Part shown: positions 1-64,000 of the stretch, piece after piece
How the letters are laid out: each line of letters begins with the position of its first letter
Position numbering within the stretch: position 1 is the stretch's first letter
Assembly (NCBI GenBank): GCA_000802095.1
Contig: JUEB01000020.1
Coordinates: 1-64,000, forward strand
DNA length: 64,000 nucleotides
Direction: 5' to 3'
Source: Peptococcaceae bacterium BICA1-7
Lineage (GTDB): Bacteria; Bacillota; Desulfotomaculia; Desulfotomaculales; Desulfocucumaceae
Program-made: the position numbers and the translations under genes
The notes under the pieces: generated by a model
The model's input: the letters and a program-made list of their open reading frames with translations, nothing else
Databases searched by the model: none
What the model was told of the DNA's origin: nothing

Positions 1-86
1 CCCGCCACCTCCACCCGTGCATCTACAAGCCGGAAAAAGTCCTGCCTGAAGGTCGGGCGGGACGAAGAACCCCACTTAACGGACAG
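1..86 (-). pseudogene. Partial paralogue of the small gene at 908-1195
   Basis: Positions 1-80 repeat the 5' end of the gene at 908-1195 (copy at about 1123-1201) with only a few mismatches and one extra C in the first copy (GAACCCC against GAACCC). The extra base puts the GTG start of the intact copy out of frame, so this copy either starts elsewhere (a CTG at 84-86 is in the conserved frame, behind a GGAGG) or is frameshifted. The rest lies beyond the window edge. It sits directly downstream of the 62-residue gene at 100-288 and could have been co-transcribed with it. Confidence 0.4.
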
Positions 87-99
87 ATATCCTCCATTT

Positions 100-288
100 T
101 TACTCCTCTTCTGTTGAAGGAATTTTGCCCAATTTAACGAAGAATGCTTTCCCTAATTTTCTCGCCAGTTCGATGCTGCGCATGTTTTTTTCTTCCTGCG
201 TGAGGGTCAAATCGTTTCGCACTTCCTCAATCTCTTCGATTGTTTTTCTACGCAACTCTTCCAATTCGTTGTCATTCAATGCATCCAT
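100..288 (-). CDS. Small acidic helical protein, unknown function
   Basis: A 62-residue protein with an ATG start at 288 and a strong SD (GAGGAG) 5-6 bases upstream, which supports real translation. It is charged and Glu-rich (ELEELRRK, EEIEEVRN) and predicted to be largely alpha-helical, possibly coiled coil, with no Cys, signal peptide or membrane segment. Its stop is about 15 bp before the partial paralogue at the window edge, so the two could be one transcript. I do not recognise a family. The setting is an accessory island of small genes next to XRE regulators, which suggests a mobile or accessory origin. Confidence 0.6.
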   Translation of the reverse strand: MDALNDNELEELRRKTIEEIEEVRNDLTLTQEEKNMRSIELARKLGKAFFVKLGKIPSTEEE

Positions 289-439
289 TTAATCTCCTCT
301 TTCCATTAGATACATAAAAATTGGTAAAATGGCAATCATATACATGTTCCCCATAGGCAACATTTTATGTGCCATCTAGAAACTTGTCAATACCTCATCC
401 ATCTTCTATTGTTGTGTAAAACGCATGGAGGAAAACTAT

Positions 440-775
440 TTGAATCTCGGAGAAAAATTAAAAGAATTAAGGAAAGAAAGAAATCTCAAGCAAGAAGAAC
501 TTGCTTTAATGTTAAATGTGGACAGAACTACTGTTTCCAATTGGGAAAGAGGAGAAAAGCAGCCAAGCATAGATATACTTATAAAACTGCGCTCAATATA
601 TGGCGTTACTTTGGATGAAATTGCCGGGTTAAAAAATGATAATCCCAGGAGCGATATTAATCTGGACACTTTGATATCAGACCCTGTCGTTAAATTGCTC
701 TCCGAAAAAACCGGCATTCCCCCCAGAACAATATCTGCATTTATAACGGCATTAAAAACCGATCAGGAGAAATAA
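440..775 (+). CDS. XRE-family helix-turn-helix regulator
   Basis: DNA-binding protein of about 111 residues. The HTH_3/XRE domain fills residues 1-60: LGEKLKELRKERNLKQEELA, then the recognition-helix region DRTTVSNWERGEKQPS. After it comes a C-terminal tail of about 50 residues that could serve dimerisation. I place the start at TTG 440, not at ATG 425, because GGAGG at 427-431 lies 8 bases before the TTG and nothing SD-like precedes the ATG. The gene ends before a hairpin and T-run (878-909) shared with the convergent gene at 908-1195. Such single-domain regulators usually act as repressors in phage or accessory regions; its target here is unknown. Confidence 0.85.
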   Translation: MNLGEKLKELRKERNLKQEELALMLNVDRTTVSNWERGEKQPSIDILIKLRSIYGVTLDEIAGLKNDNPRSDINLDTLISDPVVKLLSEKTGIPPRTISAFITALKTDQEK

Positions 776-877
776 AACCCCTGCACCCCATTGCAATGCT
801 AACCGAAAGCCAACCCCATAACCCCTGCCAATGTCAAAAGGCCATCAGGATAATAAAATCAATGGAAGACAAGAAAA

Positions 878-909
878 AAAGGCTGAGCAAAACAAAGCCT
901 CTTTTTTTT
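878..909. terminator. Bidirectional intrinsic terminator
   Basis: A-run, stem AGGCT/AGCCT with a loop of about 11 bases, then CTTTTTTTT. It lies between the XRE gene on the plus strand and the convergent gene on the minus strand, so it can serve both. Confidence 0.6.
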
Positions 910-1195
910 ATTCAGCTTTTATTGAAATGCTCCCGTCGGCAAAGCCCTGTATATAAGCATTATCAGCATCAATAGCAGCCATGGCCTCGCTGGTAAAATC
1001 AAACTCCGCCAGGAGCACCCTATCTCCCTCCCCCAGCCTGCCGCATATTTCCTCGAACAGCCTTGAGTGTTTAACGCTAAAAGCCTCATATTCCCTCCTG
1101 TCACAGCCTGGCATAACCCTCCCCGCCACCTCCACCCGCGCGTCTACAAGCCGGAAAAAATCCCGCCTGAAGGTCGGGCGGGACGAAGAACCCAC
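908..1195 (-). CDS. Small hypothetical protein, duplicated locus
   Basis: A 95-residue protein starting at GTG 1195; SD support is weak. It has a basic N-terminus (SSSRPTFRRDFFRLVDAR), a central helical stretch and a C-terminal YIQGFADG segment. The layout (two helices, then Y-x-x-G-F-x-x-G near the end) recalls short Firmicutes proteins of the DUF6809 type, but this is a loose resemblance that I cannot confirm. The first 70-80 bases are duplicated at the left window edge. The stop codon falls inside the terminator shared with the XRE gene. No signal peptide or membrane segment is seen. Confidence 0.5.
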   Translation of the reverse strand: MGSSSRPTFRRDFFRLVDARVEVAGRVMPGCDRREYEAFSVKHSRLFEEICGRLGEGDRVLLAEFDFTSEAMAAIDADNAYIQGFADGSISIKAE

Positions 1196-1246
1196 TTAAC
1201 GGACATCCAAAACATTCCGCTTCGCAATCTTATCTTTAATAATTCA

Positions 1247-1266
1247 ATGTGACTCATAGTCTACAT
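1247..1266. promoter_or_regulatory. C-box-like palindrome, upstream copy
   Basis: ATGTGACTCATAGTCTACAT is a near-perfect palindrome (ATGT-GACT-CAT-AGTC-ACAT with one extra base). GACT-N3-AGTC is the core of the operators bound by restriction-modification controller (C) proteins. It lies about 65 bp upstream of a second, double site and 125 bp before the XRE gene at 1391. It might act as an extra operator or serve a divergent promoter toward the gene at 1195. Confidence 0.55.
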
Positions 1267-1310
1267 GTATTTTATAGAAATAATTTGCCCTCGTCAATAC
1301 CTGACAGACA

Positions 1311-1353
1311 AATATTGTGACTCATAATCCGTAGACTTATAAGCATCAATATT
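1311..1353 (+). promoter_or_regulatory. Promoter overlapped by a double C-box operator
   Basis: Two half-related boxes lie in tandem, GACTCATAATC (1319-1329) and GACTTATAAGC (1334-1344), flanked by the outer inverted repeat AATATTG/CAATATT. A plausible sigma-A promoter, TTGTGA (1315-1320), 17-base spacer, TATAAG (1338-1343), is embedded in the same bases. This is the arrangement of autoregulated controller-protein genes, in which one box activates and the second represses. The XRE gene begins at 1391. Confidence 0.6.
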
Positions 1354-1390
1354 GGTAATAATAAACTATCAAATTGACGAGGTGAATAAT

Positions 1391-1618
1391 TTGGAAATAA
1401 AAAAAGCCTTTGGGGAAGCCGTCCGGGAAATAAGGATCTCCCAGGGAAAATCCCAGGAACAGCTTGCTTTTGACAGCAACCTGGACAGGACATACATAAG
1501 CGGAGTTGAAAGAGGCATCAGGAACATTTCCGTGGTTAACATACAAAAACTCGCAGAGGCTTTTGCCATGAGCTTAACGGAGTTATTCGAGAGGGTTGAA
1601 AGACAAGCTAAAAGATAG
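1391..1618 (+). CDS. XRE regulator resembling R-M controller (C) proteins
   Basis: A 75-residue protein consisting of little more than an HTH_3 domain: FGEAVREIRISQGKSQEQLA, then LDRTYISGVERG (recognition helix), then NISVVNIQKLAEAF. Length and motif wording match controller proteins of restriction-modification (R-M) systems. The start is TTG 1391 because GAGGTG at 1379-1384 lies 6 bases upstream; the in-frame upstream TTG 1352 has no SD. Two C-box-like operators lie upstream. No methyltransferase or endonuclease gene is present in the window. The next gene is the metallophosphoesterase/HSP90-like ATPase, with no clear terminator between them, so it may regulate that gene by read-through. Confidence 0.85.
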   Translation: MEIKKAFGEAVREIRISQGKSQEQLAFDSNLDRTYISGVERGIRNISVVNIQKLAEAFAMSLTELFERVERQAKR

Positions 1619-1705
1619 TGCCGGATATAGTCTTTGCCCGTAATTAGCAATGATCCACAGCACCCCCCTGCCACGCGTAAATTATACCGGAAGCCTGTGT
1701 AAAAC

Positions 1706-1744
1706 GCCAAATAAGTTAACAAGTTAAGGGCCTGGCACCATTTG
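1706..1744. repeat. Left inverted repeat flanking the 1848-5465 gene
   Basis: About 39 bases, starting GCCAAATAAGTTAAC and ending CCTGGCACCATTTG, match the reverse complement of 5899-5938 with a few mismatches and small gaps. The GGTGCCAGGC core is also typical of REP-like repeats, so this may be the end of an element or simply one REP unit. The pair encloses the A+T-rich gene and its promoter but leaves the XRE regulator outside. Confidence 0.65.
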
Positions 1745-1767
1745 GCCCATGGTATATTTTAGGGTTA

Positions 1768-1796
1768 TTGGCAAATTAAACAGGATTTTATTATAT
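1768..1796 (+). promoter_or_regulatory. Probable sigma-A promoter of the metallophosphoesterase/ATPase gene
   Basis: TTGGCA at 1768-1773, a 17-base spacer and TTATAT at 1791-1796. The predicted start of transcription, near 1803, leaves a leader of about 45 bases with AAGGAG at 1832-1837 before ATG 1848. No C-box is seen here. Confidence 0.5.
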
Positions 1797-1847
1797 ACCG
1801 TCGAAATAAAATTTTGAATGAATAGGAATTTAAGGAGTGCTTTTTTA

Positions 1848-4800
1848 ATGAGTATCAATATACTGCATCTGACTGATATTCACATAGGGAATGACAATTT
1901 TCCTTACGATACAGTTAAGGAATTTGCTCTTAGCATATGTGAATTTTTAGAAGATAAACCAAAAAAAATTGATTTAATAGTAATTACGGGAGACATCTTT
2001 ACGGGAAAAAAGATTAGCAAAAAAGGACCAGAATTAAGTAATGATGCTTGTTTATTCTTTGAATATCTCCTAGAAAGAATAAATAAACTATCAAACCCCC
2101 ACTTTACAAAGGAGGATTTCCTTTTTATACCGGGTAACCACGACATAGACAGAAAAAATATAGATAATCCCTTTAATACTTATAGAAATTTCCTATTAAG
2201 ATTTTATGGAAGTGCCAACTCAGCGTACTCTTTGTATGATAAAGATTTCCTATACAGAATTAAAATTTTTGAGACAGAAAAATTTATTGTTTTAGGCTTG
2301 AATTCGTGTCGATTTGAACACTACTCCCCTATTGATAGCGATTTTGATTGGGTAAAAGAATTGAGTTTTGATAGCATATCTTCACCTCATAATGACGCAA
2401 TAAAAGAAAACATTGAAAAACACTATAAAGTATTATTGTCTTCAAAATATTATGATTACGGATTTATAAGCAGAGAACAATTAACCTCAGTTTATGACAA
2501 ATTAAGTGATTCACATATTGACTATAAATCTTATATCACAATAGCAGCATTTCATCATCACTTTTATCCATTTCCAGAGATTTTATCAAAACAAGGCGAC
2601 ACATCTCTGTTAAGAGATTATGAAAGAGTAATTGATCGCCTAATTAAATTTAATACAAAATTAATTTTACATGGTCACAAGCATATACCTTTGATTAGAC
2701 CTATAGTGACTGATGATTCTTGGGGCAAACAACCAATTTTTGCAATAGCTGGTGGCGATATAGGCAATAAAAATAGTTCTAGACATTTTCAGCTTATAGA
2801 GGCATTTAATGATAACACACCTTCAATATGTAATTTATCAAAGTATACATTTATAGGAGATAAGCTTGGACCATTAGAAACATTCGCAATACCTCCATCT
2901 CCAAGAGAGGAGGAAACATTATCGAAGAAAATTACTGAGATATTAAAAATGGAGAACATTGAATTATATAACTATTATATTAACGAAATCTCAGACAGAG
3001 ATATTATATCTAACAATACCAGTATTAACAATGTTATAATAAATATAAGCAAGGTATTTACATCCTTTGCAGAAGTCAAAGAAAAATTGACAAATAATAA
3101 TGATGAGCTTTTTTTAATATTGCTTTTTGTGCATTATAAAGTAAACAGTATGAATGTTTTAATTAATAAAGGCAATGATCTTAATATAAGAAGCGCTATA
3201 AGATTAGCAGCAAAAAAAGTAATTCACGAACAAAAGTTCATAGATTTAGTGTTTAATTACCTCGATAATTTAATAGACTCACAAGCATATTATGAACTAT
3301 TGAGTAAATCATGCTCTACTTTAAAACAAAAACGTATAAAATCTATTGCAGTAATTTGCAGTTTATTTACTGAGCTGAATTTAACCTTATTAACTTACGC
3401 AGATTTTTATTATCAAAAATTCTCTCATCTGGTAAATATCACTCTACACTCGGACGTTTTTCACCAACAAATACCTAGAAGAAGTATTGCATTTGATTGC
3501 TTTCCTGACAGAAGAACAGTCATCATTAACTTTATCGCTAAAGACCCCACATGTCACAAAATTGCCGCATTATTTATTAAGATTTTTGAAAACTCACTAT
3601 CAAAATATGGAGATGATTTTGATGAATTATCATTAAAAATATATTATATACGTCCTAATGTTGAAAAAAGTAATAACTATGATTTGGAAGATCATAATTT
3701 TGAGGCATATATTCCGAATCTTTTACCTTTATTAATAGGAGAAAATTTATATAAACAAAAAGAGGTCTTTATTAGAGAATTAATTCAAAACTCTATTGAC
3801 GCTGTTCTTCTTCGCACAGCACTTTCATATAAAGGTATAGAGAAAGAGCAGCAATTTGACAAAACAATTAAAATTACATTCGGAAAAGGAAATACGTTTA
3901 ATTTAAATAATGAGCAAAGAGAGGAAAAGTTTTTCATATCTATAGAAGATAATGGAACTGGAATGACACCTTCCCAAGTTGAAAGATATTTAATACATAT
4001 TGCTCGCAGTTACTATGATTCAAACGAGTACAGGGAATTAGCAAAAAAAATGGAGTTAAACTACAAACCAATTAGCAAGTTTGGCATAGGTTTTTTATCT
4101 TCATTTTTATATGCAAATGAAATTAATGTAGAGACCAAAAGCTATATTGACACCGAAAACAGTATATATATACACATACCAAACCACGAGGGATGTTTTT
4201 TTTCAAAAATTAACAACTATAAAAAAAGCACAGGCACCAAAATCACCTTGTTTAAGAGCAGTAAATCAAACATTACCATTGATAATATTTTAAAATATAT
4301 AACTACTTGCTTATTAGATATACCTCTAAATCTTGAAATTGTCGGCGTGGATGAAAACAATAACCAAATTAACGTTTTTCATAAATCGTTTTCACTAAGA
4401 AATAATTTAGCCAAATCAAATCAACCCTCATTTTTTGTACCAATAAACAACATTGGAAAAATAGTTTCAGACCAAAGCAATGCACACGAGCCTTATGGAA
4501 TTACAGTTCAATATACAGAAAAATTTGAGCCATTTTATTTTCCTGATGATGTGTTTTATATCGAAATGAATGGAGGTATTCTTTTAAATGACGGCACATT
4601 AGATAAAAATAGACTTAAAAATTATTTTACCAAGATTTATTTCAACTATCCCCCTGGCATAATAGAATTAGATGTTACAAGGGAAAAAATTATTGATTTC
4701 CACAATGTTGCTTTTAAACAGTTTAAAAATGACATCGTCAATTGTTTATATTATAAAATAAATGATTGGATTAAAAATGAAATATTATATAAATCTGATA

Positions 4801-5465
4801 CCCAAATTATAACAATATATAGACTATTGCATTTCCTAAAACTTAATGGTTTGTCAGAAACAGAAAATCATTTTTATTCTTTATTTATTACATTTGATAA
4901 AAACAGAGTAAAATACAACTTTAAGTTCTACGAAGAGGCAATTAATCCCGATAGTGATAGTTTAATTTTTAAAACACCATATGACATTCCCTCTGTTATT
5001 ATTCGTAATTTAAACCTTTTTAGCCCAATCTTATTAAAATCCATTAAAATAATTGACAATATCCTACCATTTGAGAAAGCCAAACTCATTAAGCAACTAA
5101 TCAATGAATTATACGAGGCAATACACATTCCTATCAATTTTATAGACGGTATAGGCAGCGTACCATTACAGCGACTTAATGGGTTAGTAGATATATACAC
5201 ACTTTCAATATCCCACGATAAAATGCCTTATGAGGGATATTTTCCCAAAAATATTACAAAAAAGTTAAGTGATACTAATCTATCTAATCAATCCAAAAAG
5301 TTTCTATTGGACTTTATTTCATATATATCATATTACTTTATCAAAAATATTTATTTGAAGCAATCACTAAAAAATGTTGAGGAGTCGAAGGGCATGAGGC
5401 ATTTTAATCTTGACAATATTGCTAAAGCTTTTATACAAGATGGCTTAAGAAGATATGGTGTTTAA
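1848..5465 (+). CDS. Metallophosphoesterase fused to HSP90-type GHKL ATPase
   Basis: A 1205-residue protein. Residues 1-330 are a calcineurin-like metallophosphoesterase with all metal motifs: D10-x-H12, G48-D49, GNHD 96-99, H236-238 and GHKH 276-279. A central helical region of about 280 residues follows. Then comes an HSP90/GHKL ATPase: N-box E644..N648..D651, G1 DNGTGM 701-706, G2 KFGIGF 744-749 and GTKI 796-799. The last 370 residues are of unknown fold. ATG 1848 is preferred to ATG 1818 because AAGGAG lies at 1832-1837 and MSINILHLTDIHIG is a natural enzyme start. The gene is strikingly A+T-rich beside its neighbours and is flanked by inverted repeats, both signs of transfer. The fusion pairs a nuclease/phosphodiesterase-like module with an ATP-driven conformational switch. 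A role in anti-phage or anti-plasmid defence is inference; the specific function is unknown. Confidence 0.9.
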   Translation: MSINILHLTDIHIGNDNFPYDTVKEFALSICEFLEDKPKKIDLIVITGDIFTGKKISKKGPELSNDACLFFEYLLERINKLSNPHFTKEDFLFIPGNHDIDRKNIDNPFNTYRNFLLRFYGSANSAYSLYDKDFLYRIKIFETEKFIVLGLNSCRFEHYSPIDSDFDWVKELSFDSISSPHNDAIKENIEKHYKVLLSSKYYDYGFISREQLTSVYDKLSDSHIDYKSYITIAAFHHHFYPFPEILSKQGDTSLLRDYERVIDRLIKFNTKLILHGHKHIPLIRPIVTDDSWGKQPIFAIAGGDIGNKNSSRHFQLIEAFNDNTPSICNLSKYTFIGDKLGPLETFAIPPSPREEETLSKKITEILKMENIELYNYYINEISDRDIISNNTSINNVIINISKVFTSFAEVKEKLTNNNDELFLILLFVHYKVNSMNVLINKGNDLNIRSAIRLAAKKVIHEQKFIDLVFNYLDNLIDSQAYYELLSKSCSTLKQKRIKSIAVICSLFTELNLTLLTYADFYYQKFSHLVNITLHSDVFHQQIPRRSIAFDCFPDRRTVIINFIAKDPTCHKIAALFIKIFENSLSKYGDDFDELSLKIYYIRPNVEKSNNYDLEDHNFEAYIPNLLPLLIGENLYKQKEVFIRELIQNSIDAVLLRTALSYKGIEKEQQFDKTIKITFGKGNTFNLNNEQREEKFFISIEDNGTGMTPSQVERYLIHIARSYYDSNEYRELAKKMELNYKPISKFGIGFLSSFLYANEINVETKSYIDTENSIYIHIPNHEGCFFSKINNYKKSTGTKITLFKSSKSNITIDNILKYITTCLLDIPLNLEIVGVDENNNQINVFHKSFSLRNNLAKSNQPSFFVPINNIGKIVSDQSNAHEPYGITVQYTEKFEPFYFPDDVFYIEMNGGILLNDGTLDKNRLKNYFTKIYFNYPPGIIELDVTREKIIDFHNVAFKQFKNDIVNCLYYKINDWIKNEILYKSDTQIITIYRLLHFLKLNGLSETENHFYSLFITFDKNRVKYNFKFYEEAINPDSDSLIFKTPYDIPSVIIRNLNLFSPILLKSIKIIDNILPFEKAKLIKQLINELYEAIHIPINFIDGIGSVPLQRLNGLVDIYTLSISHDKMPYEGYFPKNITKKLSDTNLSNQSKKFLLDFISYISYYFIKNIYLKQSLKNVEESKGMRHFNLDNIAKAFIQDGLRRYGV

Positions 5466-5563
5466 TTTAAGTTTTAAACATACTTTGTTGCAGAATTATT
5501 TTACATATAAGCACATATATTGTGTTTTACCCTATTTAATATTACTTAAATAGAGAAACTTCA

Positions 5564-5785
5564 ATGACGAATGAACAATACTTTTACAACTGCTCCAAAG
5601 AATATGTAGATTTAATCGACCCTTATATACCAAGCGCTGACCGCATCATAAATGGCCTTCCAAAATCAAAAACACAGTCAGCGATAATCGCAGGCAAGCC
5701 GGGACGGTTCTTTAAGGGGACAATCGGAATTTTTGCGCGTAAAAAGGGCTCAAACACTGCATATTTACTACATTTTGAGCCTTAA
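5564..5785 (+). CDS. Possible small protein, uncertain
   Basis: A 73-residue frame, ATG 5564, that begins with A+T-rich codons like the gene before it (NEQYFYNCSKEYVDLIDPY). Near 5693-5709 it runs into GCAAGCCGGGACGGTT, a sequence repeated at 5953-5969, so its second half may be repeat DNA. No convincing SD is seen. An inverted repeat, CTATTTAA/TTAAATAG (5532-5553), lies 10 bp before the ATG, and a second, GGCTCAAA/TTTGAGCC, lies inside the 3' end. It could be a truncated gene fused to a repeat, or not a gene at all. No family is recognised. Confidence 0.3.
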   Translation: MTNEQYFYNCSKEYVDLIDPYIPSADRIINGLPKSKTQSAIIAGKPGRFFKGTIGIFARKKGSNTAYLLHFEP

Positions 5786-5898
5786 CAACTTTTGCTACCA
5801 CTAAACGCAAAATTTTTGATTGCCCAGAAGAATGAAGTTGCGACCGGACGCAGGCTATGGGTTTTCAATCTTTTTTTATAGGTTTTTGATATTGGGGA

Positions 5899-5938
5899 CA
5901 AATGGTGCCAGGCTCTTAACTTATTAACTCTTATTGGC
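5899..5938. repeat. Right inverted repeat flanking the 1848-5465 gene
   Basis: CAAATGGTGCCAGGCTCTTA and the following 20 bases are the inverted partner of 1706-1744. No matching direct target duplication is evident outside the pair. Confidence 0.65.
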
Positions 5939-5939
5939 T

Positions 5940-5992
5940 GCCCCTGTCTGGGGGCAAGCCGGGACGGTTATTGACTTGCGCCCTCGCAAGTC
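5940..5992. repeat. Short palindromes (REP-like) after the right inverted repeat
   Basis: Two compact hairpins: GCCCC/GGGGGC (5940-5955) and GACTTGCG/CGCAAGTC (5973-5992). Between them lies a GCAAGCCGGGACGGTT word also found at 5693. This dense palindromic tract, with no coding frame, is typical of REP/BIME-type repeats. Outside these hairpins and the listed repeats, I see nothing coding in 5786-6306. Confidence 0.5.
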
Positions 5993-6033
5993 GACAAATA
6001 TCCAGAAGGCCTTCACAAGCAACCATAGCATTT

Positions 6034-6060
6034 AAGAGCCGCTCACAATTGAGCGGCTCT
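6034..6060 (-). terminator. Perfect hairpin downstream of rng
   Basis: AGAGCCGCTC/GAGCGGCTCT form a 10-bp stem with a 6-base loop. It is followed on the minus strand by TTAAATG, so the U-tract is weak. It is the first strong hairpin after rng (stop at 6307), 250 bp downstream and beyond a tandem repeat. Confidence 0.4.
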
Positions 6061-6190
6061 ACTTAATTTCTGCCTCTAAAACGCTTACAATCCGGGGCAA
6101 TCCGCCCCCGGCCGGCCACCCTGGCTGGCCAAATGTTCTCCTGCAAGGCGCACCGGAGGCTTTTAGCGGAGGCGTAATGGTAATTACGTT

Positions 6191-6299
6191 GTAGCGCGGA
6201 AGCCGAGGAGCAACGCCGCAGGGGGGCATTTGGCCGACCCCACTCCGTTGGAGCGCGGAAGCTGAGGAGCAACGCGGCAGGTCCATTTGGCCGACCACA
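6191..6299. repeat. Two tandem copies of a 58-bp G+C-rich unit
   Basis: The unit contains GCGCGGAAGC and GAGGAGCAACGC and ends in CATTTGGCCGACC. The copies start near 6192 and 6250 with a few substitutions and a small deletion. A related GGCCAAATG word occurs at 6126. The repeat lies directly downstream of the rng stop codon. Confidence 0.6.
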
Positions 6300-6306
6300 C
6301 TTCCAC

Positions 6307-7992
6307 CTATTTAAGGAGGCGGGCTTTAGCGTATGTGCGGTACACCTTCGCCACCTCCACAGTCACCGTCTCTCCCACCATCGCCCCGGCCCCCTCAATA
6401 TCCAGTATAAACCCATCCACCCTGGCTATGCCGTCGTTTACATTGGTGACGTGAGGCTCTTCCACCTTTACCTCCAGCAGCTGGCCCTGGCGGACCGGGA
6501 GGGTGTTGGCCTGGATCTCGGCCTGGTTGTACAGGGGGCGGACTTCTACCGATTCTATGTGCTGGCCCTGGGAGCCCCTTATATAGAGGCTTTTGCTGGT
6601 GCGCTGCTCCAGCTCCCTTAGGTTGGCCCCGCCGCTGCCTATGAGCCTGGCGGCCACCAGGGGGTTGGCCTCCACCAGTATGGTATCGGCTGAGGTCTGG
6701 CGGGCCATCTGGCAGATGTGGTTTTTGAAGTGTATGCCCACGGTTTCCTCGGAGAGCACCTTGCCCCTTCCCTCGCAGTAAGGACAGGGCCTTTGCATTA
6801 CCTCGCTGAGGCTGGGGCGCACCTTTTTGCGGGTCATCTCCACCAGCCCCAGCTGGGTGATGCCCAGTATGTTGGTCTTGGTCTTGTCTTTTCTTATCTC
6901 GTCCTCAAGGAGCTGCAGCACTTTCTGCTGGTGCTCCTCCATGTGCATGTCTATAAAGTCCACTATGATGATCCCGCCCAGGTTTCTCAGCCTCAGCTGG
7001 CGGGCTATTTCCACGGCGGCATCAAGATTTGTCCGCAGCACGGTGTCTTCCAGGTTGGTGGTGCCGACATATTTGCCTGTATTTACGTCAATGGCGGTAA
7101 GGGCCTCGGCCTGGTCGATAACTATATAGCCCCCGCACTTGAGCCAGACTTTCCTTTTAAGGGCCTTTTCCAGCTCCTGCTCAATGCCGTAGTCCCTAAA
7201 TATATTGTCTCTCTCATCGTGGTAAACCTTGAATTTGAGCCTGGGGCCGATAATGTCCAGCAGGTCCAGCATTTTCTCGTACTCGTAGCGGGAGTCTATG
7301 GTGAGCCGGTCCACATCCTCGGTAAATATGTCCCTCATAATTCTCTGGATTAGCTCCAGGTCCCGGTGCAGCAGGTTGGGAACCGGACCGTGGGAGGCCC
7401 TCTGGGAGATCTTTTTCCAGAGCTTGGACAGCATGGCCACGTCCTGCCTGAGGTCCTCCTCCTCCACTCCCTCGGCCACCGTTCTTACAATAACCCCCAT
7501 GTCTCCCGGCTTGACCCTGGCGGCCAGCTCCTTTAGGCGCTCGCGCTCCTTCTCATTTTCGATGCGGCGGGAAATGCCTATATAGTCCATGGTGGGCATG
7601 ATCACCAGGTAACGGCCGGGCAGGGTGATGTGGGTGGTCACCCGGGGGCCCTTGGTGCCGATGGGCTCCTTGACTATCTGCACGATCAGCTCCTGCCCCT
7701 GCTTTAGTATGTCGCAGATATTTGTGCCCAGCGCCGACCCCTGTCCGTGGACCTCTGGAGACCTGGCCGGAAGGGCATCCTCCACATATAAGAAGGCGTT
7801 TTTATCAAGCCCTATGTCCACAAAGGCGGCCTGCATGCCGGGCAGCACGTTTTCCACCCGGCCCTTGAAAATATTGCCCACCAGCCTCTGGGTAACCGAC
7901 CTCTCTATATACAGCTCGACCGGGGTTTTGTCCTCCAGGACGGCCACCCTGGTCTCCTCCTCGCTTACGTTTATCACAATCTCTCTAAGCAT
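6307..7992 (-). CDS. rng: Ribonuclease G/E with C-terminal TRAM-like domain
   Basis: An endoribonuclease of 561 residues that matures rRNA and starts mRNA decay. It has an S1 RNA-binding domain at about 37-130, RNase H-like and 5'-sensor regions, and the Mg-binding catalytic core: D302 in IDVNTG and D345 in VDFIDM. The Zn-link PCPYCEGRG (Cys 403 and 406) joins two subunits. The last 60 residues (LLEVKVEEPHV to YRTYAKARLL) read as a TRAM-like RNA-binding domain, which E. coli RNase G lacks. It is the last gene of a run with the two radical-SAM-related genes, 84 bp after the DUF2344 gene. In related Firmicutes rplU-rpmA-obg commonly follow; here an accessory island follows instead. Confidence 0.95.
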   Translation of the reverse strand: MLREIVINVSEEETRVAVLEDKTPVELYIERSVTQRLVGNIFKGRVENVLPGMQAAFVDIGLDKNAFLYVEDALPARSPEVHGQGSALGTNICDILKQGQELIVQIVKEPIGTKGPRVTTHITLPGRYLVIMPTMDYIGISRRIENEKERERLKELAARVKPGDMGVIVRTVAEGVEEEDLRQDVAMLSKLWKKISQRASHGPVPNLLHRDLELIQRIMRDIFTEDVDRLTIDSRYEYEKMLDLLDIIGPRLKFKVYHDERDNIFRDYGIEQELEKALKRKVWLKCGGYIVIDQAEALTAIDVNTGKYVGTTNLEDTVLRTNLDAAVEIARQLRLRNLGGIIIVDFIDMHMEEHQQKVLQLLEDEIRKDKTKTNILGITQLGLVEMTRKKVRPSLSEVMQRPCPYCEGRGKVLSEETVGIHFKNHICQMARQTSADTILVEANPLVAARLIGSGGANLRELEQRTSKSLYIRGSQGQHIESVEVRPLYNQAEIQANTLPVRQGQLLEVKVEEPHVTNVNDGIARVDGFILDIEGAGAMVGETVTVEVAKVYRTYAKARLLK

Positions 7993-8076
7993 GCAAAACC
8001 ATCCTTACAGTCAGGCAAGCACATTTTTTCCTGACAGTTACTGATTCAATTAAAATCAATTTTTGGCTCATAGTGG

Positions 8077-8766
8077 TTAAAATAGGTCTTTGCCTCCATG
8101 CCCCAAAACCCTGGAGCGGGTAATATCAAGGTGGCTGTCCTGGCCAAAATCACCGCACCGCCCGGTTATGGCCGCTACCACCTCCTGGGGGCGGACATTA
8201 AAGCTGCTGGAGGTGATCAGATCCATTTCCAGCACCACTGCGCCCTCTTCCTCCCGGGCGGAAAGGTGCAAAAGTCCCGGGCGAATGTTAAAGGGGATAT
8301 CCCGGCCATCCTTCTTGCGGCGCATTACATTAATCTCCTGAGACTCCAGCAGTCCCTCCAGGCAGCCTTTAAGGCTTCCCGCCCCAGTGGCCGGGGAACA
8401 CCTGCTGTATGCCCTTATAACGTAGGCGGACCGCTCTGTGGAGGCCATCAGGGAAGGAGATCCCTCCTCCACCGGCCTGGCCCCGGTAACCTTCATGCCG
8501 GGGGGCATGGCCCGGTCCAGCGCCTGGGCAACCTCTTCCGGTGAAACGGCAGTATCAAGGTCTATATCCACATACTCCTCCAGCCCGGATACTCCAACCG
8601 ATAGCGGAAAGCCGAAGCTGAACCTGGGATGGGGATTAAATCCCTGGCTGAAGGACACCGGGATTCCAGCCCTGCGAACAACCCGCTCGAAGGTTCTCAG
8701 CATATCCAGATGTGAAATGAATTTGGCGGCCCCCTCTTTAGAGTACCTTATCCTGTATCGGGGCAA
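8077..8766 (-). CDS. TIGR03936/DUF2344 radical-SAM-linked protein
   Basis: A protein of about 229 residues beginning MPRYRIRYSKEGAAKFISHL, the signature start of DUF2344, with GFNPHPRFSFGFPLSVGV at about 45-62. Its biochemical role is not established. In Firmicutes it is nearly always encoded next to the TIGR03960 radical SAM protein and rng, which suggests tRNA or rRNA modification. The start is TTG 8766: GGGGGTG lies 6 bases upstream, whereas GTG 8781 has no SD. The gene overlaps the stop of the radical SAM gene by 29 bp, so the two are probably translationally coupled. Confidence 0.9.
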   Translation of the reverse strand: MPRYRIRYSKEGAAKFISHLDMLRTFERVVRRAGIPVSFSQGFNPHPRFSFGFPLSVGVSGLEEYVDIDLDTAVSPEEVAQALDRAMPPGMKVTGARPVEEGSPSLMASTERSAYVIRAYSRCSPATGAGSLKGCLEGLLESQEINVMRRKKDGRDIPFNIRPGLLHLSAREEEGAVVLEMDLITSSSFNVRPQEVVAAITGRCGDFGQDSHLDITRSRVLGHGGKDLF

Positions 8767-10633
8767 TAACAGCACCCCCACTTATTTCCGGATTTATTCC
8801 CAGGCCGTCGCATACACCGCAGGCAGGGCACTTGCCTCCCCTGCAGTCCGGCGTTGGCCGGGCCTCCATGGCCCTTTTATGTTCTCTGACCAGAAACTTT
8901 CTTTCAATTCCCGCCTCTATGTGGTCCCAGGGCAGTATATCGTCATAGCCGTATCTGCGGTGGGCATACCAGCCGGGGTCAATACCGGTGTCTGAAAAGG
9001 CCTCAAGCCATTTTCGATAGTCAAAGCACTCTGACCAGCCGTCAAAGCGGCACCCCAGCTTAAAGGCCCTCTCCAGCACGGTGGACAGCCTCCGGTCTCC
9101 CCTGGCGAATACACCTTCCAGGATACTTACCTCGGGCTCATGCCATTTATAGGATATCCTTTTGTCCCTGATCAGTGACTTGAGAAAAATCTGCTTTTCT
9201 CTTAGCTCCCCGATGGTATTCTGGGGTTCCCACTGAAAGGGGGTATGGGATTTTGGAACAAAGGAAGAGGCGCTGACGGTAACCTTAAGCCTTCCCTTTT
9301 TAGCGCCGGCCTCCAGTCCTTTTTTGAGAACCTCCTCCGCCAGGCCGGCTATTCCCCGTATATCTTCCATTGTTTCGGTGGGCAGTCCAATCATGAAATA
9401 CAGCTTTACAGCATGCCATCCTGAGGAAAAAGCGGCTGAAACCGCTTCCAGCAGATTTTCACCGGTAACTCCCTTGTTGATCACATCCCTGAGTCGCTGG
9501 GTGCCTGCCTCGGGCGCAAAGGTAAGGCTTGATCGGCGTACCCTCTGTATTTCCCTGGCCAGGTCCACTGAGAAGGCGTCAACCCTGAGCGAGGGGAGAG
9601 AAACCCCCACCCCGCTGCCTCCCATCCTGTCCAGCAGCTCCCGGGCTACCCGGTCTATTCCGGTGTAGTCGGCCGAGCTGAGTGAGGTAAGGGATATCTC
9701 ATCATAGCCGGTGTTTTTAACCAGCCTTTCAGCCTGATCGATCAGTGTCTCGGGAGATTTTTCACGAACCGGACGGTAGATGGCCCCGGCCTGGCAAAAC
9801 CGGCAGCCTCTGGTGCAGCCCCTGAGCACCTCCAGCATTATCCTGTCGTGCACCACCCCGGTGTTGGGAACAATGGGCCTTTCGGGAAAGGGGGACTGGT
9901 CAAAGTTGGCCACCGCCCTTTTCCTTACCTTTTCAGGAGCTCCCTCAACACAGGGGCTGACGGACTGTATGGTTCCGTCCTCATTGTAGAGTACCCGGTA
10001 AAACTCGGGGATGTAAACCCCCTGAATACCGGCCAGCTCTTTTAATAGTCCTTCCCGGCCCCGTCCCCTGCCCGCCTTATAGGCGTCTATTATGTCGTGA
10101 ACGAGCTCTTCCCCCTCACCGATGGCAAAAAGATCGATAAATTCCGCCAGGGGTTCGGGATTGAAGGCGCATGGCCCCCCGGCAATGATCAGGGGAAAGC
10201 CGTCGCCCCGGTCTGCCGACCTTAAGGGTATGCCCGCCAGGTCCAGCATGTTCAATATATTTGTAAAGCTCATTTCATACTGCAGGGTAAAGGCCACTAT
10301 GTCAAACTGGCCCAGCGGCCTCTTCGACTCAATGCTTAAAAGAGGCAGGCCACTTCCCCTTAACTGGATCTCCATGTCCCCCCAGGGCGCAAAGCACCTT
10401 TCCATAAGGGCGTCATCACGGCTGTTAACAGTGTGGTAAAGTATCTGCAGGCCCAGGTGCGACATGCCTACCTCGTAAACATCGGGGAAGGAAAAGGCCA
10501 TTTTTACCGCGGTCTGCTCCCAGTCCTTAACCACCGAGTTAAGCTCGCCACCGGCATAGCGGGCAGGCTTCTGCACCCTGGCCAATAGCCTTTCCAACTG
10601 CACTCCATAGCCCTGATCTGCTGCTAAAGTCAA
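8738..10633 (-). CDS. TIGR03960 family B12-binding-type radical SAM protein
   Basis: A protein of about 631 residues. The [4Fe-4S]/SAM motif is C273-x3-C277-x2-C280 (CTRGCRFC). It is preceded by a Rossmann-like region with FPDVYEVGMSHLGLQIL and GGPCAFNPEPL, as in MiaB/BchE-like enzymes with a cobalamin-binding fold. A Cys-rich tail (CRGGKCPACGVC) near 605-620 could bind a second cluster or zinc. The start is TTG 10633 because GGAGGG lies 6 bases before it; the upstream ATG 10702 has no SD and adds sequence unlike the family. The family is linked to DUF2344 and rng. The substrate is unknown, with RNA modification the usual guess. Confidence 0.9.
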   Translation of the reverse strand: MTLAADQGYGVQLERLLARVQKPARYAGGELNSVVKDWEQTAVKMAFSFPDVYEVGMSHLGLQILYHTVNSRDDALMERCFAPWGDMEIQLRGSGLPLLSIESKRPLGQFDIVAFTLQYEMSFTNILNMLDLAGIPLRSADRGDGFPLIIAGGPCAFNPEPLAEFIDLFAIGEGEELVHDIIDAYKAGRGRGREGLLKELAGIQGVYIPEFYRVLYNEDGTIQSVSPCVEGAPEKVRKRAVANFDQSPFPERPIVPNTGVVHDRIMLEVLRGCTRGCRFCQAGAIYRPVREKSPETLIDQAERLVKNTGYDEISLTSLSSADYTGIDRVARELLDRMGGSGVGVSLPSLRVDAFSVDLAREIQRVRRSSLTFAPEAGTQRLRDVINKGVTGENLLEAVSAAFSSGWHAVKLYFMIGLPTETMEDIRGIAGLAEEVLKKGLEAGAKKGRLKVTVSASSFVPKSHTPFQWEPQNTIGELREKQIFLKSLIRDKRISYKWHEPEVSILEGVFARGDRRLSTVLERAFKLGCRFDGWSECFDYRKWLEAFSDTGIDPGWYAHRRYGYDDILPWDHIEAGIERKFLVREHKRAMEARPTPDCRGGKCPACGVCDGLGINPEISGGAVIAPIQDKVL

Positions 10634-10803
10634 AAATTTCCCTCCAGTTAATAATTCAGGCCACAACCTACGCCGGGAATGCGTGTTCCCGGGTATTAAC
10701 AAAATATACCTGCCGGAGTATATTTCTTCTACAAGGCTTTATAATTTACCTGCGACTTTCCAAAAGTATTCCATAAACCATCTTAGACATTATCCGGCAT
10801 ATT

Positions 10804-11565
10804 TCAGCCGTATATCTGGAGATCCTTGCCGCCGGAAACCTTTATTATGTTTAGAGGCACATCATTTCTCATGATCCTGACCTGTTCCAGGTAGCCATCA
10901 TCGATCAGCCTGTTCATGGCGATGACTATTTTTTTAAAACAGAAATCTCTGTATTCAGTAGGCAGCCCGGTTTTTTCCAGATAGGCCTGGGCCGTCCTGA
11001 TAAAGGTCAGATAGCGGTAGCGCTCTTCCTGTGCGGCAATAAAACGCTTCAAATCCTCCAGGTCAACCTCGTAGCTAATGCCGGTTATTTCTATTACATC
11101 GTCCTTTCCGGCAGCCATCTGAAGCTCCCGGCTTATCGATCCCTTTACCCCCACCACAATTACCCTTCTGCCATCCCTTATCTTAAGCCTGGCTACAATA
11201 TTTGAAAAATGACCATCACCGGTGGCCAGTATTATAATGGCCACATCCCTGTTTTCTTCCTTGAATACAAACAGGTCCTCAACAATCTTGAAATCGGTAT
11301 AGGACTTTTCCTTCCCGCCCACCACCTCGGTCCTGGTGTGCACCACCTCGAAGCTGGCGGCCCTAAGCTTGGGCACCTCGTTTTTAATATAGGGGTTTTT
11401 TTCAAAGTCCCCGTAGGCCCTGGCTGTCATTATCTGCCCGTACTCCCGGGCAATGCTGATAAAGTCCATGGGGTCGGGCTGGGCCCGGTACTTGTTGTGC
11501 ATACTGTAAAACAGGTTTTCATAGTCAACAAAAATAGCCACCTTGCCGGTCTCTCTATTATCCAT
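10804..11565 (-). CDS. NYN-domain (PIN-like) putative RNase
   Basis: A 253-residue protein. NYN/DUF88 (LabA-like) fold at residues 8-150, with acidic metal ligands D14 (IFVDYEN), D91 (YTDFKIVEDL, also D97) and D117 (ATGDGHF, where S/T-G-D-x-D/H is usual). The C-terminal 90 residues resemble a small winged-helix or OST-HTH-like RNA-binding tail, a weaker call. NYN proteins are metal-dependent ribonucleases acting in RNA processing; proximity to rng fits. ATG 11565 has GGTGAAGGTGA just upstream. It is an independent minus-strand gene between the radical SAM gene and spoIVFB. Confidence 0.85.
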   Translation of the reverse strand: MDNRETGKVAIFVDYENLFYSMHNKYRAQPDPMDFISIAREYGQIMTARAYGDFEKNPYIKNEVPKLRAASFEVVHTRTEVVGGKEKSYTDFKIVEDLFVFKEENRDVAIIILATGDGHFSNIVARLKIRDGRRVIVVGVKGSISRELQMAAGKDDVIEITGISYEVDLEDLKRFIAAQEERYRYLTFIRTAQAYLEKTGLPTEYRDFCFKKIVIAMNRLIDDGYLEQVRIMRNDVPLNIIKVSGGKDLQIYG

Positions 11566-11643
11566 ATCACCTTCACCCCCTTTTAGCCCGGTATTTTAAG
11601 TATTGCCCCAATGCGCTAAATCCATGCCCGGGCCAGTTGAAGG

Positions 11644-12519
11644 CTACTGTGAATTGATCTGTCCTATGGGGTAATCAAAGCCGTGCTCAAAAAGAGCATC
11701 AATAATACTGTTTTCTGAAAGAACCCCCTTAAGCTTCAGATCAGCGGAATAAACAGCCACAAAATAAAACTTTTGCGGAAGAAAAAAGCGTACAACCTCC
11801 CCCAGAGTTGCCTCCTCCCGGGCCACCAGACCCTCGGCGTGGAGTACTCCTGACTTTAATAGCTCCTCTTTTTTCTGCATCATCTGCCTCATAAAAAGAA
11901 AGGGGGCGGATAATCTTTCCCTGGTGGCCGCATAAAAAAGAAAAAGGCCGGTGATCAGCACATCCAGTCCGGTTTTGCCCATTGCCAGCCCGGCAGACCC
12001 GGACAGCATAATCACTACCGCCCACACCTGACCCAATCCTGCCGCCCTGTAGGTGGCGTTTTTGATGCCCACCTTGCCGGCCAGGAAGGCCCGGTATACT
12101 CTTCCCCCGTCCAGGGGAAGGGCAGGCAGTATGTTAAAGGCGGCAATGATCATATTGCTCTGCAGAAAAAAGGGGCCCAGGCTGTCATTCCACACCCCGT
12201 AGTTTTTACAGGCCAGCCCGGCCATAAAAAGAATCAGATTACCGGCGGGCCCGGCAGCCGCTATGAGTATCTCCCTGTCCGGCCTCACCGGCATGTCCCC
12301 ACCCATCCTGGTAACTCCCCCAAAGGGAAGCAGCTCCACGTCAGACACAGGAACGCCCAGCTTTTTTGCCATGGCGGCGTGGGCAAACTCGTGGGCCAGC
12401 ACCACTCCAAAGGCGATTAGCCCTTTATCCATAATTCCGGCCACAAAAAACAGGCCCAAAAGGGCCAGAAAAAAAGGATTCAAATAAATATTAACACCCA
12501 TTATCCGGCCTATTTTCAA
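11644..12519 (-). CDS. spoIVFB: SpoIVFB-like intramembrane site-2 metalloprotease (M50)
   Basis: Membrane zinc protease of about 291 residues. HEFAH (H43, E44, H47) in a transmembrane helix and the third ligand in NILPALPLDGGR (D137) are the S2P catalytic set; several further hydrophobic helices follow. The last 70 residues resemble a CBS-type regulatory tail. In sporulation SpoIVFB releases pro-sigma-K, and it is paired here with a SpoIVFA-like gene as in Bacillus. The start is TTG 12519 because AGGGGGG lies 7 bases upstream and the alternative 12555 start overlaps the previous gene without SD. The spacing to the spoIVFA stop is 13 bp, so this is one operon. Confidence 0.9.
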   Translation of the reverse strand: MKIGRIMGVNIYLNPFFLALLGLFFVAGIMDKGLIAFGVVLAHEFAHAAMAKKLGVPVSDVELLPFGGVTRMGGDMPVRPDREILIAAAGPAGNLILFMAGLACKNYGVWNDSLGPFFLQSNMIIAAFNILPALPLDGGRVYRAFLAGKVGIKNATYRAAGLGQVWAVVIMLSGSAGLAMGKTGLDVLITGLFLFYAATRERLSAPFLFMRQMMQKKEELLKSGVLHAEGLVAREEATLGEVVRFFLPQKFYFVAVYSADLKLKGVLSENSIIDALFEHGFDYPIGQINSQ

Positions 12520-12532
12520 GAAGCTGTCCCCC

Positions 12533-13345
12533 CTATTTAACCGGTGGAAAATCAAGCCTGTCCAAAGGGTCGGTCAGTACTCCCTTTTCTCTTAGCTCAA
12601 AGTGAAGTCCCCCGCCGCTGACATCACCGGCCCGGGCTGTATCCCCGACAGCCTGTCCTGCCTCGACGGTCTGCCCCTCAGCCACCTTAACATTTTCTAT
12701 GCCGGCATAAAGGGTATAAACTCCTTCACCATGATCAAGAACCACATAGCGGCCGTATTTCTGGTCGGACCCCACTTTTTTGACTTTTCCGGGCAGGGCG
12801 GCCTTTACAGGGTCACCTGCTTTGGCTGCTATATCAATCCCCGGGTGAAATCTCTCCAAATCGTCAAGGGGGTCCTGATTCCACCCGTATTCCCTCACCA
12901 CCCTGCCGGATACCGGTATGGTCATGGGGCCCTGGGGTTCGCTGGCGCCTACGGCCTCTTTCAGTGCCCCTTCCTGGGGCATCCCGCTGTCCAGCTGGCT
13001 ATCCACTCCGGCCATCTGCAGGCCGAACTTTACGGCCTTCTCCATGGCTGGCCTGACGTCCCAGTCTGTAGTCAGCACATACCTTAAGCCTGACCTCATG
13101 CCCTCGCCCATCGGGTGATCTGTCTGCCTGACCACAAAAAGCAGGGCCAGTATGGACAGCACCGCCGCCACCCTAAACAGGTTGCGCCTGCCGGGAGAAC
13201 TCCTCTCCGGAGGCTGTCCCCAGCCGAAGGATGCCTTTTTTCTTTTAGGCCTGTAATAATCTATCCAGTCATAATCCTGGGTGTATTTTTTATCCTGGTA
13301 AAAATCCTGCAGAAGGGAACTTTTATCTTTCTTCTTCCATAACAA
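12533..13345 (-). CDS. spoIVFA: SpoIVFA-like membrane M23 (LytM) domain protein
   Basis: A protein of about 270 residues: a basic N-terminal cytoplasmic part, one transmembrane helix (about residues 56-72, VAAVLSILALLFVV), an extracytoplasmic linker and a LytM/M23 domain with HPGIDIA and GLHFEL. The usual H-x-H pair has lost its first His (GGGLHFE), so the domain is probably degenerate, as in SpoIVFA, which holds SpoIVFB in check until it is itself cleaved. TTG 13345 (codon 9 of the longest frame) has GGGGGTG 6 bases upstream and is preferred to ATG 13369, which has no SD. It is directly upstream of spoIVFB. Confidence 0.85.
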   Translation of the reverse strand: MLWKKKDKSSLLQDFYQDKKYTQDYDWIDYYRPKRKKASFGWGQPPERSSPGRRNLFRVAAVLSILALLFVVRQTDHPMGEGMRSGLRYVLTTDWDVRPAMEKAVKFGLQMAGVDSQLDSGMPQEGALKEAVGASEPQGPMTIPVSGRVVREYGWNQDPLDDLERFHPGIDIAAKAGDPVKAALPGKVKKVGSDQKYGRYVVLDHGEGVYTLYAGIENVKVAEGQTVEAGQAVGDTARAGDVSGGGLHFELREKGVLTDPLDRLDFPPVK

Positions 13346-13420
13346 TACATTCACCCCCGTTTTTTCCATTTTTGGATACTGAATATATATTTTGGGGGTG
13401 GGACAAATATGACAAGCTAT

Positions 13421-13446
13421 AAAAAAACCGCCGGTATTGCGGCGGT
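13421..13446 (-). terminator. Intrinsic terminator after the FRG gene
   Basis: On the minus strand, ACCGCCG/CGGCGGT with a 6-base loop is followed by TTTTTTTAT. It ends transcripts from the FRG-domain gene before spoIVFA. The same hairpin type recurs at 25245-25263 and 49635-49649. Confidence 0.7.
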
Positions 13447-13551
13447 GCTGTCTTCAGAGGAAAGGGGACACACCTCTCTAATGTGACTGCCCTTGCAGGT
13501 CAGAGGAATGTCCCCGATGGCGGAAATCCAGAATTAATTAGCTGCAAAACT

Positions 13552-13600
<49 letters not shown>

Positions 13601-13654
13601 ATAAAGCAATGCCTGTTAGCAACCTACTGACCAGAGGTATTACCCTTAAGCCAA

Positions 13655-14443
13655 TCACTTCCTCGAAGGGCTGTAGTGCCTTTTAAGCCACCGTGAAAGC
13701 CCGTCAAGGCCCGGGAACATAACCCTTTCAGTAATATTGGCCTGGTCCAGCTTATCACGAATCTCCCACTTAAGATCCGGTGGTATTATTATCTTGTAAA
13801 AGATGTCCGGGTGATCGACCAGCCAGTTATCCAGCAGTGCCCCATTACTGCTGATCATTGAAAAAAGGGCGTACTGGTTAATTATCCGGTCATCCAGTGA
13901 GGGCGGCTCAAAAAAAACCACGAAGTCATCGTTGGAAAGCCCGTCAAACTCCGGGAGGCTCGCCGCCGCCCGGGACAGCATCTCCACGGTAAATCCGTTG
14001 GCCCCCTCCCACTCCAGTATTTCTCTGAGAGACGCCGGCAGGTACTTGTGGGCAGCCACATAGTCCACGCTCCAGATTACCCCGTCTATATCAAACTTCT
14101 CCAGGTTTGCGGTGGCAAAGTGCATGGCCACATAGGGAGAAAAGGTCCAGTCCAGCAGCCTGGTGGGAAGCCCGTGGTGCTGTGCCACGGCCAGCCAGTT
14201 CCAGATGGAGTCCCCGCTGACTGCGTCCATGTGGGCATACTTTCTGAAATTCCGGAGAATGTGGTTTTCCAGGGTGCCGTAAAGCCCTTCCAGTCTCATC
14301 AGGCTTGTCTTCAGCTGGTAAGACGTATCCGACAGGCCGCGGTATACGTAGTTTGACCTGAACCTCTTCAGAGGCTCCTGCCACGATCCCTCAAATACCA
14401 GCTCGTTCAGCTCAACCCAGCTGTATACTTTAATGTCTTTCAC
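13655..14443 (-). CDS. FRG-domain protein
   Basis: A 262-residue protein with an FRG domain (PF08867): YRGLSD at 34-39, QHHGLPTRLLDWT near 88-100, and a later RIINQYALFS. The domain is named for its Phe-Arg-Gly signature, here Tyr-Arg-Gly. The activity is not established; FRG proteins occur sporadically in accessory and defence-type loci. GTG 14443 has GAGG upstream. The gene sits alone, with its own terminator, between spoIVFAB and rodA, where related genomes usually have no such gene, so it is probably an acquired single-gene insertion. Confidence 0.85.
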   Translation of the reverse strand: MKDIKVYSWVELNELVFEGSWQEPLKRFRSNYVYRGLSDTSYQLKTSLMRLEGLYGTLENHILRNFRKYAHMDAVSGDSIWNWLAVAQHHGLPTRLLDWTFSPYVAMHFATANLEKFDIDGVIWSVDYVAAHKYLPASLREILEWEGANGFTVEMLSRAAASLPEFDGLSNDDFVVFFEPPSLDDRIINQYALFSMISSNGALLDNWLVDHPDIFYKIIIPPDLKWEIRDKLDQANITERVMFPGLDGLSRWLKRHYSPSRK

Positions 14444-14627
14444 CGGCTAACCTCACCTGCCCCTCTATACCCCTTGATTCTTTATTTATTCTAAAAATCC
14501 TGCGCTAATACCTCTCCCTTATAACTGACCTGTGGAGTATTAAAGCTATTGTTGCGGCAGAAGCCGCCCGCATAGTAGAATATAGTATAAGGCAGGAACA
14601 GCCAAATAAAAACGGGGGAACAATGCT

Positions 14628-14834
14628 ATGGATCAGCGGGATGCAAAAGTATATCAGTTTGACCCGCAGAAAAAAAGAAAGCTCAAGGCCGTTAATTACA
14701 TATCCCCTGAAAAAAAGCAGCTTTTGCGGGATAGAAAGAAGGCCCATATAGACAAAAGGAATTTTTATATCGGCGCAGCCGCACTGCTGTCGGTAATAGC
14801 AGCCATCACTATGATAAAACTTTATCTCATGTAA
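14628..14834 (+). CDS. Small single-pass membrane protein
   Basis: A 68-residue protein: a strongly basic N-terminal half (PQKKRKLKAVNY, KKQLLRDRKK), one transmembrane helix at about 47-66 (FYIGAAALLSVIAAITMIKL) and almost no C-terminal tail. This predicts N-in topology with a positively charged cytoplasmic arm. GGGGGA lies 8 bases before ATG 14628, and a strong terminator follows the stop, so the unit looks genuine and monocistronic. It is the only plus-strand gene in the morphogenesis block. The family is not recognised. Confidence 0.65.
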   Translation: MDQRDAKVYQFDPQKKRKLKAVNYISPEKKQLLRDRKKAHIDKRNFYIGAAALLSVIAAITMIKLYLM

Positions 14835-14846
14835 AACTCGATGACA

Positions 14847-14878
14847 AAAGGCATCCGCCAACAAAGCGGATGCCTTTT
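14847..14878 (+). terminator. Intrinsic terminator after the small membrane gene
   Basis: AAAGGCATCCGC/GCGGATGCCTTTT, a 12-bp stem with a 7-base loop followed by TTTATTTATT. It probably also serves rodA from the other side, through its A-rich 5' flank. Confidence 0.8.
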
Positions 14879-14883
14879 ATTTA

Positions 14884-14917
14884 TTCTGACTTCTGAATTC
14901 TGAATTCTGTATTCCGA
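14884..14917 (+). repeat. 7-nt repeat unit (GAATTCT type) ending TCCGACC
   Basis: Units of the form TTCTGAA repeat with a 7-base period and end in TATTCCGACC. This is one end of the dispersed MITE-like family, lying between the terminator and the rodA stop. Confidence 0.65.
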
Positions 14918-14938
14918 CCCCTGAGAAATGCCCATAAG

Positions 14939-16315
14939 CTAAAAAATAAGCTTTTGCCTCCTGATATACACATTCATTAGCACTCCCAGGGCAGCCAGGT
15001 TCATCAGCATATTGCTCCCCCCATAGCTGAAAAGAGGCAGCGGTATACCGGTCACCGGGGCCACACCGGCAGTCATGGCAATATTTATGATCACGTGGAA
15101 GGCGAATAGTGAAACAATTCCGGAAGCCAGCAGGGTGCCGTAAACATCCCTGGCCAGGGTGATTATGCGCACTCCCCTGTAAAGCAGCACAAAGTACATA
15201 ATCAGCACCAGTGCGCTCCCAATAAAGCCGTACTCCTCTCCCACCACTGAGAAGATAAAGTCGGTGTGCCGGATAGGCAGGAAGGTGTAGTGGCTCTGGG
15301 TTCCCCCTAATAGTCCCTTCCCGGTCAGACCCCCGGACCCTATGGCAATTCTGGACTGCCACACGTGGTACCCCGAGCCCAGCAAATCGCTTTCCGGGTT
15401 CACAAAGGTGGTCAGCCTGGACATCTGGTATTCCTTGAGGGTCAGACTATGGAATTTCTCATGTCTTTCTTTAATGGGGCCATCTTCTACTTTCAGCTCT
15501 TCCAGATATTTATTAAGGCTTTGGGGAGAAGTATTGTAGCCTCTTTCCTTAAGCTCGGCCATTATATCCGGCTCATTTCTCAGATACCAGTCGCTGCCCG
15601 ACAGGGCCTTGTTAACATAGGTAATTTTCTTTTGCAGCTCCACGTCGGGAGTATGCAGGTAGTGGTGAAGGCCATAAAGAGAAAGGCCCATAACCACCCC
15701 CAGCGCGATAATGCCCACCAGTATGGAGGGCCTGGCCCCGGCCACGAATAGCATACCGAACATTATAGCCACAAAGACCAGGGATGTGCCCAGGTCGGGC
15801 TGCTTTAATATAAGCAGCATGGGCACCGCGATGTATATAAAGCACGGTATCAGCTCCCGTAAGGAGTTGAGCCTGCCCTGCCGCTTGGCCAGGAAATCGG
15901 CAAAGGTAATTATTATAATAAGCTTTGAAAACTCAGAGGGCTGAAATTGAAAGGGGCCGATATGAATCCACCTCTGCGCCCCCAGCGCTGTTTGCCCTAT
16001 AAACACCACGGCCATCAGCATGGCCAGATTTATGACGTATAGCTGCCTTGTATATTTGGACATGTCCTCGTAGTCGATGTACATAAGCACCATAGCCGCA
16101 ACAAGTCCCATTATTATCCAGGCAAACTGTTTGATAACATACTGGTAATCCAGATGTAAAAGTCTGAGCAGTATATTAAGGCTCTGCACCTTTTCCATGG
16201 AGGCATCGTTGAACTCAAGGGTGGCGCTGCCTATGTTGATGAGACTGAACACCAGCAAGGCTGCCGTCACTGCCACCAGTGGATAATCTATATTCTTTAG
16301 AATTCTCCTGATCAA
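14939..16315 (-). CDS. rodA: RodA, SEDS peptidoglycan glycosyltransferase
   Basis: Polytopic membrane enzyme of about 458 residues that polymerises lipid II for cell elongation together with a class-B PBP (mrdA, 18238-20532). Family marks are LGAQRWI, FQPSEFSKL, KQPDLGTS and the C-terminal GIPLPLFSYGGS. The extracytoplasmic loop between the middle helices (about residues 215-310) is longer than in E. coli RodA and charged. TTG 16315 is the better start: AAAGGGG lies 7 bases upstream, while the longer frame from 16351 lacks an SD. A terminator separates it from minE, so it is transcribed on its own. Confidence 0.95.
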   Translation of the reverse strand: MIRRILKNIDYPLVAVTAALLVFSLINIGSATLEFNDASMEKVQSLNILLRLLHLDYQYVIKQFAWIIMGLVAAMVLMYIDYEDMSKYTRQLYVINLAMLMAVVFIGQTALGAQRWIHIGPFQFQPSEFSKLIIIITFADFLAKRQGRLNSLRELIPCFIYIAVPMLLILKQPDLGTSLVFVAIMFGMLFVAGARPSILVGIIALGVVMGLSLYGLHHYLHTPDVELQKKITYVNKALSGSDWYLRNEPDIMAELKERGYNTSPQSLNKYLEELKVEDGPIKERHEKFHSLTLKEYQMSRLTTFVNPESDLLGSGYHVWQSRIAIGSGGLTGKGLLGGTQSHYTFLPIRHTDFIFSVVGEEYGFIGSALVLIMYFVLLYRGVRIITLARDVYGTLLASGIVSLFAFHVIINIAMTAGVAPVTGIPLPLFSYGGSNMLMNLAALGVLMNVYIRRQKLIF

Positions 16316-16487
16316 GTATATACCCCTTTCCAGTTGAGGCCTTACTGACAATTATAAATTATATTACTTTTTTGCATTTCTTTCGATATGTTTTTTATGG
16401 CAATATATATATACGGCCTTTAAGGAGGACTCCCGCCAACAAAATTTTACGGTAATCCCGGGAGCTATTTTAAGTATTAAACTAAAT

Positions 16488-16509
16488 AAGGCAGGGAATA
16501 CCCTGCCTT
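16488..16509 (-). terminator. Intrinsic terminator after minE
   Basis: AAGGCAGGG/CCCTGCCTT with a 4-base loop, followed on the minus strand by ATTTAGTTTAAT. It closes the minCDE unit upstream of rodA. Confidence 0.7.
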
Positions 16510-16523
16510 ACAGCGTTAATATT

Positions 16524-16799
16524 TTACACAACGTTAGCGGGCCTTTTTACATTTTTGATGGGTATGTTGGCGATCAGCGCCACCTGGTTTTCCGAGTTTT
16601 CAAAATTGACCTCCAGGGCGTCCTGGTCTATTTCCATGTAATTCGATATTACTTTAATCAGGTCGGCCTTGAGGTCCTGGAGTATCTGGGGAGATACACT
16701 GGACCTGTCATGCACCAGAACCAGCCTTAATCTTTCCTTGGCTACATTCTTGCTGGCGCCACTGTCCCTGCCGAATATGCGGGTAATAAAATCCAGCAC
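16524..16799 (-). CDS. minE: MinE cell-division topological specificity factor
   Basis: A 91-residue protein. The N-terminal amphipathic MinD-binding stretch (MLDFITRIFG) and AKERLRLVLVHDRS form the anti-MinCD segment; the C-terminal half is the dimerisation/topology domain. MinE triggers MinD ATP hydrolysis, driving oscillation that keeps the Z-ring at mid-cell. GTG 16799 has GGGGTGA 6 bases upstream. It is 20 bp after minD and followed by a terminator. MinE in a Gram-positive spore-former is typical of Clostridia rather than Bacillus. Confidence 0.95.
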   Translation of the reverse strand: MLDFITRIFGRDSGASKNVAKERLRLVLVHDRSSVSPQILQDLKADLIKVISNYMEIDQDALEVNFENSENQVALIANIPIKNVKRPANVV

Positions 16800-16819
16800 C
16801 TTTATTCACCCCTTCCGTT

Positions 16820-17611
16820 CTATTTAAACCCGATCATACGGCGAATCCTATTCATCAGACCGCCTTCCTCCAGTGAAAGAAGGGGGACCTGCTCGCCGGT
16901 TATGCGTCGGACTATATTTCGATAGGCCTGTCCGGAACGGGAATGGTCGTTGCAGATGACCGCCTCGCCGCGATTTGTGGTAATAACAACCATTTCGTCC
17001 TCCGGGACAACTCCCAGCAGGTCAATGGCCAGTATGTCAATAATATCCTCTATGCTCATCATATCCCCGGCCTTGACCATCTTGTACCGGACTCTGTTTA
17101 CAATAAGCTTGGGTTCCCTCAGCTCAGCAGCCTCCAAAAGCCCTACTATGCGATCTGCGTCCCTTACCGCGGAGACCTCCGGGGTGGTTACCACCACAGC
17201 CCTGTCCGCTCCGGCAATGGCATTTTTAAAGCCCTGCTCTATGCCCGCCGGGCAGTCTATGATTACATAGTCAAATTCCTGCCTTAAATCTTCGCACAGC
17301 TCCTTCATCTGGCCTGGATTGACTGAGGTCTTGTCCTTTGTCTGGGCGGCCGGCAGAAGAAACAGCCCCTCGTAACGCTTGTCCTTTATAAGAGCCTGGC
17401 GCAGCCGGCAATGACCTCCGGTAACGTCGGTTATATCGTAAACTATTCTGTTTTCAAGTCCAAGAACCACATCCAGATTTCTCAGTCCTATGTCAGCATC
17501 AACCAGGGCAACCTTGTTCCCCAACTGTGCCAGACCTGTTCCCAGGTTCGCAGTGGTAGTGGTTTTACCGACCCCGCCCTTTCCTGAAGTTACAACAATT
17601 ACCTCACCCAT
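16820..17611 (-). CDS. minD: MinD septum-site ATPase
   Basis: A 263-residue ParA-type ATPase with the deviant Walker A motif KGGVGKTTT (11-19), DADIGLRNLD (39-48) and the Walker B-like DYVIIDCPAG. The C-terminal amphipathic helix LMNRIRRMIGF is the membrane-targeting sequence. It recruits MinC to the membrane and is displaced by MinE. It lies in the minCDE order, 81 bp after minC and 20 bp before minE. Confidence 0.97.
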   Translation of the reverse strand: MGEVIVVTSGKGGVGKTTTTANLGTGLAQLGNKVALVDADIGLRNLDVVLGLENRIVYDITDVTGGHCRLRQALIKDKRYEGLFLLPAAQTKDKTSVNPGQMKELCEDLRQEFDYVIIDCPAGIEQGFKNAIAGADRAVVVTTPEVSAVRDADRIVGLLEAAELREPKLIVNRVRYKMVKAGDMMSIEDIIDILAIDLLGVVPEDEMVVITTNRGEAVICNDHSRSGQAYRNIVRRITGEQVPLLSLEEGGLMNRIRRMIGFK

Positions 17612-17692
17612 TGTGTGTCCTCCCTCGCACCTTTAACGCTTTATACTAACCAAATATGAGGATTTCACCCGTCTGACGCCTTTTTAAACAAC

Positions 17693-18091
17693 TCAAACGG
17701 CAGCTCTCCCGGTCTGATAGCTCTCAATAGTAACCACGCCGTTTCTAATCTTTGCTACCTCCGGAAATGTGCCTGGTTCCTCATCATCCGGCGGGCGGGT
17801 AATGTGGTTGGCTATTCTCAGCTGGGTGGGAAGCAGGCGGAAGGCCATGACCATGGCCGATTCATCTCCCTCAGCCCCGGCATGAACCATCCCTCTCATC
17901 TGCCCCATGACAATGACGTGACCTGTGGCCACCACTTCGGCCCCCGGGTTCACATCACCCATCACTATCACATTGCCTTCGTAATAAAACTTCTGCCCGG
18001 ACCTGAGGGTCCGCCTTATCAGAATTGTATTTTCCTCCCCTTCAACATCCTCCTGCGAATAGCTGACTGGGGTCTTTCTCCCTGTATCCAC
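17693..18091 (-). CDS. minC: Short MinC, C-terminal beta-helix domain only
   Basis: A 132-residue protein. Residues 20-120 are the MinC C-terminal right-handed beta-helix (ILIRRTLRSGQKFYYEGNVI, VMGDVNPGAEVVATGHVIVM, GMVHAGAEG), which dimerises and binds MinD. The N-terminal FtsZ-inhibiting domain, about 100 residues in usual MinC, is missing. The start is firm: GTG 18091 with GAGGGGA 7 bases upstream, and the bases before it hold no continuing frame and end at the mrdA terminator. Inhibition of FtsZ may be weaker, rely on the C-terminal domain, or need another factor. Confidence 0.9.
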   Translation of the reverse strand: MDTGRKTPVSYSQEDVEGEENTILIRRTLRSGQKFYYEGNVIVMGDVNPGAEVVATGHVIVMGQMRGMVHAGAEGDESAMVMAFRLLPTQLRIANHITRPPDDEEPGTFPEVAKIRNGVVTIESYQTGRAAV

Positions 18092-18164
18092 AACTATCTC
18101 CCCTCAATAACGGCTGGTTTATGAATTCTACAGCGGACAACCAAATCCTGCTAACAAAAATCAT

Positions 18165-18198
18165 CAAATAAAGAAAAACCGGGGTCTCTGCCCCGGTA
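18165..18198 (-). terminator. Intrinsic terminator after mrdA
   Basis: ACCGGGG/CCCCGGT with a 6-base loop, followed on the minus strand by TTTTTCTTTATT. It ends the mreBCD-mrdA transcript and isolates minCDE. Confidence 0.85.
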
Positions 18199-18237
18199 AA
18201 AATTTGCAATTTCCGCTAATTTAGACCTCTTTCCCGG

Positions 18238-20532
18238 CTATTGTGTCCCGGTCTGCCCCGTTGTGTTAACCTGCCCTCCATTTGTCCCTGGATCTGGGAG
18301 ACCTACCTGGTTTCCATTTGCCCCTGGCGCCGGGGGCTCACCCTGGCCTCCGCCCTGCTGCCGGCCGGTATTATCGGCTGTGCCGCCGGTTTCTCCCCCT
18401 GACTGTGGAGGAAGAACACCGCCGGGAGGCGGGGAAGACCCGCTGCCGGCGCCACTTTCTGTACCGGTGGCAGGAGTATCGGGAATCCCTTCGTCCTGGG
18501 ATGGAGCACCAGAAGTAGCTCCCCCGTCCTGGGGAGTAGTCCCGGGAGTGGAGGGTGCCCCCTGACCCTGGCTGCCCGGCTGGACCTCCTGTGCTGCGGG
18601 CGGGGTTGTGGACCCGGGCAGGGTGGTCTGACCCGTTTGGGGCTGCTCAGACTGCTGGGCCGCCTGAGCCGGAGACTTGCCTTGGGCGTCTTCCTTCTTA
18701 AACTGGAAGTATGCATCCAGTATTTTTCTGGCGGCAGGACCTGCAATCCCGCTTCCCTTTCCGCCATACTCAATTATAACCGAAACGGCTATTTCCGGAT
18801 TCTCATAGGGAGCGTAGGCCACAAACAGGGCATGGTTGTTCTGGGCCGCATCCCCCACTTCTGCTGTGCCTGTCTTGGCGGCGGCAGTGTAAGGGGCCCC
18901 CCAGAAGACACCCGAGGCAGTCCCGCCGCCTATTGTCACCTCGTGCATTCCCTGCCTGACAATATCCAGGGTCTCTACTGAAACATCCACCTTTTTCAGT
19001 ACCTCAGGCTGAAAGCTGAACAGCTCGTTACCGTCGTTGCTGATTACCCTTTTGGCCAAATGTGGCCGGTATATGGTACCGCCGTTGGCAATGGCCTCAA
19101 CATAATTAGCCAGTTGGAGGGCCGTTACCTTGGTCTCCTGCTGCCCGATAGCCATATCCATGCTGTCATACTCCCGCCACTGGGACTCCCACTCGTTGCC
19201 GGCCCATACTTTTTTCTTCAATTCCTTGGAGGCCACCCGGCCAACCTCTTCCCCGGGCAAGTCTATGCCGGTAGGCTGGCCCAGTCCGTATCTGGCAGCA
19301 TAATTGTTCATCAGGTCAGGCCCGGCCTGAATGCCGAACTGGTAAAAAAATGTATCGCACGAGTCCCTAAGGGCTTTTACTATATTGACCACCCCGTGGC
19401 CTCCGGGCTTCCAGTCCTTTTTATACTTGTAATAGCCGGGGTCGGAAATGGAGTCATGTATATTCAATATTTTTTCTTCCAGAAGCGCCGAGGCGGTAAC
19501 CATCTTGAAAGTGGATCCCGGGGTGAAGGTGGTCTGTATGGCGTGGTTTCTGAGTGACCGGTTGTTCAGCAGCTCACCGTATTTGCTGGCCGGCAGCGGC
19601 CCTGAAAAAACATTCAGGTCATAGGAAGGAACGGTGGCCATCGCCAGCACCTCGCCGGTTTTCACATCGGTAACCACGGCTGCACCGGCCGCAGCCTTGC
19701 CCGGGGGCAGCTTGGCATAGCCAAGTCTTCTGGCCTCCTCAATCTGCCCCATAATGGCGTCCTGGGCCACCCTCTGCAGGCGCTGGTCTATGGTGAGTAT
19801 AAGGTTGTTGCCCGGAACAGGCTGCTTCAAACCAAGGTCCCGCACGGGATGCCCCTGGGCGTCCACCTCCACCTGCCTGGCGCCGTTAACTCCCCGCAGA
19901 TAGCTCTCATAGATGTTTTCCAGCCCCACCTGCCCAAAGGAGTCCCCCATATTATAGCCTTCGTCCCTGCGGGCCTCCAGCTGCTCCCCGGTTATCTCCC
20001 GGACATAGCCCAGCACCTCGCCCATCAGGTCACCGAAGGGATAGGATCTTACCGGCTCAATATCGATGTTTACGCCCGGCAGCTCCAGGCGGTGCTCGTC
20101 AATCCTGTTGATGGTTTCCTGGGATACGTCCGCCGCCACCCGGACAGGCTCATACAGCCTTTTGTGGTCATTTATCTTTTCCTGGATGTGGCTCTCTATC
20201 TGCTGGGCGGTCATTCCCTGGAAGGTGGCCTCTCCCTCCAGAAGGGCAGCCAGCTGTTTTATCACCACAGTTGAGTCCTTAAGCCCGAGATAAACCAGGG
20301 ACACAGTATATACCGGCTTGTTGCTGACTATACGGACCCCGTTCCGGTCGATTATTTCTCCCCGGGGAGCCTCCACCGTGATCAGCCTCTGGTGATTCTG
20401 GGTGGCCAGGGTACGGTACTTATTGGCCTGGGCAATCTGCATATACCCCATCCTTAAAATAAGCGCCACAAAAAATACCGCCAATATGCCGGTATATATC
20501 TTCATTCTTTTTTCAATTACTTTCTTTTCCAC
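18238..20532 (-). CDS. mrdA: Penicillin-binding protein 2 (elongasome transpeptidase)
   Basis: A class-B PBP of 764 residues. N-terminal transmembrane anchor at 12-32, dimerisation/pedestal region at 50-250, and transpeptidase with S340-T-F-K343, S391-C-D393 (as in E. coli PBP2) and K553-T-G. From about residue 612 on there is a low-complexity tail of some 150 residues rich in Gly, Pro, Gln, Thr and Ser, with no Cys, which would lie outside the membrane. It crosslinks peptidoglycan made by RodA under MreBCD control. It lies 66 bp after mreD and is the last gene of the mre operon, with a terminator downstream. Confidence 0.95.
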   Translation of the reverse strand: MEKKVIEKRMKIYTGILAVFFVALILRMGYMQIAQANKYRTLATQNHQRLITVEAPRGEIIDRNGVRIVSNKPVYTVSLVYLGLKDSTVVIKQLAALLEGEATFQGMTAQQIESHIQEKINDHKRLYEPVRVAADVSQETINRIDEHRLELPGVNIDIEPVRSYPFGDLMGEVLGYVREITGEQLEARRDEGYNMGDSFGQVGLENIYESYLRGVNGARQVEVDAQGHPVRDLGLKQPVPGNNLILTIDQRLQRVAQDAIMGQIEEARRLGYAKLPPGKAAAGAAVVTDVKTGEVLAMATVPSYDLNVFSGPLPASKYGELLNNRSLRNHAIQTTFTPGSTFKMVTASALLEEKILNIHDSISDPGYYKYKKDWKPGGHGVVNIVKALRDSCDTFFYQFGIQAGPDLMNNYAARYGLGQPTGIDLPGEEVGRVASKELKKKVWAGNEWESQWREYDSMDMAIGQQETKVTALQLANYVEAIANGGTIYRPHLAKRVISNDGNELFSFQPEVLKKVDVSVETLDIVRQGMHEVTIGGGTASGVFWGAPYTAAAKTGTAEVGDAAQNNHALFVAYAPYENPEIAVSVIIEYGGKGSGIAGPAARKILDAYFQFKKEDAQGKSPAQAAQQSEQPQTGQTTLPGSTTPPAAQEVQPGSQGQGAPSTPGTTPQDGGATSGAPSQDEGIPDTPATGTESGAGSGSSPPPGGVLPPQSGGETGGTADNTGRQQGGGQGEPPAPGANGNQVGLPDPGTNGGQVNTTGQTGTQ

Positions 20533-20598
20533 AGCTGCACCCTTCCATCACCGTGTATTGTAATGAATCCGGGCCGAAACCAGGTGCTGTTGGTCTCT

Positions 20599-21099
20599 TT
20601 AGATATTTTTTCCCCGCAGAAGGCCGGCCTGGCTGGAACTGTAGAACCTGTGGTAGAAAAAGGGAACCAGTACCGCCGTATAGGTTGCTGTTGGCAGCAT
20701 AACCCTGAATAGGGCAACCCCCGGGGAGATTTGAACCTGCATGGAATAAAGCAGAATATAGGTTAAAAGCTGGTCCAGTAAGGATGCCACCCATACCAGA
20801 AAGATTATTATTATAGAGCTGTCCTTGTATATCTTGGACTCGGTGAAGCCCACCAGGTAGCCCACAATCATCAGGGCCAGGGAGTTCATGCCTATATAGC
20901 TGCCGTTGGCCAGATCTATAAAAACTCCCCCCAGGAGCCCTACCAGCGCCCCCTCTCTGCTTCCCTTAAGAAAGGAGTTAAACACCACCAACATAAGAAT
21001 AAGATCAGGCTTAACACCAAACAGCGGAAAAAAGTTCAGCAGGGTAACCTGTAAAAATATTGCCAGCCCCATTAACAACATAAGGAATAAAAGTCTCAC
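20599..21099 (-). CDS. mreD: MreD rod-shape membrane protein
   Basis: A 166-residue membrane protein with five to six hydrophobic helices (LLFLMLLMGLAIFLQVTLL; YIGMNSLALMIVGYLVGF; IIIIFLVWVASLLDQLLTYI), the layout of MreD, part of the elongasome scaffold. Its GTG start overlaps the mreC stop in a GTGA arrangement, so translation is coupled. The C-terminus is basic and cytoplasmic. Confidence 0.92.
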   Translation of the reverse strand: MRLLFLMLLMGLAIFLQVTLLNFFPLFGVKPDLILMLVVFNSFLKGSREGALVGLLGGVFIDLANGSYIGMNSLALMIVGYLVGFTESKIYKDSSIIIIFLVWVASLLDQLLTYILLYSMQVQISPGVALFRVMLPTATYTAVLVPFFYHRFYSSSQAGLLRGKNI

Positions 21100-22052
21100 T
21101 GGACAACCAACCCCGCTTCCTCACCGGCGTTCACTATACCGGGGGAGCGCCCCCTGTTATCAGCCCTGCCCTCACCCCACGGGTACGGCAGCAGGGCTAT
21201 ATTGGGCTCTTCCTGGAGGGCGGCTGACCCTGTTATCACCAGCACCTCTTCAATCCGGTTAAAATCAACAAAGGGCACAACTATAGCGCTGTTAAAAAGT
21301 CCTGAGGGCTCCCTGCGGGAATCCTGCACCCACCCTATGGGAATACCTTTGGGATACATGCTCCCAAAACCCGAGGTAACCACCACCTGACCTTTGGAAG
21401 GCTCTGCTTCCACCGGAATGTGCACCATTCTGACCTGTCCGGGAAAGCTGGCCACTCCCTCAACCATACCGGGAGCCCTTGTTTCCTGGATAAGGGCGCT
21501 GACGCCGCTGCGGGGATCTGTAATCAGAAGCACCTCCGAGGTTGTGCTGGAAACAGAGGTAATCCTGCCCACCAGGCCCTGGCCGTTGATAACGGTCATA
21601 TTGGGCCGAAGGCCCTGGCTGGCTCCCTTGTTAATGGTAATGATGCCAAACCAGTTTCCCGGATCTTTTCCTATTATAGCCGCCCCTGTAACCTCAAAGC
21701 CCACCGCCGGGGCAACTGTGGTTTTAAAGTCCAGAAGCCTTTTAAGCCTCTCATTCTCACTGCTTATTTCATTGTTCTGCCTGGCTGTATTCTCCAGCTC
21801 AGCCAATTTCTTTTTCATCAACTGATTCTCTTCAGCGGCATTATAAAGCGTAAAAGGAAAGGACACCAGCCCTCTTAAGCGGTGCCCCAGGCTCATGGTC
21901 AGTCCCTGTACGGGAGCCAGGATGTCTCTTAAGACAGTTTCCATGGGAGAAACCCGAACCCTGCCGGATTCGGTATAATTCATCAACACCAGCATGAGAA
22001 CGACTAAAAGACCCAAAAGTATAACCTTTTTAGTGTTTCCCTTACGAAACAC
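21096..22052 (-). CDS. mreC: MreC rod-shape scaffold protein
   Basis: A 318-residue single-pass protein: transmembrane helix at 10-25 (VILLGLLVVLMLVLMNY), a coiled coil at about 70-100 (EENQLMKKKLAELENTARQN) and the beta-barrel MreC domain (ITINKGASQGLRPNMTVING, GLVGRITSVS, LITDPRSGVSALI). It links MreB to the periplasmic-side synthases. A Gly/Arg/Pro-rich C-terminal tail of about 40 residues lies beyond the domain. It is coupled to mreD; about 200 bp separate it from mreB. Confidence 0.95.
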   Translation of the reverse strand: MFRKGNTKKVILLGLLVVLMLVLMNYTESGRVRVSPMETVLRDILAPVQGLTMSLGHRLRGLVSFPFTLYNAAEENQLMKKKLAELENTARQNNEISSENERLKRLLDFKTTVAPAVGFEVTGAAIIGKDPGNWFGIITINKGASQGLRPNMTVINGQGLVGRITSVSSTTSEVLLITDPRSGVSALIQETRAPGMVEGVASFPGQVRMVHIPVEAEPSKGQVVVTSGFGSMYPKGIPIGWVQDSRREPSGLFNSAIVVPFVDFNRIEEVLVITGSAALQEEPNIALLPYPWGEGRADNRGRSPGIVNAGEEAGLVVQ

Positions 22053-22144
22053 ACCATCACCCCGGTAATATCATTTGCCGCCCGCAGATCCCTTTTCGAA
22101 AATGCCAAGGGCGGGCCTCCAAATTAAAAAAGCATACCATTATT

Positions 22145-22240
22145 CTATATCCCCGGCCTAATCAGATCACCAGGAAAGTTTATCTTATTGGCCGCCATAA
22201 AGGCAATGCCGGGGAAAATAACCGCCAGTACCAATAACAG
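22145..22240 (-). CDS. Possible hydrophobic micropeptide between mreB and mreC
   Basis: A short frame directly after the mreB stop encodes a membrane-spanning stretch (LVLAVIFPGIAFMAANKI), then a polar end and a TAG at 22145-22147. No good start is visible: CTG 22240 or TTG 22234 lie 11-17 bases from AGGAAG, and the frame is open upstream into the mreB 3' end. It could be translated by coupling to mreB. Otherwise the gap 22053-22260 holds only an inverted repeat GCCCGC/GCGGGC near 22081-22118. Confidence 0.25.
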   Translation of the reverse strand: MLLVLAVIFPGIAFMAANKINFPGDLIRPGI

Positions 22241-22260
22241 AGCGAAAGCTGCTTCCTGCG

Positions 22261-23298
22261 CTATTTTATTTTCCGGGGGTTGATCAGAACCCTCCTGAGC
22301 ATATCAATATTCTCCAGTACCCGGCCCGTCCCATAGGCCACCGCCAGCAGGGGCTCCTCGGCCAGGTGCACCGGCATGCCTGTCCTCTCGCTGACCAGAC
22401 GGTCCAGGCCCCTCAGCAGCGAACCTCCCCCGGCCATAAAAATACCCCTGTCCATAAGGTCCGCCGCCAGCTCCGGAGGAGTGGCCTCCAATGTGGCCTT
22501 AATGGCCTCCAGTATGGCCGACACCGGCTCGGAGAGAGCCTTGTAAATCTCTTCCGCAGTAATTTCCACCGTTTTGGGAAGGCCGGTGAGCAGATCCCGG
22601 CCCCGAATGTCAAAATTCTCATTGATTTCAGGCTTGTAGGCCGTACCAATTTCTATTTTTATCTCTTCAGAGGTCCTCTCGCCGATCATCAGGTTATAGG
22701 TCTTTTTGACATGCTGGGCGATAGCCTCATCCATCTCGTCACCGGCTATCCTTATAGACCTGCTGGTGACTATCCCCCCCAGAGAAATAACCGCCACCTC
22801 GGTGGTTCCACCGCCTATGTCCACCACCATGTTTCCGGTGGGCTCATGCACCGGAAGCCCGGCCCCAATGGCTGCCGCCATGGGCTCTTCAATAAGGTAG
22901 GCCTCCCTGGCCCCGGCCTGCATGGCCGCCTCCCGGACAGCCCTTTCCTCTACGGCGGTTACTCCTGATGGAACAGACACCACAACCCTGGGGTGAACAA
23001 GAAATGTTTTCCCCCTTAAAGCCTTGCTTATAAAATGTTTAATCATGCTCTGGGTTACGTCAAAATCTGCAATAACCCCGTCCTTCATGGGGCGTATAGC
23101 CACAATGTTGCCTGGGGTCCGACCGATCATCTGCTTTGCTTCCTCACCCACGGCCATTACCTGGCCGGTATCCTTCTGGATGGCCACCACCGAGGGCTCT
23201 CTCAATACTATGCCCTTTCCCTTGAAGTATACCAGTGAGTTGGCGGTGCCCAAATCTATGCCCATGTCCTTGGAGAACAGACCGAACCCTAATCTCAT
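22261..23298 (-). CDS. mreB: MreB actin-like rod-shape protein
   Basis: A 345-residue actin-fold ATPase that forms membrane-associated filaments guiding elongation. It has phosphate-binding loops [12 protein letters not shown] and [13 protein letters not shown], and [12 protein letters not shown] for adenosine binding. The N-terminal [13 protein letters not shown] is the usual membrane-contact start. The longest frame begins at 23361, but ATG 23298 has AAAGGGG 6 bases upstream and gives the normal family length. It is the first shape gene of the operon, after radC (68 bp). Confidence 0.97.
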
Positions 23299-23365
23299 CT
23301 TTTTGCCCCTTTCGTAATTCGCATATATAAATTTTTTGCTGGTTATCACTTTTTTACGCAAAAAA

Positions 23366-24052
23366 TTATAACATACCCATGGACTTTAAGCTTATAAAAT
23401 TATTGTCCCCTATAATTATATGATCAAGCACGTCAATACCTATTATTGTCCCGGCCTCTTTTAGCCTTGCGGTTATTTCCCTGTCTTCCCTGCTGGGGGA
23501 GGGATCGCCGCTGGGGTGATTATGAACCAGTATCAGCGCTGCGGCGCTCCTTTTTATTGCCGCCCTGAACAGCTCCCGGGGGTGAACCAGTGAAGAATTA
23601 AGAGTCCCCACCGATATAGTTTCTCTTGCCACCACCTGGTGCTTGGTGTTCAGCAGCAGGGCGCAAAAATGCTCCCTGTCCAGGTGTCTCATCTCTTCCA
23701 TGACCATTTGGGCCGCGTCTTCAGGGCCTTTGATATAGGGCCGGGCGCCGTTGGTGGCCGAGGCCAGCCTGCTGCCAATCTCCAGGGCAGCCTTCAGCTG
23801 GGCTGCCTTGGCCGGTCCTATCCCCTTTATTTTGCTTAATTCCTCAACATTGGCCTGAACAAGATTTTTTATTCCGGAAAAAAAGCCCAGCACATCTGTG
23901 GCCAGCTCCACCGCACTTTTTTCTGCATGCCCGGTGCGGAGGATTATGGCCAGGAGCTCGGCCTCGCTTAAGAACCTGGCCCCCTCACGTATAAGCCTCT
24001 CCCTGGGGCGCTGGTATAAGGGCATGTCCTTCATCCTGGCATGGTAAAGCAT
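23366..24052 (-). CDS. radC: RadC/JAB-domain DNA-repair-associated protein
   Basis: A protein of about 228 residues. An N-terminal helix-hairpin-helix region ([20 protein letters not shown]) precedes a JAB/MPN metalloprotease-like domain with [20 protein letters not shown], in which H-x-H...S..D are the zinc ligands. The function is still debated, and the historic link to repair is weak. ATG 24052 has GGAGG 13 bases upstream; longer starts would overlap maf by up to 56 bp and add sequence unlike the family. The order maf-radC-mreB is conserved in Firmicutes. Confidence 0.92.
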
Positions 24053-24074
24053 CAGTCTTTTTAAACCTCCGGGA

Positions 24075-24701
24075 TTAGTATCCCTTTGGCGTGGCTTGCT
24101 GCAGGCCCGCCGGCGGGCGGTCCAGCACATCCACCCCGAATTCCTTCAGTGCCCTGGCCAGCTTTGCCAGGGGAAGTCCAACAACAGTTGAGTAGCACCC
24201 TTCGATACCTTCCACAAAAACAGAACCCAGTCCCTGGATGGCATAGGCTCCGGCCTTACCCATAGGTTCACCGGTGTCTATATATTTTTCCAGCTCTTCC
24301 TTCCCGGCAGGTCTGAAAACAACCCTGGTCCGCCCGTGTGAAACATGGGCCGCGCCTGTAACGCAGTTTATCACAGCCAGTCCGGAGTATACCTGGTGCT
24401 CATCTCCCTGCAGGCAATGAAGCATCTCCAGGGCATCTTCCCTATCCGTGGGCTTTCCCATTATCCTGTCCCGCCAGACTACCACTGTATCTGAACCTAT
24501 TACAAGTCCCCGGTCCATATCCCCGGCCACCTCACCGGCCTTTTTCAGTGACAGTGTTTCCACCAGCCAGGCAGGGTCCGGGTTATCACCGATCCCGGCG
24601 CTCTCGTCCACATTGCTTACCACCACGGTAAAGTCCAGCCCAAGCTGCTGCAGCAGCTCTCTGCGCCTCGGAGAGGCCGAGGCCAGGTATATGGGAATCA
24701 A
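24075..24701 (-). CDS. maf: Maf/YhdE-type nucleotide pyrophosphatase
   Basis: A 208-residue house-cleaning NTP pyrophosphatase. The N-terminal signature YLASASPRRRELLQQLGLDF at 5-24 and the catalytic motifs GSDTVVV (about 69-75) and KAGAYAIQG (about 150-158) are intact. Members act on dTTP, UTP and modified nucleotides and can inhibit division when overproduced. A C-terminal extension of about 20 residues (VLDRPPAGLQQATPKGY) is unconserved. It is 22 bp before radC and 23 bp after the DUF4321 gene, so one operon. Confidence 0.95.
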   Translation of the reverse strand: MIPIYLASASPRRRELLQQLGLDFTVVVSNVDESAGIGDNPDPAWLVETLSLKKAGEVAGDMDRGLVIGSDTVVVWRDRIMGKPTDREDALEMLHCLQGDEHQVYSGLAVINCVTGAAHVSHGRTRVVFRPAGKEELEKYIDTGEPMGKAGAYAIQGLGSVFVEGIEGCYSTVVGLPLAKLARALKEFGVDVLDRPPAGLQQATPKGY

Positions 24702-24724
24702 CGTATCAACTCCTGTTTTAGCTA

Positions 24725-24982
24725 TTATAACTTTCTGTACACCCAGTATCCAATTATAAGGCCCAGAGCCGTCAGCGGGCTGAGGGTCATTTTAAAGCCC
24801 ACGGTGAAAGTCATGAAGTGAAGATCAAGGGTGGTAGGATTAAAACCTATACTGGCAGTAGACTTCACAAAAGGCAGATACGGGCTGGCCGCATCTGCTG
24901 CAGCGCTTCCTGCAAGGCCCCCGATCAGGAGCAAAAGAATCAAAACACCAATGCTTTTTGAACCCTTAAAGGATGCCATCAA
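24725..24982 (-). CDS. DUF4321 membrane protein
   Basis: An 85-residue protein with two membrane helices, at 12-32 (VLILLLLIGGLAGSAAADA) and 63-82 (MTLSPLTALGLIIGYWVYR), separated by a short extracellular loop with LDLHFMTFTVGF. This is the DUF4321 pattern, a Firmicutes family of unknown role commonly placed just before maf-radC-mreB. It is the first gene of this operon here. Confidence 0.85.
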   Translation of the reverse strand: MMASFKGSKSIGVLILLLLIGGLAGSAAADAASPYLPFVKSTASIGFNPTTLDLHFMTFTVGFKMTLSPLTALGLIIGYWVYRKL

Positions 24983-25236
24983 TAATCACCTGCACAACAT
25001 ATTGAGTATGGAATATACTGCCCCATATACCTTTTTTAGTTTATCATTTTCGGGCTTATTATGACAAGCAGTCCGCCAAAATTAAATAAACCTGGCAACA
25101 ATTGGCATATATAGGGGGTTTTTGCCCTGTAAACGGCAACTGTCAGCTATCAGCTATCCGCAGTCAGCATATAGACTACCTGGCCGAAATAATCGGCTGG
25201 ACAAGCCCCCTCAAATTCCTGTGTCATATATTCTCC

Positions 25237-25263
25237 AATAAAAAACCGCCGTATTACGGCGGT
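25237..25263 (-). terminator. Intrinsic terminator after the ArsB-type transporter gene
   Basis: ACCGCCGT/ACGGCGGT with a 3-base loop, followed on the minus strand by TTTTTTATTGG. The surrounding 25064-25364 holds no gene. It carries 7-nt repeat tracts, TCAGCTA type near 25142-25160 and TCTACTG type near 25311-25335. Confidence 0.8.
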
Positions 25264-25364
25264 ACCGTCTTATAGACGGCGAAATCCAATAATGAATGTC
25301 CAAAACCATTCCGTCTACTGTCTACTGTCTCCAGACAGCAGCATCTTTTCTGAATTAGCCATTA

Positions 25365-26774
25365 TCAGGCATCCAGACTGCTGCCCTCACCCTCCGCCTG
25401 GGGCTGTCTCTCCAGCCTCCTGTTGAAGGGTATAAGGGCCAGTGTGATGGCCACCCCTGCCGCCAGAACGCCCAGTTTGGACGGCAGCCCCGGAAAGTAG
25501 TACCAAAGCATAAGATACAGCATTGACAGAAATACCGACATGATCATAAGGGGAAAGGCCACCTTCATGAAGCCCAGAAAGCTTATATTGGTTCCTCTTT
25601 TTTCAGCCATACCGATAACCACAACATTGGCCGACGCGCCTATAATGGTGCCGTTGCCCCCCAGGCAGGCGCCCAGGGACAGTGACCACCACAGAAAATT
25701 GATGTTTTCAATGCCTCCCAGCCTGCCCATATCCTGTATGAGGGGGATCATGGTGGCCACAAAGGGGATGTTGTCCACGAAGGCCGAGGCTATGGCCGAT
25801 ATCCATAATATCAGGAGGCCAGAAGAAAGCACCTCGCCCCCGGTTACTTCCAGTGAGATTTTGGCAATGGCCTCGATAACTCCAACATGCTCCAGTCCAC
25901 CTACTATTACAAACAGTCCCACGAAGAAAAATATCACCGGCCACTCCACCGCATGAAGAGCATGCTCCGGGTCTTCACGTGAAAGCAGCAGCAGAAGGCT
26001 GGCCCCGCTTAAGGCAATGACCGACGACTCCAGGTGAACAAACTGATGTAGAACAAAGCCGGCAATGGTAAGGAAAAGCACCACTAGACATTTTTTTAGA
26101 AGGACCGGGTCCCTTATTTCATCATTTTCATTCAGCTCCATTATACTTCTTTGCAGCTCCGGCCTGGTTACCAGCTGCTTCCTGTATATCAGCCGGAGTA
26201 TGAATATTGTTATTGCGTAGATAACTACTATTACCGGGACAAGGTTTACTACAAAGTCCATGAAGCCCAGCCCGGTAGCGCTGCCTATCATAATGTTGGG
26301 CGGGTCGCCTATGAGTGTGGCCGTACCTCCAATGTTTGAGGCCAGTATCTCCACGATAAGGAAAGGCAGGGGGTTTATTTCCAGCCTCTGGGCAATAGCA
26401 AAGGTCACCGGAACCACCAGAAGGACAGTGGTGACATTGTCCAGAAGGGCTGAAAGGACGGCGGTAACCAGGGCCAGAGCGGCCATAATTCTAAGTGGAT
26501 GTCCTCCGGACCTCCTGGCCGCCTTTATGGCCAGGTACTCAAAAACCCCGGTCTGCCTGGTTATGCCCACAATAATCATCATTCCCACCAAAAGGCCAAT
26601 GGTATTGAAGTCAATGGCATGCACCGCATCTTCCGCGCTAAGTATCCCACCCAGGGCAATCACCGCCGCGCCGACAAGGGCGGCCACCGCCCGGTGAATT
26701 TTTTCGGACACTATGATGGCATAGGTAACCAGAAATACGGTAACCGTAAATACTACCTGAAAATTTTCAAACAT
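25365..26774 (-). CDS. ArsB/NhaD-family (IT superfamily) ion transporter
   Basis: A 469-residue protein with about 11-12 transmembrane helices and two inverted halves. LLDNVTTVLLVVPVTFAIAQ and NIGGTATLIGDPPNIMIGSA in the first half are mirrored by AFVDNIPFVATMIPLI and LGGNGTIIGASANVVVIGMA in the second. These are the paired D-N-x-P/T and G-x-x-I-G signatures of the ion transporter superfamily (ArsB, NhaD, P-protein). The substrate could be sodium, arsenite or an organic anion; no arsenic genes lie nearby. It is likely transcribed alone: terminators lie upstream (spoVD side) and downstream. Confidence 0.88.
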   Translation of the reverse strand: MFENFQVVFTVTVFLVTYAIIVSEKIHRAVAALVGAAVIALGGILSAEDAVHAIDFNTIGLLVGMMIIVGITRQTGVFEYLAIKAARRSGGHPLRIMAALALVTAVLSALLDNVTTVLLVVPVTFAIAQRLEINPLPFLIVEILASNIGGTATLIGDPPNIMIGSATGLGFMDFVVNLVPVIVVIYAITIFILRLIYRKQLVTRPELQRSIMELNENDEIRDPVLLKKCLVVLFLTIAGFVLHQFVHLESSVIALSGASLLLLLSREDPEHALHAVEWPVIFFFVGLFVIVGGLEHVGVIEAIAKISLEVTGGEVLSSGLLILWISAIASAFVDNIPFVATMIPLIQDMGRLGGIENINFLWWSLSLGACLGGNGTIIGASANVVVIGMAEKRGTNISFLGFMKVAFPLMIMSVFLSMLYLMLWYYFPGLPSKLGVLAAGVAITLALIPFNRRLERQPQAEGEGSSLDA

Positions 26775-26837
26775 AAAAACATCCCCCTGCTCAACATTTT
26801 TTACCCCTGTGAAAATAATTTACTGTGGCCCGTTTAC

Positions 26838-26867
26838 AAATAGAAAAAGGGTGGTAATATACCACCC
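26838..26867 (-). terminator. Intrinsic terminator (second of two) after the SpoVD-like gene
   Basis: GGGTGGTA/TACCACCC, a perfect 8-bp stem with a 3-base loop, followed on the minus strand by TTTTTCTATTTG. Confidence 0.7.
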
Positions 26868-26895
26868 CCATAGTAAGGCCTTGTTTTTTCCCAAA

Positions 26896-26914
26896 GGGTG
26901 GCATATGACCACCC
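26896..26914 (-). terminator. Hairpin (first of two) after the SpoVD-like gene
   Basis: GGGTGG/CCACCC around CATATGA, followed on the minus strand by TTTGGGAAAAAA. The sequence is nearly the same as the hairpin 46 bp further on, so the pair looks like duplicated terminators. Confidence 0.5.
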
Positions 26915-27040
26915 CCCCCGGTAAGCCGAACCTTGAAACCTTAAATAAGGCCAACGCGTTTGTACCATAATTCTTTTTTAGATTATATCATTATATTCAT
27001 TCATTCAGCAATGTTTATTTTTATAACAGGCTGGCGGCGG

Positions 27041-29239
27041 CTAATAATTCTTTGTGGGGCCGAACTCCACGGTAACCAGGCTACCACTGGCCGCCCTCTG
27101 GCCCGGAAGAGGTTTCTGATTTACAGCATACCCGCTTCCTGACGAGGAGAAATCAAGGCCCAGCCGCTGCAGTATTGAGCCGGCCCTCCTTATGGTCAGC
27201 CCCGTCAGGTCGGGCACAATAACCTCCTGGGCCGGACCCTGTGCACCGGGAGAGGAAATTTTTAATGATACAACCGCCCCTCTGGGCTCAAGGCTTCCCC
27301 CGCCAGGCTTCTGCTCCACAACCAGCCCGGCCTTGCCGGATAAAGACGGGCTAAGGCCCCTCTCGGCAAGAAAACTTCTGGCGTCTTCCACCGGATAGCC
27401 TACCACGTTAGGAACATGGACTTTTCTGTCAGCCTCCGGCAAGGCGGGCTTTACTTCCTCAATAGACTCATCTTTGGGTCCGGGCAAATCGGGATTCTCA
27501 GGCACGTTCAGGTAATGCAGCGTTTCACGGGCCACCGCCTGAAATATGGGGGCAGCCACCTCACTTCCGTAATAATGACCTCCCTTTGGCTCGGCTATCA
27601 TCACCAGCACAGCTATACGGGGGCTTTCAGCCGGAGCAAATCCGGCAAAGGAGGCTACATATTTGCCCTCCGCATAGCCCCCCTGCCCCGGGATTTCTGC
27701 GGTTCCAGTCTTCCCGGCCACAGTGTATCCCTCTACATGGGCCTTCTTACCGGACCCCTCCAGTATAACCTTCTGCAAAAGGCCTGCCATCCTCTGGGAT
27801 GTGCCTTTGGATATCACCTGTCTTACCGTCTGGGGCTCAATACTGGTAACCTCACCTGTGACAGGGTCCTCCAGGCCCTGTACCAGGTGAGGCTTGATCA
27901 GAGTGCCTCCGTTGGCCAGAGAGGAAATTGCTGTTATAAGCTGTATCGGGGTTACCGCTATAGACTGCCCTATGGACATGGTGGCCAGATCCAGCTCGGT
28001 GACCCTTTCTTCCGGTATAACAAGTCCCACATCCTCTCCGGGCAGGTCCACACCGGTCTCCTGGCCGAAGCCAAATCCCCTCAGGTATTTATACATTAAT
28101 TCTTTGCCTGTTTTTAGCCCGGTGGTGATAAAAACAGGGTTGCAGGAGTTTTGGACACCCTCGGCAAAGGTTTCGGCCCCGTGGCCCGCCTGGTCCCAGC
28201 AGTTAATCTTCCTTTTGCTCACCATTATGTAGCCCGGGTCATAAAAGGTGTCTCCCTCGTTAACCTTCCCCTCTTCCAGCGCCATGGCCGCCACTAACAT
28301 CTTAAGGGTCGACCCGGGCTCATAATTATAGCGCAGGGCCGGGTTGAAATCCCATACCTGCTGCGGGAAAGAGCTATAGCTGGCCGGCTCATACCCGGGC
28401 CTGGACCCCATGGCCAGTATCTCCCCGCTTGCGGGGTCCATTACAATTATTACGGCCTTGGCGGGCTGGTACAGCTCAACAGCCTTGTCCAGCTCCCTCT
28501 CGACGTAATACTGAATGGTCTGGTCAATGGTCAGTATAAGGTTTTTACCCGGAACCGGGGGTATAAATCCGCTTTTTGTGAGAGGAAGCTCTCTTCCCTG
28601 GGCGTCGGCCTCGGTGACCAGGCGACCGGGAATACCGGCAAGATCCTTGTCGTAGGTTCTTTCCAGCCCACCTCTGGCCGAGGGATCCAATCCCATAAAG
28701 CCCAGCACATGGGAAGCCATGCTCCCCTGGGGATAAGAACGGGTAACCCCCTCTTCAAAGCCGATTCCGCTTATTTTGTATTCCTTTATAATATCTTCAA
28801 CCTTTTTGCAGGTATCATAGTCAACATTTCTCCTAAGCCTGGCGTAGCGCTGGCCGGAATCGAAAACCTTTACTGCGGCCTCGTCCAGTCCCAGTGCGGC
28901 TGCAATTTGGCCTATTATTCTCTCCCGGAGGACTTTCTCCTTTTCCTTTTTATCCTCACCGGGCTCCACCGTAACCTTGAAGGAAAATATATCGGGGTTT
29001 ACATATATTGATTTGACAGGTGAGCTGCCTACCAGCTCAATATGGTTGCGGTCGTAAATGTTCCCTCTTTTGGCCTCTACGATTTGATCCTTGGCCCTTC
29101 TCTTTTCAGCCATACTGCTTAAATCAGCGCCCTTAACCAACTGTAGCCAGGACAGCCTGAACAGCAGCCCTGCAAAGCAAACCGCCAGTATCATAAATAT
29201 GATGGCCATCCTTTTTCTGCCAGACCATTCTGAAGCCAC
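27041..29239 (-). CDS. SpoVD/FtsI-like penicillin-binding protein with two PASTA domains
   Basis: A class-B PBP of 732 residues: N-terminal transmembrane anchor (about 10-27), pedestal domain, and transpeptidase with S310-T-L-K313, S365-C-N367 and K510-T-G. Two PASTA repeats at about 605-670 (HVPNVVGYPVEDARSFLAER) and 672-730 (VIVPDLTGLTIRRAGSILQR) would sense peptidoglycan or bind beta-lactams. PASTA-bearing class-B PBPs are SpoVD (spore cortex) or FtsI/PbpB (division). Here the gene stands alone, away from the dcw cluster, so a sporulation or accessory role is possible. It is followed by tandem terminators; cobC lies 25 bp upstream. Confidence 0.92.
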   Translation of the reverse strand: MASEWSGRKRMAIIFMILAVCFAGLLFRLSWLQLVKGADLSSMAEKRRAKDQIVEAKRGNIYDRNHIELVGSSPVKSIYVNPDIFSFKVTVEPGEDKKEKEKVLRERIIGQIAAALGLDEAAVKVFDSGQRYARLRRNVDYDTCKKVEDIIKEYKISGIGFEEGVTRSYPQGSMASHVLGFMGLDPSARGGLERTYDKDLAGIPGRLVTEADAQGRELPLTKSGFIPPVPGKNLILTIDQTIQYYVERELDKAVELYQPAKAVIIVMDPASGEILAMGSRPGYEPASYSSFPQQVWDFNPALRYNYEPGSTLKMLVAAMALEEGKVNEGDTFYDPGYIMVSKRKINCWDQAGHGAETFAEGVQNSCNPVFITTGLKTGKELMYKYLRGFGFGQETGVDLPGEDVGLVIPEERVTELDLATMSIGQSIAVTPIQLITAISSLANGGTLIKPHLVQGLEDPVTGEVTSIEPQTVRQVISKGTSQRMAGLLQKVILEGSGKKAHVEGYTVAGKTGTAEIPGQGGYAEGKYVASFAGFAPAESPRIAVLVMIAEPKGGHYYGSEVAAPIFQAVARETLHYLNVPENPDLPGPKDESIEEVKPALPEADRKVHVPNVVGYPVEDARSFLAERGLSPSLSGKAGLVVEQKPGGGSLEPRGAVVSLKISSPGAQGPAQEVIVPDLTGLTIRRAGSILQRLGLDFSSSGSGYAVNQKPLPGQRAASGSLVTVEFGPTKNY

Positions 29240-29263
29240 TCTACCACCCCCGCACGGAACAGT

Positions 29264-29917
29264 TTACCTGACCTTGTCCCTGACCATAAAAGGCGCGCTG
29301 AACTCCTCCGCCAGGTGGCTGCGGTCATTGAGAAGAGCCACTATACCACTTTCCCAGTCGGAAAAATCAATTATGTTAAGTGCCGCATTGTCCTGCCTGA
29401 TTCTCCAGTGGTTGTTAAGGTCCATTTTTAAAACAGATCCCACCAGGCACCTTACCGGACCCCCGTGACACACCACGGCCACAGGCTCTCCGCTGTGCCT
29501 TTCCACAATATCCCTTACCGCCGGAACAACCCTGGCCGTAAGCTCGGCAAGCCCCTCACCCCCGGGAGCCCTCATGCTTAAAGGCGCGGACCACCACTTC
29601 ATAGCCATGTCCCCGTATTTTTCTGTTATCTCCCTGAAGGTGAGCCCTTCCCACTCCCCAAAGTTCATTTCCCTCAGGTCCCTTATGGGAATTACCTCCA
29701 GGTTGTGGGGAGCGGCCACCTGCCGGGCCGTTTCCACCGCCCTGCCCAGATCGCTGCAGTATATGGCTGAAATCTTTTGGGAAGACAGCCGCTCACCAAG
29801 GGCAGCGGCCTGCTGCATGCCCCTTTCCGAAAGAGGTATGTCGGCATGGCCCTGCAGCTTCATCTGGCTGTTCCAGACGGTCTCACCGTGCCTGATAAGA
29901 TATACCCGGCAGCTCAA
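29264..29917 (-). CDS. cobC: Histidine phosphatase, probable alpha-ribazole phosphatase CobC
   Basis: A phosphoglycerate-mutase-like phosphatase of about 217 residues. The RHG catalytic motif is YLIRHGETVWN near residue 5-15 with LSERGMQQA. The acid/base pair is in EMNFGEWEGLTF, and the second histidine in AVVCHGGPVRC. CobC removes the phosphate of alpha-ribazole-phosphate in the nucleotide-loop steps, and the position at the end of a cobUPBAS run supports this role. TTG 29917 has GAGGTG 6 bases upstream and is preferred to the GTG at 29926. The enzyme family is secure; the substrate is inferred from context. Confidence 0.88.
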   Translation of the reverse strand: MSCRVYLIRHGETVWNSQMKLQGHADIPLSERGMQQAAALGERLSSQKISAIYCSDLGRAVETARQVAAPHNLEVIPIRDLREMNFGEWEGLTFREITEKYGDMAMKWWSAPLSMRAPGGEGLAELTARVVPAVRDIVERHSGEPVAVVCHGGPVRCLVGSVLKMDLNNHWRIRQDNAALNIIDFSDWESGIVALLNDRSHLAEEFSAPFMVRDKVR

Positions 29918-30059
29918 TACTTTCACCTCGCCATAATACTGCTTTATTCACGGCAGCACCGCCCCGCAGGCGGTGTTTGCCGGAATGAATAATGTAGTCC
30001 CTGCCCTGAAAAGTGACTTACCTGTATTACTTTGATATATAACTGCTTTTTTCCTCCCT

Positions 30060-30839
30060 TTACCGAAAAAGGAGACTGCCCTGCCATAGGGAAAATAGAA
30101 GCGGGGCATGGCTGTGCAGTGGAAGGTACAGGGCCAGCACAAAAACCTCCAGCAGCTCATTAAGAAAGCCGTAGGTATCCCCGGTCAGCCCGCCTAATAC
30201 TTTATGCAGATAGCAGCATAACATGTGAGTGCAGGCCAGTGCGGATATAAATATTATTAGCCCCCCTGCCCCCCCGGCGGCTAAATTTACCGCCAGGGCT
30301 GTCAGTGTGGCCACGGCCAGCTCGAAGTTACCTGTATATTGGGAATACAGCTTGCCCAGGCCCTCCTTCCTAACATAGGGGAACCTGGCAATAGCGTAGG
30401 TCATGGCCCACCTTCCTGTAACGGCCATAACGATAAAGGCCCCGGGCCTTCCTCCGGTCAGACCCGCCACCAGGCCGAATTTGAACAGCAAAAGGCAAAA
30501 CAGTCCCAGGGCTCCAAAGGCGCCCACCCTGCTGTCTCTCATTATCTCCAGCTTTTTTTCCCTGGGACGGCCGCTAAAAACACCATCCACCGTGTCCATA
30601 AAGCCATCCAGATGCATACCCCCGGTAAGAATAACCATTGCCACCAGCACTGCGGCAGATGCGGCCAGGGGAGGGAAAACAGTCCCGGCCAGCAGGTCTG
30701 CGCCGGCCAGCAAGGCCCCCAGTATCAGCCCCACCAGGGGGAAAAACATTCCTGACCGCCCCAGGGTCCTTTCATCAAAGGCCGGGTTTGAGATATGCAG
30801 GCGTGTAAGATGCTGCAGAGCAAACACAAAGCTTTTCAT
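30060..30839 (-). CDS. cobS: Adenosylcobinamide-GDP ribazoletransferase CobS
   Basis: A 259-residue membrane enzyme that joins alpha-ribazole to adenosylcobinamide-GDP to make cobalamin. Family marks are FFPLVGLILG and the catalytic GGMHLDGFMDTVDGVFSG with MRDSRVGAFG at about 73-108, plus the later GLTGDTYGF. It has six to seven hydrophobic helices. The start codon overlaps the cbiA stop (shared base at 30839), so the two are coupled. A hairpin (ACCGCC/GGCGGT, 29958-29974) lies in the 142-bp gap to cobC. Confidence 0.93.
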   Translation of the reverse strand: MKSFVFALQHLTRLHISNPAFDERTLGRSGMFFPLVGLILGALLAGADLLAGTVFPPLAASAAVLVAMVILTGGMHLDGFMDTVDGVFSGRPREKKLEIMRDSRVGAFGALGLFCLLLFKFGLVAGLTGGRPGAFIVMAVTGRWAMTYAIARFPYVRKEGLGKLYSQYTGNFELAVATLTALAVNLAAGGAGGLIIFISALACTHMLCCYLHKVLGGLTGDTYGFLNELLEVFVLALYLPLHSHAPLLFSLWQGSLLFR

Positions 30840-32224
30840 TACCGGGCACCCCGCTTAATACTATAATTCCGGCAGGCCTTTACAAAAGAACCGGCCTCCT
30901 CCGGACAGCCGGCAAAGTGTATGTGCAGGTATGAGGCCAGCAGGCTGCCGGCAGCGTAGCCGTCGGGCCTTGACCTTTCCTCACCCTCCTTTTTAAGCAG
31001 GTAGGCCTGGCGGGAAGTGTCGCCCCCCCTAAGCTCCGAGTAGTGGAACTCATGTCCTTTGATAATGCTTCCGGCAGGGGCCAGTATGCTGTCCCCCAGC
31101 GCCCTGGCGGTTACATATCCCAGGGCGGCCCTTTTGCCAAGCATAACAGTCTCCCCCGGTATAAGCCCGGCCATGGGGTGCCTGTGCCCGCTAAAATCAG
31201 TCATACCCCGGGAAAGAAACATCATCCCCCCGCACTCGGCGTAAATAGGCATCCCACTGCTGTGCTCCCTCCTGACCCCTTCTATAAATTCCCTGTTCCG
31301 GGCTATATCCCCGGCAAACATCTCCGGAAATCCCCCGCCAATATAAAGCCCGTCAAGATCAGTAGGAAGTCCCCCCTCCAGAGCGGAGCAGGTTACCAGC
31401 TCGGCGCCCAGGCTGGAAAGAAGCTCCAGCCCGTCCCGGTAATAAAAATTAAAGGCGCTGTCAAGGACCACCCCCAGCCTTGCCTCCGGCCTGGCGGGCA
31501 CCTCCGGGAAGACTCTCTTCTCCGGTGGTCCCAGACGGGGGGCTGACCGGGCCAGCTTGACCAGCATATTCAGATCCAGCCCCTCTTTTATCTTATGGGC
31601 CATCTCCTCCAGGAGCAGCCTGACATTTTTTCTTTCGGCAGCGGGCAGGAGCCCCAGGTGTCTTTCAGGCAGCTCCACCCCGGGGCTGTAGCTAATCCGG
31701 CCCAGCACCGGAACACCTGTCCCCTCTTCAATAGACTCCTTGAGCAGGCGATAGTGCCTTTCGGATCCCACCCTGTTTAGAATAACTCCGCAAAGCCTTA
31801 TTCCCGGATCAAAGCTTGTGTAGCCCAGCACCATGGCCGCTGCGCTCCTGGCCATGGACCGGGCGTCAAGCACCAGCACCACCGGGGCGTCCAAAAGCCT
31901 GGCCACATGAGCGGTGGACCCTTCATCCCCGGCGCCCCGGCCATCATACAGCCCCATGACGCCCTCAATAATTGATACATCGGCGCCGGCCGCCGAACGG
32001 TAAAACATTTCCCGGACCCCATCCCCGTCCAAAAACCAGGCATCAAGGTTCCGGGACCAGCGCCCCGCAGCCTCGGTATGGTAACCGGGATCAATATAGT
32101 CCGGTCCCACCTTGAAGGGCTGGACCTTAAGCCCCGAAAGTGTCAGGGCCTTCATCAGAGAGGTGGCCACGGTGGTTTTGCCCACACCGCTGTGCACACC
32201 GGCAATAACTATTCTGGGCAACAT
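30839..32224 (-). CDS. cbiA: Cobyrinate a,c-diamide synthase CbiA (CobB)
   Basis: A 461-residue glutamine-dependent amidotransferase that amidates side chains a and c of cobyrinate. The N-terminal P-loop ATPase has IAGVHSGVGKTTVATSLMKA and PFKVGPDYIDPGYH. The C-terminal class-I glutamine amidotransferase half has the nucleophile YAECGGMMFLS and the catalytic His in IKGHEFHYSEL. It lies upstream of and coupled to cobS. About 330 bp with repeat elements separate it from cbiB, so continuous transcription is plausible but not certain. Confidence 0.94.
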   Translation of the reverse strand: MLPRIVIAGVHSGVGKTTVATSLMKALTLSGLKVQPFKVGPDYIDPGYHTEAAGRWSRNLDAWFLDGDGVREMFYRSAAGADVSIIEGVMGLYDGRGAGDEGSTAHVARLLDAPVVLVLDARSMARSAAAMVLGYTSFDPGIRLCGVILNRVGSERHYRLLKESIEEGTGVPVLGRISYSPGVELPERHLGLLPAAERKNVRLLLEEMAHKIKEGLDLNMLVKLARSAPRLGPPEKRVFPEVPARPEARLGVVLDSAFNFYYRDGLELLSSLGAELVTCSALEGGLPTDLDGLYIGGGFPEMFAGDIARNREFIEGVRREHSSGMPIYAECGGMMFLSRGMTDFSGHRHPMAGLIPGETVMLGKRAALGYVTARALGDSILAPAGSIIKGHEFHYSELRGGDTSRQAYLLKKEGEERSRPDGYAAGSLLASYLHIHFAGCPEEAGSFVKACRNYSIKRGAR

Positions 32225-32259
32225 AACAAATCTTCCTTATACTGAAATTATTTTCTGTC

Positions 32260-32290
32260 TGAATACAGAATTCAGAAGTCAGAATTCAGG
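32260..32290 (-). repeat. 7-nt repeat unit (GAATTCT type)
   Basis: GAATACAGAATTCAGAAGTC followed by AGAATTCAGG: the minus-strand form of the dispersed repeat, here without a TCCGACC end in the expected place. It lies just upstream of cbiA. Confidence 0.6.
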
Positions 32291-32341
32291 CCCCCGGGCC
32301 GCCTAATACGGCCACCAAGGAGAATGAAAATGCGGTCCTTA

Positions 32342-32513
32342 TTAAGCCACAGAGGACCCAGAGTTTAAGACATGCTTAAAAGCTATTTGAGGTTTTTATT
32401 AATGATTTTGATAAGGGCTGACAAAAATTATCTAATTTTCTACACTGCTTCAGACCTGAGAGTAATATCCAAGAGTAAACTCTCTGTGATCTCTGTGTCC
32501 TCTGTGGCTAATA
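32342..32513. mobile_element. MITE-like element with CACAGAGGAC inverted ends
   Basis: About 172 bp between TTAAGCCACAGAGGAC (32342-32357) and TGTCCTCTGTGGCTAA (32497-32512), which are inverted copies of each other. The right end carries extra CTCTGTG units. The interior is A+T-rich with no gene. It sits between cbiB and cbiA inside the cobalamin run. No transposase is present, so it would be non-autonomous. Confidence 0.6.
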
Positions 32514-32554
32514 AAGACCCGGGTGATTTTCAGGGATCAGCAAACTTCATCTGC

Positions 32555-33499
32555 TTAGCTGAGCATTATAGCCAAAGCCTCAAGGGCGGCCAGGGCCAGG
32601 AAGGAGCTCATGTACATCAGGTCAACGGCCTGACGGATATGGCCGGGATGTAGGGGAAGCACAGCATCCCCCATGTATTCCCTGAAGGACTCTCTCCCCC
32701 CGTACACATTCAGCCCCCCCAGGCGCACCCCCAGGGCGCCGGCCATGGCGGCCTCAGGAATACCGCTGTTGGGGCTTGGATGCTTACGGGCATCCCTCAA
32801 TACCACACGCAGGGCCAGGCCCGCCCTTCTGCCGGTTATCCAGGCAGCGGCAAGCATGGTAAGTCCGCATATCCTGGCCGGGATGTAATTGGCGGCATCG
32901 TCCAGCCTGGCGGAGAATCTTCCAAAAAACTGGTATCTTTCATTCCTGTACCCCACCATGGAGTCCAGTGTATTGACCGCCCTGTACGCCATGGCCAGGG
33001 GCGCCCCCCCCAGCAAAGCGTAAAAAAGAGGAGCGACAACCCCATCCACCGTATTTTCAGCCACTGTTTCCACCGAGGCCCTGGTCACTGCCGCAGAGTC
33101 CATGGTAGAGGTTTCCCTGCCCACTATCCGGGCCACCATATTTCTGGCGGAACTAAGATCACCGTCAATAAGAGGCCTCAATACGTCTTTTGCCGCCCCG
33201 GCCAGGCCCCTGGAGGACAACGTGGTGGAAATGAGCCATATTTGGGCTGCGGCGGCCAGCCACGGGCTGATCATCCCCAGGCTCCAAACCAGCAGTGCTG
33301 TGACCCCGTAGGCAGATCCCACCACCACCATGGCCATTAGTGCTCCCCCCGCCAGTGACCATACACCCCTGGGCCGGTACAAGAGCCTTTCCAGCATATC
33401 TATCAGCTTACCCAGGGCCACCACCGGGTGGGGAAGGCGGGGCGGGTCACCCACCACCAGGTCCACCAGAAAGGCCAGCGCCACTATCATCTCAGTCAA
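32555..33499 (-). CDS. cbiB: Adenosylcobinamide-phosphate synthase CbiB (CobD)
   Basis: A 314-residue membrane protein that attaches the aminopropanol (or its phosphate) arm to adenosylcobyric acid. Conserved parts are VDLVVGDPPRLPHPVVALGK at 12-31, SMVGYRNERYQFFGRFSARL and HPSPNSGIPEAAMAGALGVR. Four to five hydrophobic segments. TTG 33499 overlaps the cbiP stop by 8 bp with a G-rich SD tract just before it. Confidence 0.93.
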   Translation of the reverse strand: MTEMIVALAFLVDLVVGDPPRLPHPVVALGKLIDMLERLLYRPRGVWSLAGGALMAMVVVGSAYGVTALLVWSLGMISPWLAAAAQIWLISTTLSSRGLAGAAKDVLRPLIDGDLSSARNMVARIVGRETSTMDSAAVTRASVETVAENTVDGVVAPLFYALLGGAPLAMAYRAVNTLDSMVGYRNERYQFFGRFSARLDDAANYIPARICGLTMLAAAWITGRRAGLALRVVLRDARKHPSPNSGIPEAAMAGALGVRLGGLNVYGGRESFREYMGDAVLPLHPGHIRQAVDLMYMSSFLALAALEALAIMLS

Positions 33500-35048
33500 G
33501 CCCTCTCCCCTCCCCGGAGAGACCCATCATGCCGTATACCCTGGCCATGTCCAGGCTTCCACGCACCACCTCGGCCAGCCTGTCATAATCCCTCTGCCTT
33601 TGCTCCCAGGCCGAAAGTGACACCGAGTCCTCCAGTGGGGCAAGCCCTTTGGACTTTCTCAGACAGTTGATAATCTTTCTCCTGAAGACAGCATTGTCAA
33701 ATATTCCGTGTATGTATGTTCCCCATGTCTTCCCGTCCATGGAGGAGGCCCCGTCCAGCATGCTTTGAGCCTCTCCGAAGCGGTAGCTTATGGAAAAGAC
33801 CGGAGACATTCCGCTGCCCAGGTCTGTTCTCCCCATATGTATTTCATAGCCCACCACTTCTGTTCCCCGGGCTTCCTCCAGCAGTGGCCCCGGGCCGCAC
33901 ACCCCGGCCTTCACCTGGGTAGTTATCTTTTCCCTGGCAAAGGTGGTGGTAATATCCAAAAGGCCCAGCCCCTCTATTGAAGGTATGCTGGATTCAGTAT
34001 GCAAGGGATCGTGCAGCTCCCTGCCCATTATCTGGAACCCTCCGCAGATACCCACCACCGGCACCCCGGAGCTGTTCAGCCTTTTTATTTCGCCGGCTAT
34101 GCCGGCCCTTTTCAGGTAGGCCAGGTCTTCAATGGTATTTTTGCTGCCCGGTATCAGTATGAGATCGGGGTTACCCAGGGGAGTACCCCTGCCCACATAC
34201 CTCAGATTAACATCAGAGTCACTTTCAAAGGGGTCAAAATCGGTAAAATTTGATATGTGCGGCAGGTGGATAACCGCCACCTCCACCTCTCTATTAACGG
34301 TCTCACAGGAACTCTTTAGTGTTTCCTCGTGAACGGTATCTTCCTCCTGTATCCTGAAGCCCTGGAAGTAGGGCACCACCCCCAGCACAGGCTTGGCAAT
34401 CTTTTTCTCCAAAAAGTCTATGGCGGGCTGAAAGAGGGACAGGTCTCCCCTGAACTTATTTATTATTATCCCGGCGACCCTCTCCCTGTCTTCCTGCGAA
34501 ATAAGCTCCAGTGTTCCCACTACAGCCGCCAGGGCCCCCCCCTTATCTATATCACAGGCCAGCAGAACCGGCGCCCCGGCCTCCCTGGCCACCCTCATAT
34601 TGACTATCTCGGTGGATTGGAGATTGACCTCGGCGGGACTTCCCGCCCCCTCTATAACTATAATGTCATTCTCCCGGTGAAGCCTTTCCAGGGCTCCGCA
34701 TATGGCCGCCCAGGCCTTCGAAGCATAAACCCTGTGGTATTCCTGGGCTGACAGGTTGCCTACGGGCTTACCCAGCACTATAACCTGGGAGGAGGCCTGT
34801 CCGGTGGGCTTTAATAGGACAGGATTCATATCCACAACCGGGGCCCGGCCTGCGGCCTCGGCCTGAACCACCTGGGCCCTGCCCATCTCGCCGCCGTCTC
34901 CGGTAACAAAGGAATTGAGGGCCATGTTCTGGGATTTAAAAGGGGCCACCCGGTAGCCATCCCTGTGGAAAATACGGCACAGCGCCGCCACCAGTACGCT
35001 TTTGCCCACATGAGAAGCTGTTCCCTGCACCATAATTGTCTTAGCCAT
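33492..35048 (-). CDS. cbiP: Cobyric acid synthase CbiP (CobQ)
   Basis: A 518-residue amidotransferase that amidates side chains b, d, e and g. N-terminal MAKTIMVQGTASHVGKSVLV P-loop and NMALNSFVTGDGGEMGRAQ; the DIDKGGALAAVVGT motif near 170; C-terminal glutamine amidotransferase with VVGICGGFQIMG and the catalytic His in TYIHGIFDN. ATG 35048 is chosen because GGAGG lies 6 bases upstream; the frame could open at TTG 35060 on top of that SD. A MITE-like element (35083-35239) separates it from cobU. Confidence 0.95.
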   Translation of the reverse strand: MAKTIMVQGTASHVGKSVLVAALCRIFHRDGYRVAPFKSQNMALNSFVTGDGGEMGRAQVVQAEAAGRAPVVDMNPVLLKPTGQASSQVIVLGKPVGNLSAQEYHRVYASKAWAAICGALERLHRENDIIVIEGAGSPAEVNLQSTEIVNMRVAREAGAPVLLACDIDKGGALAAVVGTLELISQEDRERVAGIIINKFRGDLSLFQPAIDFLEKKIAKPVLGVVPYFQGFRIQEEDTVHEETLKSSCETVNREVEVAVIHLPHISNFTDFDPFESDSDVNLRYVGRGTPLGNPDLILIPGSKNTIEDLAYLKRAGIAGEIKRLNSSGVPVVGICGGFQIMGRELHDPLHTESSIPSIEGLGLLDITTTFAREKITTQVKAGVCGPGPLLEEARGTEVVGYEIHMGRTDLGSGMSPVFSISYRFGEAQSMLDGASSMDGKTWGTYIHGIFDNAVFRRKIINCLRKSKGLAPLEDSVSLSAWEQRQRDYDRLAEVVRGSLDMARVYGMMGLSGEGRGLD

Positions 35049-35082
35049 ATGTACCTCCAATAACTTATAAGCATAAATTTGT

Positions 35083-35239
35083 GGTCGGAATTCAGAATTT
35101 TTATGCCTGCCTCTACATTTGGAGTCAAAGGATGCAGAAAGTTTTTGTCTTTCAGGCCGATTAAACTCGTCTTAAGAATGTCCTGCTGAGAGATGCTAAA
35201 ACCATTCTGGATTCTGGATTCTGAATTCTGTATTCCGAC
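35083..35239. mobile_element. MITE-like element A of the TCCGACC/heptad family
   Basis: The left end GGTCGGAATTCAGAATTT and the right end GAATTCTGTATTCCGAC are inverted relatives; the right end adds ATTCTGG heptads. The interior of about 110 bp has no gene. It lies within the cobU-cbiP gap, 30 bp before the cbiP SD. Confidence 0.65.
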
Positions 35240-35255
35240 AGCACTTATTTCAGAA

Positions 35256-35837
35256 TTAGCTGTTTTTAAGGTTCACCGCCCGGGATTTGATCTCCACGGC
35301 CAGGCCCGCCACCACCAGGTAGACCTCATCGGCTGCCGAGGCCATCCGCCTGCCGGCCTTCCCGGCCATGTCCCGGAAAAGTCTCCCCAGCGGATAGGGA
35401 GGCACCAGGCCCATGCCCACCTCATCGGTAACAATAATTACACTGGCCGACGATCTGCCCGCCGACGCAGCCAGTGCTTCAACCATTTGATCAATGTATT
35501 CCTCTTTTTGGGCCTCGGTTGCACCCGGCTGGGGGAGTGTTTGGCTTAAGAGAAGGTTGGACAGCCATCCGGTCAGGCAGTCAATCAATAAAACACCAGG
35601 TTTACTCCCGGCCTCGTCCAGCCTTGAGGGAATCTCCAGGGCCTCCTCAATAGTCGTCCACCGGGCCGGCCTGCGCTCTCTGTGCAGAGCCACCCGCCGC
35701 TGCATTTCCTCATCCCCGGGGGCCAGGGTGGCCAGGTAGGTTACCGGCCCCCCCATACGCAAAGCCAGATCCTCGGCAAACTCGCTCTTGCCGCTCCGGG
35801 TCCCCCCGGTTACCAGAATAATCTTTTTCCCCCCCAT
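35256..35837 (-). CDS. cobU: Adenosylcobinamide kinase / guanylyltransferase CobU
   Basis: A 193-residue bifunctional enzyme that phosphorylates adenosylcobinamide and adds GMP. The P-loop GGTRSGKSEFAEDLA lies at about 10-24, RRPARWTTIEEAL contains the guanylylation-region pattern (His in VALHRERR), LLIDCLTGWLSNLL follows, and IIVTDEVGMGLVP is the substrate-binding part. ATG 35837 has GGAGGGG 8 bases upstream. It is the first cob gene of the run. The 260 bp upstream (35859-36118) are A+T-rich, with no B12 box. Confidence 0.94.
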   Translation of the reverse strand: MGGKKIILVTGGTRSGKSEFAEDLALRMGGPVTYLATLAPGDEEMQRRVALHRERRPARWTTIEEALEIPSRLDEAGSKPGVLLIDCLTGWLSNLLLSQTLPQPGATEAQKEEYIDQMVEALAASAGRSSASVIIVTDEVGMGLVPPYPLGRLFRDMAGKAGRRMASAADEVYLVVAGLAVEIKSRAVNLKNS

Positions 35838-36118
35838 GACACATTCCCCTCCACACATTTTTCTATAAAGTTCAAAGAAAACTGATGTCTTCCAATTTTC
35901 GGTTTAAGACCTGTATAGATTTACCGGTCATTCAAACCGACTGTCACACCATTTATAATGTTCACCTGGCATTGGATAAAAGGTAAAATTTTTAATGGCT
36001 CAATAAAGGAATATTTGATAATGCCAAAGGTAAAAATAATCTTATATGGCATATTTATAATTAATATTAAATTTGTTTTTTTTCAAGTATTGTAAATTAA
36101 TCATTTTAGAGGCGCATT

Positions 36119-36991
36119 GTGTCAAATTTATTCTGGTATATTTGCCTGGCTATCATCGGTGTGGGAATTACTGCCTACACTATATATACGAAAAAGCACA
36201 TCTATAAAGTTTCCACACTTATGGTGTTTTATTTATTTGCAGCAGGTACTACCTGGATTGGTGAATTTATTGTACTTGGTCTTTTTAATTCTTACGCCTA
36301 TAAAACTGGTTTGTTCACAAATCCTTGGGCAGAAAATTTATTAGGGCATCTGATACTAAATACAACACTTTACCCGGCAATAGCAATCGTGATGGTAGCT
36401 TATAAGCTGCGTTATGCCGGGGTTATCTTAGTTACAGCTTTATTCTTGCTTACTGAGTATTTATTTGTAACAATGGGATTATATGAGCATCATTGGTGGA
36501 AATACTATATGACCGCTACTGCAATTGTTATATTTTTGTTGGTTTCCAGGTACTGGTTTGCAAGAATGAATCAAAAACCCTACGGGCTAACAAGAGCTTT
36601 AACATTCTACTTTGCAGCATTGCTCATCATACACACTCCCGCTCCTATACTTTTGCTCTTAGGGAAACAACATTATGAGATAGGAATCATAGATAGTTGG
36701 GCCGGTGATTTTTATCTATCCAGTATCATAATTATATTTTTTTATCATTTGGCCGAATCTTTCCTTTTAGTGCTATTTGCATGCGTTTTTAATAAATGGT
36801 ATTGGAAAGTCATACCATTTATTCTTCCTCTTGTGGTTCAAAGCATATTTACAAAAATGAACATATTGGTTTTAGATGATCAGTGGAAATTGGTTTACAC
36901 GTTACTTATCTATGAAATTTTTATAGCAATATTTATTCTGCTTGAAAAGTACACCTTAAAACCAGATTTAAATAACAGGTACATTATCTGA
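36119..36991 (+). CDS. Polytopic membrane protein, A+T-rich, unknown function
   Basis: A 290-residue protein with about 8-9 hydrophobic helices and aromatic-rich loops (HHWWKYYM, WYWKVIPF). Residues 30-60 and 80-130 recall the CBO0543-type membrane proteins of Clostridia and Bacilli, a tentative link. GTG 36119 has AGAGG 6 bases upstream. Base composition and codon use are much more A+T-rich than those of the flanking cob genes. It lies on the opposite strand between the cobalamin riboswitch and cobU, which suggests later insertion. Confidence 0.7.
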   Translation: MSNLFWYICLAIIGVGITAYTIYTKKHIYKVSTLMVFYLFAAGTTWIGEFIVLGLFNSYAYKTGLFTNPWAENLLGHLILNTTLYPAIAIVMVAYKLRYAGVILVTALFLLTEYLFVTMGLYEHHWWKYYMTATAIVIFLLVSRYWFARMNQKPYGLTRALTFYFAALLIIHTPAPILLLLGKQHYEIGIIDSWAGDFYLSSIIIIFFYHLAESFLLVLFACVFNKWYWKVIPFILPLVVQSIFTKMNILVLDDQWKLVYTLLIYEIFIAIFILLEKYTLKPDLNNRYII

Positions 36992-37021
36992 AAAATTATT
37001 GTAGAATTTTTTTTAGCAAAA

Positions 37022-37048
37022 TAATAATCCCCGGCCCAGGCCGGGGAA
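37022..37048 (-). terminator. Terminator downstream of the riboswitch aptamer
   Basis: CCCCGGCC/GGCCGGGG, an 8-bp stem with a 2-base loop, followed on the minus strand by ATTATTATTTT. A second hairpin, AAAAGCC(C)TCTT around CGCGAGTA (37062-37092), lies between it and the aptamer. Together they are a reasonable riboswitch expression platform. Confidence 0.6.
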
Positions 37049-37099
37049 AAATCCCTATCCAAAAGCCCTCTTTACTCGCGAAGAGGCTTTTGCCCCTGA

Positions 37100-37275
37100 A
37101 AGGCAAGGTTTCCTGGCTCCCGGTTCACAGCCTGGCTTCGCCTTCCCCTTATTACGGGTGGCATAGTGAAGGTGGCTCACCGGTTACAGTGGCGGAGACC
37201 GCTCAGGATTTCAACCTGATTCCCTATTATCCCTTTGGCCCGGGCACTGCCCGGAGGGCACCTTACAGGCGCGTA
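37100..37275 (-). promoter_or_regulatory. Cobalamin riboswitch
   Basis: Read on the minus strand it has the conserved order of the B12 aptamer: GGTGCCC near the 5' end (37262), AAAGGG...AGGGAATC, GGTTGAAATCCTGAGCGG, CGCCACTGTAA, and the B12 box GCCAGGAAACCTTGCC (37117-37102). It binds adenosylcobalamin-type ligands and turns off downstream expression. It points toward cobU, but 1.2 kb and an opposite-strand gene lie between, with two hairpins directly after the aptamer. Confidence 0.9.
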
Positions 37276-37317
37276 TTATCGCGACAACACTTTATAGCTA
37301 ATACTGCTAATCAATTC

Positions 37318-37483
37318 GGTCGGAATACAGAACCCAGAATTCAGAATTCAGAATTTTTTTATGCCGGACTCTGAAGTCGGAGCCCCAAAATGGCACTAAT
37401 TCCGAAGTATTAACAGTAATGCTCTTCAATAAGAAATGCCCCATCTATTCTGACTTCGGTATTCTGAATTCTGGATTCCGACC
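37318..37483. mobile_element. MITE-like element B of the TCCGACC/heptad family
   Basis: The ends GGTCGGAATACAGAAC and CTGGATTCCGACC are inverted, with AATTCAG heptads inside each end. The interior has AAGAAATGCCCCATCTATTC (37431-37450), almost the same as a stretch in element C at 63966-63985. It lies directly upstream of the riboswitch. Confidence 0.7.
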
Positions 37484-37509
37484 GGGGTTGCCTGCAGTAT
37501 TAGGTCTTG

Positions 37510-37917
37510 TTACGTCCAGTATTCATAGAACCTGAGCTTTAAATCCTTAAGATGAATTCTTCTCTTTGACACTTTATTCAGTATTTTGGCGGCAGTTTCC
37601 AATGCATAAACACTGACCCCTATTTCCCTGGGGTCTATTTCGTCAAGGTCAATCTCGTGGCCGCCCCTTCCCGCCGACCTTATCCGGCTCCAGAGGCTGG
37701 GAAGTATTATCCCCACGTAAGGCCTATCCTCCGGAACAATAATTACCTCGTAAACCTTTTTAGCCACCCCGTCGAAGGCATACTCCTCCTTCATAACAGG
37801 GTCAACCCTGGACTCATAATTATCCCAGTCAATAACATCTTCGTAAAGTAAAAGGCCGACACCGAAATGCCTTACCATACCTGTAATTATGCTTGACAAG
37901 TGACCACCCCGGCACAA
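37510..37917 (-). CDS. Conserved-type hypothetical protein next to DUF3842
   Basis: A 135-residue soluble protein, mixed alpha/beta, with no recognisable catalytic motif. Segments such as VYEVIIVPEDRPYVGIILP and DLDEIDPREIGVSVYALETA suggest a compact domain. The TTG start at 37917 has AGGAG 7 bases upstream and lies 3 bp after the DUF3842 stop, so the two genes are surely co-translated. Function unknown; the pairing with DUF3842 is the only clue. Confidence 0.7.
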   Translation of the reverse strand: MCRGGHLSSIITGMVRHFGVGLLLYEDVIDWDNYESRVDPVMKEEYAFDGVAKKVYEVIIVPEDRPYVGIILPSLWSRIRSAGRGGHEIDLDEIDPREIGVSVYALETAAKILNKVSKRRIHLKDLKLRFYEYWT

Positions 37918-37920
37918 ATT

Positions 37921-38337
37921 TTATCTCCTGCTTATTATATCCCTGACCCTGGACACTACTTCCTCTATCATATGAGGCAGCGGCTCACTTCTTAAGCCTA
38001 CTATATCAACCCCGCTGCGATTCAAAGGGATCAATATTTTTTTTGCCCCGCTGGAGGTTACTGCCGAGGCCATGGCGGGAGTCATCTCTCCCAGCATGGA
38101 ATTGGGAAAGGCTATGCTTATAGGACCCAGAATAATGTCCACCTTCCCGGCGTTGAAGGTCACAGCGTTTTCACCGGTGGCCCCTTCATTAGCCCCGGCC
38201 TTAAGCATGACTGAAGTGGCCAGAGCGTTTGTTCCCAGGGCAAGAATTTCTACATCCTCCGGAAACTCCCGCCTTATCTTTTCCACGATATGCCTGCCAA
38301 TTCCGCCTCCCTGGCCGTCAACAACCGCAATCCTCAC
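37921..38337 (-). CDS. DUF3842 family protein
   Basis: A 138-residue protein beginning MRIAVVDGQGGGIGRHIVEK, a nucleotide-binding-type glycine-rich turn at 7-14, typical of DUF3842. GANEGATGENAVTFNAGKVD and GPISIAFPNSMLGEMTPAMA are the other conserved blocks. The family is common in anaerobic Firmicutes and has no assigned role. It is the first gene of a two-gene unit with 37510-37917. Confidence 0.88.
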   Translation of the reverse strand: MRIAVVDGQGGGIGRHIVEKIRREFPEDVEILALGTNALATSVMLKAGANEGATGENAVTFNAGKVDIILGPISIAFPNSMLGEMTPAMASAVTSSGAKKILIPLNRSGVDIVGLRSEPLPHMIEEVVSRVRDIISRR

Positions 38338-38559
38338 ATTTATCGCCCCAGTTATATATTATACCACAAATGAAAATATTAGGGCGAATCAGTTTTGACC
38401 CGCCCCTTTAAACAAAATTGGCATTTTTAATCTATTACTGCCAGGCCCGGCATAGCCCTGCCAGTCTGTCAGCCAGGCGGGGACCGGATAATAAATAAAA
38501 GCCACTCCTAAAAAAAACGAAACAACACAGCTCCTGTACTAAAATGTCATATTTTACCA

Positions 38560-38591
38560 TTATCCCCAAAGTGTGCATAAGATGTGGATAA
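38560..38591. promoter_or_regulatory. Cluster of three DnaA boxes
   Basis: TTATCCCCA (38560-38568, one mismatch), TGTGCATAA (38572-38580, complement TTATGCACA) and TGTGGATAA (38583-38591, complement TTATCCACA, perfect) sit 11-12 bases apart next to an A+T-rich stretch (38537-38559). The rest of 38400-38595 shows nothing else that I can support. Confidence 0.5.
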
Positions 38592-38595
38592 GTAA

Positions 38596-38871
38596 CTAAT
38601 TTGCAGAATTACGTGGCCTTACGGATTGCAATTCTGACTCCAGCTCCACTATTTGGCGGTTTTTACACAGTAGGGAACGAGCATACCGATAATTAGCCAG
38701 ATGGAGCTTTTTATTCTCTTTTTCCAGCTGGTTGAGAAAGTTATTCTTTTCTTTCTCCAGTTTTTCTATAAGGTTCATCAGAACTCTTCGGCTGAGCCTC
38801 AGCTGATCAACCTTTTCCTCCAGTTCCCTGACCCTTTTTTGCAGCTGCTGAACATCATTGTAGCAGTTCAC
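38596..38871 (-). CDS. Small coiled-coil protein
   Basis: A 91-residue, highly charged protein predicted to be one long coiled coil from residue 6 to 70 (VQQLQKRVRELEEKVDQLRL; LIEKLEKEKNNFLNQLEKEN), with a short basic tail. GTG 38871 has GGGGTGA about 9 bases upstream. No signal or membrane helix. Its stop is 4 bp from a perfect DnaA box. No family is recognised; it could be a structural or DNA-associated accessory protein. Confidence 0.55.
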   Translation of the reverse strand: MNCYNDVQQLQKRVRELEEKVDQLRLSRRVLMNLIEKLEKEKNNFLNQLEKENKKLHLANYRYARSLLCKNRQIVELESELQSVRPRNSAN

Positions 38872-39005
38872 CGAAAAAACTCACCCCGCCTGAGACTGTT
38901 TGGGCGTCCTGGCGGCCTGCCAGAACTTATGGTCTAAGTATATGCCCCCGGGGGTGGATTTAGACATGGCGGCCTTTTCCGCCCATCCCATAGTATGTCA
39001 GGGTA

Positions 39006-40187
39006 TTACAAGCCGCTGCGTTGCTTTAACGCCTTTGCCACCCGCTCCACGGCCTCCCTCATAATGTCCTCCTCCTGTACCAGTCCGATGCGCACATAGC
39101 CCTCACCCATGGCCCCAAAGGCGTTGCCGGGAATAAACAGCACCCCGGCCCTCTCCAGCATGTCGGTGCAAAAATCCATTGATGTTTTATAGCCGCCGGG
39201 AATAGGCGCCCAGACAAACATAGAGGCCTTGGGCTTGGGCATGTGCCACCCTGCGGCGGCAAGTCCTTCCACCAGTATGTCCCGGCGCCTCTGGTAGGCC
39301 CTGGCATTTTCCTCCACACACTCCTGGGGTCCCTCCAGGGCGGCTATGCCCGCCTCCTGCACAGCGAAGAACACCCCGAAGTCCACATTGGACTTGAGAC
39401 GCCTGAGAGTCCCGATTACCTCTCTGTTGCCCACCGCAAATCCTATGCGGCAGCCGGCCAGGTTGTATGTCTTGGAAAGTGAATAAAATTCAATGCCCAC
39501 CTCCCTGGCCCCTTCCACCTCCAGAAAGCTCATAGGCTTGAAGCCGTCATAGCAAAGCTCTGAATAGGCCACATCGTGACACACCAGTATGTCATTCTTT
39601 CTGGCGAACTCCACCACCTTATGGTAGAATTCCCTGTCAGCCACCGCTGCCACAGGATTGTTGGGATAGTTTACCCACATCATTCTGGCCTTTTGGGCCA
39701 CTTCCTCCGGAATAGAATCCAGCAAAGGCAGGAAATTATTTTCTTTTAATAGTGGCAGGGGATATATCTCCCCCCCTGCCAGGGTTATACCGAAGGCATA
39801 GATGGGATAGCCAGGGTCCGGCACCAGGGCTATATCCCCCTGATCCAGGTAGGCCATAGCTATATGGGCCAGCCCGTCCTGGGAGCCCATAAGCACCAGT
39901 ATCTCGCTTTCCGGGTCCAGATCTACACCGAACCTGCGGCGGTACCACCCGGCTACAGCCCTGTACAGGTCAGGCTTTCCGTTCAGGGGATAGCGGTAGT
40001 TCTCCCTATTATCCAGCGCCCTGTGCAGAGCCTCTATCACATGGGGGGCCGGAGGCCTGTCCGGGGTGCCCACTCCCAGGTTAATCACCTTTAATCCCCC
40101 GGCCTCAACCTTCTTTTTTCTTTCCTCCATATCGTTAAAAATACCCGATTCCAGTCCTTTAAGACGGCCTGACAGCCGCACGGCCAA
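39006..40187 (-). CDS. dapL: Class I aminotransferase, probable LL-diaminopimelate aminotransferase
   Basis: A 393-residue PLP enzyme of fold type I. VINLGVGTPDRPPAPHVIEAL binds substrate near residue 35-55, MGSQDGLAHIA and WVNYPNNPVAAV hold the cofactor, the PLP lysine is in SLSKTYNLAGCRIGF, and VRIGLV near the end carries the carboxylate-binding Arg. The motifs best fit DapL-type enzymes, which make LL-diaminopimelate directly for lysine and cell wall. A related alanine/aspartate aminotransferase cannot be excluded. It is a single gene. Confidence 0.8.
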   Translation of the reverse strand: MAVRLSGRLKGLESGIFNDMEERKKKVEAGGLKVINLGVGTPDRPPAPHVIEALHRALDNRENYRYPLNGKPDLYRAVAGWYRRRFGVDLDPESEILVLMGSQDGLAHIAMAYLDQGDIALVPDPGYPIYAFGITLAGGEIYPLPLLKENNFLPLLDSIPEEVAQKARMMWVNYPNNPVAAVADREFYHKVVEFARKNDILVCHDVAYSELCYDGFKPMSFLEVEGAREVGIEFYSLSKTYNLAGCRIGFAVGNREVIGTLRRLKSNVDFGVFFAVQEAGIAALEGPQECVEENARAYQRRRDILVEGLAAAGWHMPKPKASMFVWAPIPGGYKTSMDFCTDMLERAGVLFIPGNAFGAMGEGYVRIGLVQEEDIMREAVERVAKALKQRSGL

Positions 40188-40225
40188 TCCCCCCCTAATT
40201 TATATTACTGAGCCACTCCAAAGCC

Positions 40226-40352
40226 ATACCGATCGGGGACATTATACCGATCGGGGACATTCCTGTCCCCAAAGGAATACTCCAACTTCAGCAGGTGTGT
40301 CCCCTTTCCTTATTAGGAATACCCCAACTTCAGCAGGTGTGTCCCCTTTCCT
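40226..40352. repeat. Two short tandem repeats at the end of the PHP gene
   Basis: ATACCGATCGGGGACATT occurs twice back to back (40226-40243, 40244-40261). A 42-base unit beginning AGGAATAC and containing CAACTTCAGCAGGTGTGTCC occurs at 40273 and 40315. The second unit contains the last codons and the stop of the PHP gene. The AGGAAAGGGGACACACCT word recurs on the opposite strand near 13456. Confidence 0.7.
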
Positions 40353-41166
40353 TTTTTCCCAGTTCCTTGATCAGCTCCACCACCCGGTACTGTACTGTAC
40401 ATGCCCCGAGGAAGTTGTTCTTCCTGTTTTCCGGGCCGTGGTAGTCAGAACCCCCGGTGGCTACCAGCCCGAATCTTTCGCAAACCTCCAGGTAATGGTT
40501 TACAAGTTTAGGTGTATGCCCAGGGTGGTAAACCTCTATCCCGGCCAGCCCTTCGGGTATAAGCTCTTCAATCAGCTGATCCGCGTCGGCCAGCCCCGGG
40601 TGCGCCAGCACCGGAACACCCCCGGCCCGCCTTATAATGCCTACCCCCTGGGCCGGTGAGCACTTGACCCTGGGCTCAAAGCCGGGCTTCCCCTCACTTA
40701 TGAACCTATCAAAGGCTTCCTCCACCGTTGCCACCCGCCCGGTTTCCACCATGGCCCTGGCTATATGGGGCCTTCCCACCGACCCGGACCCGGCAATCTC
40801 CATGACCCTCTCCCTGGTAACAGGGAAACCTAGCCTATTCAGCCTTTTTATAATTCTTCCCACCCGGTCCCGCCGGTTGTTCCGGAAAAAAGCCAGCTCT
40901 TCCTGCAAAATTGTATCATCAATATCAATAAGGTAGCCCAGCATGTGTATCTCCTGACCTTTATACTCGGTACCCAGCTCAATGGCAGGAATAACCTCCA
41001 CTTTCTTCAGCCGGCCTTCCTCCACCGCCGGCATAATGCCCTCCACAGTGTCGTGGTCGGCTATAGCCAGGGCCGCCAGGCCAATGGAAGCGGCCCTGGA
41101 CACAACTTCTGCCGGGCTTTCAGCCCCGTCGGAGGCTGTCGTGTGAACATGCAAATCAGCCAGCAT
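40330..41166 (-). CDS. PHP-domain phosphoesterase (nucleoside bisphosphatase type)
   Basis: A 278-residue protein. PHP motifs: ADLHVHTTASDG (3-14), ADHDTVEG (about 36-43), E in IPAIELGTEY, HMLGY, GRPHIA, VLAHPG and the closing GGSDYHG. These give a trinuclear metal site. The domain order matches RNase AM/YciV-type 3',5'-nucleoside bisphosphate phosphatases rather than PolX or HisK. The last six residues (ERGHTC) are read from a tandem repeat and are probably not conserved. It is a single minus-strand gene, divergent from the phosphomannomutase gene. Confidence 0.88.
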   Translation of the reverse strand: MLADLHVHTTASDGAESPAEVVSRAASIGLAALAIADHDTVEGIMPAVEEGRLKKVEVIPAIELGTEYKGQEIHMLGYLIDIDDTILQEELAFFRNNRRDRVGRIIKRLNRLGFPVTRERVMEIAGSGSVGRPHIARAMVETGRVATVEEAFDRFISEGKPGFEPRVKCSPAQGVGIIRRAGGVPVLAHPGLADADQLIEELIPEGLAGIEVYHPGHTPKLVNHYLEVCERFGLVATGGSDYHGPENRKNNFLGACTVQYRVVELIKELGKKERGHTC

Positions 41167-41370
41167 TTTTACGCACCTTCCCTTTAAATACCTTTTCGAC
41201 GACCATATCGCTATTCCTTCATATTTTACCCGGGTTAGCCTGTGAGAAGGCTGCCCACTTTATTTCCTTTTCATATGTCCTTTAGAAGGAATTGTCAATT
41301 CCGTAACGTAAAGTATATTACGGCCATAATTTGGATAATAGTTAATATCTGAATAGACAGGAGGGTGATT

Positions 41371-42750
41371 ATGAAGGTCAATCCAAATATATTCCGGGAG
41401 TATGATGTGAGGGGAGTAGCCGACCGGGATTTAACGGACGAAACCGTGACCCTGCTGGGCAGGGCCTTCGGAACAATGGCTCGCAGAAAGGGGCTTAAGG
41501 ACGTCCTGGTGGGGATGGACAACAGGTACAGCTCCCCAAGACTTAATCAGGCCCTGACCGAAGGGCTAACTGCCTCCGGGTGCAGTGTCAGAGAACTGGG
41601 CACAGTGGTAACCCCCATACTCTATTACTCCCGTGTACTTTATGATAATGAGGCAGCCGTTATGATAACAGGCAGCCACAACCCATCGGAAGATAACGGT
41701 TTTAAAATGGCTCTGGGAAATTCCACCATATACGGAGACCAAATCCAGGAGCTGCGCCGGCTCATCGAGGCTGGAGACTTTGAAGCCGGCCAGGGTGGCA
41801 AAAGCTCCTCCGACCCGGTGCCGGAATATCTTTCCATGCTCCGCGAAAAAATAAGCCTTGGCCCTAAAAAGCTGAAGGTGGCCGTAGACTGCGGCAACGG
41901 AACGGCCTCGTACTTTGCCGCCGACATTATTTCCTCCTTTGGCTGCAAGGTGCTGGATCTTTACTGCCAGCCGGACCCATCCTTCCCCAACCACCACCCT
42001 GACCCGGTAAAGAGAAAGAATCTCACCGATATCATCAGCCTGGTCCAAAAAGAGGGGGCAGACCTGGGCGTGGCCTTCGATGGCGATGCCGACCGCATTG
42101 GTGTGGTTGACGACAAGGGCACGGTAATCTGGGGAGACCAGCTGATGGCCATCTTCTGGAAGGAGATTTTGGAAAAGCATCCAGGAGCCCCGGCCATTAT
42201 AGAGGTAAAGTGCTCCCAGTCCCTGGTGGACGAGGTCACCCGCCTGGGAGGCAGGCCTGTCTTTTACAGAACCGGCCACTCCTTAATAAAAGCAAAGATG
42301 AAGGAACTGGAGGCCCCCTTCACCGGAGAGATGTCAGGCCATATATTCTTCGCTGACGAGTATTACGGGTATGACGATGCCTTTTATGCCGCCGGCAGGC
42401 TGCTCAGGCTCTTGTCCCATACTGACGAGCCCCTTTCCGCCCTTGTGGAAAGGCTTCCCCTCTACTATTCCACTGCGGAAACACGGGTGCCCTGCCCGGA
42501 CGAGGAAAAATTCAGGGTGGTGGAAAAGCTGCAGGACTATTTCAGGGGCAAATACGAGGTCATAGATGTGGACGGGGTGAGGGTGCTGTTTGGTGACGGC
42601 TGGGGCCTGGTGAGGGCCTCAAATACCCAGCCGGTGCTGGTAGCCCGGTGTGAGGCCAGGACCCCGGAAAGACTGCAGGAAATAGCAGATACAATGAAAG
42701 GGGCCATGGAAAAGTATCCCCAGGTTTCCCCCTTCCAGTGGGAGTACTAA
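41371..42750 (+). CDS. Phosphomannomutase/phosphoglucomutase
   Basis: A 459-residue alpha-D-phosphohexomutase. The phosphoserine loop is TGSHNPSEDNGFK (about 97-109), the Mg loop is DGDADRIGV (about 236-244), the sugar loop is GEMSGH and the phosphate loop is RASNTQP. It interconverts hexose-1- and 6-phosphates (AlgC-like) and supplies nucleotide sugars for the envelope. ATG 41371 has AGGAGG 5-6 bases upstream; GTG 41365 lies on that SD. A terminator follows at 42828-42860. Confidence 0.94.
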   Translation: MKVNPNIFREYDVRGVADRDLTDETVTLLGRAFGTMARRKGLKDVLVGMDNRYSSPRLNQALTEGLTASGCSVRELGTVVTPILYYSRVLYDNEAAVMITGSHNPSEDNGFKMALGNSTIYGDQIQELRRLIEAGDFEAGQGGKSSSDPVPEYLSMLREKISLGPKKLKVAVDCGNGTASYFAADIISSFGCKVLDLYCQPDPSFPNHHPDPVKRKNLTDIISLVQKEGADLGVAFDGDADRIGVVDDKGTVIWGDQLMAIFWKEILEKHPGAPAIIEVKCSQSLVDEVTRLGGRPVFYRTGHSLIKAKMKELEAPFTGEMSGHIFFADEYYGYDDAFYAAGRLLRLLSHTDEPLSALVERLPLYYSTAETRVPCPDEEKFRVVEKLQDYFRGKYEVIDVDGVRVLFGDGWGLVRASNTQPVLVARCEARTPERLQEIADTMKGAMEKYPQVSPFQWEY

Positions 42751-42827
42751 GGCCGGCAAAGCAAGGATACTCCTTACCGGCCAAGCTGAATGGTTTTTTC
42801 AGATAACAGTATGGCAAGTAAACAACA

Positions 42828-42860
42828 GGCTGCTGCAATCTGAACTGCAGCAGCCCTTTA
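42828..42860 (+). terminator. Terminator after the phosphomannomutase gene
   Basis: GGCTGCTGCA/TGCAGCAGCC, a 10-bp stem with a loop of 7-8 bases, followed by CTTTATACT. The U-tract is short. It lies between convergent genes. Confidence 0.6.
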
Positions 42861-42865
42861 TACTA

Positions 42866-43186
42866 TCAATAATTATAACTGTATCTTTCAGCCCAGAGTC
42901 CCAGGATACTTCCCAGCACCGCCGAAAAAATAATTATGGGTATAATTGAAGAAGGATCTTTCTGGAAAACCAAAATCATTATCGGCACCGCTGTAATCTC
43001 CCCTATAATTAACCCTAAAAGCCATCCCCTCAGTATTTGCAAATGGAATATTATAAAGCCCGTGATCACCCAGTGAAAAAAAGCCGAGGCAACCGAATAC
43101 CAGTCAAGTCTTTGAAATAACATCGGGATAATGTCAGTCACTCCGGCTGCGGCTCCTGCCGCAATGGACACAAACAGTTTATTCAT
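42866..43186 (-). CDS. Small polytopic membrane protein
   Basis: A 106-residue protein with three to four hydrophobic helices (FVSIAAGAAAGVTDIIPMLF; FFHWVITGFIIFHL; GWLLGLIIGEITAVPIMILV; IPIIIFSAVLGSILGLWAE), nearly all membrane. A YrvJ- or YqhR-like role cannot be argued from sequence, and no family is recognised. It is followed by the terminator shared with the phosphomannomutase gene. The G-x3-G patterns suggest tight helix packing. Confidence 0.6.
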   Translation of the reverse strand: MNKLFVSIAAGAAAGVTDIIPMLFQRLDWYSVASAFFHWVITGFIIFHLQILRGWLLGLIIGEITAVPIMILVFQKDPSSIIPIIIFSAVLGSILGLWAERYSYNY

Positions 43187-43267
43187 TATCTAAAGAAAAC
43201 CTTCTTTCATCATGACAGAGGGACAAGGCAGCCGCCTCAGGCCAAAATATTCCGTTAACTATAGCAT

Positions 43268-43489
43268 CTACCATATAGATCTGGCCACCTGGCCCGCCAG
43301 GTAGAAAAAGGTCAGGCCGCAGATGCCGTACCCCATCGCCCTGTCCAAAAGAGTGTCTTCTCTCTCCAGTGCCTCCAGCAAAGCTCCGGTAAGAGACCTG
43401 AAGGCCGGCCTGTCCCTTTTTTCATATCTCCAGGGGCTCCCCGCACATGGCCCCATTTTTAATTCTCCGGTCAGTTGTGCTGTGGTCAT
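43268..43489 (-). CDS. Small hypothetical protein
   Basis: A protein of about 73 residues, starting at ATG 43489 (GGGAG about 10 bases upstream; the longer frame from 43510 lacks an SD). It is charged in the middle (YEKRDRPAF, LEALEREDTLLDR) and has a C-terminal hydrophobic helix (MGYGICGLTFFYLAGQVA) that could anchor it in the membrane. It is read in the same direction as 42866-43186. No family is recognised. Confidence 0.45.
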   Translation of the reverse strand: MTTAQLTGELKMGPCAGSPWRYEKRDRPAFRSLTGALLEALEREDTLLDRAMGYGICGLTFFYLAGQVARSIW

Positions 43490-43705
43490 TGTAAAAACAT
43501 CTCCCATCATTCAGTTAATCAACAACGAGAACATTTGTTCCCCCGAACCTTTGTTTCATTATAATAGCCAAAAATTAAACTGTCAATAATTTCTTGGAAG
43601 ATTTATTAACTGACCTGCTTAATATTTATAACAAGTAAGAGAGTGGGAAGGGAGGCAGACCATTCCCGTCGAATTACAGCTAAAAGTAAAGGGGAGGGGT
43701 GGACT

Positions 43706-44440
43706 ATGTTCCCACAGGCCCATGTTTACTTTGCAGGAGTAGTCCTGGATAAAATGAGCGATGAGGTGGCCCTGGGCAGTATCTTCCCGGATATGGCTAT
43801 AGGGGCGGGGGTAAACAGGGATGTTTCCCATAACAGCGGCATGGAAATGCTGGACTTCCTCATGCAGGAAGGTAACCTCCGGGATTTTGCGCTGGCCAAT
43901 ATCACCCACGGGGTAACCCCTGGAGGGCTTGATTATTACGGAGACGAAAAAAATCCCCCGTATGAGAAGGGCTATTGTTTTGAAAAGGGCCGCGCCCTTG
44001 TGGAGGGCACCATCAGGGCCTGCAACATACCTCCGGAAATGGGCTGGTGGAAAGCCCACAATATTGTGGAAATGGGCATCGAGATGCAGGTAAGCTCCTC
44101 CGGGGAATACGGGGGATACCTGTACAGAGCCTTTCAAAACAGGGAGCTGATCGCCAGCGTCAGCGATAAGCTTGGGGAATTCTACAGGGTGGGCTCACAG
44201 CCCTTTGCCAGGCGGATGTCCAGATTTCCTTCCTACATAGACCTTTCCGCCCCGACTGCCGAGAGCCTTGCCCAGAAATATGACTTTCAGATGCAGTGCA
44301 AGCACAGCATAAGCATAAATATAAAGGAAGTAGCCAAGCTAATTTCAATGGCCTCGGAAATGGTGGAAGAAGACATTGATGACTTTTTCTTATCGGTGGC
44401 CGGAAGAGTGAAAAAAATAATTGGCGACGTTATTCCCTAA
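43706..44440 (+). CDS. Putative metal-dependent hydrolase, Zn-dependent phospholipase C-like
   Basis: A protein of about 244 residues. MFPQAHVYFAGVVLDKM, GSIFPDMAIGAG, DVSHNSGMEM and ITHGVTPGGLDYY follow the spaced His/Asp pattern of Zn-dependent phospholipase C-like domains (H near the start, G-S-I-x-P-D, then S-H). No signal peptide. The fold is suggested, not proven. ATG 43706 has GGAGGGGTGG upstream and is preferred to the 43643 start. It is 14 bp before the next gene, so the two form a unit. Confidence 0.6.
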   Translation: MFPQAHVYFAGVVLDKMSDEVALGSIFPDMAIGAGVNRDVSHNSGMEMLDFLMQEGNLRDFALANITHGVTPGGLDYYGDEKNPPYEKGYCFEKGRALVEGTIRACNIPPEMGWWKAHNIVEMGIEMQVSSSGEYGGYLYRAFQNRELIASVSDKLGEFYRVGSQPFARRMSRFPSYIDLSAPTAESLAQKYDFQMQCKHSISINIKEVAKLISMASEMVEEDIDDFFLSVAGRVKKIIGDVIP

Positions 44441-44454
44441 AAGGGCTGAAGTAT

Positions 44455-45036
44455 ATGGACTATAAATACCTGTATGACCTGACCAGTGCCGTTACCCCCC
44501 TGGAAACTGACTGCGGCCTGCTCTGCAGCAGTATCTGCTGCAGGCGGGACCGTAAAAACAACCTTGGGATATACCTTTTCCCCGGCGAGGAGATCATGAT
44601 CCCGCCAGGCGAAAACTGGGTCGAAAGAGAGCTGCACAGCCCGGCTGACTATGACTTTCCAGACAACTGGAAGGAGCCTGTGCATTTCATAAAGTGCACC
44701 TCCCCCTGCCCCAGGGAAAAGAGGCCTCTTTCCTGCCGCTTCTTTCCCCTGGCCCCCCATATACTTACCAGCGGCGAGCTTATGCTCACCTATGAGACGG
44801 TGCCGCTCCCTTACAGGTGTCCCCTTATATACAAAAAGCTGCCCTTAAGGAAAGATTTCGTAGAGGTGGTGGCCCTGGCCTGGCGAACTCTGCTATCAGA
44901 TCCCAGGATATTCAGGCTGGTGGATGAGGATTCCAGGGAAAGGGAAATGAGCCTGCACAGCATTCCCCCCATATTGTGGTTCCAGGTGCCACCGGATACC
45001 GTCTATGCTCCCGGGGATGGCGGAGACTTGCGGTAA
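44455..45036 (+). CDS. Cysteine-rich protein, YkgJ-like
   Basis: A 193-residue protein with a Cys cluster: C20-x3-C24-x3-C28-C29 near the N-terminus, then C81-x3-C85 and PLSCRFFPL, then PYRCPLI. The R-P-x-x-C-R-x-F-P-L wording is shared with YkgJ/UPF0153-type Zn- or Fe-binding proteins. It probably binds a metal or Fe-S cluster; the partner is unknown. Its 3' end overlaps the convergent thioesterase gene by 34 bp. It is co-transcribed with the hydrolase-like gene before it. Confidence 0.65.
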   Translation: MDYKYLYDLTSAVTPLETDCGLLCSSICCRRDRKNNLGIYLFPGEEIMIPPGENWVERELHSPADYDFPDNWKEPVHFIKCTSPCPREKRPLSCRFFPLAPHILTSGELMLTYETVPLPYRCPLIYKKLPLRKDFVEVVALAWRTLLSDPRIFRLVDEDSREREMSLHSIPPILWFQVPPDTVYAPGDGGDLR

Positions 45037-45443
45037 ACCAGGCCGTCAAAAAGGGCTACCTGCTGGCCGCTTTCATTTACCACCGCAATCCGGTAGAGAC
45101 CTGTTTTTCTGGTCATATTCTCGGCGGTGGCGGTAGCCGTAAGGTATTCCCCCGGCCTGCTGGGCTTTAGATAGTAGATGGTGGCATTCATGGCCACCTG
45201 GTCATCTCCCCAGGCATTGCAGGCATTACCCAGGGCCACATCGGCCAGGGTAAATACAGCCCCTCCATGGGTAAGCCCGTGAATATTGGTCATATATTCG
45301 GCCACCCGCATACCCACCCTGGCATAGCCGGGCCTTAGCTCAAGCAGCTCTACACCCAGATGCCTGGGGAAAGGATCGTTCTGCAGCTTTTCCATAATAG
45401 CATCGCTTACCTCAAATTTTCCCCTGCCCATATCTCCGCTCAT
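45003..45443 (-). CDS. Hotdog-fold thioesterase (PaaI type)
   Basis: A 146-residue protein. HLGVELLELRPGYARVGMRV, MTNIHGLTHGGAVFTLADVA and AMNATIYYLKP are the PaaI/YdiI acyl-CoA thioesterase blocks, with the catalytic region HGGAVFTLAD. It hydrolyses acyl-CoA thioesters, perhaps aromatic ones. The 3' ends of this gene and the Cys-rich gene overlap. The spacing to cca (82 bp) suggests they may share a transcript. Confidence 0.9.
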   Translation of the reverse strand: MSGDMGRGKFEVSDAIMEKLQNDPFPRHLGVELLELRPGYARVGMRVAEYMTNIHGLTHGGAVFTLADVALGNACNAWGDDQVAMNATIYYLKPSRPGEYLTATATAENMTRKTGLYRIAVVNESGQQVALFDGLVYRKSPPSPGA

Positions 45444-45524
45444 GGCTTTATTCCTTCCTTTTTAAAAATATTATCCGCCACCGTTATCATTATTTATAGC
45501 CGGCACAATAAAGACCCCGGCAAA

Positions 45525-46835
45525 TCACAGGCTCTTCCACCCTTTGACCAGGTCAATTAAAAAAACTTTCTGATTCTTTTGGGGATCATCCAGCACAATG
45601 TCCAAAAGACTGCGCAGTATACGCCCCATTTCTTTACCCGGCCTTATCCCCATTGCCTTGAGGTCATTGCCGTTAATGGCCAGATCCCTTACCCTCAGGG
45701 GAAGATTATTCTCCAGTATCCCTCTGGCCCTTTCTTCCAGTGCCACCACTGCGGCAGTGCTTCCCTTTTCCCCGGCGGCTGCCGCCGAAGCCCGCCACAG
45801 GCTGAAAATATCCTCCAGGTTTTCAGGCCTCACCCTGGCCATGAATTTTTTTATGCTTTTTTCCAGGCCTATATCAACCCAGGCAATCCTCTCCCTGACT
45901 ATAGCGGTGACCGACTGCACAGTCCTGCGGTCATATTTAAGCCTGTCCAGTATTTCCTCCACCGGATTATAGTTATTATCAGTGCGCCTGTAGCGGCACT
46001 CACCTCTATCTTCCGGGGGCGGGCAGTCCGCGCCCATTACATAAAGCAGGGCTGCCAGCCTTACATTAAGCCCGGCCGGGGTATTTTTCAGCATCTCCAG
46101 GGTATACCGCAAGTCCTGTAAGCTGTCCAGCTCAGGCACAATAAATCCCATCAGCCCGCAGTATTTCATGAGCTCAACTCCCCTGTGGGGCAGAGAGCTC
46201 ACAAGTATGTCATTCAGTTCCTCCCTAATCCTTTCCGGGGAAACCCTGGCTATCCGTCTGCGGCTTGCCCGGATACTTTCCAGTGTCCTTTCCTCTATGC
46301 TAAAGCCTGTCTGACAGGCAATCCTCAAAGCCCTCATCATACGGAGGGCGTCCTCTTTAAACCTTTTTTCAGGATCACCCACCGCCCGGATGATTCTACC
46401 GGAAATATCCTTCAGACCGCCGAAAAAATCATATACATTTCCGTCCAGGTCTGCAGCCAGAGAATTGATGGTAAAGTCCCTCCTGGAGAGATCTTCTTTC
46501 AGGTTACCGGTAAACAGTACGGTATCCGGCCTCCGGCTGTCCGAATAGCAGCCGTCCCTCCTCAGAGTGGTCACCTCTATACTTAAGTCCCCGGAAATAA
46601 CTGTCACTGTGCCGTGCTTTTCTCCTGTGAGAACAACTTTCTCGAAGAGGCCGCAGACCTGGTCCGGGGTGGCCCCGGTGGCTACATCATAGTCCCGGGG
46701 CTCCCTGCCCTGTAAAAAATCCCTTACCACCCCACCCACCAGGTAAACGCTAAACCCCCTCCGGCCCAGCCTTTCCATCACTTCTCTCACCTGTAGGGGA
46801 ACAGTATTCATATCTATTCTGATGTCAGAATTCAT
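45525..46835 (-). CDS. cca: CCA tRNA nucleotidyltransferase or poly(A) polymerase family
   Basis: A protein of about 436 residues. Class II nucleotidyltransferase head: YLVGGVVRDFLQGREPRDYD with catalytic D-Y-D, VTTLRRDGCYSDSRRPD, DLSRRDFTINSLAADLDG; then ALRMMRALRIACQTGFSIEE and SPERIREELNDIL. A C-terminal helical HD-related region follows. It adds or repairs 3' CCA on tRNA; separate A-adding and CC-adding enzymes are possible in Clostridia. ATG 46835 has AGGTGAG 9 bases upstream and is preferred to GTG 46850. Confidence 0.92.
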   Translation of the reverse strand: MNSDIRIDMNTVPLQVREVMERLGRRGFSVYLVGGVVRDFLQGREPRDYDVATGATPDQVCGLFEKVVLTGEKHGTVTVISGDLSIEVTTLRRDGCYSDSRRPDTVLFTGNLKEDLSRRDFTINSLAADLDGNVYDFFGGLKDISGRIIRAVGDPEKRFKEDALRMMRALRIACQTGFSIEERTLESIRASRRRIARVSPERIREELNDILVSSLPHRGVELMKYCGLMGFIVPELDSLQDLRYTLEMLKNTPAGLNVRLAALLYVMGADCPPPEDRGECRYRRTDNNYNPVEEILDRLKYDRRTVQSVTAIVRERIAWVDIGLEKSIKKFMARVRPENLEDIFSLWRASAAAAGEKGSTAAVVALEERARGILENNLPLRVRDLAINGNDLKAMGIRPGKEMGRILRSLLDIVLDDPQKNQKVFLIDLVKGWKSL

Positions 46836-46869
46836 ATTGTACGCTCTCACCTGCCGTTGAATTAAAACA

Positions 46870-47283
46870 TTAACCCTCCCCGGAGCCGGTAAGCTTTGCC
46901 AGCATGCCCTCCACCTGGGGAGCTACATCTTCCACCCACAGGTAGACTGCCTCCACTGAAAGCTCCGGGGGACCCTTTATAATACCGTTATGAAGTCCGT
47001 CGAAAATTTCACCGTACAGGTCATCCCCCACAGCCTCATCGAAAAAAAGCTCCTGCAGCATATAAGCCAGCCAGCCGGTATAGCCGCTCAGCATGGTCAC
47101 CCCGTCCAGAAACCTGGCGGCCTCCTTTTCGGTAAGGCCGAAAAAGTAAGCGCTGACCCCGTCAAAGGTCACCAGATTTGGGTGACCCACCACGCTTACC
47201 CCCCCCCTGATAAATCCCGCCCCGAAAGTGTGGGGCCTTATAGTTTCCCAAAAATGGGCCATTTTTTCTTTCCATCCGGGCAT
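46870..47283 (-). CDS. Hypothetical protein
   Basis: A 137-residue soluble protein. FIRGGVSVVGHPNLVTFDGV and EKEAARFLDGVTMLSGYTGW are the best-defined parts; the C-terminal third is an acidic helix. ATG 47283 has AGGTGGGG about 7 bases upstream, which supports translation. No family is recognised, and there is no membrane segment or metal motif. It is 35 bp upstream of cca on the same strand, so it is likely co-transcribed. Confidence 0.6.
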   Translation of the reverse strand: MPGWKEKMAHFWETIRPHTFGAGFIRGGVSVVGHPNLVTFDGVSAYFFGLTEKEAARFLDGVTMLSGYTGWLAYMLQELFFDEAVGDDLYGEIFDGLHNGIIKGPPELSVEAVYLWVEDVAPQVEGMLAKLTGSGEG

Positions 47284-47385
47284 ATCAGATCCCCACCTGC
47301 CATGACTTGCTATGTATTCCAGTTTATAATTAACCCCAAAGCCCCCAAAATCCTCCCCCTTCCTTCAAAACCCTGTAGCCTGTGT

Positions 47386-47414
47386 TAAAAATGAAAGCCG
47401 CCCTTTGCGGCGGC
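47386..47414 (-). terminator. Intrinsic terminator after hcp
   Basis: GCCGCC/GGCGGC with a 6-base loop, followed on the minus strand by TTTCATTTTTAAC. Confidence 0.7.
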
Positions 47415-47425
47415 CAATGCTCACT

Positions 47426-47463
47426 CATTCTGAATTCTGAATTCTGTCTCCTGTATTCCGACC
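47426..47463 (+). repeat. 7-nt repeat unit ending TCCGACC
   Basis: ATTCTGAATTCTGAATTCTG then TCTCCTG and TATTCCGACC. It mixes the GAATTCT and CTGTCTC unit types in one tract, which ties the two types into one family. Confidence 0.65.
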
Positions 47464-47478
47464 GGAAATGCAGTGCCT

Positions 47479-48783
47479 TTAAGCATTATTATTCCCCATC
47501 ATTACCGCCAGGTCGGCCCTGGCATCCCCGCTGATAACCCTGAGGCCGAAGGTCTTTATGATCACCTCGGCCACCCCCGGGGTAAGAAACTCCGGGGCCT
47601 TGGGACCAATATATATATTCTTTATCCCCAGGCTAAACAGCCCCAGCAGTATGGCCACGGCCTTCTGCTCAAACCAGCTCAGCACAATGCTCAGCGGCAG
47701 GTCATTCACCCCGCAGCCCAAGGCGTCGGCCAGGGCCAGGGCTATCTTGACGGCCGATCCTGAATTGTTGCACTGTCCCAGATCCAGATAGCGGGGGATA
47801 TCAGTGCCCTCAACATTGCCGTAATCCAGATCATTGAAGCGGTATTTCCCGCAGGAGGTGGTCAGTATTACACAGTCTTTGGGTATAGCCTGGGCCAGAT
47901 CCCTGTAGTAGTCCCTTCCCTTTGTGGGGGCATCGCACCCGGCCACCACAAAGAACCTCCTCAGCTTTCCAGCCTTTACTGCTTCAATTATTAGAGGCGC
48001 CAGGGGAATCACATTCTGGTGGTGAAAGCCAGTAATAAGGGTACTGTCCGACTGTATGTCAGCCGGGGGCAGGGAAAGGGCCTTTTCAATAACCGGGCCA
48101 AAGTCCATATCCTTTATTTTTTGCACACCCTCCAGCCCTGCCACCAGGTAGGTAAACATTCTATCTCCGTAGGTTCCTTTCCTTATGGGCATTACGCAGT
48201 TGGTGGTGGCCAGTATGGCGCCGGGGAATCTTTCAAAGGACTCCCTCTGGTCGTGCCATGCCTTGCCAAAATTTCCCTTCAGGTGCATATATTTTTTCAG
48301 TTCCGGATAGCCATGGGCCGGCAGCATTTCCGAGTGGGTATAAACATTGACGCCCCTTCCATCAGCCTGCCTCAGCAGTTCCTTCATGGCCCGCAGGTCA
48401 TGGCCTGTTACCAGAATGCAGTGCCCCTCCACCTTATCCTGGCTTACCCGGACCGGCACCGGGACACCCAGCTCAGCCAGGTGGGCCCTGTCCAGCAAAT
48501 CCATTACCTTTACAGTGGCCGATCCAACTTTGAGAGCCATATCTATATGATCCTGGAGGTTGAAATTGGAGTTTGTCAGGGTCATAAACAGGCCCTCGTG
48601 GGTTATTGCATCAACCTCCTCATCGCTCTGGCCCAGTTCCCTGGCATGTACCGCATAGGCCGCCACTCCTTTAAGACCCAGAATAATGGTGTCCTGAAGG
48701 CTGGCAATATCTTCATTTTTACCGCACACACCTACCTTGGTGCAGCCTCCCCTGGGAGTCTGCTCGCACTGGTGGCAAAACAC
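47479..48783 (-). CDS. hcp: Hydroxylamine reductase (hybrid-cluster protein), short class
   Basis: A 434-residue protein beginning MFCHQCEQTPRGGC. The N-terminal cluster ligands are C3, C6, C14 and C20. Hybrid-cluster ligands are in VTGHDLRAM, TNCVMPI, AGCDAP, TSCGKYRFN, DLGQCNNSGSA and LSWFEQKAVAILL. Lacking the three-helix insert of E. coli Hcp, it is of the short class seen in anaerobes. It handles NO or hydroxylamine stress. The start is GTG 48783: GAGGGGG lies 9 bases upstream and MFC-x2-C is the family start; TTG 48801 lies before that SD. Confidence 0.95.
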   Translation of the reverse strand: MFCHQCEQTPRGGCTKVGVCGKNEDIASLQDTIILGLKGVAAYAVHARELGQSDEEVDAITHEGLFMTLTNSNFNLQDHIDMALKVGSATVKVMDLLDRAHLAELGVPVPVRVSQDKVEGHCILVTGHDLRAMKELLRQADGRGVNVYTHSEMLPAHGYPELKKYMHLKGNFGKAWHDQRESFERFPGAILATTNCVMPIRKGTYGDRMFTYLVAGLEGVQKIKDMDFGPVIEKALSLPPADIQSDSTLITGFHHQNVIPLAPLIIEAVKAGKLRRFFVVAGCDAPTKGRDYYRDLAQAIPKDCVILTTSCGKYRFNDLDYGNVEGTDIPRYLDLGQCNNSGSAVKIALALADALGCGVNDLPLSIVLSWFEQKAVAILLGLFSLGIKNIYIGPKAPEFLTPGVAEVIIKTFGLRVISGDARADLAVMMGNNNA

Positions 48784-48900
48784 TGTCACATACCCCCTCA
48801 ATGGTTTTAAACTAATATGAAGATATTATTTACCCTAATCGAAAAGGCTAGTAATTTTCATATAATATCCGAAACAACGCCTATACACCGGCCGGTAACG

Positions 48901-48928
48901 CAAAAAATAAGTCCGCCTGGGCGGACTT
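48901..48928 (-). terminator. Intrinsic terminator after the CBS gene
   Basis: AAGTCCGCC/GGCGGACTT with a 2-base loop, followed on the minus strand by ATTTTTTGCG. Confidence 0.75.
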
Positions 48929-48964
48929 AAAAAGGAGTAGGGATTTATTTGGAAAAAAACTTTA

Positions 48965-49465
48965 TCAAGAGATATTGGTTTCAAAAAGCTTGATGATAAA
49001 CGGCAGCAGGTCCACCGGGCGGACTATGCCAACAACCTTCAGATTGCTGTCCAGCACCGGAACAATGGTAATCTTTTTCTTTACGATTATCTCCACTGCC
49101 CTGGACGGAGGGTCGTTCTCAAGTACAAAGGCATCCACCACCGGCCGGATGTATTTGGTCACCGGGGTGTCTTTCATAAGCTTCAGCCCGTCCCAGAAGA
49201 ATAGGTCGGCATTGTTGAAGGATATGCCCAGCCAGCCTCCGGCCTTTGAGGCCAGAGATCCCAATGCATCGTACACATTGCGGAGGGTAAGAATGCCCAC
49301 TATTCTGCCTTCGTCGTCCAGCACCAGCACCCAGCGGTAACCCTTTTCTTTTGCCGATTGGTTCATCATGTTGACAGCTTCTTCAAATGTTGCATTTTTC
49401 TTTAAAGTGGAATAGTGGGAAAGAGGAATCATAAAATGGCCTACCTTGTCAACTTTACCCTGCAC
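48965..49465 (-). CDS. Tandem CBS-domain protein
   Basis: A protein of about 166 residues with two CBS domains: first KNATFEEAVNMMNQ to GRIVGILTLRNVYDAL, second PVTKYIRPVVDAFVLENDPP to LKVVGIVRPVDLLPFI. Such pairs bind adenine nucleotides and sense energy state. There is no attached enzyme domain, so it is a stand-alone sensor. GTG 49465 has GGGAGG 7 bases upstream; the longer frame from 49474 overlaps that SD. It is a single gene, followed by a terminator. Confidence 0.88.
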   Translation of the reverse strand: MQGKVDKVGHFMIPLSHYSTLKKNATFEEAVNMMNQSAKEKGYRWVLVLDDEGRIVGILTLRNVYDALGSLASKAGGWLGISFNNADLFFWDGLKLMKDTPVTKYIRPVVDAFVLENDPPSRAVEIIVKKKITIVPVLDSNLKVVGIVRPVDLLPFIIKLFETNIS

Positions 49466-49624
49466 AGCCAGCACCTCCCGCTTTTTAAGTTAGTATAAGT
49501 ATATTATTTCCCGGCTGCCACGCAACATTTCCACCTTTTATCGTCGATATTAAGCTTTAAAGCGCATTAAACCGAAGTCGATATTTTCACAAAGGAATGT
49601 GTCTCCAACCAATCCATTTACCCT

Positions 49625-49649
49625 TATAAAAAAACCGCCTTGCAGGCGG
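49625..49649 (-). terminator. Minus-strand intrinsic terminator upstream of the CBS gene
   Basis: CCGCCT/AGGCGG with a 3-base loop, followed on the minus strand by TTTTTTTATAAGG. There is no minus-strand gene between here and pckA, which has its own terminator, so it may stop read-through or end an antisense RNA. Confidence 0.65.
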
Positions 49650-49684
49650 CGGAATCCAGAATCCAGGAGTCAGAATCCAGAATA
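49648..49684 (-). repeat. 7-nt repeat unit (AGAATCC type)
   Basis: GGCGGAATCCAGAATCCAGG then AGTCAGAATCCAGAAT: five heptads of the dispersed family, minus-strand form, next to a terminator. The GGTCGG end is replaced here by GGCGG of the terminator stem. Confidence 0.6.
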
Positions 49685-49716
49685 TTTTAAAGCATTCATC
49701 TCAGGATATCTTCCTG

Positions 49717-49744
49717 TTGGGAGTACAGTACATTGAATTATTGT
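49717..49744 (+). promoter_or_regulatory. Probable promoter of the structured RNA
   Basis: TTGGGA at 49717-49722, a 16-base spacer and TATTGT at 49739-49744, placing initiation near 49751, just before the first base of the terminal stem at 49753. Confidence 0.45.
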
Positions 49745-49750
49745 ATCGAA

Positions 49751-49960
49751 AAGGAGAAGGCATCAATCGAGCGATATACCGGAGTCAGTTACTGCCTTTT
49801 AACGAAGGAGCCGTCAAGGATGACGATTTGGCGTACACACGCCGCCAAAAGCCTGAGAGGAGCGGGACGCGACTTTCGAGGGCGGTCGTCAGCCTCGGCG
49901 AGGAGTTTAAAGGCAGTACTGACGCAGGTCTAAATCGCGAGTGCGATGTCTTCTCCGATA
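49751..49960 (+). ncRNA. Candidate structured non-coding RNA of about 205 nt, possibly raiA-like
   Basis: The ends pair: GGAGAAGGCATC (49753-49764) with GATGTCTTCTCC (49945-49956), 12 bp with one G-U. A short GCGAT/ATCGC helix follows. Then comes a second long stem, 49785-49803 with 49905-49922 (ACTGCC...GGCAGT, about 17 bp with one bulge and one mismatch). The enclosed 100 nt hold CGTCA-AGGA-TGACG (49812-49825), GGCGT-ACAC-ACGCC (49830-49843) and purine-rich joins (GAAGGAG, GAGAGGAG, GAGGAG). A promoter-like pair precedes it. It has no SD or reading frame typical of these genomes. Size and layout recall the raiA RNA motif of Firmicutes; that name is a guess. Confidence 0.6.
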
Positions 49961-50040
49961 CTCCCCAAAGCTTCTACGGTATTTGTAGTCAACAAATGAT
50001 CTACTTTAGCGCTTTAAAGCGTCATATAGTTTCCTGATCA

Positions 50041-50068
50041 ATTAAAAATGCCCCAGGCAGCCTGGGGC
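50041..50068 (-). terminator. Intrinsic terminator after pckA
   Basis: GCCCCAGG/CCTGGGGC with a 3-base loop, followed on the minus strand by ATTTTTAATT. Confidence 0.85.
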
Positions 50069-50082
50069 GCCCGGGGCACACT

Positions 50083-51615
50083 TTATATTGTTTCGACTAT
50101 TTCCTTCTTAAGGTCTTTGTATTTACCCAGCCACTGCACTCTTTCCTGCCTCAGGCTGTTCACCAGACGTCTGTACTCATCTCCGTCATAATAGCTCTCC
50201 GGCCTGTACCGCCCAAGGTCGATGCCCTGTATCTCCTCAGGCACCAGATACCCCCAGTCCGGGTCGGCCTTCCATTTTATTGTTCCCCGGGCTATCTCCC
50301 TTAATATATCGGTGGAGAGCCCTATGGTAATCTTGGTTCCGGGGGACTGGACCCCTGCCCCCACAGATCCAGTGTTCAGCAGGTAGCACTCCATGTCCGG
50401 ATTATTACGCAGTATTTCCAGGAGTCTGTTGCCCTCCTCGGCCTCTGGGCCAACTATAAACGGGTTGGTCCCCACCTCTCTTTTTGACTGCCCGGCCTTG
50501 GTGGGATCACCGGCAGAGGTTTCAATTGATTCACCCAGCATAAAAAAGGCGGCGCCCTGCTCGGGAGAAAGCCTGGCCACCGGGGGCACAATATCGTTCC
50601 GCCGGGTTATAAATATTATTTTATCCGCTTTTTTAAGGTCAATGCTGCTGTCGGTGTTTTTGACTTCCTTCCTCAGTATGACACCCCTGCCGTTGGAGGT
50701 TAGATCAGCATTGTCAAACCTTACCTCCCCGCCTTCGTCAATCATAACATTTTCAAAGATGGCTGTTGGCGATATGGCCGCCTGGTATAGGACGGCCTGA
50801 CTCTCATCCAGTCCCTCGGTTTTTATGTAAAAGCCATTTTCAGTGCCATAGCAGTATCCATCGGGGCTCATCATCACCACGTCGTCCTGCCTGATAAAAA
50901 CTGTTTCGGGGCTGATTAATCCATGATCATGCATGGTCAGTGTTGTTTTCCCGGTACCGCTGAGCCCGAAAAGTATAAAGCCGGTGTCCTTTAGCGCCCC
51001 GGACCCGTCTTTTGTCCTCAGCACCTTGCTGCCGGCGTGAAAGCCAAGCCCACCGACCCTTTTAAAACCGTACATGGCCATCCTGAGAAAAGATTTTTTG
51101 GCTTCACCAAAATAATCGGTGCCCAGTATAAATGTAATCCTTTCCTCCGGGTGGCAAAAAATAACCTTCTCCGGCCACTCCGGGACGTAAATGCTTATGA
51201 GATCCGGCTCCCCTGAGTATTCCCCGGGATCGAAAAGCATCTGCTGCCACTTTAGCGGGATACGGGCATAGGGCGAGGTTATGTAAAGCCTGCAGTTCAG
51301 CTTAAAGTTGGGATTCAGCCCCATCTGCCGGTCCATCCTGATCAGCTCCACACCCTTTAAATACTCATACACACGGTTGGCTATGGAAAGCGCCTTTTCG
51401 GCCGGCATGCCCTGCTGGTCAACCCCCAGAGGCACCCCGTCCTCAACAATGTACGTAAACTTGGCGCTTCTGTTTCTCACCCTGGAAATATACCCCGGGC
51501 TGCCGTAAACAGTTGTTTTCTCCTCATGCCTGGAAAGACTCCTCAGTTCTTCATATGAGGGATTAATTATGACCCTGCCGGACGATAAAGGCTCCGGCCT
51601 ACGCAGCATCCCCAT
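50083..51615 (-). CDS. pckA: Phosphoenolpyruvate carboxykinase (ATP)
   Basis: A 510-residue enzyme interconverting oxaloacetate plus ATP and PEP plus CO2. The kinase P-loop is FGLSGTGKTTLTMHDHGLIS (kinase-1a GLSGTGKTTL), and the kinase-2 region is FIRQDDVVMMSPDG. ENVMIDEGGEVRFDN and FITRRNDIVPPVA are the metal- and ATP-binding parts. Length and motifs match the ATP-dependent, not the GTP-dependent, family. It is a single gene with its own terminator. In anaerobes it can run either toward gluconeogenesis or toward C4 acids. Confidence 0.95.
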   Translation of the reverse strand: MGMLRRPEPLSSGRVIINPSYEELRSLSRHEEKTTVYGSPGYISRVRNRSAKFTYIVEDGVPLGVDQQGMPAEKALSIANRVYEYLKGVELIRMDRQMGLNPNFKLNCRLYITSPYARIPLKWQQMLFDPGEYSGEPDLISIYVPEWPEKVIFCHPEERITFILGTDYFGEAKKSFLRMAMYGFKRVGGLGFHAGSKVLRTKDGSGALKDTGFILFGLSGTGKTTLTMHDHGLISPETVFIRQDDVVMMSPDGYCYGTENGFYIKTEGLDESQAVLYQAAISPTAIFENVMIDEGGEVRFDNADLTSNGRGVILRKEVKNTDSSIDLKKADKIIFITRRNDIVPPVARLSPEQGAAFFMLGESIETSAGDPTKAGQSKREVGTNPFIVGPEAEEGNRLLEILRNNPDMECYLLNTGSVGAGVQSPGTKITIGLSTDILREIARGTIKWKADPDWGYLVPEEIQGIDLGRYRPESYYDGDEYRRLVNSLRQERVQWLGKYKDLKKEIVETI

Positions 51616-51790
51616 CTTAAGCTAACCCCTTTCCTGGTATATCCATTTAAATAACAGCCTAACTAACAGAAATTTCTACATTGATGCCTTTTCTCCTTCC
51701 TAAAAATGTATACAATATACTATATATTTTCGAGTTTGGTCACAGCCCCACCAGGCTCACTCATACATATTGCATTGAAAACCGGTCTGC

Positions 51791-51819
51791 TTGACAGCCT
51801 CTGAAAAGGAATATATATT
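51791..51819 (+). promoter_or_regulatory. Strong sigma-A promoter of tyrS
   Basis: A perfect TTGACA at 51791-51796, a 17-base spacer and TATATT at 51814-51819. The leader to ATG 51872 is about 45 bases, too short for a T-box, and no T-box sequence (GGGTGG..CCGCG) is present. GGGGAG precedes the ATG. Confidence 0.75.
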
Positions 51820-51871
51820 AATTGTATGCGTCCTTAAGGATTGGAAATATTAGCTTTTTGGGGAGATTTTT

Positions 51872-53158
51872 ATGACTTTGCAAGCAGATTTTTTAGATGA
51901 GCTGAAATACAGGGGCCTCGTTAACGACTATTCAGATCCCGAGGAATTTGAGAAGCTCCTGGTAACCGAGCCGGTGGTGCTTTACTGCGGCTTTGACCCC
52001 ACCGCTGACAGCCTGCACATAGGCCATCTACTACCAATGATGACGCTGCAGCGCTTTCAGATAGCGGGGCACAAGCCCATAGCCCTGGCGGGGGGAGGCA
52101 CCGGCCTTATAGGGGACCCCAGCGGCAAGACTGTGGAGCGCACCCTTAACCCCAGGGAGGTAGTGGAGTCCTATGTGGAAAAAATAAAGAAGCAGCTCTC
52201 CATATTCCTTGACTTCAATTCCAAAACCAACCCGGCCCAGCTTCTCAATAACTATGACTGGATATCCCGACTCAACGTGATAGATTATTTAAGAGACATA
52301 GGCAAGTACTTTTCAGTAAACGCCATGCTGGCCAAGGACTCGGTGAAATCACGCCTGGAAAACAGGGATGTGGGCATTTCCTATACAGAGTTCAGCTACA
52401 TGATACTGCAGTCTTATGACTTTTACTGGCTGGCCAAGCATCACGGCTGCAAGCTCCAGATAGGGGGCAGTGACCAGTGGGGCAACATAACCACCGGAAT
52501 TGACCTTATACGGCGCACCCTGCAGTCACCGGCCTACGCCCTTACCGTACCGCTTATAACCACCTCGGAGGGCAAAAAATTTGGTAAAACTGAGGCCGGG
52601 GCTGTCTGGCTGGACGCCTCAAAGACCTCACCATACCAGTTCTATCAGTTCTGGATAAACATAACCGACCAGGACGTTATCAAATTTATCAAATACTTCA
52701 CCTTCCTGGACCGGGACACCATTTCACAGCTGGAGTCGGCTGTCAGGGACCACCCTGAAAAAAGGGAGGCCCAGCAGAGGCTGGCCCATGAGGTGACCTC
52801 CATGATACACGGCCGGGGCGAGGCCGATATGGCCCGCCAGACTGCCGCAGCCCTTTTCAGGGGTGAGCTTTCCTCCCTTACGGAAGGGCAGCTGAAAGAC
52901 GCCCTGTCCGGCATGCCCACCACCTCCCTCAAGGAGGGCAGGGCCGGGGAAATAAACCTCCTTGACCTGGTGGTGGAGGCAGGCTTAAGCCCCTCCAGGT
53001 CCCGGGGAAGAACCGATATAGAAAGCGGCGCCATATATGTAAACGACATAAGGGAAGCCGACCAGGGCAGGAAGGTATCCGACCTGGCCAGGCTGCACCG
53101 GAAATACGTGGTGCTGAGGAAAGGCAAGAAAAACTACCACCTGGTAATCATTGAATAA
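51872..53158 (+). CDS. tyrS: Tyrosyl-tRNA synthetase
   Basis: A 428-residue class I aminoacyl-tRNA synthetase of the TyrRS-I type. HIGH is at 49-52 (DSLHIGHLLPM), LAGGGTGLIGDPSGKT follows, the tyrosine pocket contains QIGGSDQWGNITTG, and the KMSKS counterpart is KFGKT, as in bacterial TyrRS. A C-terminal S4 RNA-binding domain starts at about residue 360 (SGAIYVNDI). The gene has a strong promoter, stands alone and ends at a strong terminator. Confidence 0.97.
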   Translation: MTLQADFLDELKYRGLVNDYSDPEEFEKLLVTEPVVLYCGFDPTADSLHIGHLLPMMTLQRFQIAGHKPIALAGGGTGLIGDPSGKTVERTLNPREVVESYVEKIKKQLSIFLDFNSKTNPAQLLNNYDWISRLNVIDYLRDIGKYFSVNAMLAKDSVKSRLENRDVGISYTEFSYMILQSYDFYWLAKHHGCKLQIGGSDQWGNITTGIDLIRRTLQSPAYALTVPLITTSEGKKFGKTEAGAVWLDASKTSPYQFYQFWINITDQDVIKFIKYFTFLDRDTISQLESAVRDHPEKREAQQRLAHEVTSMIHGRGEADMARQTAAALFRGELSSLTEGQLKDALSGMPTTSLKEGRAGEINLLDLVVEAGLSPSRSRGRTDIESGAIYVNDIREADQGRKVSDLARLHRKYVVLRKGKKNYHLVIIE

Positions 53159-53171
53159 AATAGACCAATGA

Positions 53172-53206
53172 TTAAGGGACCGGAGAAACCGGTCCCTTAA
53201 TTTTTC
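53172..53206 (+). terminator. Intrinsic terminator after tyrS
   Basis: TTAAGGGACCGG/CCGGTCCCTTAA, a 12-bp stem with a 5-base loop, then TTTTTC. Confidence 0.9.
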
Positions 53207-53260
53207 ATAAAAGACACGCCTAATTTTCCAACTTCCAACCTCCGGCCTCCAACCTCTATT

Positions 53261-53932
53261 TCAGCCTCCCAGTGTCACATCCTGAACCTGGTACCATTCC
53301 AGGGCCTCGTAAAAATGTTCCGGCCGGAAGTCCGGCCACAGCTCATCCACCACGTAGATGTCAGAATATATGGTTTGCACCGGCAGGAAGCCGCTGAGCC
53401 TTCTTCTGCCCCCCCACCGGATGATCAGGTCAATTCTTGACACATCGGAGGAGGCTACATGCTTTGAAACATCGCCCCGCTTACCCGGCAGACTGCCACC
53501 CTGATCCAGTATGCGTCTCAAGTCCCACCTCCACCCGTAATTAACCAGAAAATTTATCTTCATGAGCCCCCTGCCGAAGTTTTTTCTACTGGTATATTCC
53601 ACCAGCTCCGGTGGAAAGAAGGGAGAGGAGTGATCTCCCACCACCAGCAGCGAGGCGTCACGGTTGGAAAGCAGGCTGACGGCGTCGGTGCAGGCCTTTT
53701 GAAAGGCCTTAACCTGGATAGCAGGCCTTTTGGTGTTATCCTGGGTAAAGCCATAAAAAGTAAGCTCCGGTATCCCCAGCTCGAGGCACATCTCGTATAG
53801 CATAAGCCCCGGATCAAGGCCTTTATTGTAGCCGTCCTGCTTCTGCATGCCATTATTTAAGGCCCATCTCCTGTTGCCGTCGGGAATAACACCTATATGC
53901 CCGGGCAGCCGGCTGAATTTTTTATTGCCCAT
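53261..53932 (-). CDS. Divergent cis-prenyltransferase (UppS family)
   Basis: A protein of about 223 residues. The undecaprenyl diphosphate synthase landmarks are present but altered: GHIGVIPDGNRRWA (usual I-M-D-G-N-G-R-W-A, catalytic Asp kept), YGFTQDNTKRP (usual F-S-x-E-N-W-x-R-P), NYGWRWDLR (usual N-Y-G-G-R-x-E-I) and IIRWGGRRRLSGFLPVQTIY, where R-T-S-G-E-x-R-I-S-N-F is usual. The metal-binding Glu of that last motif is replaced by Arg. It may be a paralogue with changed chain length, acceptor or no activity. ATG 53932 has GGGAGG 4-5 bases upstream. Confidence 0.8.
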   Translation of the reverse strand: MGNKKFSRLPGHIGVIPDGNRRWALNNGMQKQDGYNKGLDPGLMLYEMCLELGIPELTFYGFTQDNTKRPAIQVKAFQKACTDAVSLLSNRDASLLVVGDHSSPFFPPELVEYTSRKNFGRGLMKINFLVNYGWRWDLRRILDQGGSLPGKRGDVSKHVASSDVSRIDLIIRWGGRRRLSGFLPVQTIYSDIYVVDELWPDFRPEHFYEALEWYQVQDVTLGG

Positions 53933-54021
53933 AAGCCCTCCCAAAAAAGTAAAAAATGCGATAGTTGGATTAAATAATACCCAAATTTCTCCGTTATTAT
54001 TTAAAAAAACTAACCCACTAT

Positions 54022-54060
54022 ACCAGGAAAGCCCGGGCCTGAAATTTCAGGTCCGGGCCT
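54022..54060 (-). terminator. Intrinsic terminator after the EamA gene
   Basis: GCCCGGxCCTGAAA/TTTCAGGxCCGGGC, a 13-14-bp stem with almost no loop, followed on the minus strand by TTTCC and, 20 bases later, TTTTTTT. Confidence 0.7.
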
Positions 54061-54078
54061 TAAGCCGGTTCAACCAGG

Positions 54079-55023
54079 CTATGAAAAACTTTTTCCCGCC
54101 GGGGCTTTAGCGGCAGTCTTTACGGTAAAAAAGTTTGTCCCCCACACTCCCAGCAGAATAAGCCCGCACCCGGCAAGCTGACTTATACCCAGCCGCTCAC
54201 CATAAAAGGTTACTCCGGCCAGTAAAGATACAACCGGAATAAGGTTTAAGAATACCGCCACCCTGGAAGCAGGCAGGCGGGAAAGTGAAAAGTTCAGCAG
54301 AAAGAATGCGCCCACCGAGGAGAGGAGGCCCAGGTAAGCCAGGCCAGCCAGCACCGGAATATGCTGAAGGGCATTGTAGTAGCCGGCCAGCTGCCCATCC
54401 AGTATGCTTTGAGATATGCCCACGGCATTAAACACCAGGGCGCCCAGCCACATCATCACAAAGGTTATCTCCAGGGGAGCGAAACTGGACGCCGCCTGCC
54501 GGGAGTATATGCTGTAAAAGGCCGCGGCTATCACCGCCCCAAAAAGCATCAGCAGCCCCAGAAGGTGCCCTCCCCCACCGCCGGAGGCCCCTGCCCCATC
54601 CAGGGCCATCAGGACAACCCCGGATACCGCCGCTGCCACGCAGACCACCTGCCCGCCGGTTATTCTTTCCCCCAGCATAAATATTGAGAGCAACATAACC
54701 GCCATGGGCGCCAGGGCTATCACTACACCGGACTCCGAGGCCGAGGTAAGCTTTACACCGTATGTTTCAAATATAAAATACAGCCCCGGCTGCCACACCG
54801 CTATTTTCAGCAGGGCGGGAAGGTGCCTGGCCTTTATGTTAAGCCTGATCAGCCTTAAAGCCCAAAGCGCCGTAAGACTTAAGGCAGCCAGGGCAAAGCG
54901 CATCCCCAGCAGCTGAAAGGGGCTTAAGTAGCCCAAAATATCCTTGGTAAATATGAAAGATAGCCCGAAGATAACCGACACCGCAGCGGCTGCGGCTATA
55001 GGATAAAAGCTGCCTGTCACCAT
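54079..55023 (-). CDS. EamA/DMT-family exporter
   Basis: A protein of about 314 residues with ten transmembrane helices in two EamA repeats: first half AAAAAVSVIFGLSFIFTKDI to SGVVIALAPMAVMLLSIFML-GERIT, second half GAVIAAAFYSIYSRQAASSF to LNLIPVVSLLAGVTFYGER. The glycine-rich GASGGGGGH loop lies between the halves. It is a drug/metabolite-type exporter of unknown substrate. ATG 55023 has GAGGAA 9 bases upstream and is preferred to ATG 55032, which is too close to it. Single gene. Confidence 0.9.
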   Translation of the reverse strand: MVTGSFYPIAAAAAVSVIFGLSFIFTKDILGYLSPFQLLGMRFALAALSLTALWALRLIRLNIKARHLPALLKIAVWQPGLYFIFETYGVKLTSASESGVVIALAPMAVMLLSIFMLGERITGGQVVCVAAAVSGVVLMALDGAGASGGGGGHLLGLLMLFGAVIAAAFYSIYSRQAASSFAPLEITFVMMWLGALVFNAVGISQSILDGQLAGYYNALQHIPVLAGLAYLGLLSSVGAFFLLNFSLSRLPASRVAVFLNLIPVVSLLAGVTFYGERLGISQLAGCGLILLGVWGTNFFTVKTAAKAPAGKSFS

Positions 55024-55224
55024 AAGTTGCATTTCCTCACTTCATGCCCTGGCTATGCCTTTCTAAGGCTGCCAAAGGCATTATACCACTCCTTTAAGCA
55101 ACAGCTCAATAAAATTAAACCAACGCTTAATAATGCAAAATAATTACCATTTGACGTGTAACAAAGTACCATTTCACAACGTCTTGATATTAGGGGATTT
55201 TTTAAAGGGAGAGGTGAGCCAAAG

Positions 55225-57468
55225 ATTAAACTATTAAGAGGACTGTCAGTTTTTTGCATTGGCATGGCGGCGCTTGCCCCGGGAGCGGGGCAGGCCGGGG
55301 CCGCAGAGATTTCCTCCGTGGTGAGGGCGCCTTCTGCTGTGGTTTATACCACCGGGCAGGTGGCTTCCGCCCCTTCGGTGGCTGCTGTTGAGCCCGCCAT
55401 AAGCGACAAAAAAGCGCTGGAGATTTTAAAAAATGCTTTCCCGGATCCTGACTGGAGCGGGGAGCAGGATATCTCCCTGTCTCCGGGGCAGGGTCCCGAT
55501 AACCCGGCCTGGACTATAAGCATGCGGCGTCCCAGTATGTACGGGGGTCCCGCCAGCGGCTTTCATGCCAGGGTAGACGCTGTTACAGGAGAGATACTTA
55601 ATTTTTCACTCAGAGGTAATATCATAGGGGCAGGAAGTGAAATTATTTCCAGGGAAAAGGCCAGAGCTATCGCAGAAAGCCTCGCCCGCAAACTGCAGCC
55701 CGAACGGATAGGCTCAATGCTTCTGGACAGCAGCCAATCAGCCGCACAGAATTATTACAGGGCGGCCAATTCACTCAACCTGGCCTATAGCTTCAACTGG
55801 AAAAGAACTGCCGGCGGGATGCCGGTAGACGGCAACGGCATAAACATATCTGTCAACGCCCTGTCCGGAAGGGTAGTAGAATACAGCTATAACTGGCAGG
55901 CTGATTTGAAACTGCCTGCAGCCAAGGCAAACATATCGGCAAAAGAGGCCTCCGGGGAGCTTATGGACCAAACGGGCATGTACCTGTCCTACTATGTGCC
56001 GGATAACCAGGGAAATTCTGAAGGAACCCCCCGGGCCAGGCTGGTATACCGGTTAAACACCACCAGCTCCATGGTTGACGCTGAAAACAGCCAGTTAATC
56101 GACTACCTGGGACGGCCCGTGGAAAGTGCCCGGCAGTTCGACAGCATACCGGAGGCCCCCGGGGATATGAACCCCCCCGCTCCGGCCACTGAAAGAATCA
56201 GCCCGGGCTCAGCCCTGGAAAAGGCTAAAAGCTTCTTCCGGGAGCTAGGGTACACTGAAGAGTTGGAGCAGTCCGGAGGCGGGTCCGGCAGCGGCCCCCT
56301 GGGTCGAGAGGAATACTGGAGCTACAGCCCCAGGGGCAGCAGCAGAGGCCCCTCTCCCAGTGTGATGATAGAGGTGTTTACCGGCCGGGTGGCTAGTTTT
56401 CACGGAATGGAAGCATATTATGAAAGGCCTGCCCAGGAGGGCTCAAAAACAATCACCCGGGATGAGGCCATGGTTATAGCCCGTAATTTTATAGGTAGAG
56501 TGGAGCCCCAACTGTCCCGGCACCTGGTCCCGGGTGAGAGTTATCCCTGGGATGATAGCGCCACCACCTACCAATTACGGTTTTCCAGGGTAGTAAACGG
56601 AATTGTTTTCCCCCAGGACGGGATTTCAGTAACCGTTGGACAGGACGGGAAGATAGTCAGCTACAGCTGCGACTGGCACCGGGTTATATTCCCCCCGGCA
56701 AAGGCCTCCATTACGGCTGACGATGCCGCCGCCATATGGCTGGAGAAAGCTCCCCTTAAGCTGGCGTACTTCTTCCCCAGGGACCAGCAGGGAAAAACAC
56801 TGCCGGCAAGGCTGGTCTACCGGCCCGAATACGGCGGTGCAGAATCCATCGACGCACTGACCGGAGAGCCACTGAAATGGGACGGCATACCCTTAGATGG
56901 GCTAAAGTCCGGGGGGTATGACTTCACCGGAAGTTGGGCGGCTCAGCAGCTCAAGCTGATGGCCGAAAGCGGGCTGCTCCCTCCATCGGAAAGCTTCAGC
57001 CCCGGATCACCGGCCTCCAGGAGGGATGGCCTCAGGCTGATCATAGCTGCCGCGGGGCTCAACTACAATGATGATCGCAGGTCCGGCCCCGCCTTCAGTG
57101 ATGTCAGCGCCGAAGACCCGGACTTTACTGCCATACAAAGGGCTGCCCAGCTGGGCTTTGTAGAGAAGGGGGGGCAATTACTGCCCGGTGAGCCTCTGGA
57201 CAGGAAAACACTGGCTGCCTGGCTGGTCAGCGGGCTGGGCTACCGGGAGGTTGCCTCAATCCCCAGCCTCATTGAGTCACCCTTTAAGGACATCTCCGGA
57301 CTGCCCCTTAAAGACAGGAACAACATCGGGCTGGCCTGCGGGCTGGGCCTTTTGTCCGGGGACGGCAGCGGCAATTTCAGACCACTTGACAGTGTCACCT
57401 GGGAGGAGCTGGCGGCGGTAATTATGAAGCTTCCCTCCCGTCTGAACGAGCGGCTGGGAAGATATTAA
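55225..57468 (+). CDS. Secreted YcdB/YcdC (PepSY-like) protein with C-terminal SLH-like region
   Basis: A protein of about 747 residues. I place the start at ATT 55225: GAGGTGAG lies 6 bases upstream, and translation then begins (M)KLLRGLSVFCIGMAALAP, a full signal peptide ending near AGA. The first ATG (55264) has no SD and cuts the signal peptide in half. Residues 50-560 hold YcdB/YcdC-type repeats, including two similar units with FNWKRTAGGMPVDGNGINIS and LRFSRVVNGIVFPQDGISVT; each binds a 'PepSY-like' fold. The C-terminal 170 residues have three SLH-like repeats (RRDGLRLIIAAAGL, FSDVS, FRPLDSVTWEELAAVIMK). It is probably cell-wall attached; the ligand is unknown. Confidence 0.8.
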   Translation: MKLLRGLSVFCIGMAALAPGAGQAGAAEISSVVRAPSAVVYTTGQVASAPSVAAVEPAISDKKALEILKNAFPDPDWSGEQDISLSPGQGPDNPAWTISMRRPSMYGGPASGFHARVDAVTGEILNFSLRGNIIGAGSEIISREKARAIAESLARKLQPERIGSMLLDSSQSAAQNYYRAANSLNLAYSFNWKRTAGGMPVDGNGINISVNALSGRVVEYSYNWQADLKLPAAKANISAKEASGELMDQTGMYLSYYVPDNQGNSEGTPRARLVYRLNTTSSMVDAENSQLIDYLGRPVESARQFDSIPEAPGDMNPPAPATERISPGSALEKAKSFFRELGYTEELEQSGGGSGSGPLGREEYWSYSPRGSSRGPSPSVMIEVFTGRVASFHGMEAYYERPAQEGSKTITRDEAMVIARNFIGRVEPQLSRHLVPGESYPWDDSATTYQLRFSRVVNGIVFPQDGISVTVGQDGKIVSYSCDWHRVIFPPAKASITADDAAAIWLEKAPLKLAYFFPRDQQGKTLPARLVYRPEYGGAESIDALTGEPLKWDGIPLDGLKSGGYDFTGSWAAQQLKLMAESGLLPPSESFSPGSPASRRDGLRLIIAAAGLNYNDDRRSGPAFSDVSAEDPDFTAIQRAAQLGFVEKGGQLLPGEPLDRKTLAAWLVSGLGYREVASIPSLIESPFKDISGLPLKDRNNIGLACGLGLLSGDGSGNFRPLDSVTWEELAAVIMKLPSRLNERLGRY

Positions 57469-57501
57469 GGCGATTGGTGAGGACTGATTATATTGAAAAA
57501 T

Positions 57502-57530
57502 AAGGGCGGGGATAAACCCCCGCCCTTTCC
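57502..57530 (+). terminator. Intrinsic terminator after the YcdB-type gene
   Basis: AAGGGCGGGG/CCCCGCCCTT with a loop of 5-6 bases, then TCCTTTCCTG. Confidence 0.75.
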
Positions 57531-57550
57531 TTTCCTGTCCTTTCATTACA

Positions 57551-57577
57551 AAGAAAAGGACGCGGGACAACCCGCGC
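57551..57577 (-). terminator. Intrinsic terminator after the SLH/PQQ protein gene
   Basis: On the minus strand GCGCGGG-TTGT-CCCGCGT is followed by CCTTTTCTTTG. Confidence 0.7.
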
Positions 57578-57608
57578 CGCTGCTATATACTTTATGGCTG
57601 TGCTCCCT

Positions 57609-60600
57609 TTAGCATTCTGGAATAAATGGAATAGTACATCCTTCGAATATTTGTGTCCCGCTCATGTTGGTAACAAAGCCTACGGGGATGCTAAGGCTAC
57701 CCTCATAAAAATTTCCGTAGATGCTGATCACAAGTTCATCACCGTATATAGCCCCTACCACATCATATACACTGCCATCAAGCGTATTAAAGGTTATTTC
57801 ATCATCAATAACAGTATTTTCCTTTATATCTTTGTTGAAGGTCAAAGTCACAACTGCCGGCTCCGAGCCGTCTCCATAAAGACCATATTGTGGGTCCGGA
57901 TAAACTTCAAAGCTCAGGGGAGTCTCCCAGATGGCTGTCATTACTGTTCCCCCATCTTCAGCAGAGCAAAGGTAGATGGTGTCATTATCCCCAATAACAG
58001 GTTGAAGCACGTTATGGCTGATGGTTTCTATAACCCATTTTTGTTCATCTGCACCTTGTCCGTCAAATGCCCACAGATTACCTTCAGATGCCGCGTAAAC
58101 AGTCCCATCCGAGCCGATGGCAGGAGTTGAGAATGACGTATAATCTTTTGCGGCGATAATAACCTCATCGTCTTCACTACCAGGAACAATTTTGCAAATA
58201 TACCCAAATTGCATGCCCTCATAATTTGTAACGCTCAGATAGACCGCTCCGTCCCCGTCTACTGCCGGTAATCCCGTTATCTCTCCGTACTCCTCAGAAT
58301 CCCAGGTCCACTCAATCTCTCCCTGGGGGCTCACCGCTTTAAGAATACCGTCGCACACCACGTAAATGGTGCCGTCCGGGCCTACCACCGGCGTGTCAAA
58401 ATACTCGTCATTCCCCAGCATTACACTGACCGGATTTCCATCTATGTCTTGCCATATTGACGATCCGTCGTTGTTAACGGCAAAAAGCTGTCCCGGCACT
58501 GACTGGCTATCCCATACTGCCATTGCTACATATACTGTCCCGTCGGGTCCCACTGCCGGGGAGAAAATGTCTCCCTGCCCCAGCTTTATTCTCCAGTTCC
58601 CAGGATTCTCCGGATCTTCAGGATTATCAGGATCTACAGCTAAAAGATAGCCATACTGATTTTCACTATCATCATAAATTTCCGCAACAATATATATTGT
58701 TCCGTCAGGCCCAATGACCGGGGACGATTCTGAAACATTCCCTCCTACATCCAGCGACCACGCTTCTTCCATATCAGCATTCACCGCGTAAAGAGTTTCG
58801 CCCGCACAATAGTAAACTGTGCCGTCCTTGCCGATGGCCGGGGTGGAATAACTGCTTCCCTCGCCGGAAAAGCTTTGCGCCAGACTTAAATAATATTCAC
58901 CCTCTTCGTACACTTCCTCCGAAACCGACAGCTCTCCGCTGTCGTCCACCATGTAGATTAAACCACCGGGACCAACCAGCGGAGTACCGTATACATAACG
59001 GCCTTCCATACATTCTTCCCACTTAATACCGGGGCAATCAGGGCCGCTGTACCGGCTCTGCCCTGAACGCTGCGGATCGTGACCGTACATGGTCCAGGGG
59101 GCGTCGGACATTTGCCAGGGGCTGGTAGTAAAGCTGTACTCATATGCGGTGTTCACTCCGTTCCCAGAAAGCTTCTGCACCGCCCCCGCAGGTATGGTCA
59201 GGGTATATTGGGTTTCACAGAGCAGATAACCCTCGGGATCAACTAACAGACAATTATCTTTTATAGAGGCAATCACTTTTTTACTTTCAGTTTCCCCCAC
59301 ACTGTTAACATACAGCTTGATTAACCCAAAGTTGCCGCCCTGGGTCACCGTGCCGTCAAAATAAACCTTTATGGTAGTGTCCACCGGCACATCCACAGCC
59401 CCGACGCCCGGGTACTTGCTTGTAATGTAGGGCGACCCGGCACCGGTACTATCATCATCGTCATCGTTATTGCTGCTGCTGTTATTTGTAGTTGTTGTTG
59501 CAGGCTGAGATTCCCTGACGGCCTCCTCAATGGCCTGGTTGATTATTTCAACAATGCTGGGAGGGGCGGACTCATCCAACTGCACCTGAAGCTGGCTGTT
59601 GGCCTGCATATCCTCAGCCCTCTCCTGCAGCCACTGCTTCACGGCCTCCTGCACAAAGGTCTTTATTTCCTCGGGGCTCATGGCCGTGGCCTGTCCCGGG
59701 GCCACCCCGTAAGGAACATTTACAACCTGCAGCTGGCCTACATTCTGAGTGGCTCCCCCGGCGGTTAATTCACCCTCTCCCTCCAGTATGGAGAAGCTGG
59801 CGTCACCTTCATCATCAAGGGCAATTCTCCAGGTGGTCCCCCTGACACCGGCCACGCCCCAGGGCATGTCCACCTGCACCCGGACCGCCTGCTGGGAGGA
59901 GGACTCCCACCAGGGCACCTCTGTGCCTGTCTCCCCTACGGCCAGCAACTCCCCTATATTCCATGCGCTAAGTCCTGCCACCGAAGGCAGATTCCTTATT
60001 CCAGAAGCTGCTGTACTATCACCCGCGGCTGTGCTTTTATGGTAATTTTTGGCCAGCGTGCCGAACATACCGCCTTTATCCATATCAATGTTTAGCCAGT
60101 CCACCGCTACACCGGGCTTTCCGCCGGCAGTAATGTATGACCGGCCCCGGGCCTCTTTTACGGTCAGCTCGGCTCCTTCTTCCAGAAGCATTCCGGAACC
60201 GTCGGGCAAAACAAGCTGGGCTATGCTGCCGGGTCCTGTTTTAATTATGTCCCCGGGAGTTACCTGAACACCGTCCCCGGGCACGATCTCCTCAGTTTCA
60301 CCGCTGCCCACTCTGGTCACACCGGCCGTTCCGGCAGTGACTTTTAAAGTAATCTTCAGGGCAGTGCGGCTTAAGTCAGGGTCTTTTGTTAAAAGCACCC
60401 CCAACATCCTGGCCATGTCTCCCCTGGAGAGACTGCTGTCCGGGAAAAAGTTATTCCCGCCCTGTGTCACCATACCGGCGGCCAGCCCTATGGCCACAGG
60501 CCTTGCCGCCCAGTGCCCCCCGCTTATATCCTCCAGCCGGGGAAGGGCCACCCCGGAATCAGGCTGTTTGGAAAGGCGCAGAAAAAGTGTTATTCCCTCG

Positions 60601-60989
60601 GCCCTGGAAATCATGTCATCGGGCCTGAAGTTCCCATCCGGGTCGCCCATGAGCATTCCTGCGGACGAGACGGCGTTTATGGCCCCTGCGGCCCAGTGCC
60701 CTCCTACATCATTAAAAACGGAGGTTCCTTCGCTCTGGGTAAGGCCGGCAGCCTTTGCCAGCACCACCGCAGCCTCTGCCCTGGTGAGCCCCTCTCCGGG
60801 CCGGTAAGTCCCGTCGGGAAAGCCCCCTATTATTCCCCTGCTGCTCAGGTAGTTGATAAATAAAATGTTTGAATTCCCCGGCGCCACGTCGGTAAAGGCC
60901 GGGGTAACTGCCGCCTGGGCGGCTGACGCCCCCAGAAGGCACATTGCCACAATAAATAAAGGCAATACCCTGCTTAAACTTTTTTTCAT
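57609..60989 (-). CDS. Large S-layer-type protein: 3 SLH, FecR-like, Ig-like and PQQ beta-propeller
   Basis: An 1126-residue secreted protein. Signal peptide at 1-26 (LPLFIVAMCLLGASAAQA). Three SLH repeats at 27-205 (FTDVAPGN, GFPDGTYRPGEGLTRAEAAV, GDPDGNFRPDDMISRAEGIT, FFPDSSLSRGDMARML) should anchor it to wall polymer. A FecR-like domain follows at about 215-430 (PGDIIKTGPGSIAQLVLPDG, VAGVRGTTWRI). Next is a low-complexity Thr/Asn/Ser/Asp linker at about 495-520. A Big_5/SbsA-type Ig-like domain at about 525-630 precedes a PQQ-like propeller at about 640-1030 with repeated VGPDGTIYV-type strands. A last Ig-like domain ends the protein. It is likely a cell-surface binding or scaffold protein. 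Only one Cys-rich patch (GPDCPGIKWEEC) is seen. Confidence 0.88.
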   Translation of the reverse strand: MKKSLSRVLPLFIVAMCLLGASAAQAAVTPAFTDVAPGNSNILFINYLSSRGIIGGFPDGTYRPGEGLTRAEAAVVLAKAAGLTQSEGTSVFNDVGGHWAAGAINAVSSAGMLMGDPDGNFRPDDMISRAEGITLFLRLSKQPDSGVALPRLEDISGGHWAARPVAIGLAAGMVTQGGNNFFPDSSLSRGDMARMLGVLLTKDPDLSRTALKITLKVTAGTAGVTRVGSGETEEIVPGDGVQVTPGDIIKTGPGSIAQLVLPDGSGMLLEEGAELTVKEARGRSYITAGGKPGVAVDWLNIDMDKGGMFGTLAKNYHKSTAAGDSTAASGIRNLPSVAGLSAWNIGELLAVGETGTEVPWWESSSQQAVRVQVDMPWGVAGVRGTTWRIALDDEGDASFSILEGEGELTAGGATQNVGQLQVVNVPYGVAPGQATAMSPEEIKTFVQEAVKQWLQERAEDMQANSQLQVQLDESAPPSIVEIINQAIEEAVRESQPATTTTNNSSSNNDDDDDSTGAGSPYITSKYPGVGAVDVPVDTTIKVYFDGTVTQGGNFGLIKLYVNSVGETESKKVIASIKDNCLLVDPEGYLLCETQYTLTIPAGAVQKLSGNGVNTAYEYSFTTSPWQMSDAPWTMYGHDPQRSGQSRYSGPDCPGIKWEECMEGRYVYGTPLVGPGGLIYMVDDSGELSVSEEVYEEGEYYLSLAQSFSGEGSSYSTPAIGKDGTVYYCAGETLYAVNADMEEAWSLDVGGNVSESSPVIGPDGTIYIVAEIYDDSENQYGYLLAVDPDNPEDPENPGNWRIKLGQGDIFSPAVGPDGTVYVAMAVWDSQSVPGQLFAVNNDGSSIWQDIDGNPVSVMLGNDEYFDTPVVGPDGTIYVVCDGILKAVSPQGEIEWTWDSEEYGEITGLPAVDGDGAVYLSVTNYEGMQFGYICKIVPGSEDDEVIIAAKDYTSFSTPAIGSDGTVYAASEGNLWAFDGQGADEQKWVIETISHNVLQPVIGDNDTIYLCSAEDGGTVMTAIWETPLSFEVYPDPQYGLYGDGSEPAVVTLTFNKDIKENTVIDDEITFNTLDGSVYDVVGAIYGDELVISIYGNFYEGSLSIPVGFVTNMSGTQIFEGCTIPFIPEC

Positions 60990-61212
60990 TTAACAATCTC
61001 TCCCTTTGGTTAAAATACTATATTTGATTTATAAATTATTTTACCCTTATTTTACCAATTTCGACTTTTAATTAATATTTCGCCCATTTTTTCCGAAATC
61101 CTGTTCAAAATACCTCCAAACAAAAAAAATAACCGCCCTTAGGGCGGAGGAGACGGAGATGTATTTCCGTGGGGATTGGATTGGGGATTAGGGATTGGGA
61201 ATTGGGGATTTT

Positions 61213-61351
61213 GGTCGGAGACAGAAGGTTTCAAGCATTACTTACAGGCAATTATCAGGGCTAAAAATCTTTATGTGCTCTGAATCCTCTCTGGTTTTAA
61301 AAAGGACCTAAGAGCCTTGCTTGCAAAACTCCTGTCCCCTGTCTCCCGACC
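61213..61351. mobile_element. MITE-like element D of the TCCGACC/heptad family
   Basis: The ends GGTCGGAGACAGAAGG and CCCTGTCTCCCGACC are inverted, using the CTGTCTC unit type. The interior has no gene. Just before it lies a G-rich ATTGGGGATT/GGGATTG tract (61178-61210), and just after it two TATTACCCTTAAGC-type copies (61357-61403). The promoter region of the SLH/PQQ gene is 60990-61130. Confidence 0.55.
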
Positions 61352-61403
61352 GGAGGTATTACCCTTAAGCAGTCTCCTGACCCGAGGTACTACCCATAAG
61401 CAA

Positions 61404-63767
61404 CTACTGCATCTCCACCACGGTGCAGCCCATGCCGCCTTCACCGGTCTCTCCCAGGCGGAAAGATTTTACCCTCCGGTGTGTCTTGAGCTCACGCTGG
61501 ACGGCAGCCCGCAGCGCCCCGGTGCCCTTGCCGTGCACTATATACACTTTAGGCAGCCCGGCCAGCCCGGCATCATCAAGGTATTTATCCATTTCGTCCA
61601 GGGCCTCGTCGGCGGTCATCCCCCTTAGGTCCAGGCTGGTGGATATCTCCCTGGCCTTGGAGGCCATTATGCGGGCCACCTCCACCTTACCCTCCCCGGG
61701 CCCGGACCTCTCCGCCCTGCGCAGGTCGGACAGCGGCACGGTCACCTTTATTATGCCCACCTGAACGGTGACCTGCCCGTCCTCCGGGGGGCCAAGCACA
61801 AAGCCCTTCTGGTTGAAGCGGGGAATAAAGACCTCCTCGCCGGGGCTAAGGTTGCTGGGAATGTCTCCCGGAGATGGTTTCGCCCGGCGTGCTTTATGGG
61901 CTGCCTTTGACTCCAGCCCAACCAGCCTCTCCCTGGCAGTCCTTATGCCGGTCTCTCTTTCCCTGGCGGCCTCGCTGGACAGCTTCCCCCTCAGCTCTTT
62001 GATCAATTCCTCCGCTTCCCTGCGGACCTCCCGGACCATCACAGCTGCCTCTTCCCTGGCCTTTAAAACCACCGCCTCACTTTTCTCGGCCAGCTCCCGG
62101 TTCATGCTCCGGTTTCTTTCCTCCAGCAGGCGGGCCTCATTTAAAAGCCTTGAGGCCTCCTCCCGATCCCGTCCGGCCTCCTGGCTTTCCCTCTCCAGGT
62201 GGTCCATTAGCTGGGCTGCTCTAAGCTGGTCCGCAGATATAAATTCCCGGGACCGCTCCACCAGGGCAGGCTCCAGTCCCAGCCTGGCAGCAATTTCAAA
62301 GGCATTGCTCCTCCCCGGCCGGCCTATGATCAGCCGGTAGGTGGGTCGAAGGGATACCGGGTCAAATTCCACACTGGCGTTTTCCACCCCGGGATTGGCA
62401 AAGGCAAAATTTTTTAGCTCACTGTAGTGGGTGGTGGCCACAGTCTTGGCGCCCTCACAGTGTAGTCTTTCCAGCACCGCCTGGGCCAGGGCCGAACCCT
62501 CCGCCGGGTCAGTGCCCGCACCCAGCTCATCCAGAAGCACCAGGCTGTCCTGGCCGGCATTTTTAAGTATATCGACAATATTTCTCATGTGCGAGGAAAA
62601 GGTGCTCAGGGACTGCTCGATGCTCTGCTCATCCCCTATATCGGCGAATACCCGCCCAAATACCCCTATAACCGTCCCCTCCCCGGCGGGGACATGCAGT
62701 CCCGACTGGGCCATGAGCACCAGAAGGCCGGCGGTCTTTAGGGTAACAGTCTTGCCGCCGGTGTTGGGGCCGGTAATGACCAGGGTATTAAACTCCCGGC
62801 CCAGGGCTATGGAGGTGGGCACCACCTCACCTCCCAGGAGGGGGTGGCGGCCCTTAATTATATCCAGCTCAGGCCCTGACCTTATTTCCGGCTCCCAGGC
62901 ATCAAGGCTCAGGCTGTACCTGGCCCTGGCCATAATAAAATCAATCCTCCCCAGGGCATCCAGGGATACCGTCAGATCCCCGGAAGCCCGGGACACACCC
63001 TCTGAAAGCTCGTGAAGTATCCTGGCCACTTCCTGCTTTTCCGCCGCCTGCAGTCTGCGGACCTCGTTGTTGGCCTCCACCACCGCCATGGGCTCAATAA
63101 AAAGGGTAGCCCCGCTGGAGGACTGGTCATGCACTATGCCCGGCACCTGAGCCCGGTACTCCTGCTTAACCGGTATTACGTAGCGGTTTTCCCTAATGGT
63201 CACTATAGGGTCCTGGAGGTATTTCTGGTAGGTGGCCGAACGTATAAAAGACTCCAGCCTGGACTTAACCTGTCCCTGGTGGGAGGCCAGATGCCTTCTT
63301 ATCTGTCCCAGGGCCGGGGAGGCGCTGTCGGCCACCAGGCCCCCGGGCAAAATGGCTGAAAGTATACGTCTCTCCAGGTCGGCAAAAGTACCCAGCGCCT
63401 CGGATATCTCGGCCATCAGGGGATAGCGATCGGCCCTCTCCAGGAAAAACTTTTTCAGGCGCCTGACAGCAGAAAGAGTCCTGCCTACCGCCAGCAGATC
63501 CTCAGGGTCCAGCACTATACCCCGGGACGCCTGCACCACCTGGGCCCTGACATCGTACCAGCCGCCCATTTCGGCGGCCGGGTCCAGCCTCATGAGGTTT
63601 CGCCCCTCGGAGGTTTCAGACTGACTCCTGCGGACTGTGACCGGGTTGTCATCAGGAAACAGATCCAGCGCCCGGTCTCTCCCCAGCGGCGATCCCGCAA
63701 AACCGGCCAGCCTCTCCAGCACCTTGTCATATTCAAGTCTTTTCAGTGTCCGCTCGTCAACAAACAT
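61404..63767 (-). CDS. mutS2: MutS2 ATPase with Smr endonuclease domain
   Basis: A 787-residue protein. MutS core and clamp at about 1-300; ABC-type ATPase with Walker A GPNTGGKT (333-340), Walker B LVLLDELGAGTDPAEGSAL and TTHYSELK; long coiled coil at about 510-620 (EESQEAGRDREEASRLLNEA-like); KOW-like part; C-terminal Smr domain (LDLRGMTADEALDEMDKYLD, VYIVHGKGTGALR). It acts on collided ribosomes and on branched DNA and limits homologous recombination. ATG 63767 gives the usual MFVDERTLKRLEYDKVLERL start; GGGGAG lies 12 bases upstream. The frame opens at GTG 63803. Confidence 0.96.
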   Translation of the reverse strand: MFVDERTLKRLEYDKVLERLAGFAGSPLGRDRALDLFPDDNPVTVRRSQSETSEGRNLMRLDPAAEMGGWYDVRAQVVQASRGIVLDPEDLLAVGRTLSAVRRLKKFFLERADRYPLMAEISEALGTFADLERRILSAILPGGLVADSASPALGQIRRHLASHQGQVKSRLESFIRSATYQKYLQDPIVTIRENRYVIPVKQEYRAQVPGIVHDQSSSGATLFIEPMAVVEANNEVRRLQAAEKQEVARILHELSEGVSRASGDLTVSLDALGRIDFIMARARYSLSLDAWEPEIRSGPELDIIKGRHPLLGGEVVPTSIALGREFNTLVITGPNTGGKTVTLKTAGLLVLMAQSGLHVPAGEGTVIGVFGRVFADIGDEQSIEQSLSTFSSHMRNIVDILKNAGQDSLVLLDELGAGTDPAEGSALAQAVLERLHCEGAKTVATTHYSELKNFAFANPGVENASVEFDPVSLRPTYRLIIGRPGRSNAFEIAARLGLEPALVERSREFISADQLRAAQLMDHLERESQEAGRDREEASRLLNEARLLEERNRSMNRELAEKSEAVVLKAREEAAVMVREVRREAEELIKELRGKLSSEAARERETGIRTARERLVGLESKAAHKARRAKPSPGDIPSNLSPGEEVFIPRFNQKGFVLGPPEDGQVTVQVGIIKVTVPLSDLRRAERSGPGEGKVEVARIMASKAREISTSLDLRGMTADEALDEMDKYLDDAGLAGLPKVYIVHGKGTGALRAAVQRELKTHRRVKSFRLGETGEGGMGCTVVEMQ

Positions 63768-63817
63768 TTTAAGCACTTTCTCCCCGATAATTGTATTTCT
63801 CACAGGTACTACTCTGC

Positions 63818-64000
63818 GGTCGGAATTCAGGAGTCAGAATTCAGAAGTTTAAGTCAGGCTTTGATGAAGTTAAAATAATCCAGAGCAACACCTCTATTAG
63901 TCAGTATATCAAAAAAACCCGCTACTCTCAGCTAACAAAATTAGCTATAACTATTATGACATTAAAGAAATGCCCCGTCTATTCTGGCTCCTGAATTCTG
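63818..64000. mobile_element. MITE-like element C of the TCCGACC/heptad family, cut by the window end
   Basis: The left end GGTCGGAATTCAGGAG and further AATTCAG heptads are 50 bp upstream of mutS2. The right part AGAAATGCCCCGTCTATTCT and GGCTCCTGAATTCTG runs off the window. The interior is A+T-rich with no supported gene. Confidence 0.6.

Follow-up and report, generated by a model that had tools for sequence, protein, structure and literature searches.

A probable degenerate, relocated copy of a mobile TwoAYGGAY RNA, a predicted CsrA ligand carried by terminator-sited elements, in the CBS-pckA gap of Peptococcaceae bacterium BICA1-7

The window analyzed here, a stretch of 64,000 nucleotides of Peptococcaceae bacterium BICA1-7 (contig JUEB01000020.1, positions 1 to 64,000), carries between a CBS gene and pckA a segment that the original prediction had read from its letters as a long-stemmed, multi-branched RNA of the plus strand. 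RNA folding recovered a structured stretch at that place and on that strand (about 49717-49966), with a minimum free energy of -109.8 kcal/mol and a z-score of -7.84, none of 200 shuffled sequences being as stable, together with each of the parts that had been described, namely the 12-bp stem, the long inner stems, the purine-rich joins or internal loops and the two apical hairpins. The minus strand of the same stretch yielded a z-score of -5.1, and both strands thus fold well. The repeated unit in which the fold lies reaches beyond the boundaries originally drawn, to about 49693-50042 or 49626-50042. The features of the locus are as follows.

49626..50042, plus strand: whole dispersed repeat, subfamily A (five-copy alignment; 49626-49690 in four copies)
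49634..49652, minus strand: intrinsic-terminator-like hairpin and T-run at the left end (terminator scan; kept in 4/5 copies)
49653..49688, plus strand: imperfect 7-base direct repeats of the AGAATCC type in the left extension (read in the sequence; similar tracts at other copies)
49719..49965, plus strand: predicted RNA fold (RNA folding, z = -7.84)
49719-49725 / 49959-49965, plus strand: predicted outer stem, 7 bp (RNA folding)
49753-49764 / 49945-49956, plus strand: predicted 12-bp stem (RNA folding)
49779..49927, plus strand: conserved structured core (covariance-model match: R1, 155.2 bits; R2, 119.1 bits)
49827..49849, plus strand: hairpin 1, loop UACACA, GGA lost (sequence, sister copies, loop table)
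49851..49884, plus strand: hairpin 2, loop GGGAC, GGA kept (sequence, loop tables)
49998..50042, plus strand: right-end segment common to dispersed elements without the core (DNA search of relatives, flanks)
50048..50079, minus strand: pckA terminator, adjoined by the repeat (terminator scan)
50083-51615: pckA open reading frame (ORF list)

The promoter proposed for this RNA (TTGGGA-16-TATTGT) proved weak, agreeing with the consensus at 8/12 positions, and a plus-strand scan at 9/12 or better found none in the region. A coding gene was rejected as an explanation of the stretch: the 106-aa frame that runs across it, already doubted in the original prediction, is not a conserved gene and is interrupted in a sister copy (G000:C28; L002/L010) by the deletion of 1 nt.

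Alignment revealed the stretch to be one of five copies in this genome, 97-98% identical over ~350-420 bp and set in unrelated flanks. The unit spanning about 49693-50042 is common to all five and that spanning about 49626-50042 to four of them, while three more loci match the repeat over only 40 bp of its tip. The right-end sequence ACTTTAGCGCTTTAAAGCGTCATATAGTTTCCTG (49998-50042) also occurs on elements that have no RNA core (L030, L032, L036, L037, L039 and L041). At the window site, the terminator scan placed two different terminators on either side of the repeat. The CBS-pckA gap measures about 196 bp in G007, where it holds no element, and about 280 bp in G001, where it holds a right-end remnant only; the element was thus either gained at the window site or lost elsewhere.

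When the aligned loci were compared, they resolved into a single family that shares one architecture and divides into several subfamilies, A being that of the window and B, C and D occurring elsewhere; the same core is carried between quite different ends in subfamilies A, C, D and E. With the covariance model R1, the core was detected 24 times in this genome, and a congener yielded at least 51 copies. With the refined model R2, the family was found in 33/113 genomes of the order, some of them with weak single matches only, and in 37/398 genomes of a phylum sample. A sequence pattern for subfamily C matched mainly on contigs of Peptococcaceae bacterium BRH_c4a. The 3′ part of the core is interrupted at L026, L056, L071, L098 and L107 by another small repeat (CCCCTCATGGGGACATTCCTGCCC...GTGTCCCC), the insertion point, after CAGTTC, being identical in several copies.

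Searched against Rfam at E ≤ 10, the window copy matched no family, TwoAYGGAY (RF01731) included. Two relatives in the same genome nevertheless scored 65.7 bits (L103) and 50.4 bits (L094) against RF01731, the gathering threshold of which is 43 bits, and other better-preserved relatives reached up to 67.4 bits, the whole model being covered in these matches. TwoAYGGAY is a known, if little-studied, bacterial RNA family (clan CL00106) listed in PMC2864571. Since homology runs through a single covariance model, with covariation and the Rfam matches of relatives behind it, the core at 49779..49927 is homologous to this family as judged from sequence, and we infer that the stretch descends from it as a copy that has degenerated and been relocated. 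The family resemblance lies in the fold as a whole, with its pair of neighboring GGA-loop hairpins; the divergence of the window subfamily, in contrast, is too great for the Rfam model to match, and one loop is lost. The pair of AYGGAY-type apical loops that defines the family is absent from the window copy, which displays UACACA in hairpin 1 and GGGAC in hairpin 2, and the copy was accordingly filed as a degenerate derivative rather than an intact member. GGA is kept in both hairpin loops by two of the four sister copies of the window repeat. The Rfam TwoAYGGAY model misses diverged subfamilies. The original prediction had guessed at a raiA-like RNA (RF03072), with which the stretch shares its size (about 200 nt) and a complex, multi-branched fold. 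Such an identity now appears extremely improbable, as the Rfam raiA model found no match in the window copy even at E ≤ 10, and the stretch belongs to a dispersed repeat present in many copies, relatives of which match RF01731.

That this is a selected structured RNA, as originally proposed, is strongly supported by covarying homologues in many genomes and by a mismatch pattern favoring the plus strand. Covariation had been named as a check on the proposal, and among 36 diverse members 40 of the 45 base pairs have changes in both partners that preserve pairing; on a wider set 44/45 pairs covary, a result equaled by none of 500 shuffles, and 91.7% of cells are paired as compared to at most 43.4% in slid controls. 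Both alignments include subfamily A and Rfam-positive members, and both were fitted to the covariance model and therefore lean towards structure, although the margins are large. The plus strand is favored as the RNA strand because G-T mismatches outnumber A-C mismatches on it, 43 to 21 in a fold forbidding G-U and 65 to 20 on the alignment.

Across the family, the two hairpin loops keep the form (A)NGGA, except that the window copy has only a single GGA loop. GGA was found in loop 1 of 33/36 members and in loop 2 of 35/36, the stems beneath varying freely. CsrA sites follow the consensus RUACARGGAUGU, with an ANGGAN hexaloop (PMC7652899), and the family loops match this consensus closely at the sequence level. 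CsrA binding by TwoAYGGAY was proposed earlier (PMC4333381) and is not a new idea; the association with csrA is new. In the phylum sample, csrA was present in all but one of the 37 family-bearing genomes (36/37) versus 249/361 others (p = 3.7e-5), the exception being G289. Within the order, csrA was found in 19/21 genomes with at least three copies of the family and in 38/80 without it (p = 2.6e-4); when all family-bearing genomes of the order were considered the count was 24/33 (p = 0.012), with G067 among the exceptions. The association could reflect confounding by motility or taxonomy. The gene fliW was found in 62 genomes of the order, the same number as csrA, and the genome studied here encodes FliW and, next to it, a canonical CsrA. 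At 8-9 bp, the stems of hairpin 1 are longer than those of most SELEX-derived CsrA hairpins (PMC7652899), which counts against the CsrA reading. As to the two exceptions, G289 carries at least 7 family copies with csrA not detected, and G067 carries 10 with neither csrA nor fliW detected, the GGA loops in the latter being nonetheless conserved.

The predicted mode of action has a parallel in CsrB, RsmX, RsmY and RsmZ of the Gammaproteobacteria, which present GGA motifs in hairpin loops and are thought to sequester CsrA (PMC7652899). The folds are unrelated, however, and the family described here has two such loops rather than many, is dispersed in Bacillota, and binds CsrA by prediction. Outside the Gammaproteobacteria, CsrA-binding sRNAs have been a matter of prediction only (PMC4333381), and joint control of CsrA by FliW and sRNAs is, according to a review, unknown for any species (PMC7652899).

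Many members of the family are bounded by inverted repeats of 15 bp (CAGACTGNNGACAAA), the host terminator hairpin being present in duplicate, once on each side. Ends of this kind were found in subfamily D and in members of G017, G013, G067, G080 and G100. In 34 elements, the two flanks share a median of 18.5 bp versus 9 bp in re-paired controls, and at least 16 bp are common to both flanks in 62% of elements but in none of the controls. The ends of the small elements are matched by those of IS1182-family transposase genes in G016, where the end of such a gene, next to a terminator, reads TTTGTCAACACTCTG and a left end reads CAACCTGTAGACAAA. For IS1272, a member of the IS1182 family, stem-loop-dependent transposition has been proposed, one of the suggested pathways leading to duplication of the stem-loop (PMC5678879). 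The small elements resemble this family in their short inverted ends, stem-loop targeting and the proposed stem-loop duplication (PMC5678879); they differ from it in carrying an RNA core and no transposase gene, and IS1182-type inverted ends were not seen in the window copy, the ends of subfamily A being different. The IS1182-like genes of G013 and G017 were rejected as parents because of non-matching ends, a match being confined to the G016 genes. Targeting of the kind used by group IIC introns was considered because copies follow terminators, and was set aside in the absence of any Rfam intron match and given the better fit of the ends to IS1182. A sense 3′-UTR element was likewise rejected, no sense-orientation bias of the elements relative to neighboring genes having been found. 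At three loci (L136, L146 and L135) most of the core is deleted while the two inverted ends and the duplicated terminator remain, and L173 (G017:C6) is an IS1182-like transposase gene lying inside a CRISPR array. No match to the G017 element was obtained in plasmid and phage collections.

On balance, we consider it probable that the segment in the CBS-pckA gap represents a mobile TwoAYGGAY RNA, probably CsrA-binding and carried by terminator-sited elements, in the form of a degenerate copy that has been relocated. According to this model, the family would be carried by small non-autonomous mobile elements sited at intrinsic terminators, and the plus-strand RNA presumably transcribed from intact members would be a rod topped by two adjacent A(N)GGA-loop hairpins, both loops of which are probably clamped by one CsrA dimer, so that the RNA is proposed to act as a decoy titrating CsrA. 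For members with 15-bp inverted ends, an IS1182-family transposase is the probable agent of movement in trans; it would act at stem-loops and duplicate the target terminator hairpin. The window copy, having lost one GGA loop, may be inactive. Several observations count against this reading: the window copy matches no Rfam family and its hairpin 1 lacks GGA, the plus-strand scan found no good promoter, sense-orientation bias is lacking, the ends of subfamily A differ, and G067 has its 10 copies without csrA or fliW.

A rival explanation is that the element is selfish DNA alone, its fold being kept as a single-stranded hairpin or cruciform for transposition or target choice with no role for an RNA. 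In its favor, the family is dispersed and mobile, both of its strands fold well, and it inserts at palindromic terminators without orientation bias. A transposase recognizes ends, however, whereas here one core is found between quite different ends (A, C, D and E); the conserved A(N)GGA loops and the mismatch asymmetry towards the plus strand also speak against such an element, which would not predict the co-occurrence with csrA either, and we hold this explanation to be unlikely. Conservation of the loops in the 10-copy genome G067, in which csrA was not detected, would rather suit a functional RNA whose GGA loops serve some role other than CsrA binding, such as a contact between loops or recognition by a different RNA-binding protein, and the purine-rich internal loops, which are conserved as well, fit this reading. 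Given the close match of the loops to the CsrA consensus and the presence of csrA in all but one of the family-bearing genomes of the phylum sample, a non-CsrA role appears decidedly unlikely.

Should the TwoAYGGAY elements indeed act on CsrA, it is conceivable, albeit doubtful at this stage, that dozens of transposon-borne CsrA decoys are at work and that RNA titration and FliW act jointly on CsrA in one Gram-positive-type cell. The csrA co-occurrence and the loop conservation provide genome-scale support for the CsrA prediction of PMC4333381, and many-copy carriage by terminator-aimed mobile elements suggests a way in which such decoys might spread and vary in dosage. The TwoAYGGAY literature searched makes no mention of multi-copy, transposon-like carriage, and the titles and abstracts listed for work on terminator-targeting or IS1182 MITEs do not describe the element; MITE-like, terminator-aimed carriage of TwoAYGGAY is thus an addition relative to the literature searched. 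Intact copies that can be put to the test are now named (for example L003 and the G017 element). Elsewhere in the window, a cobalamin riboswitch at 37085-37280 on the minus strand gave a strong Rfam match (110.7 bits).
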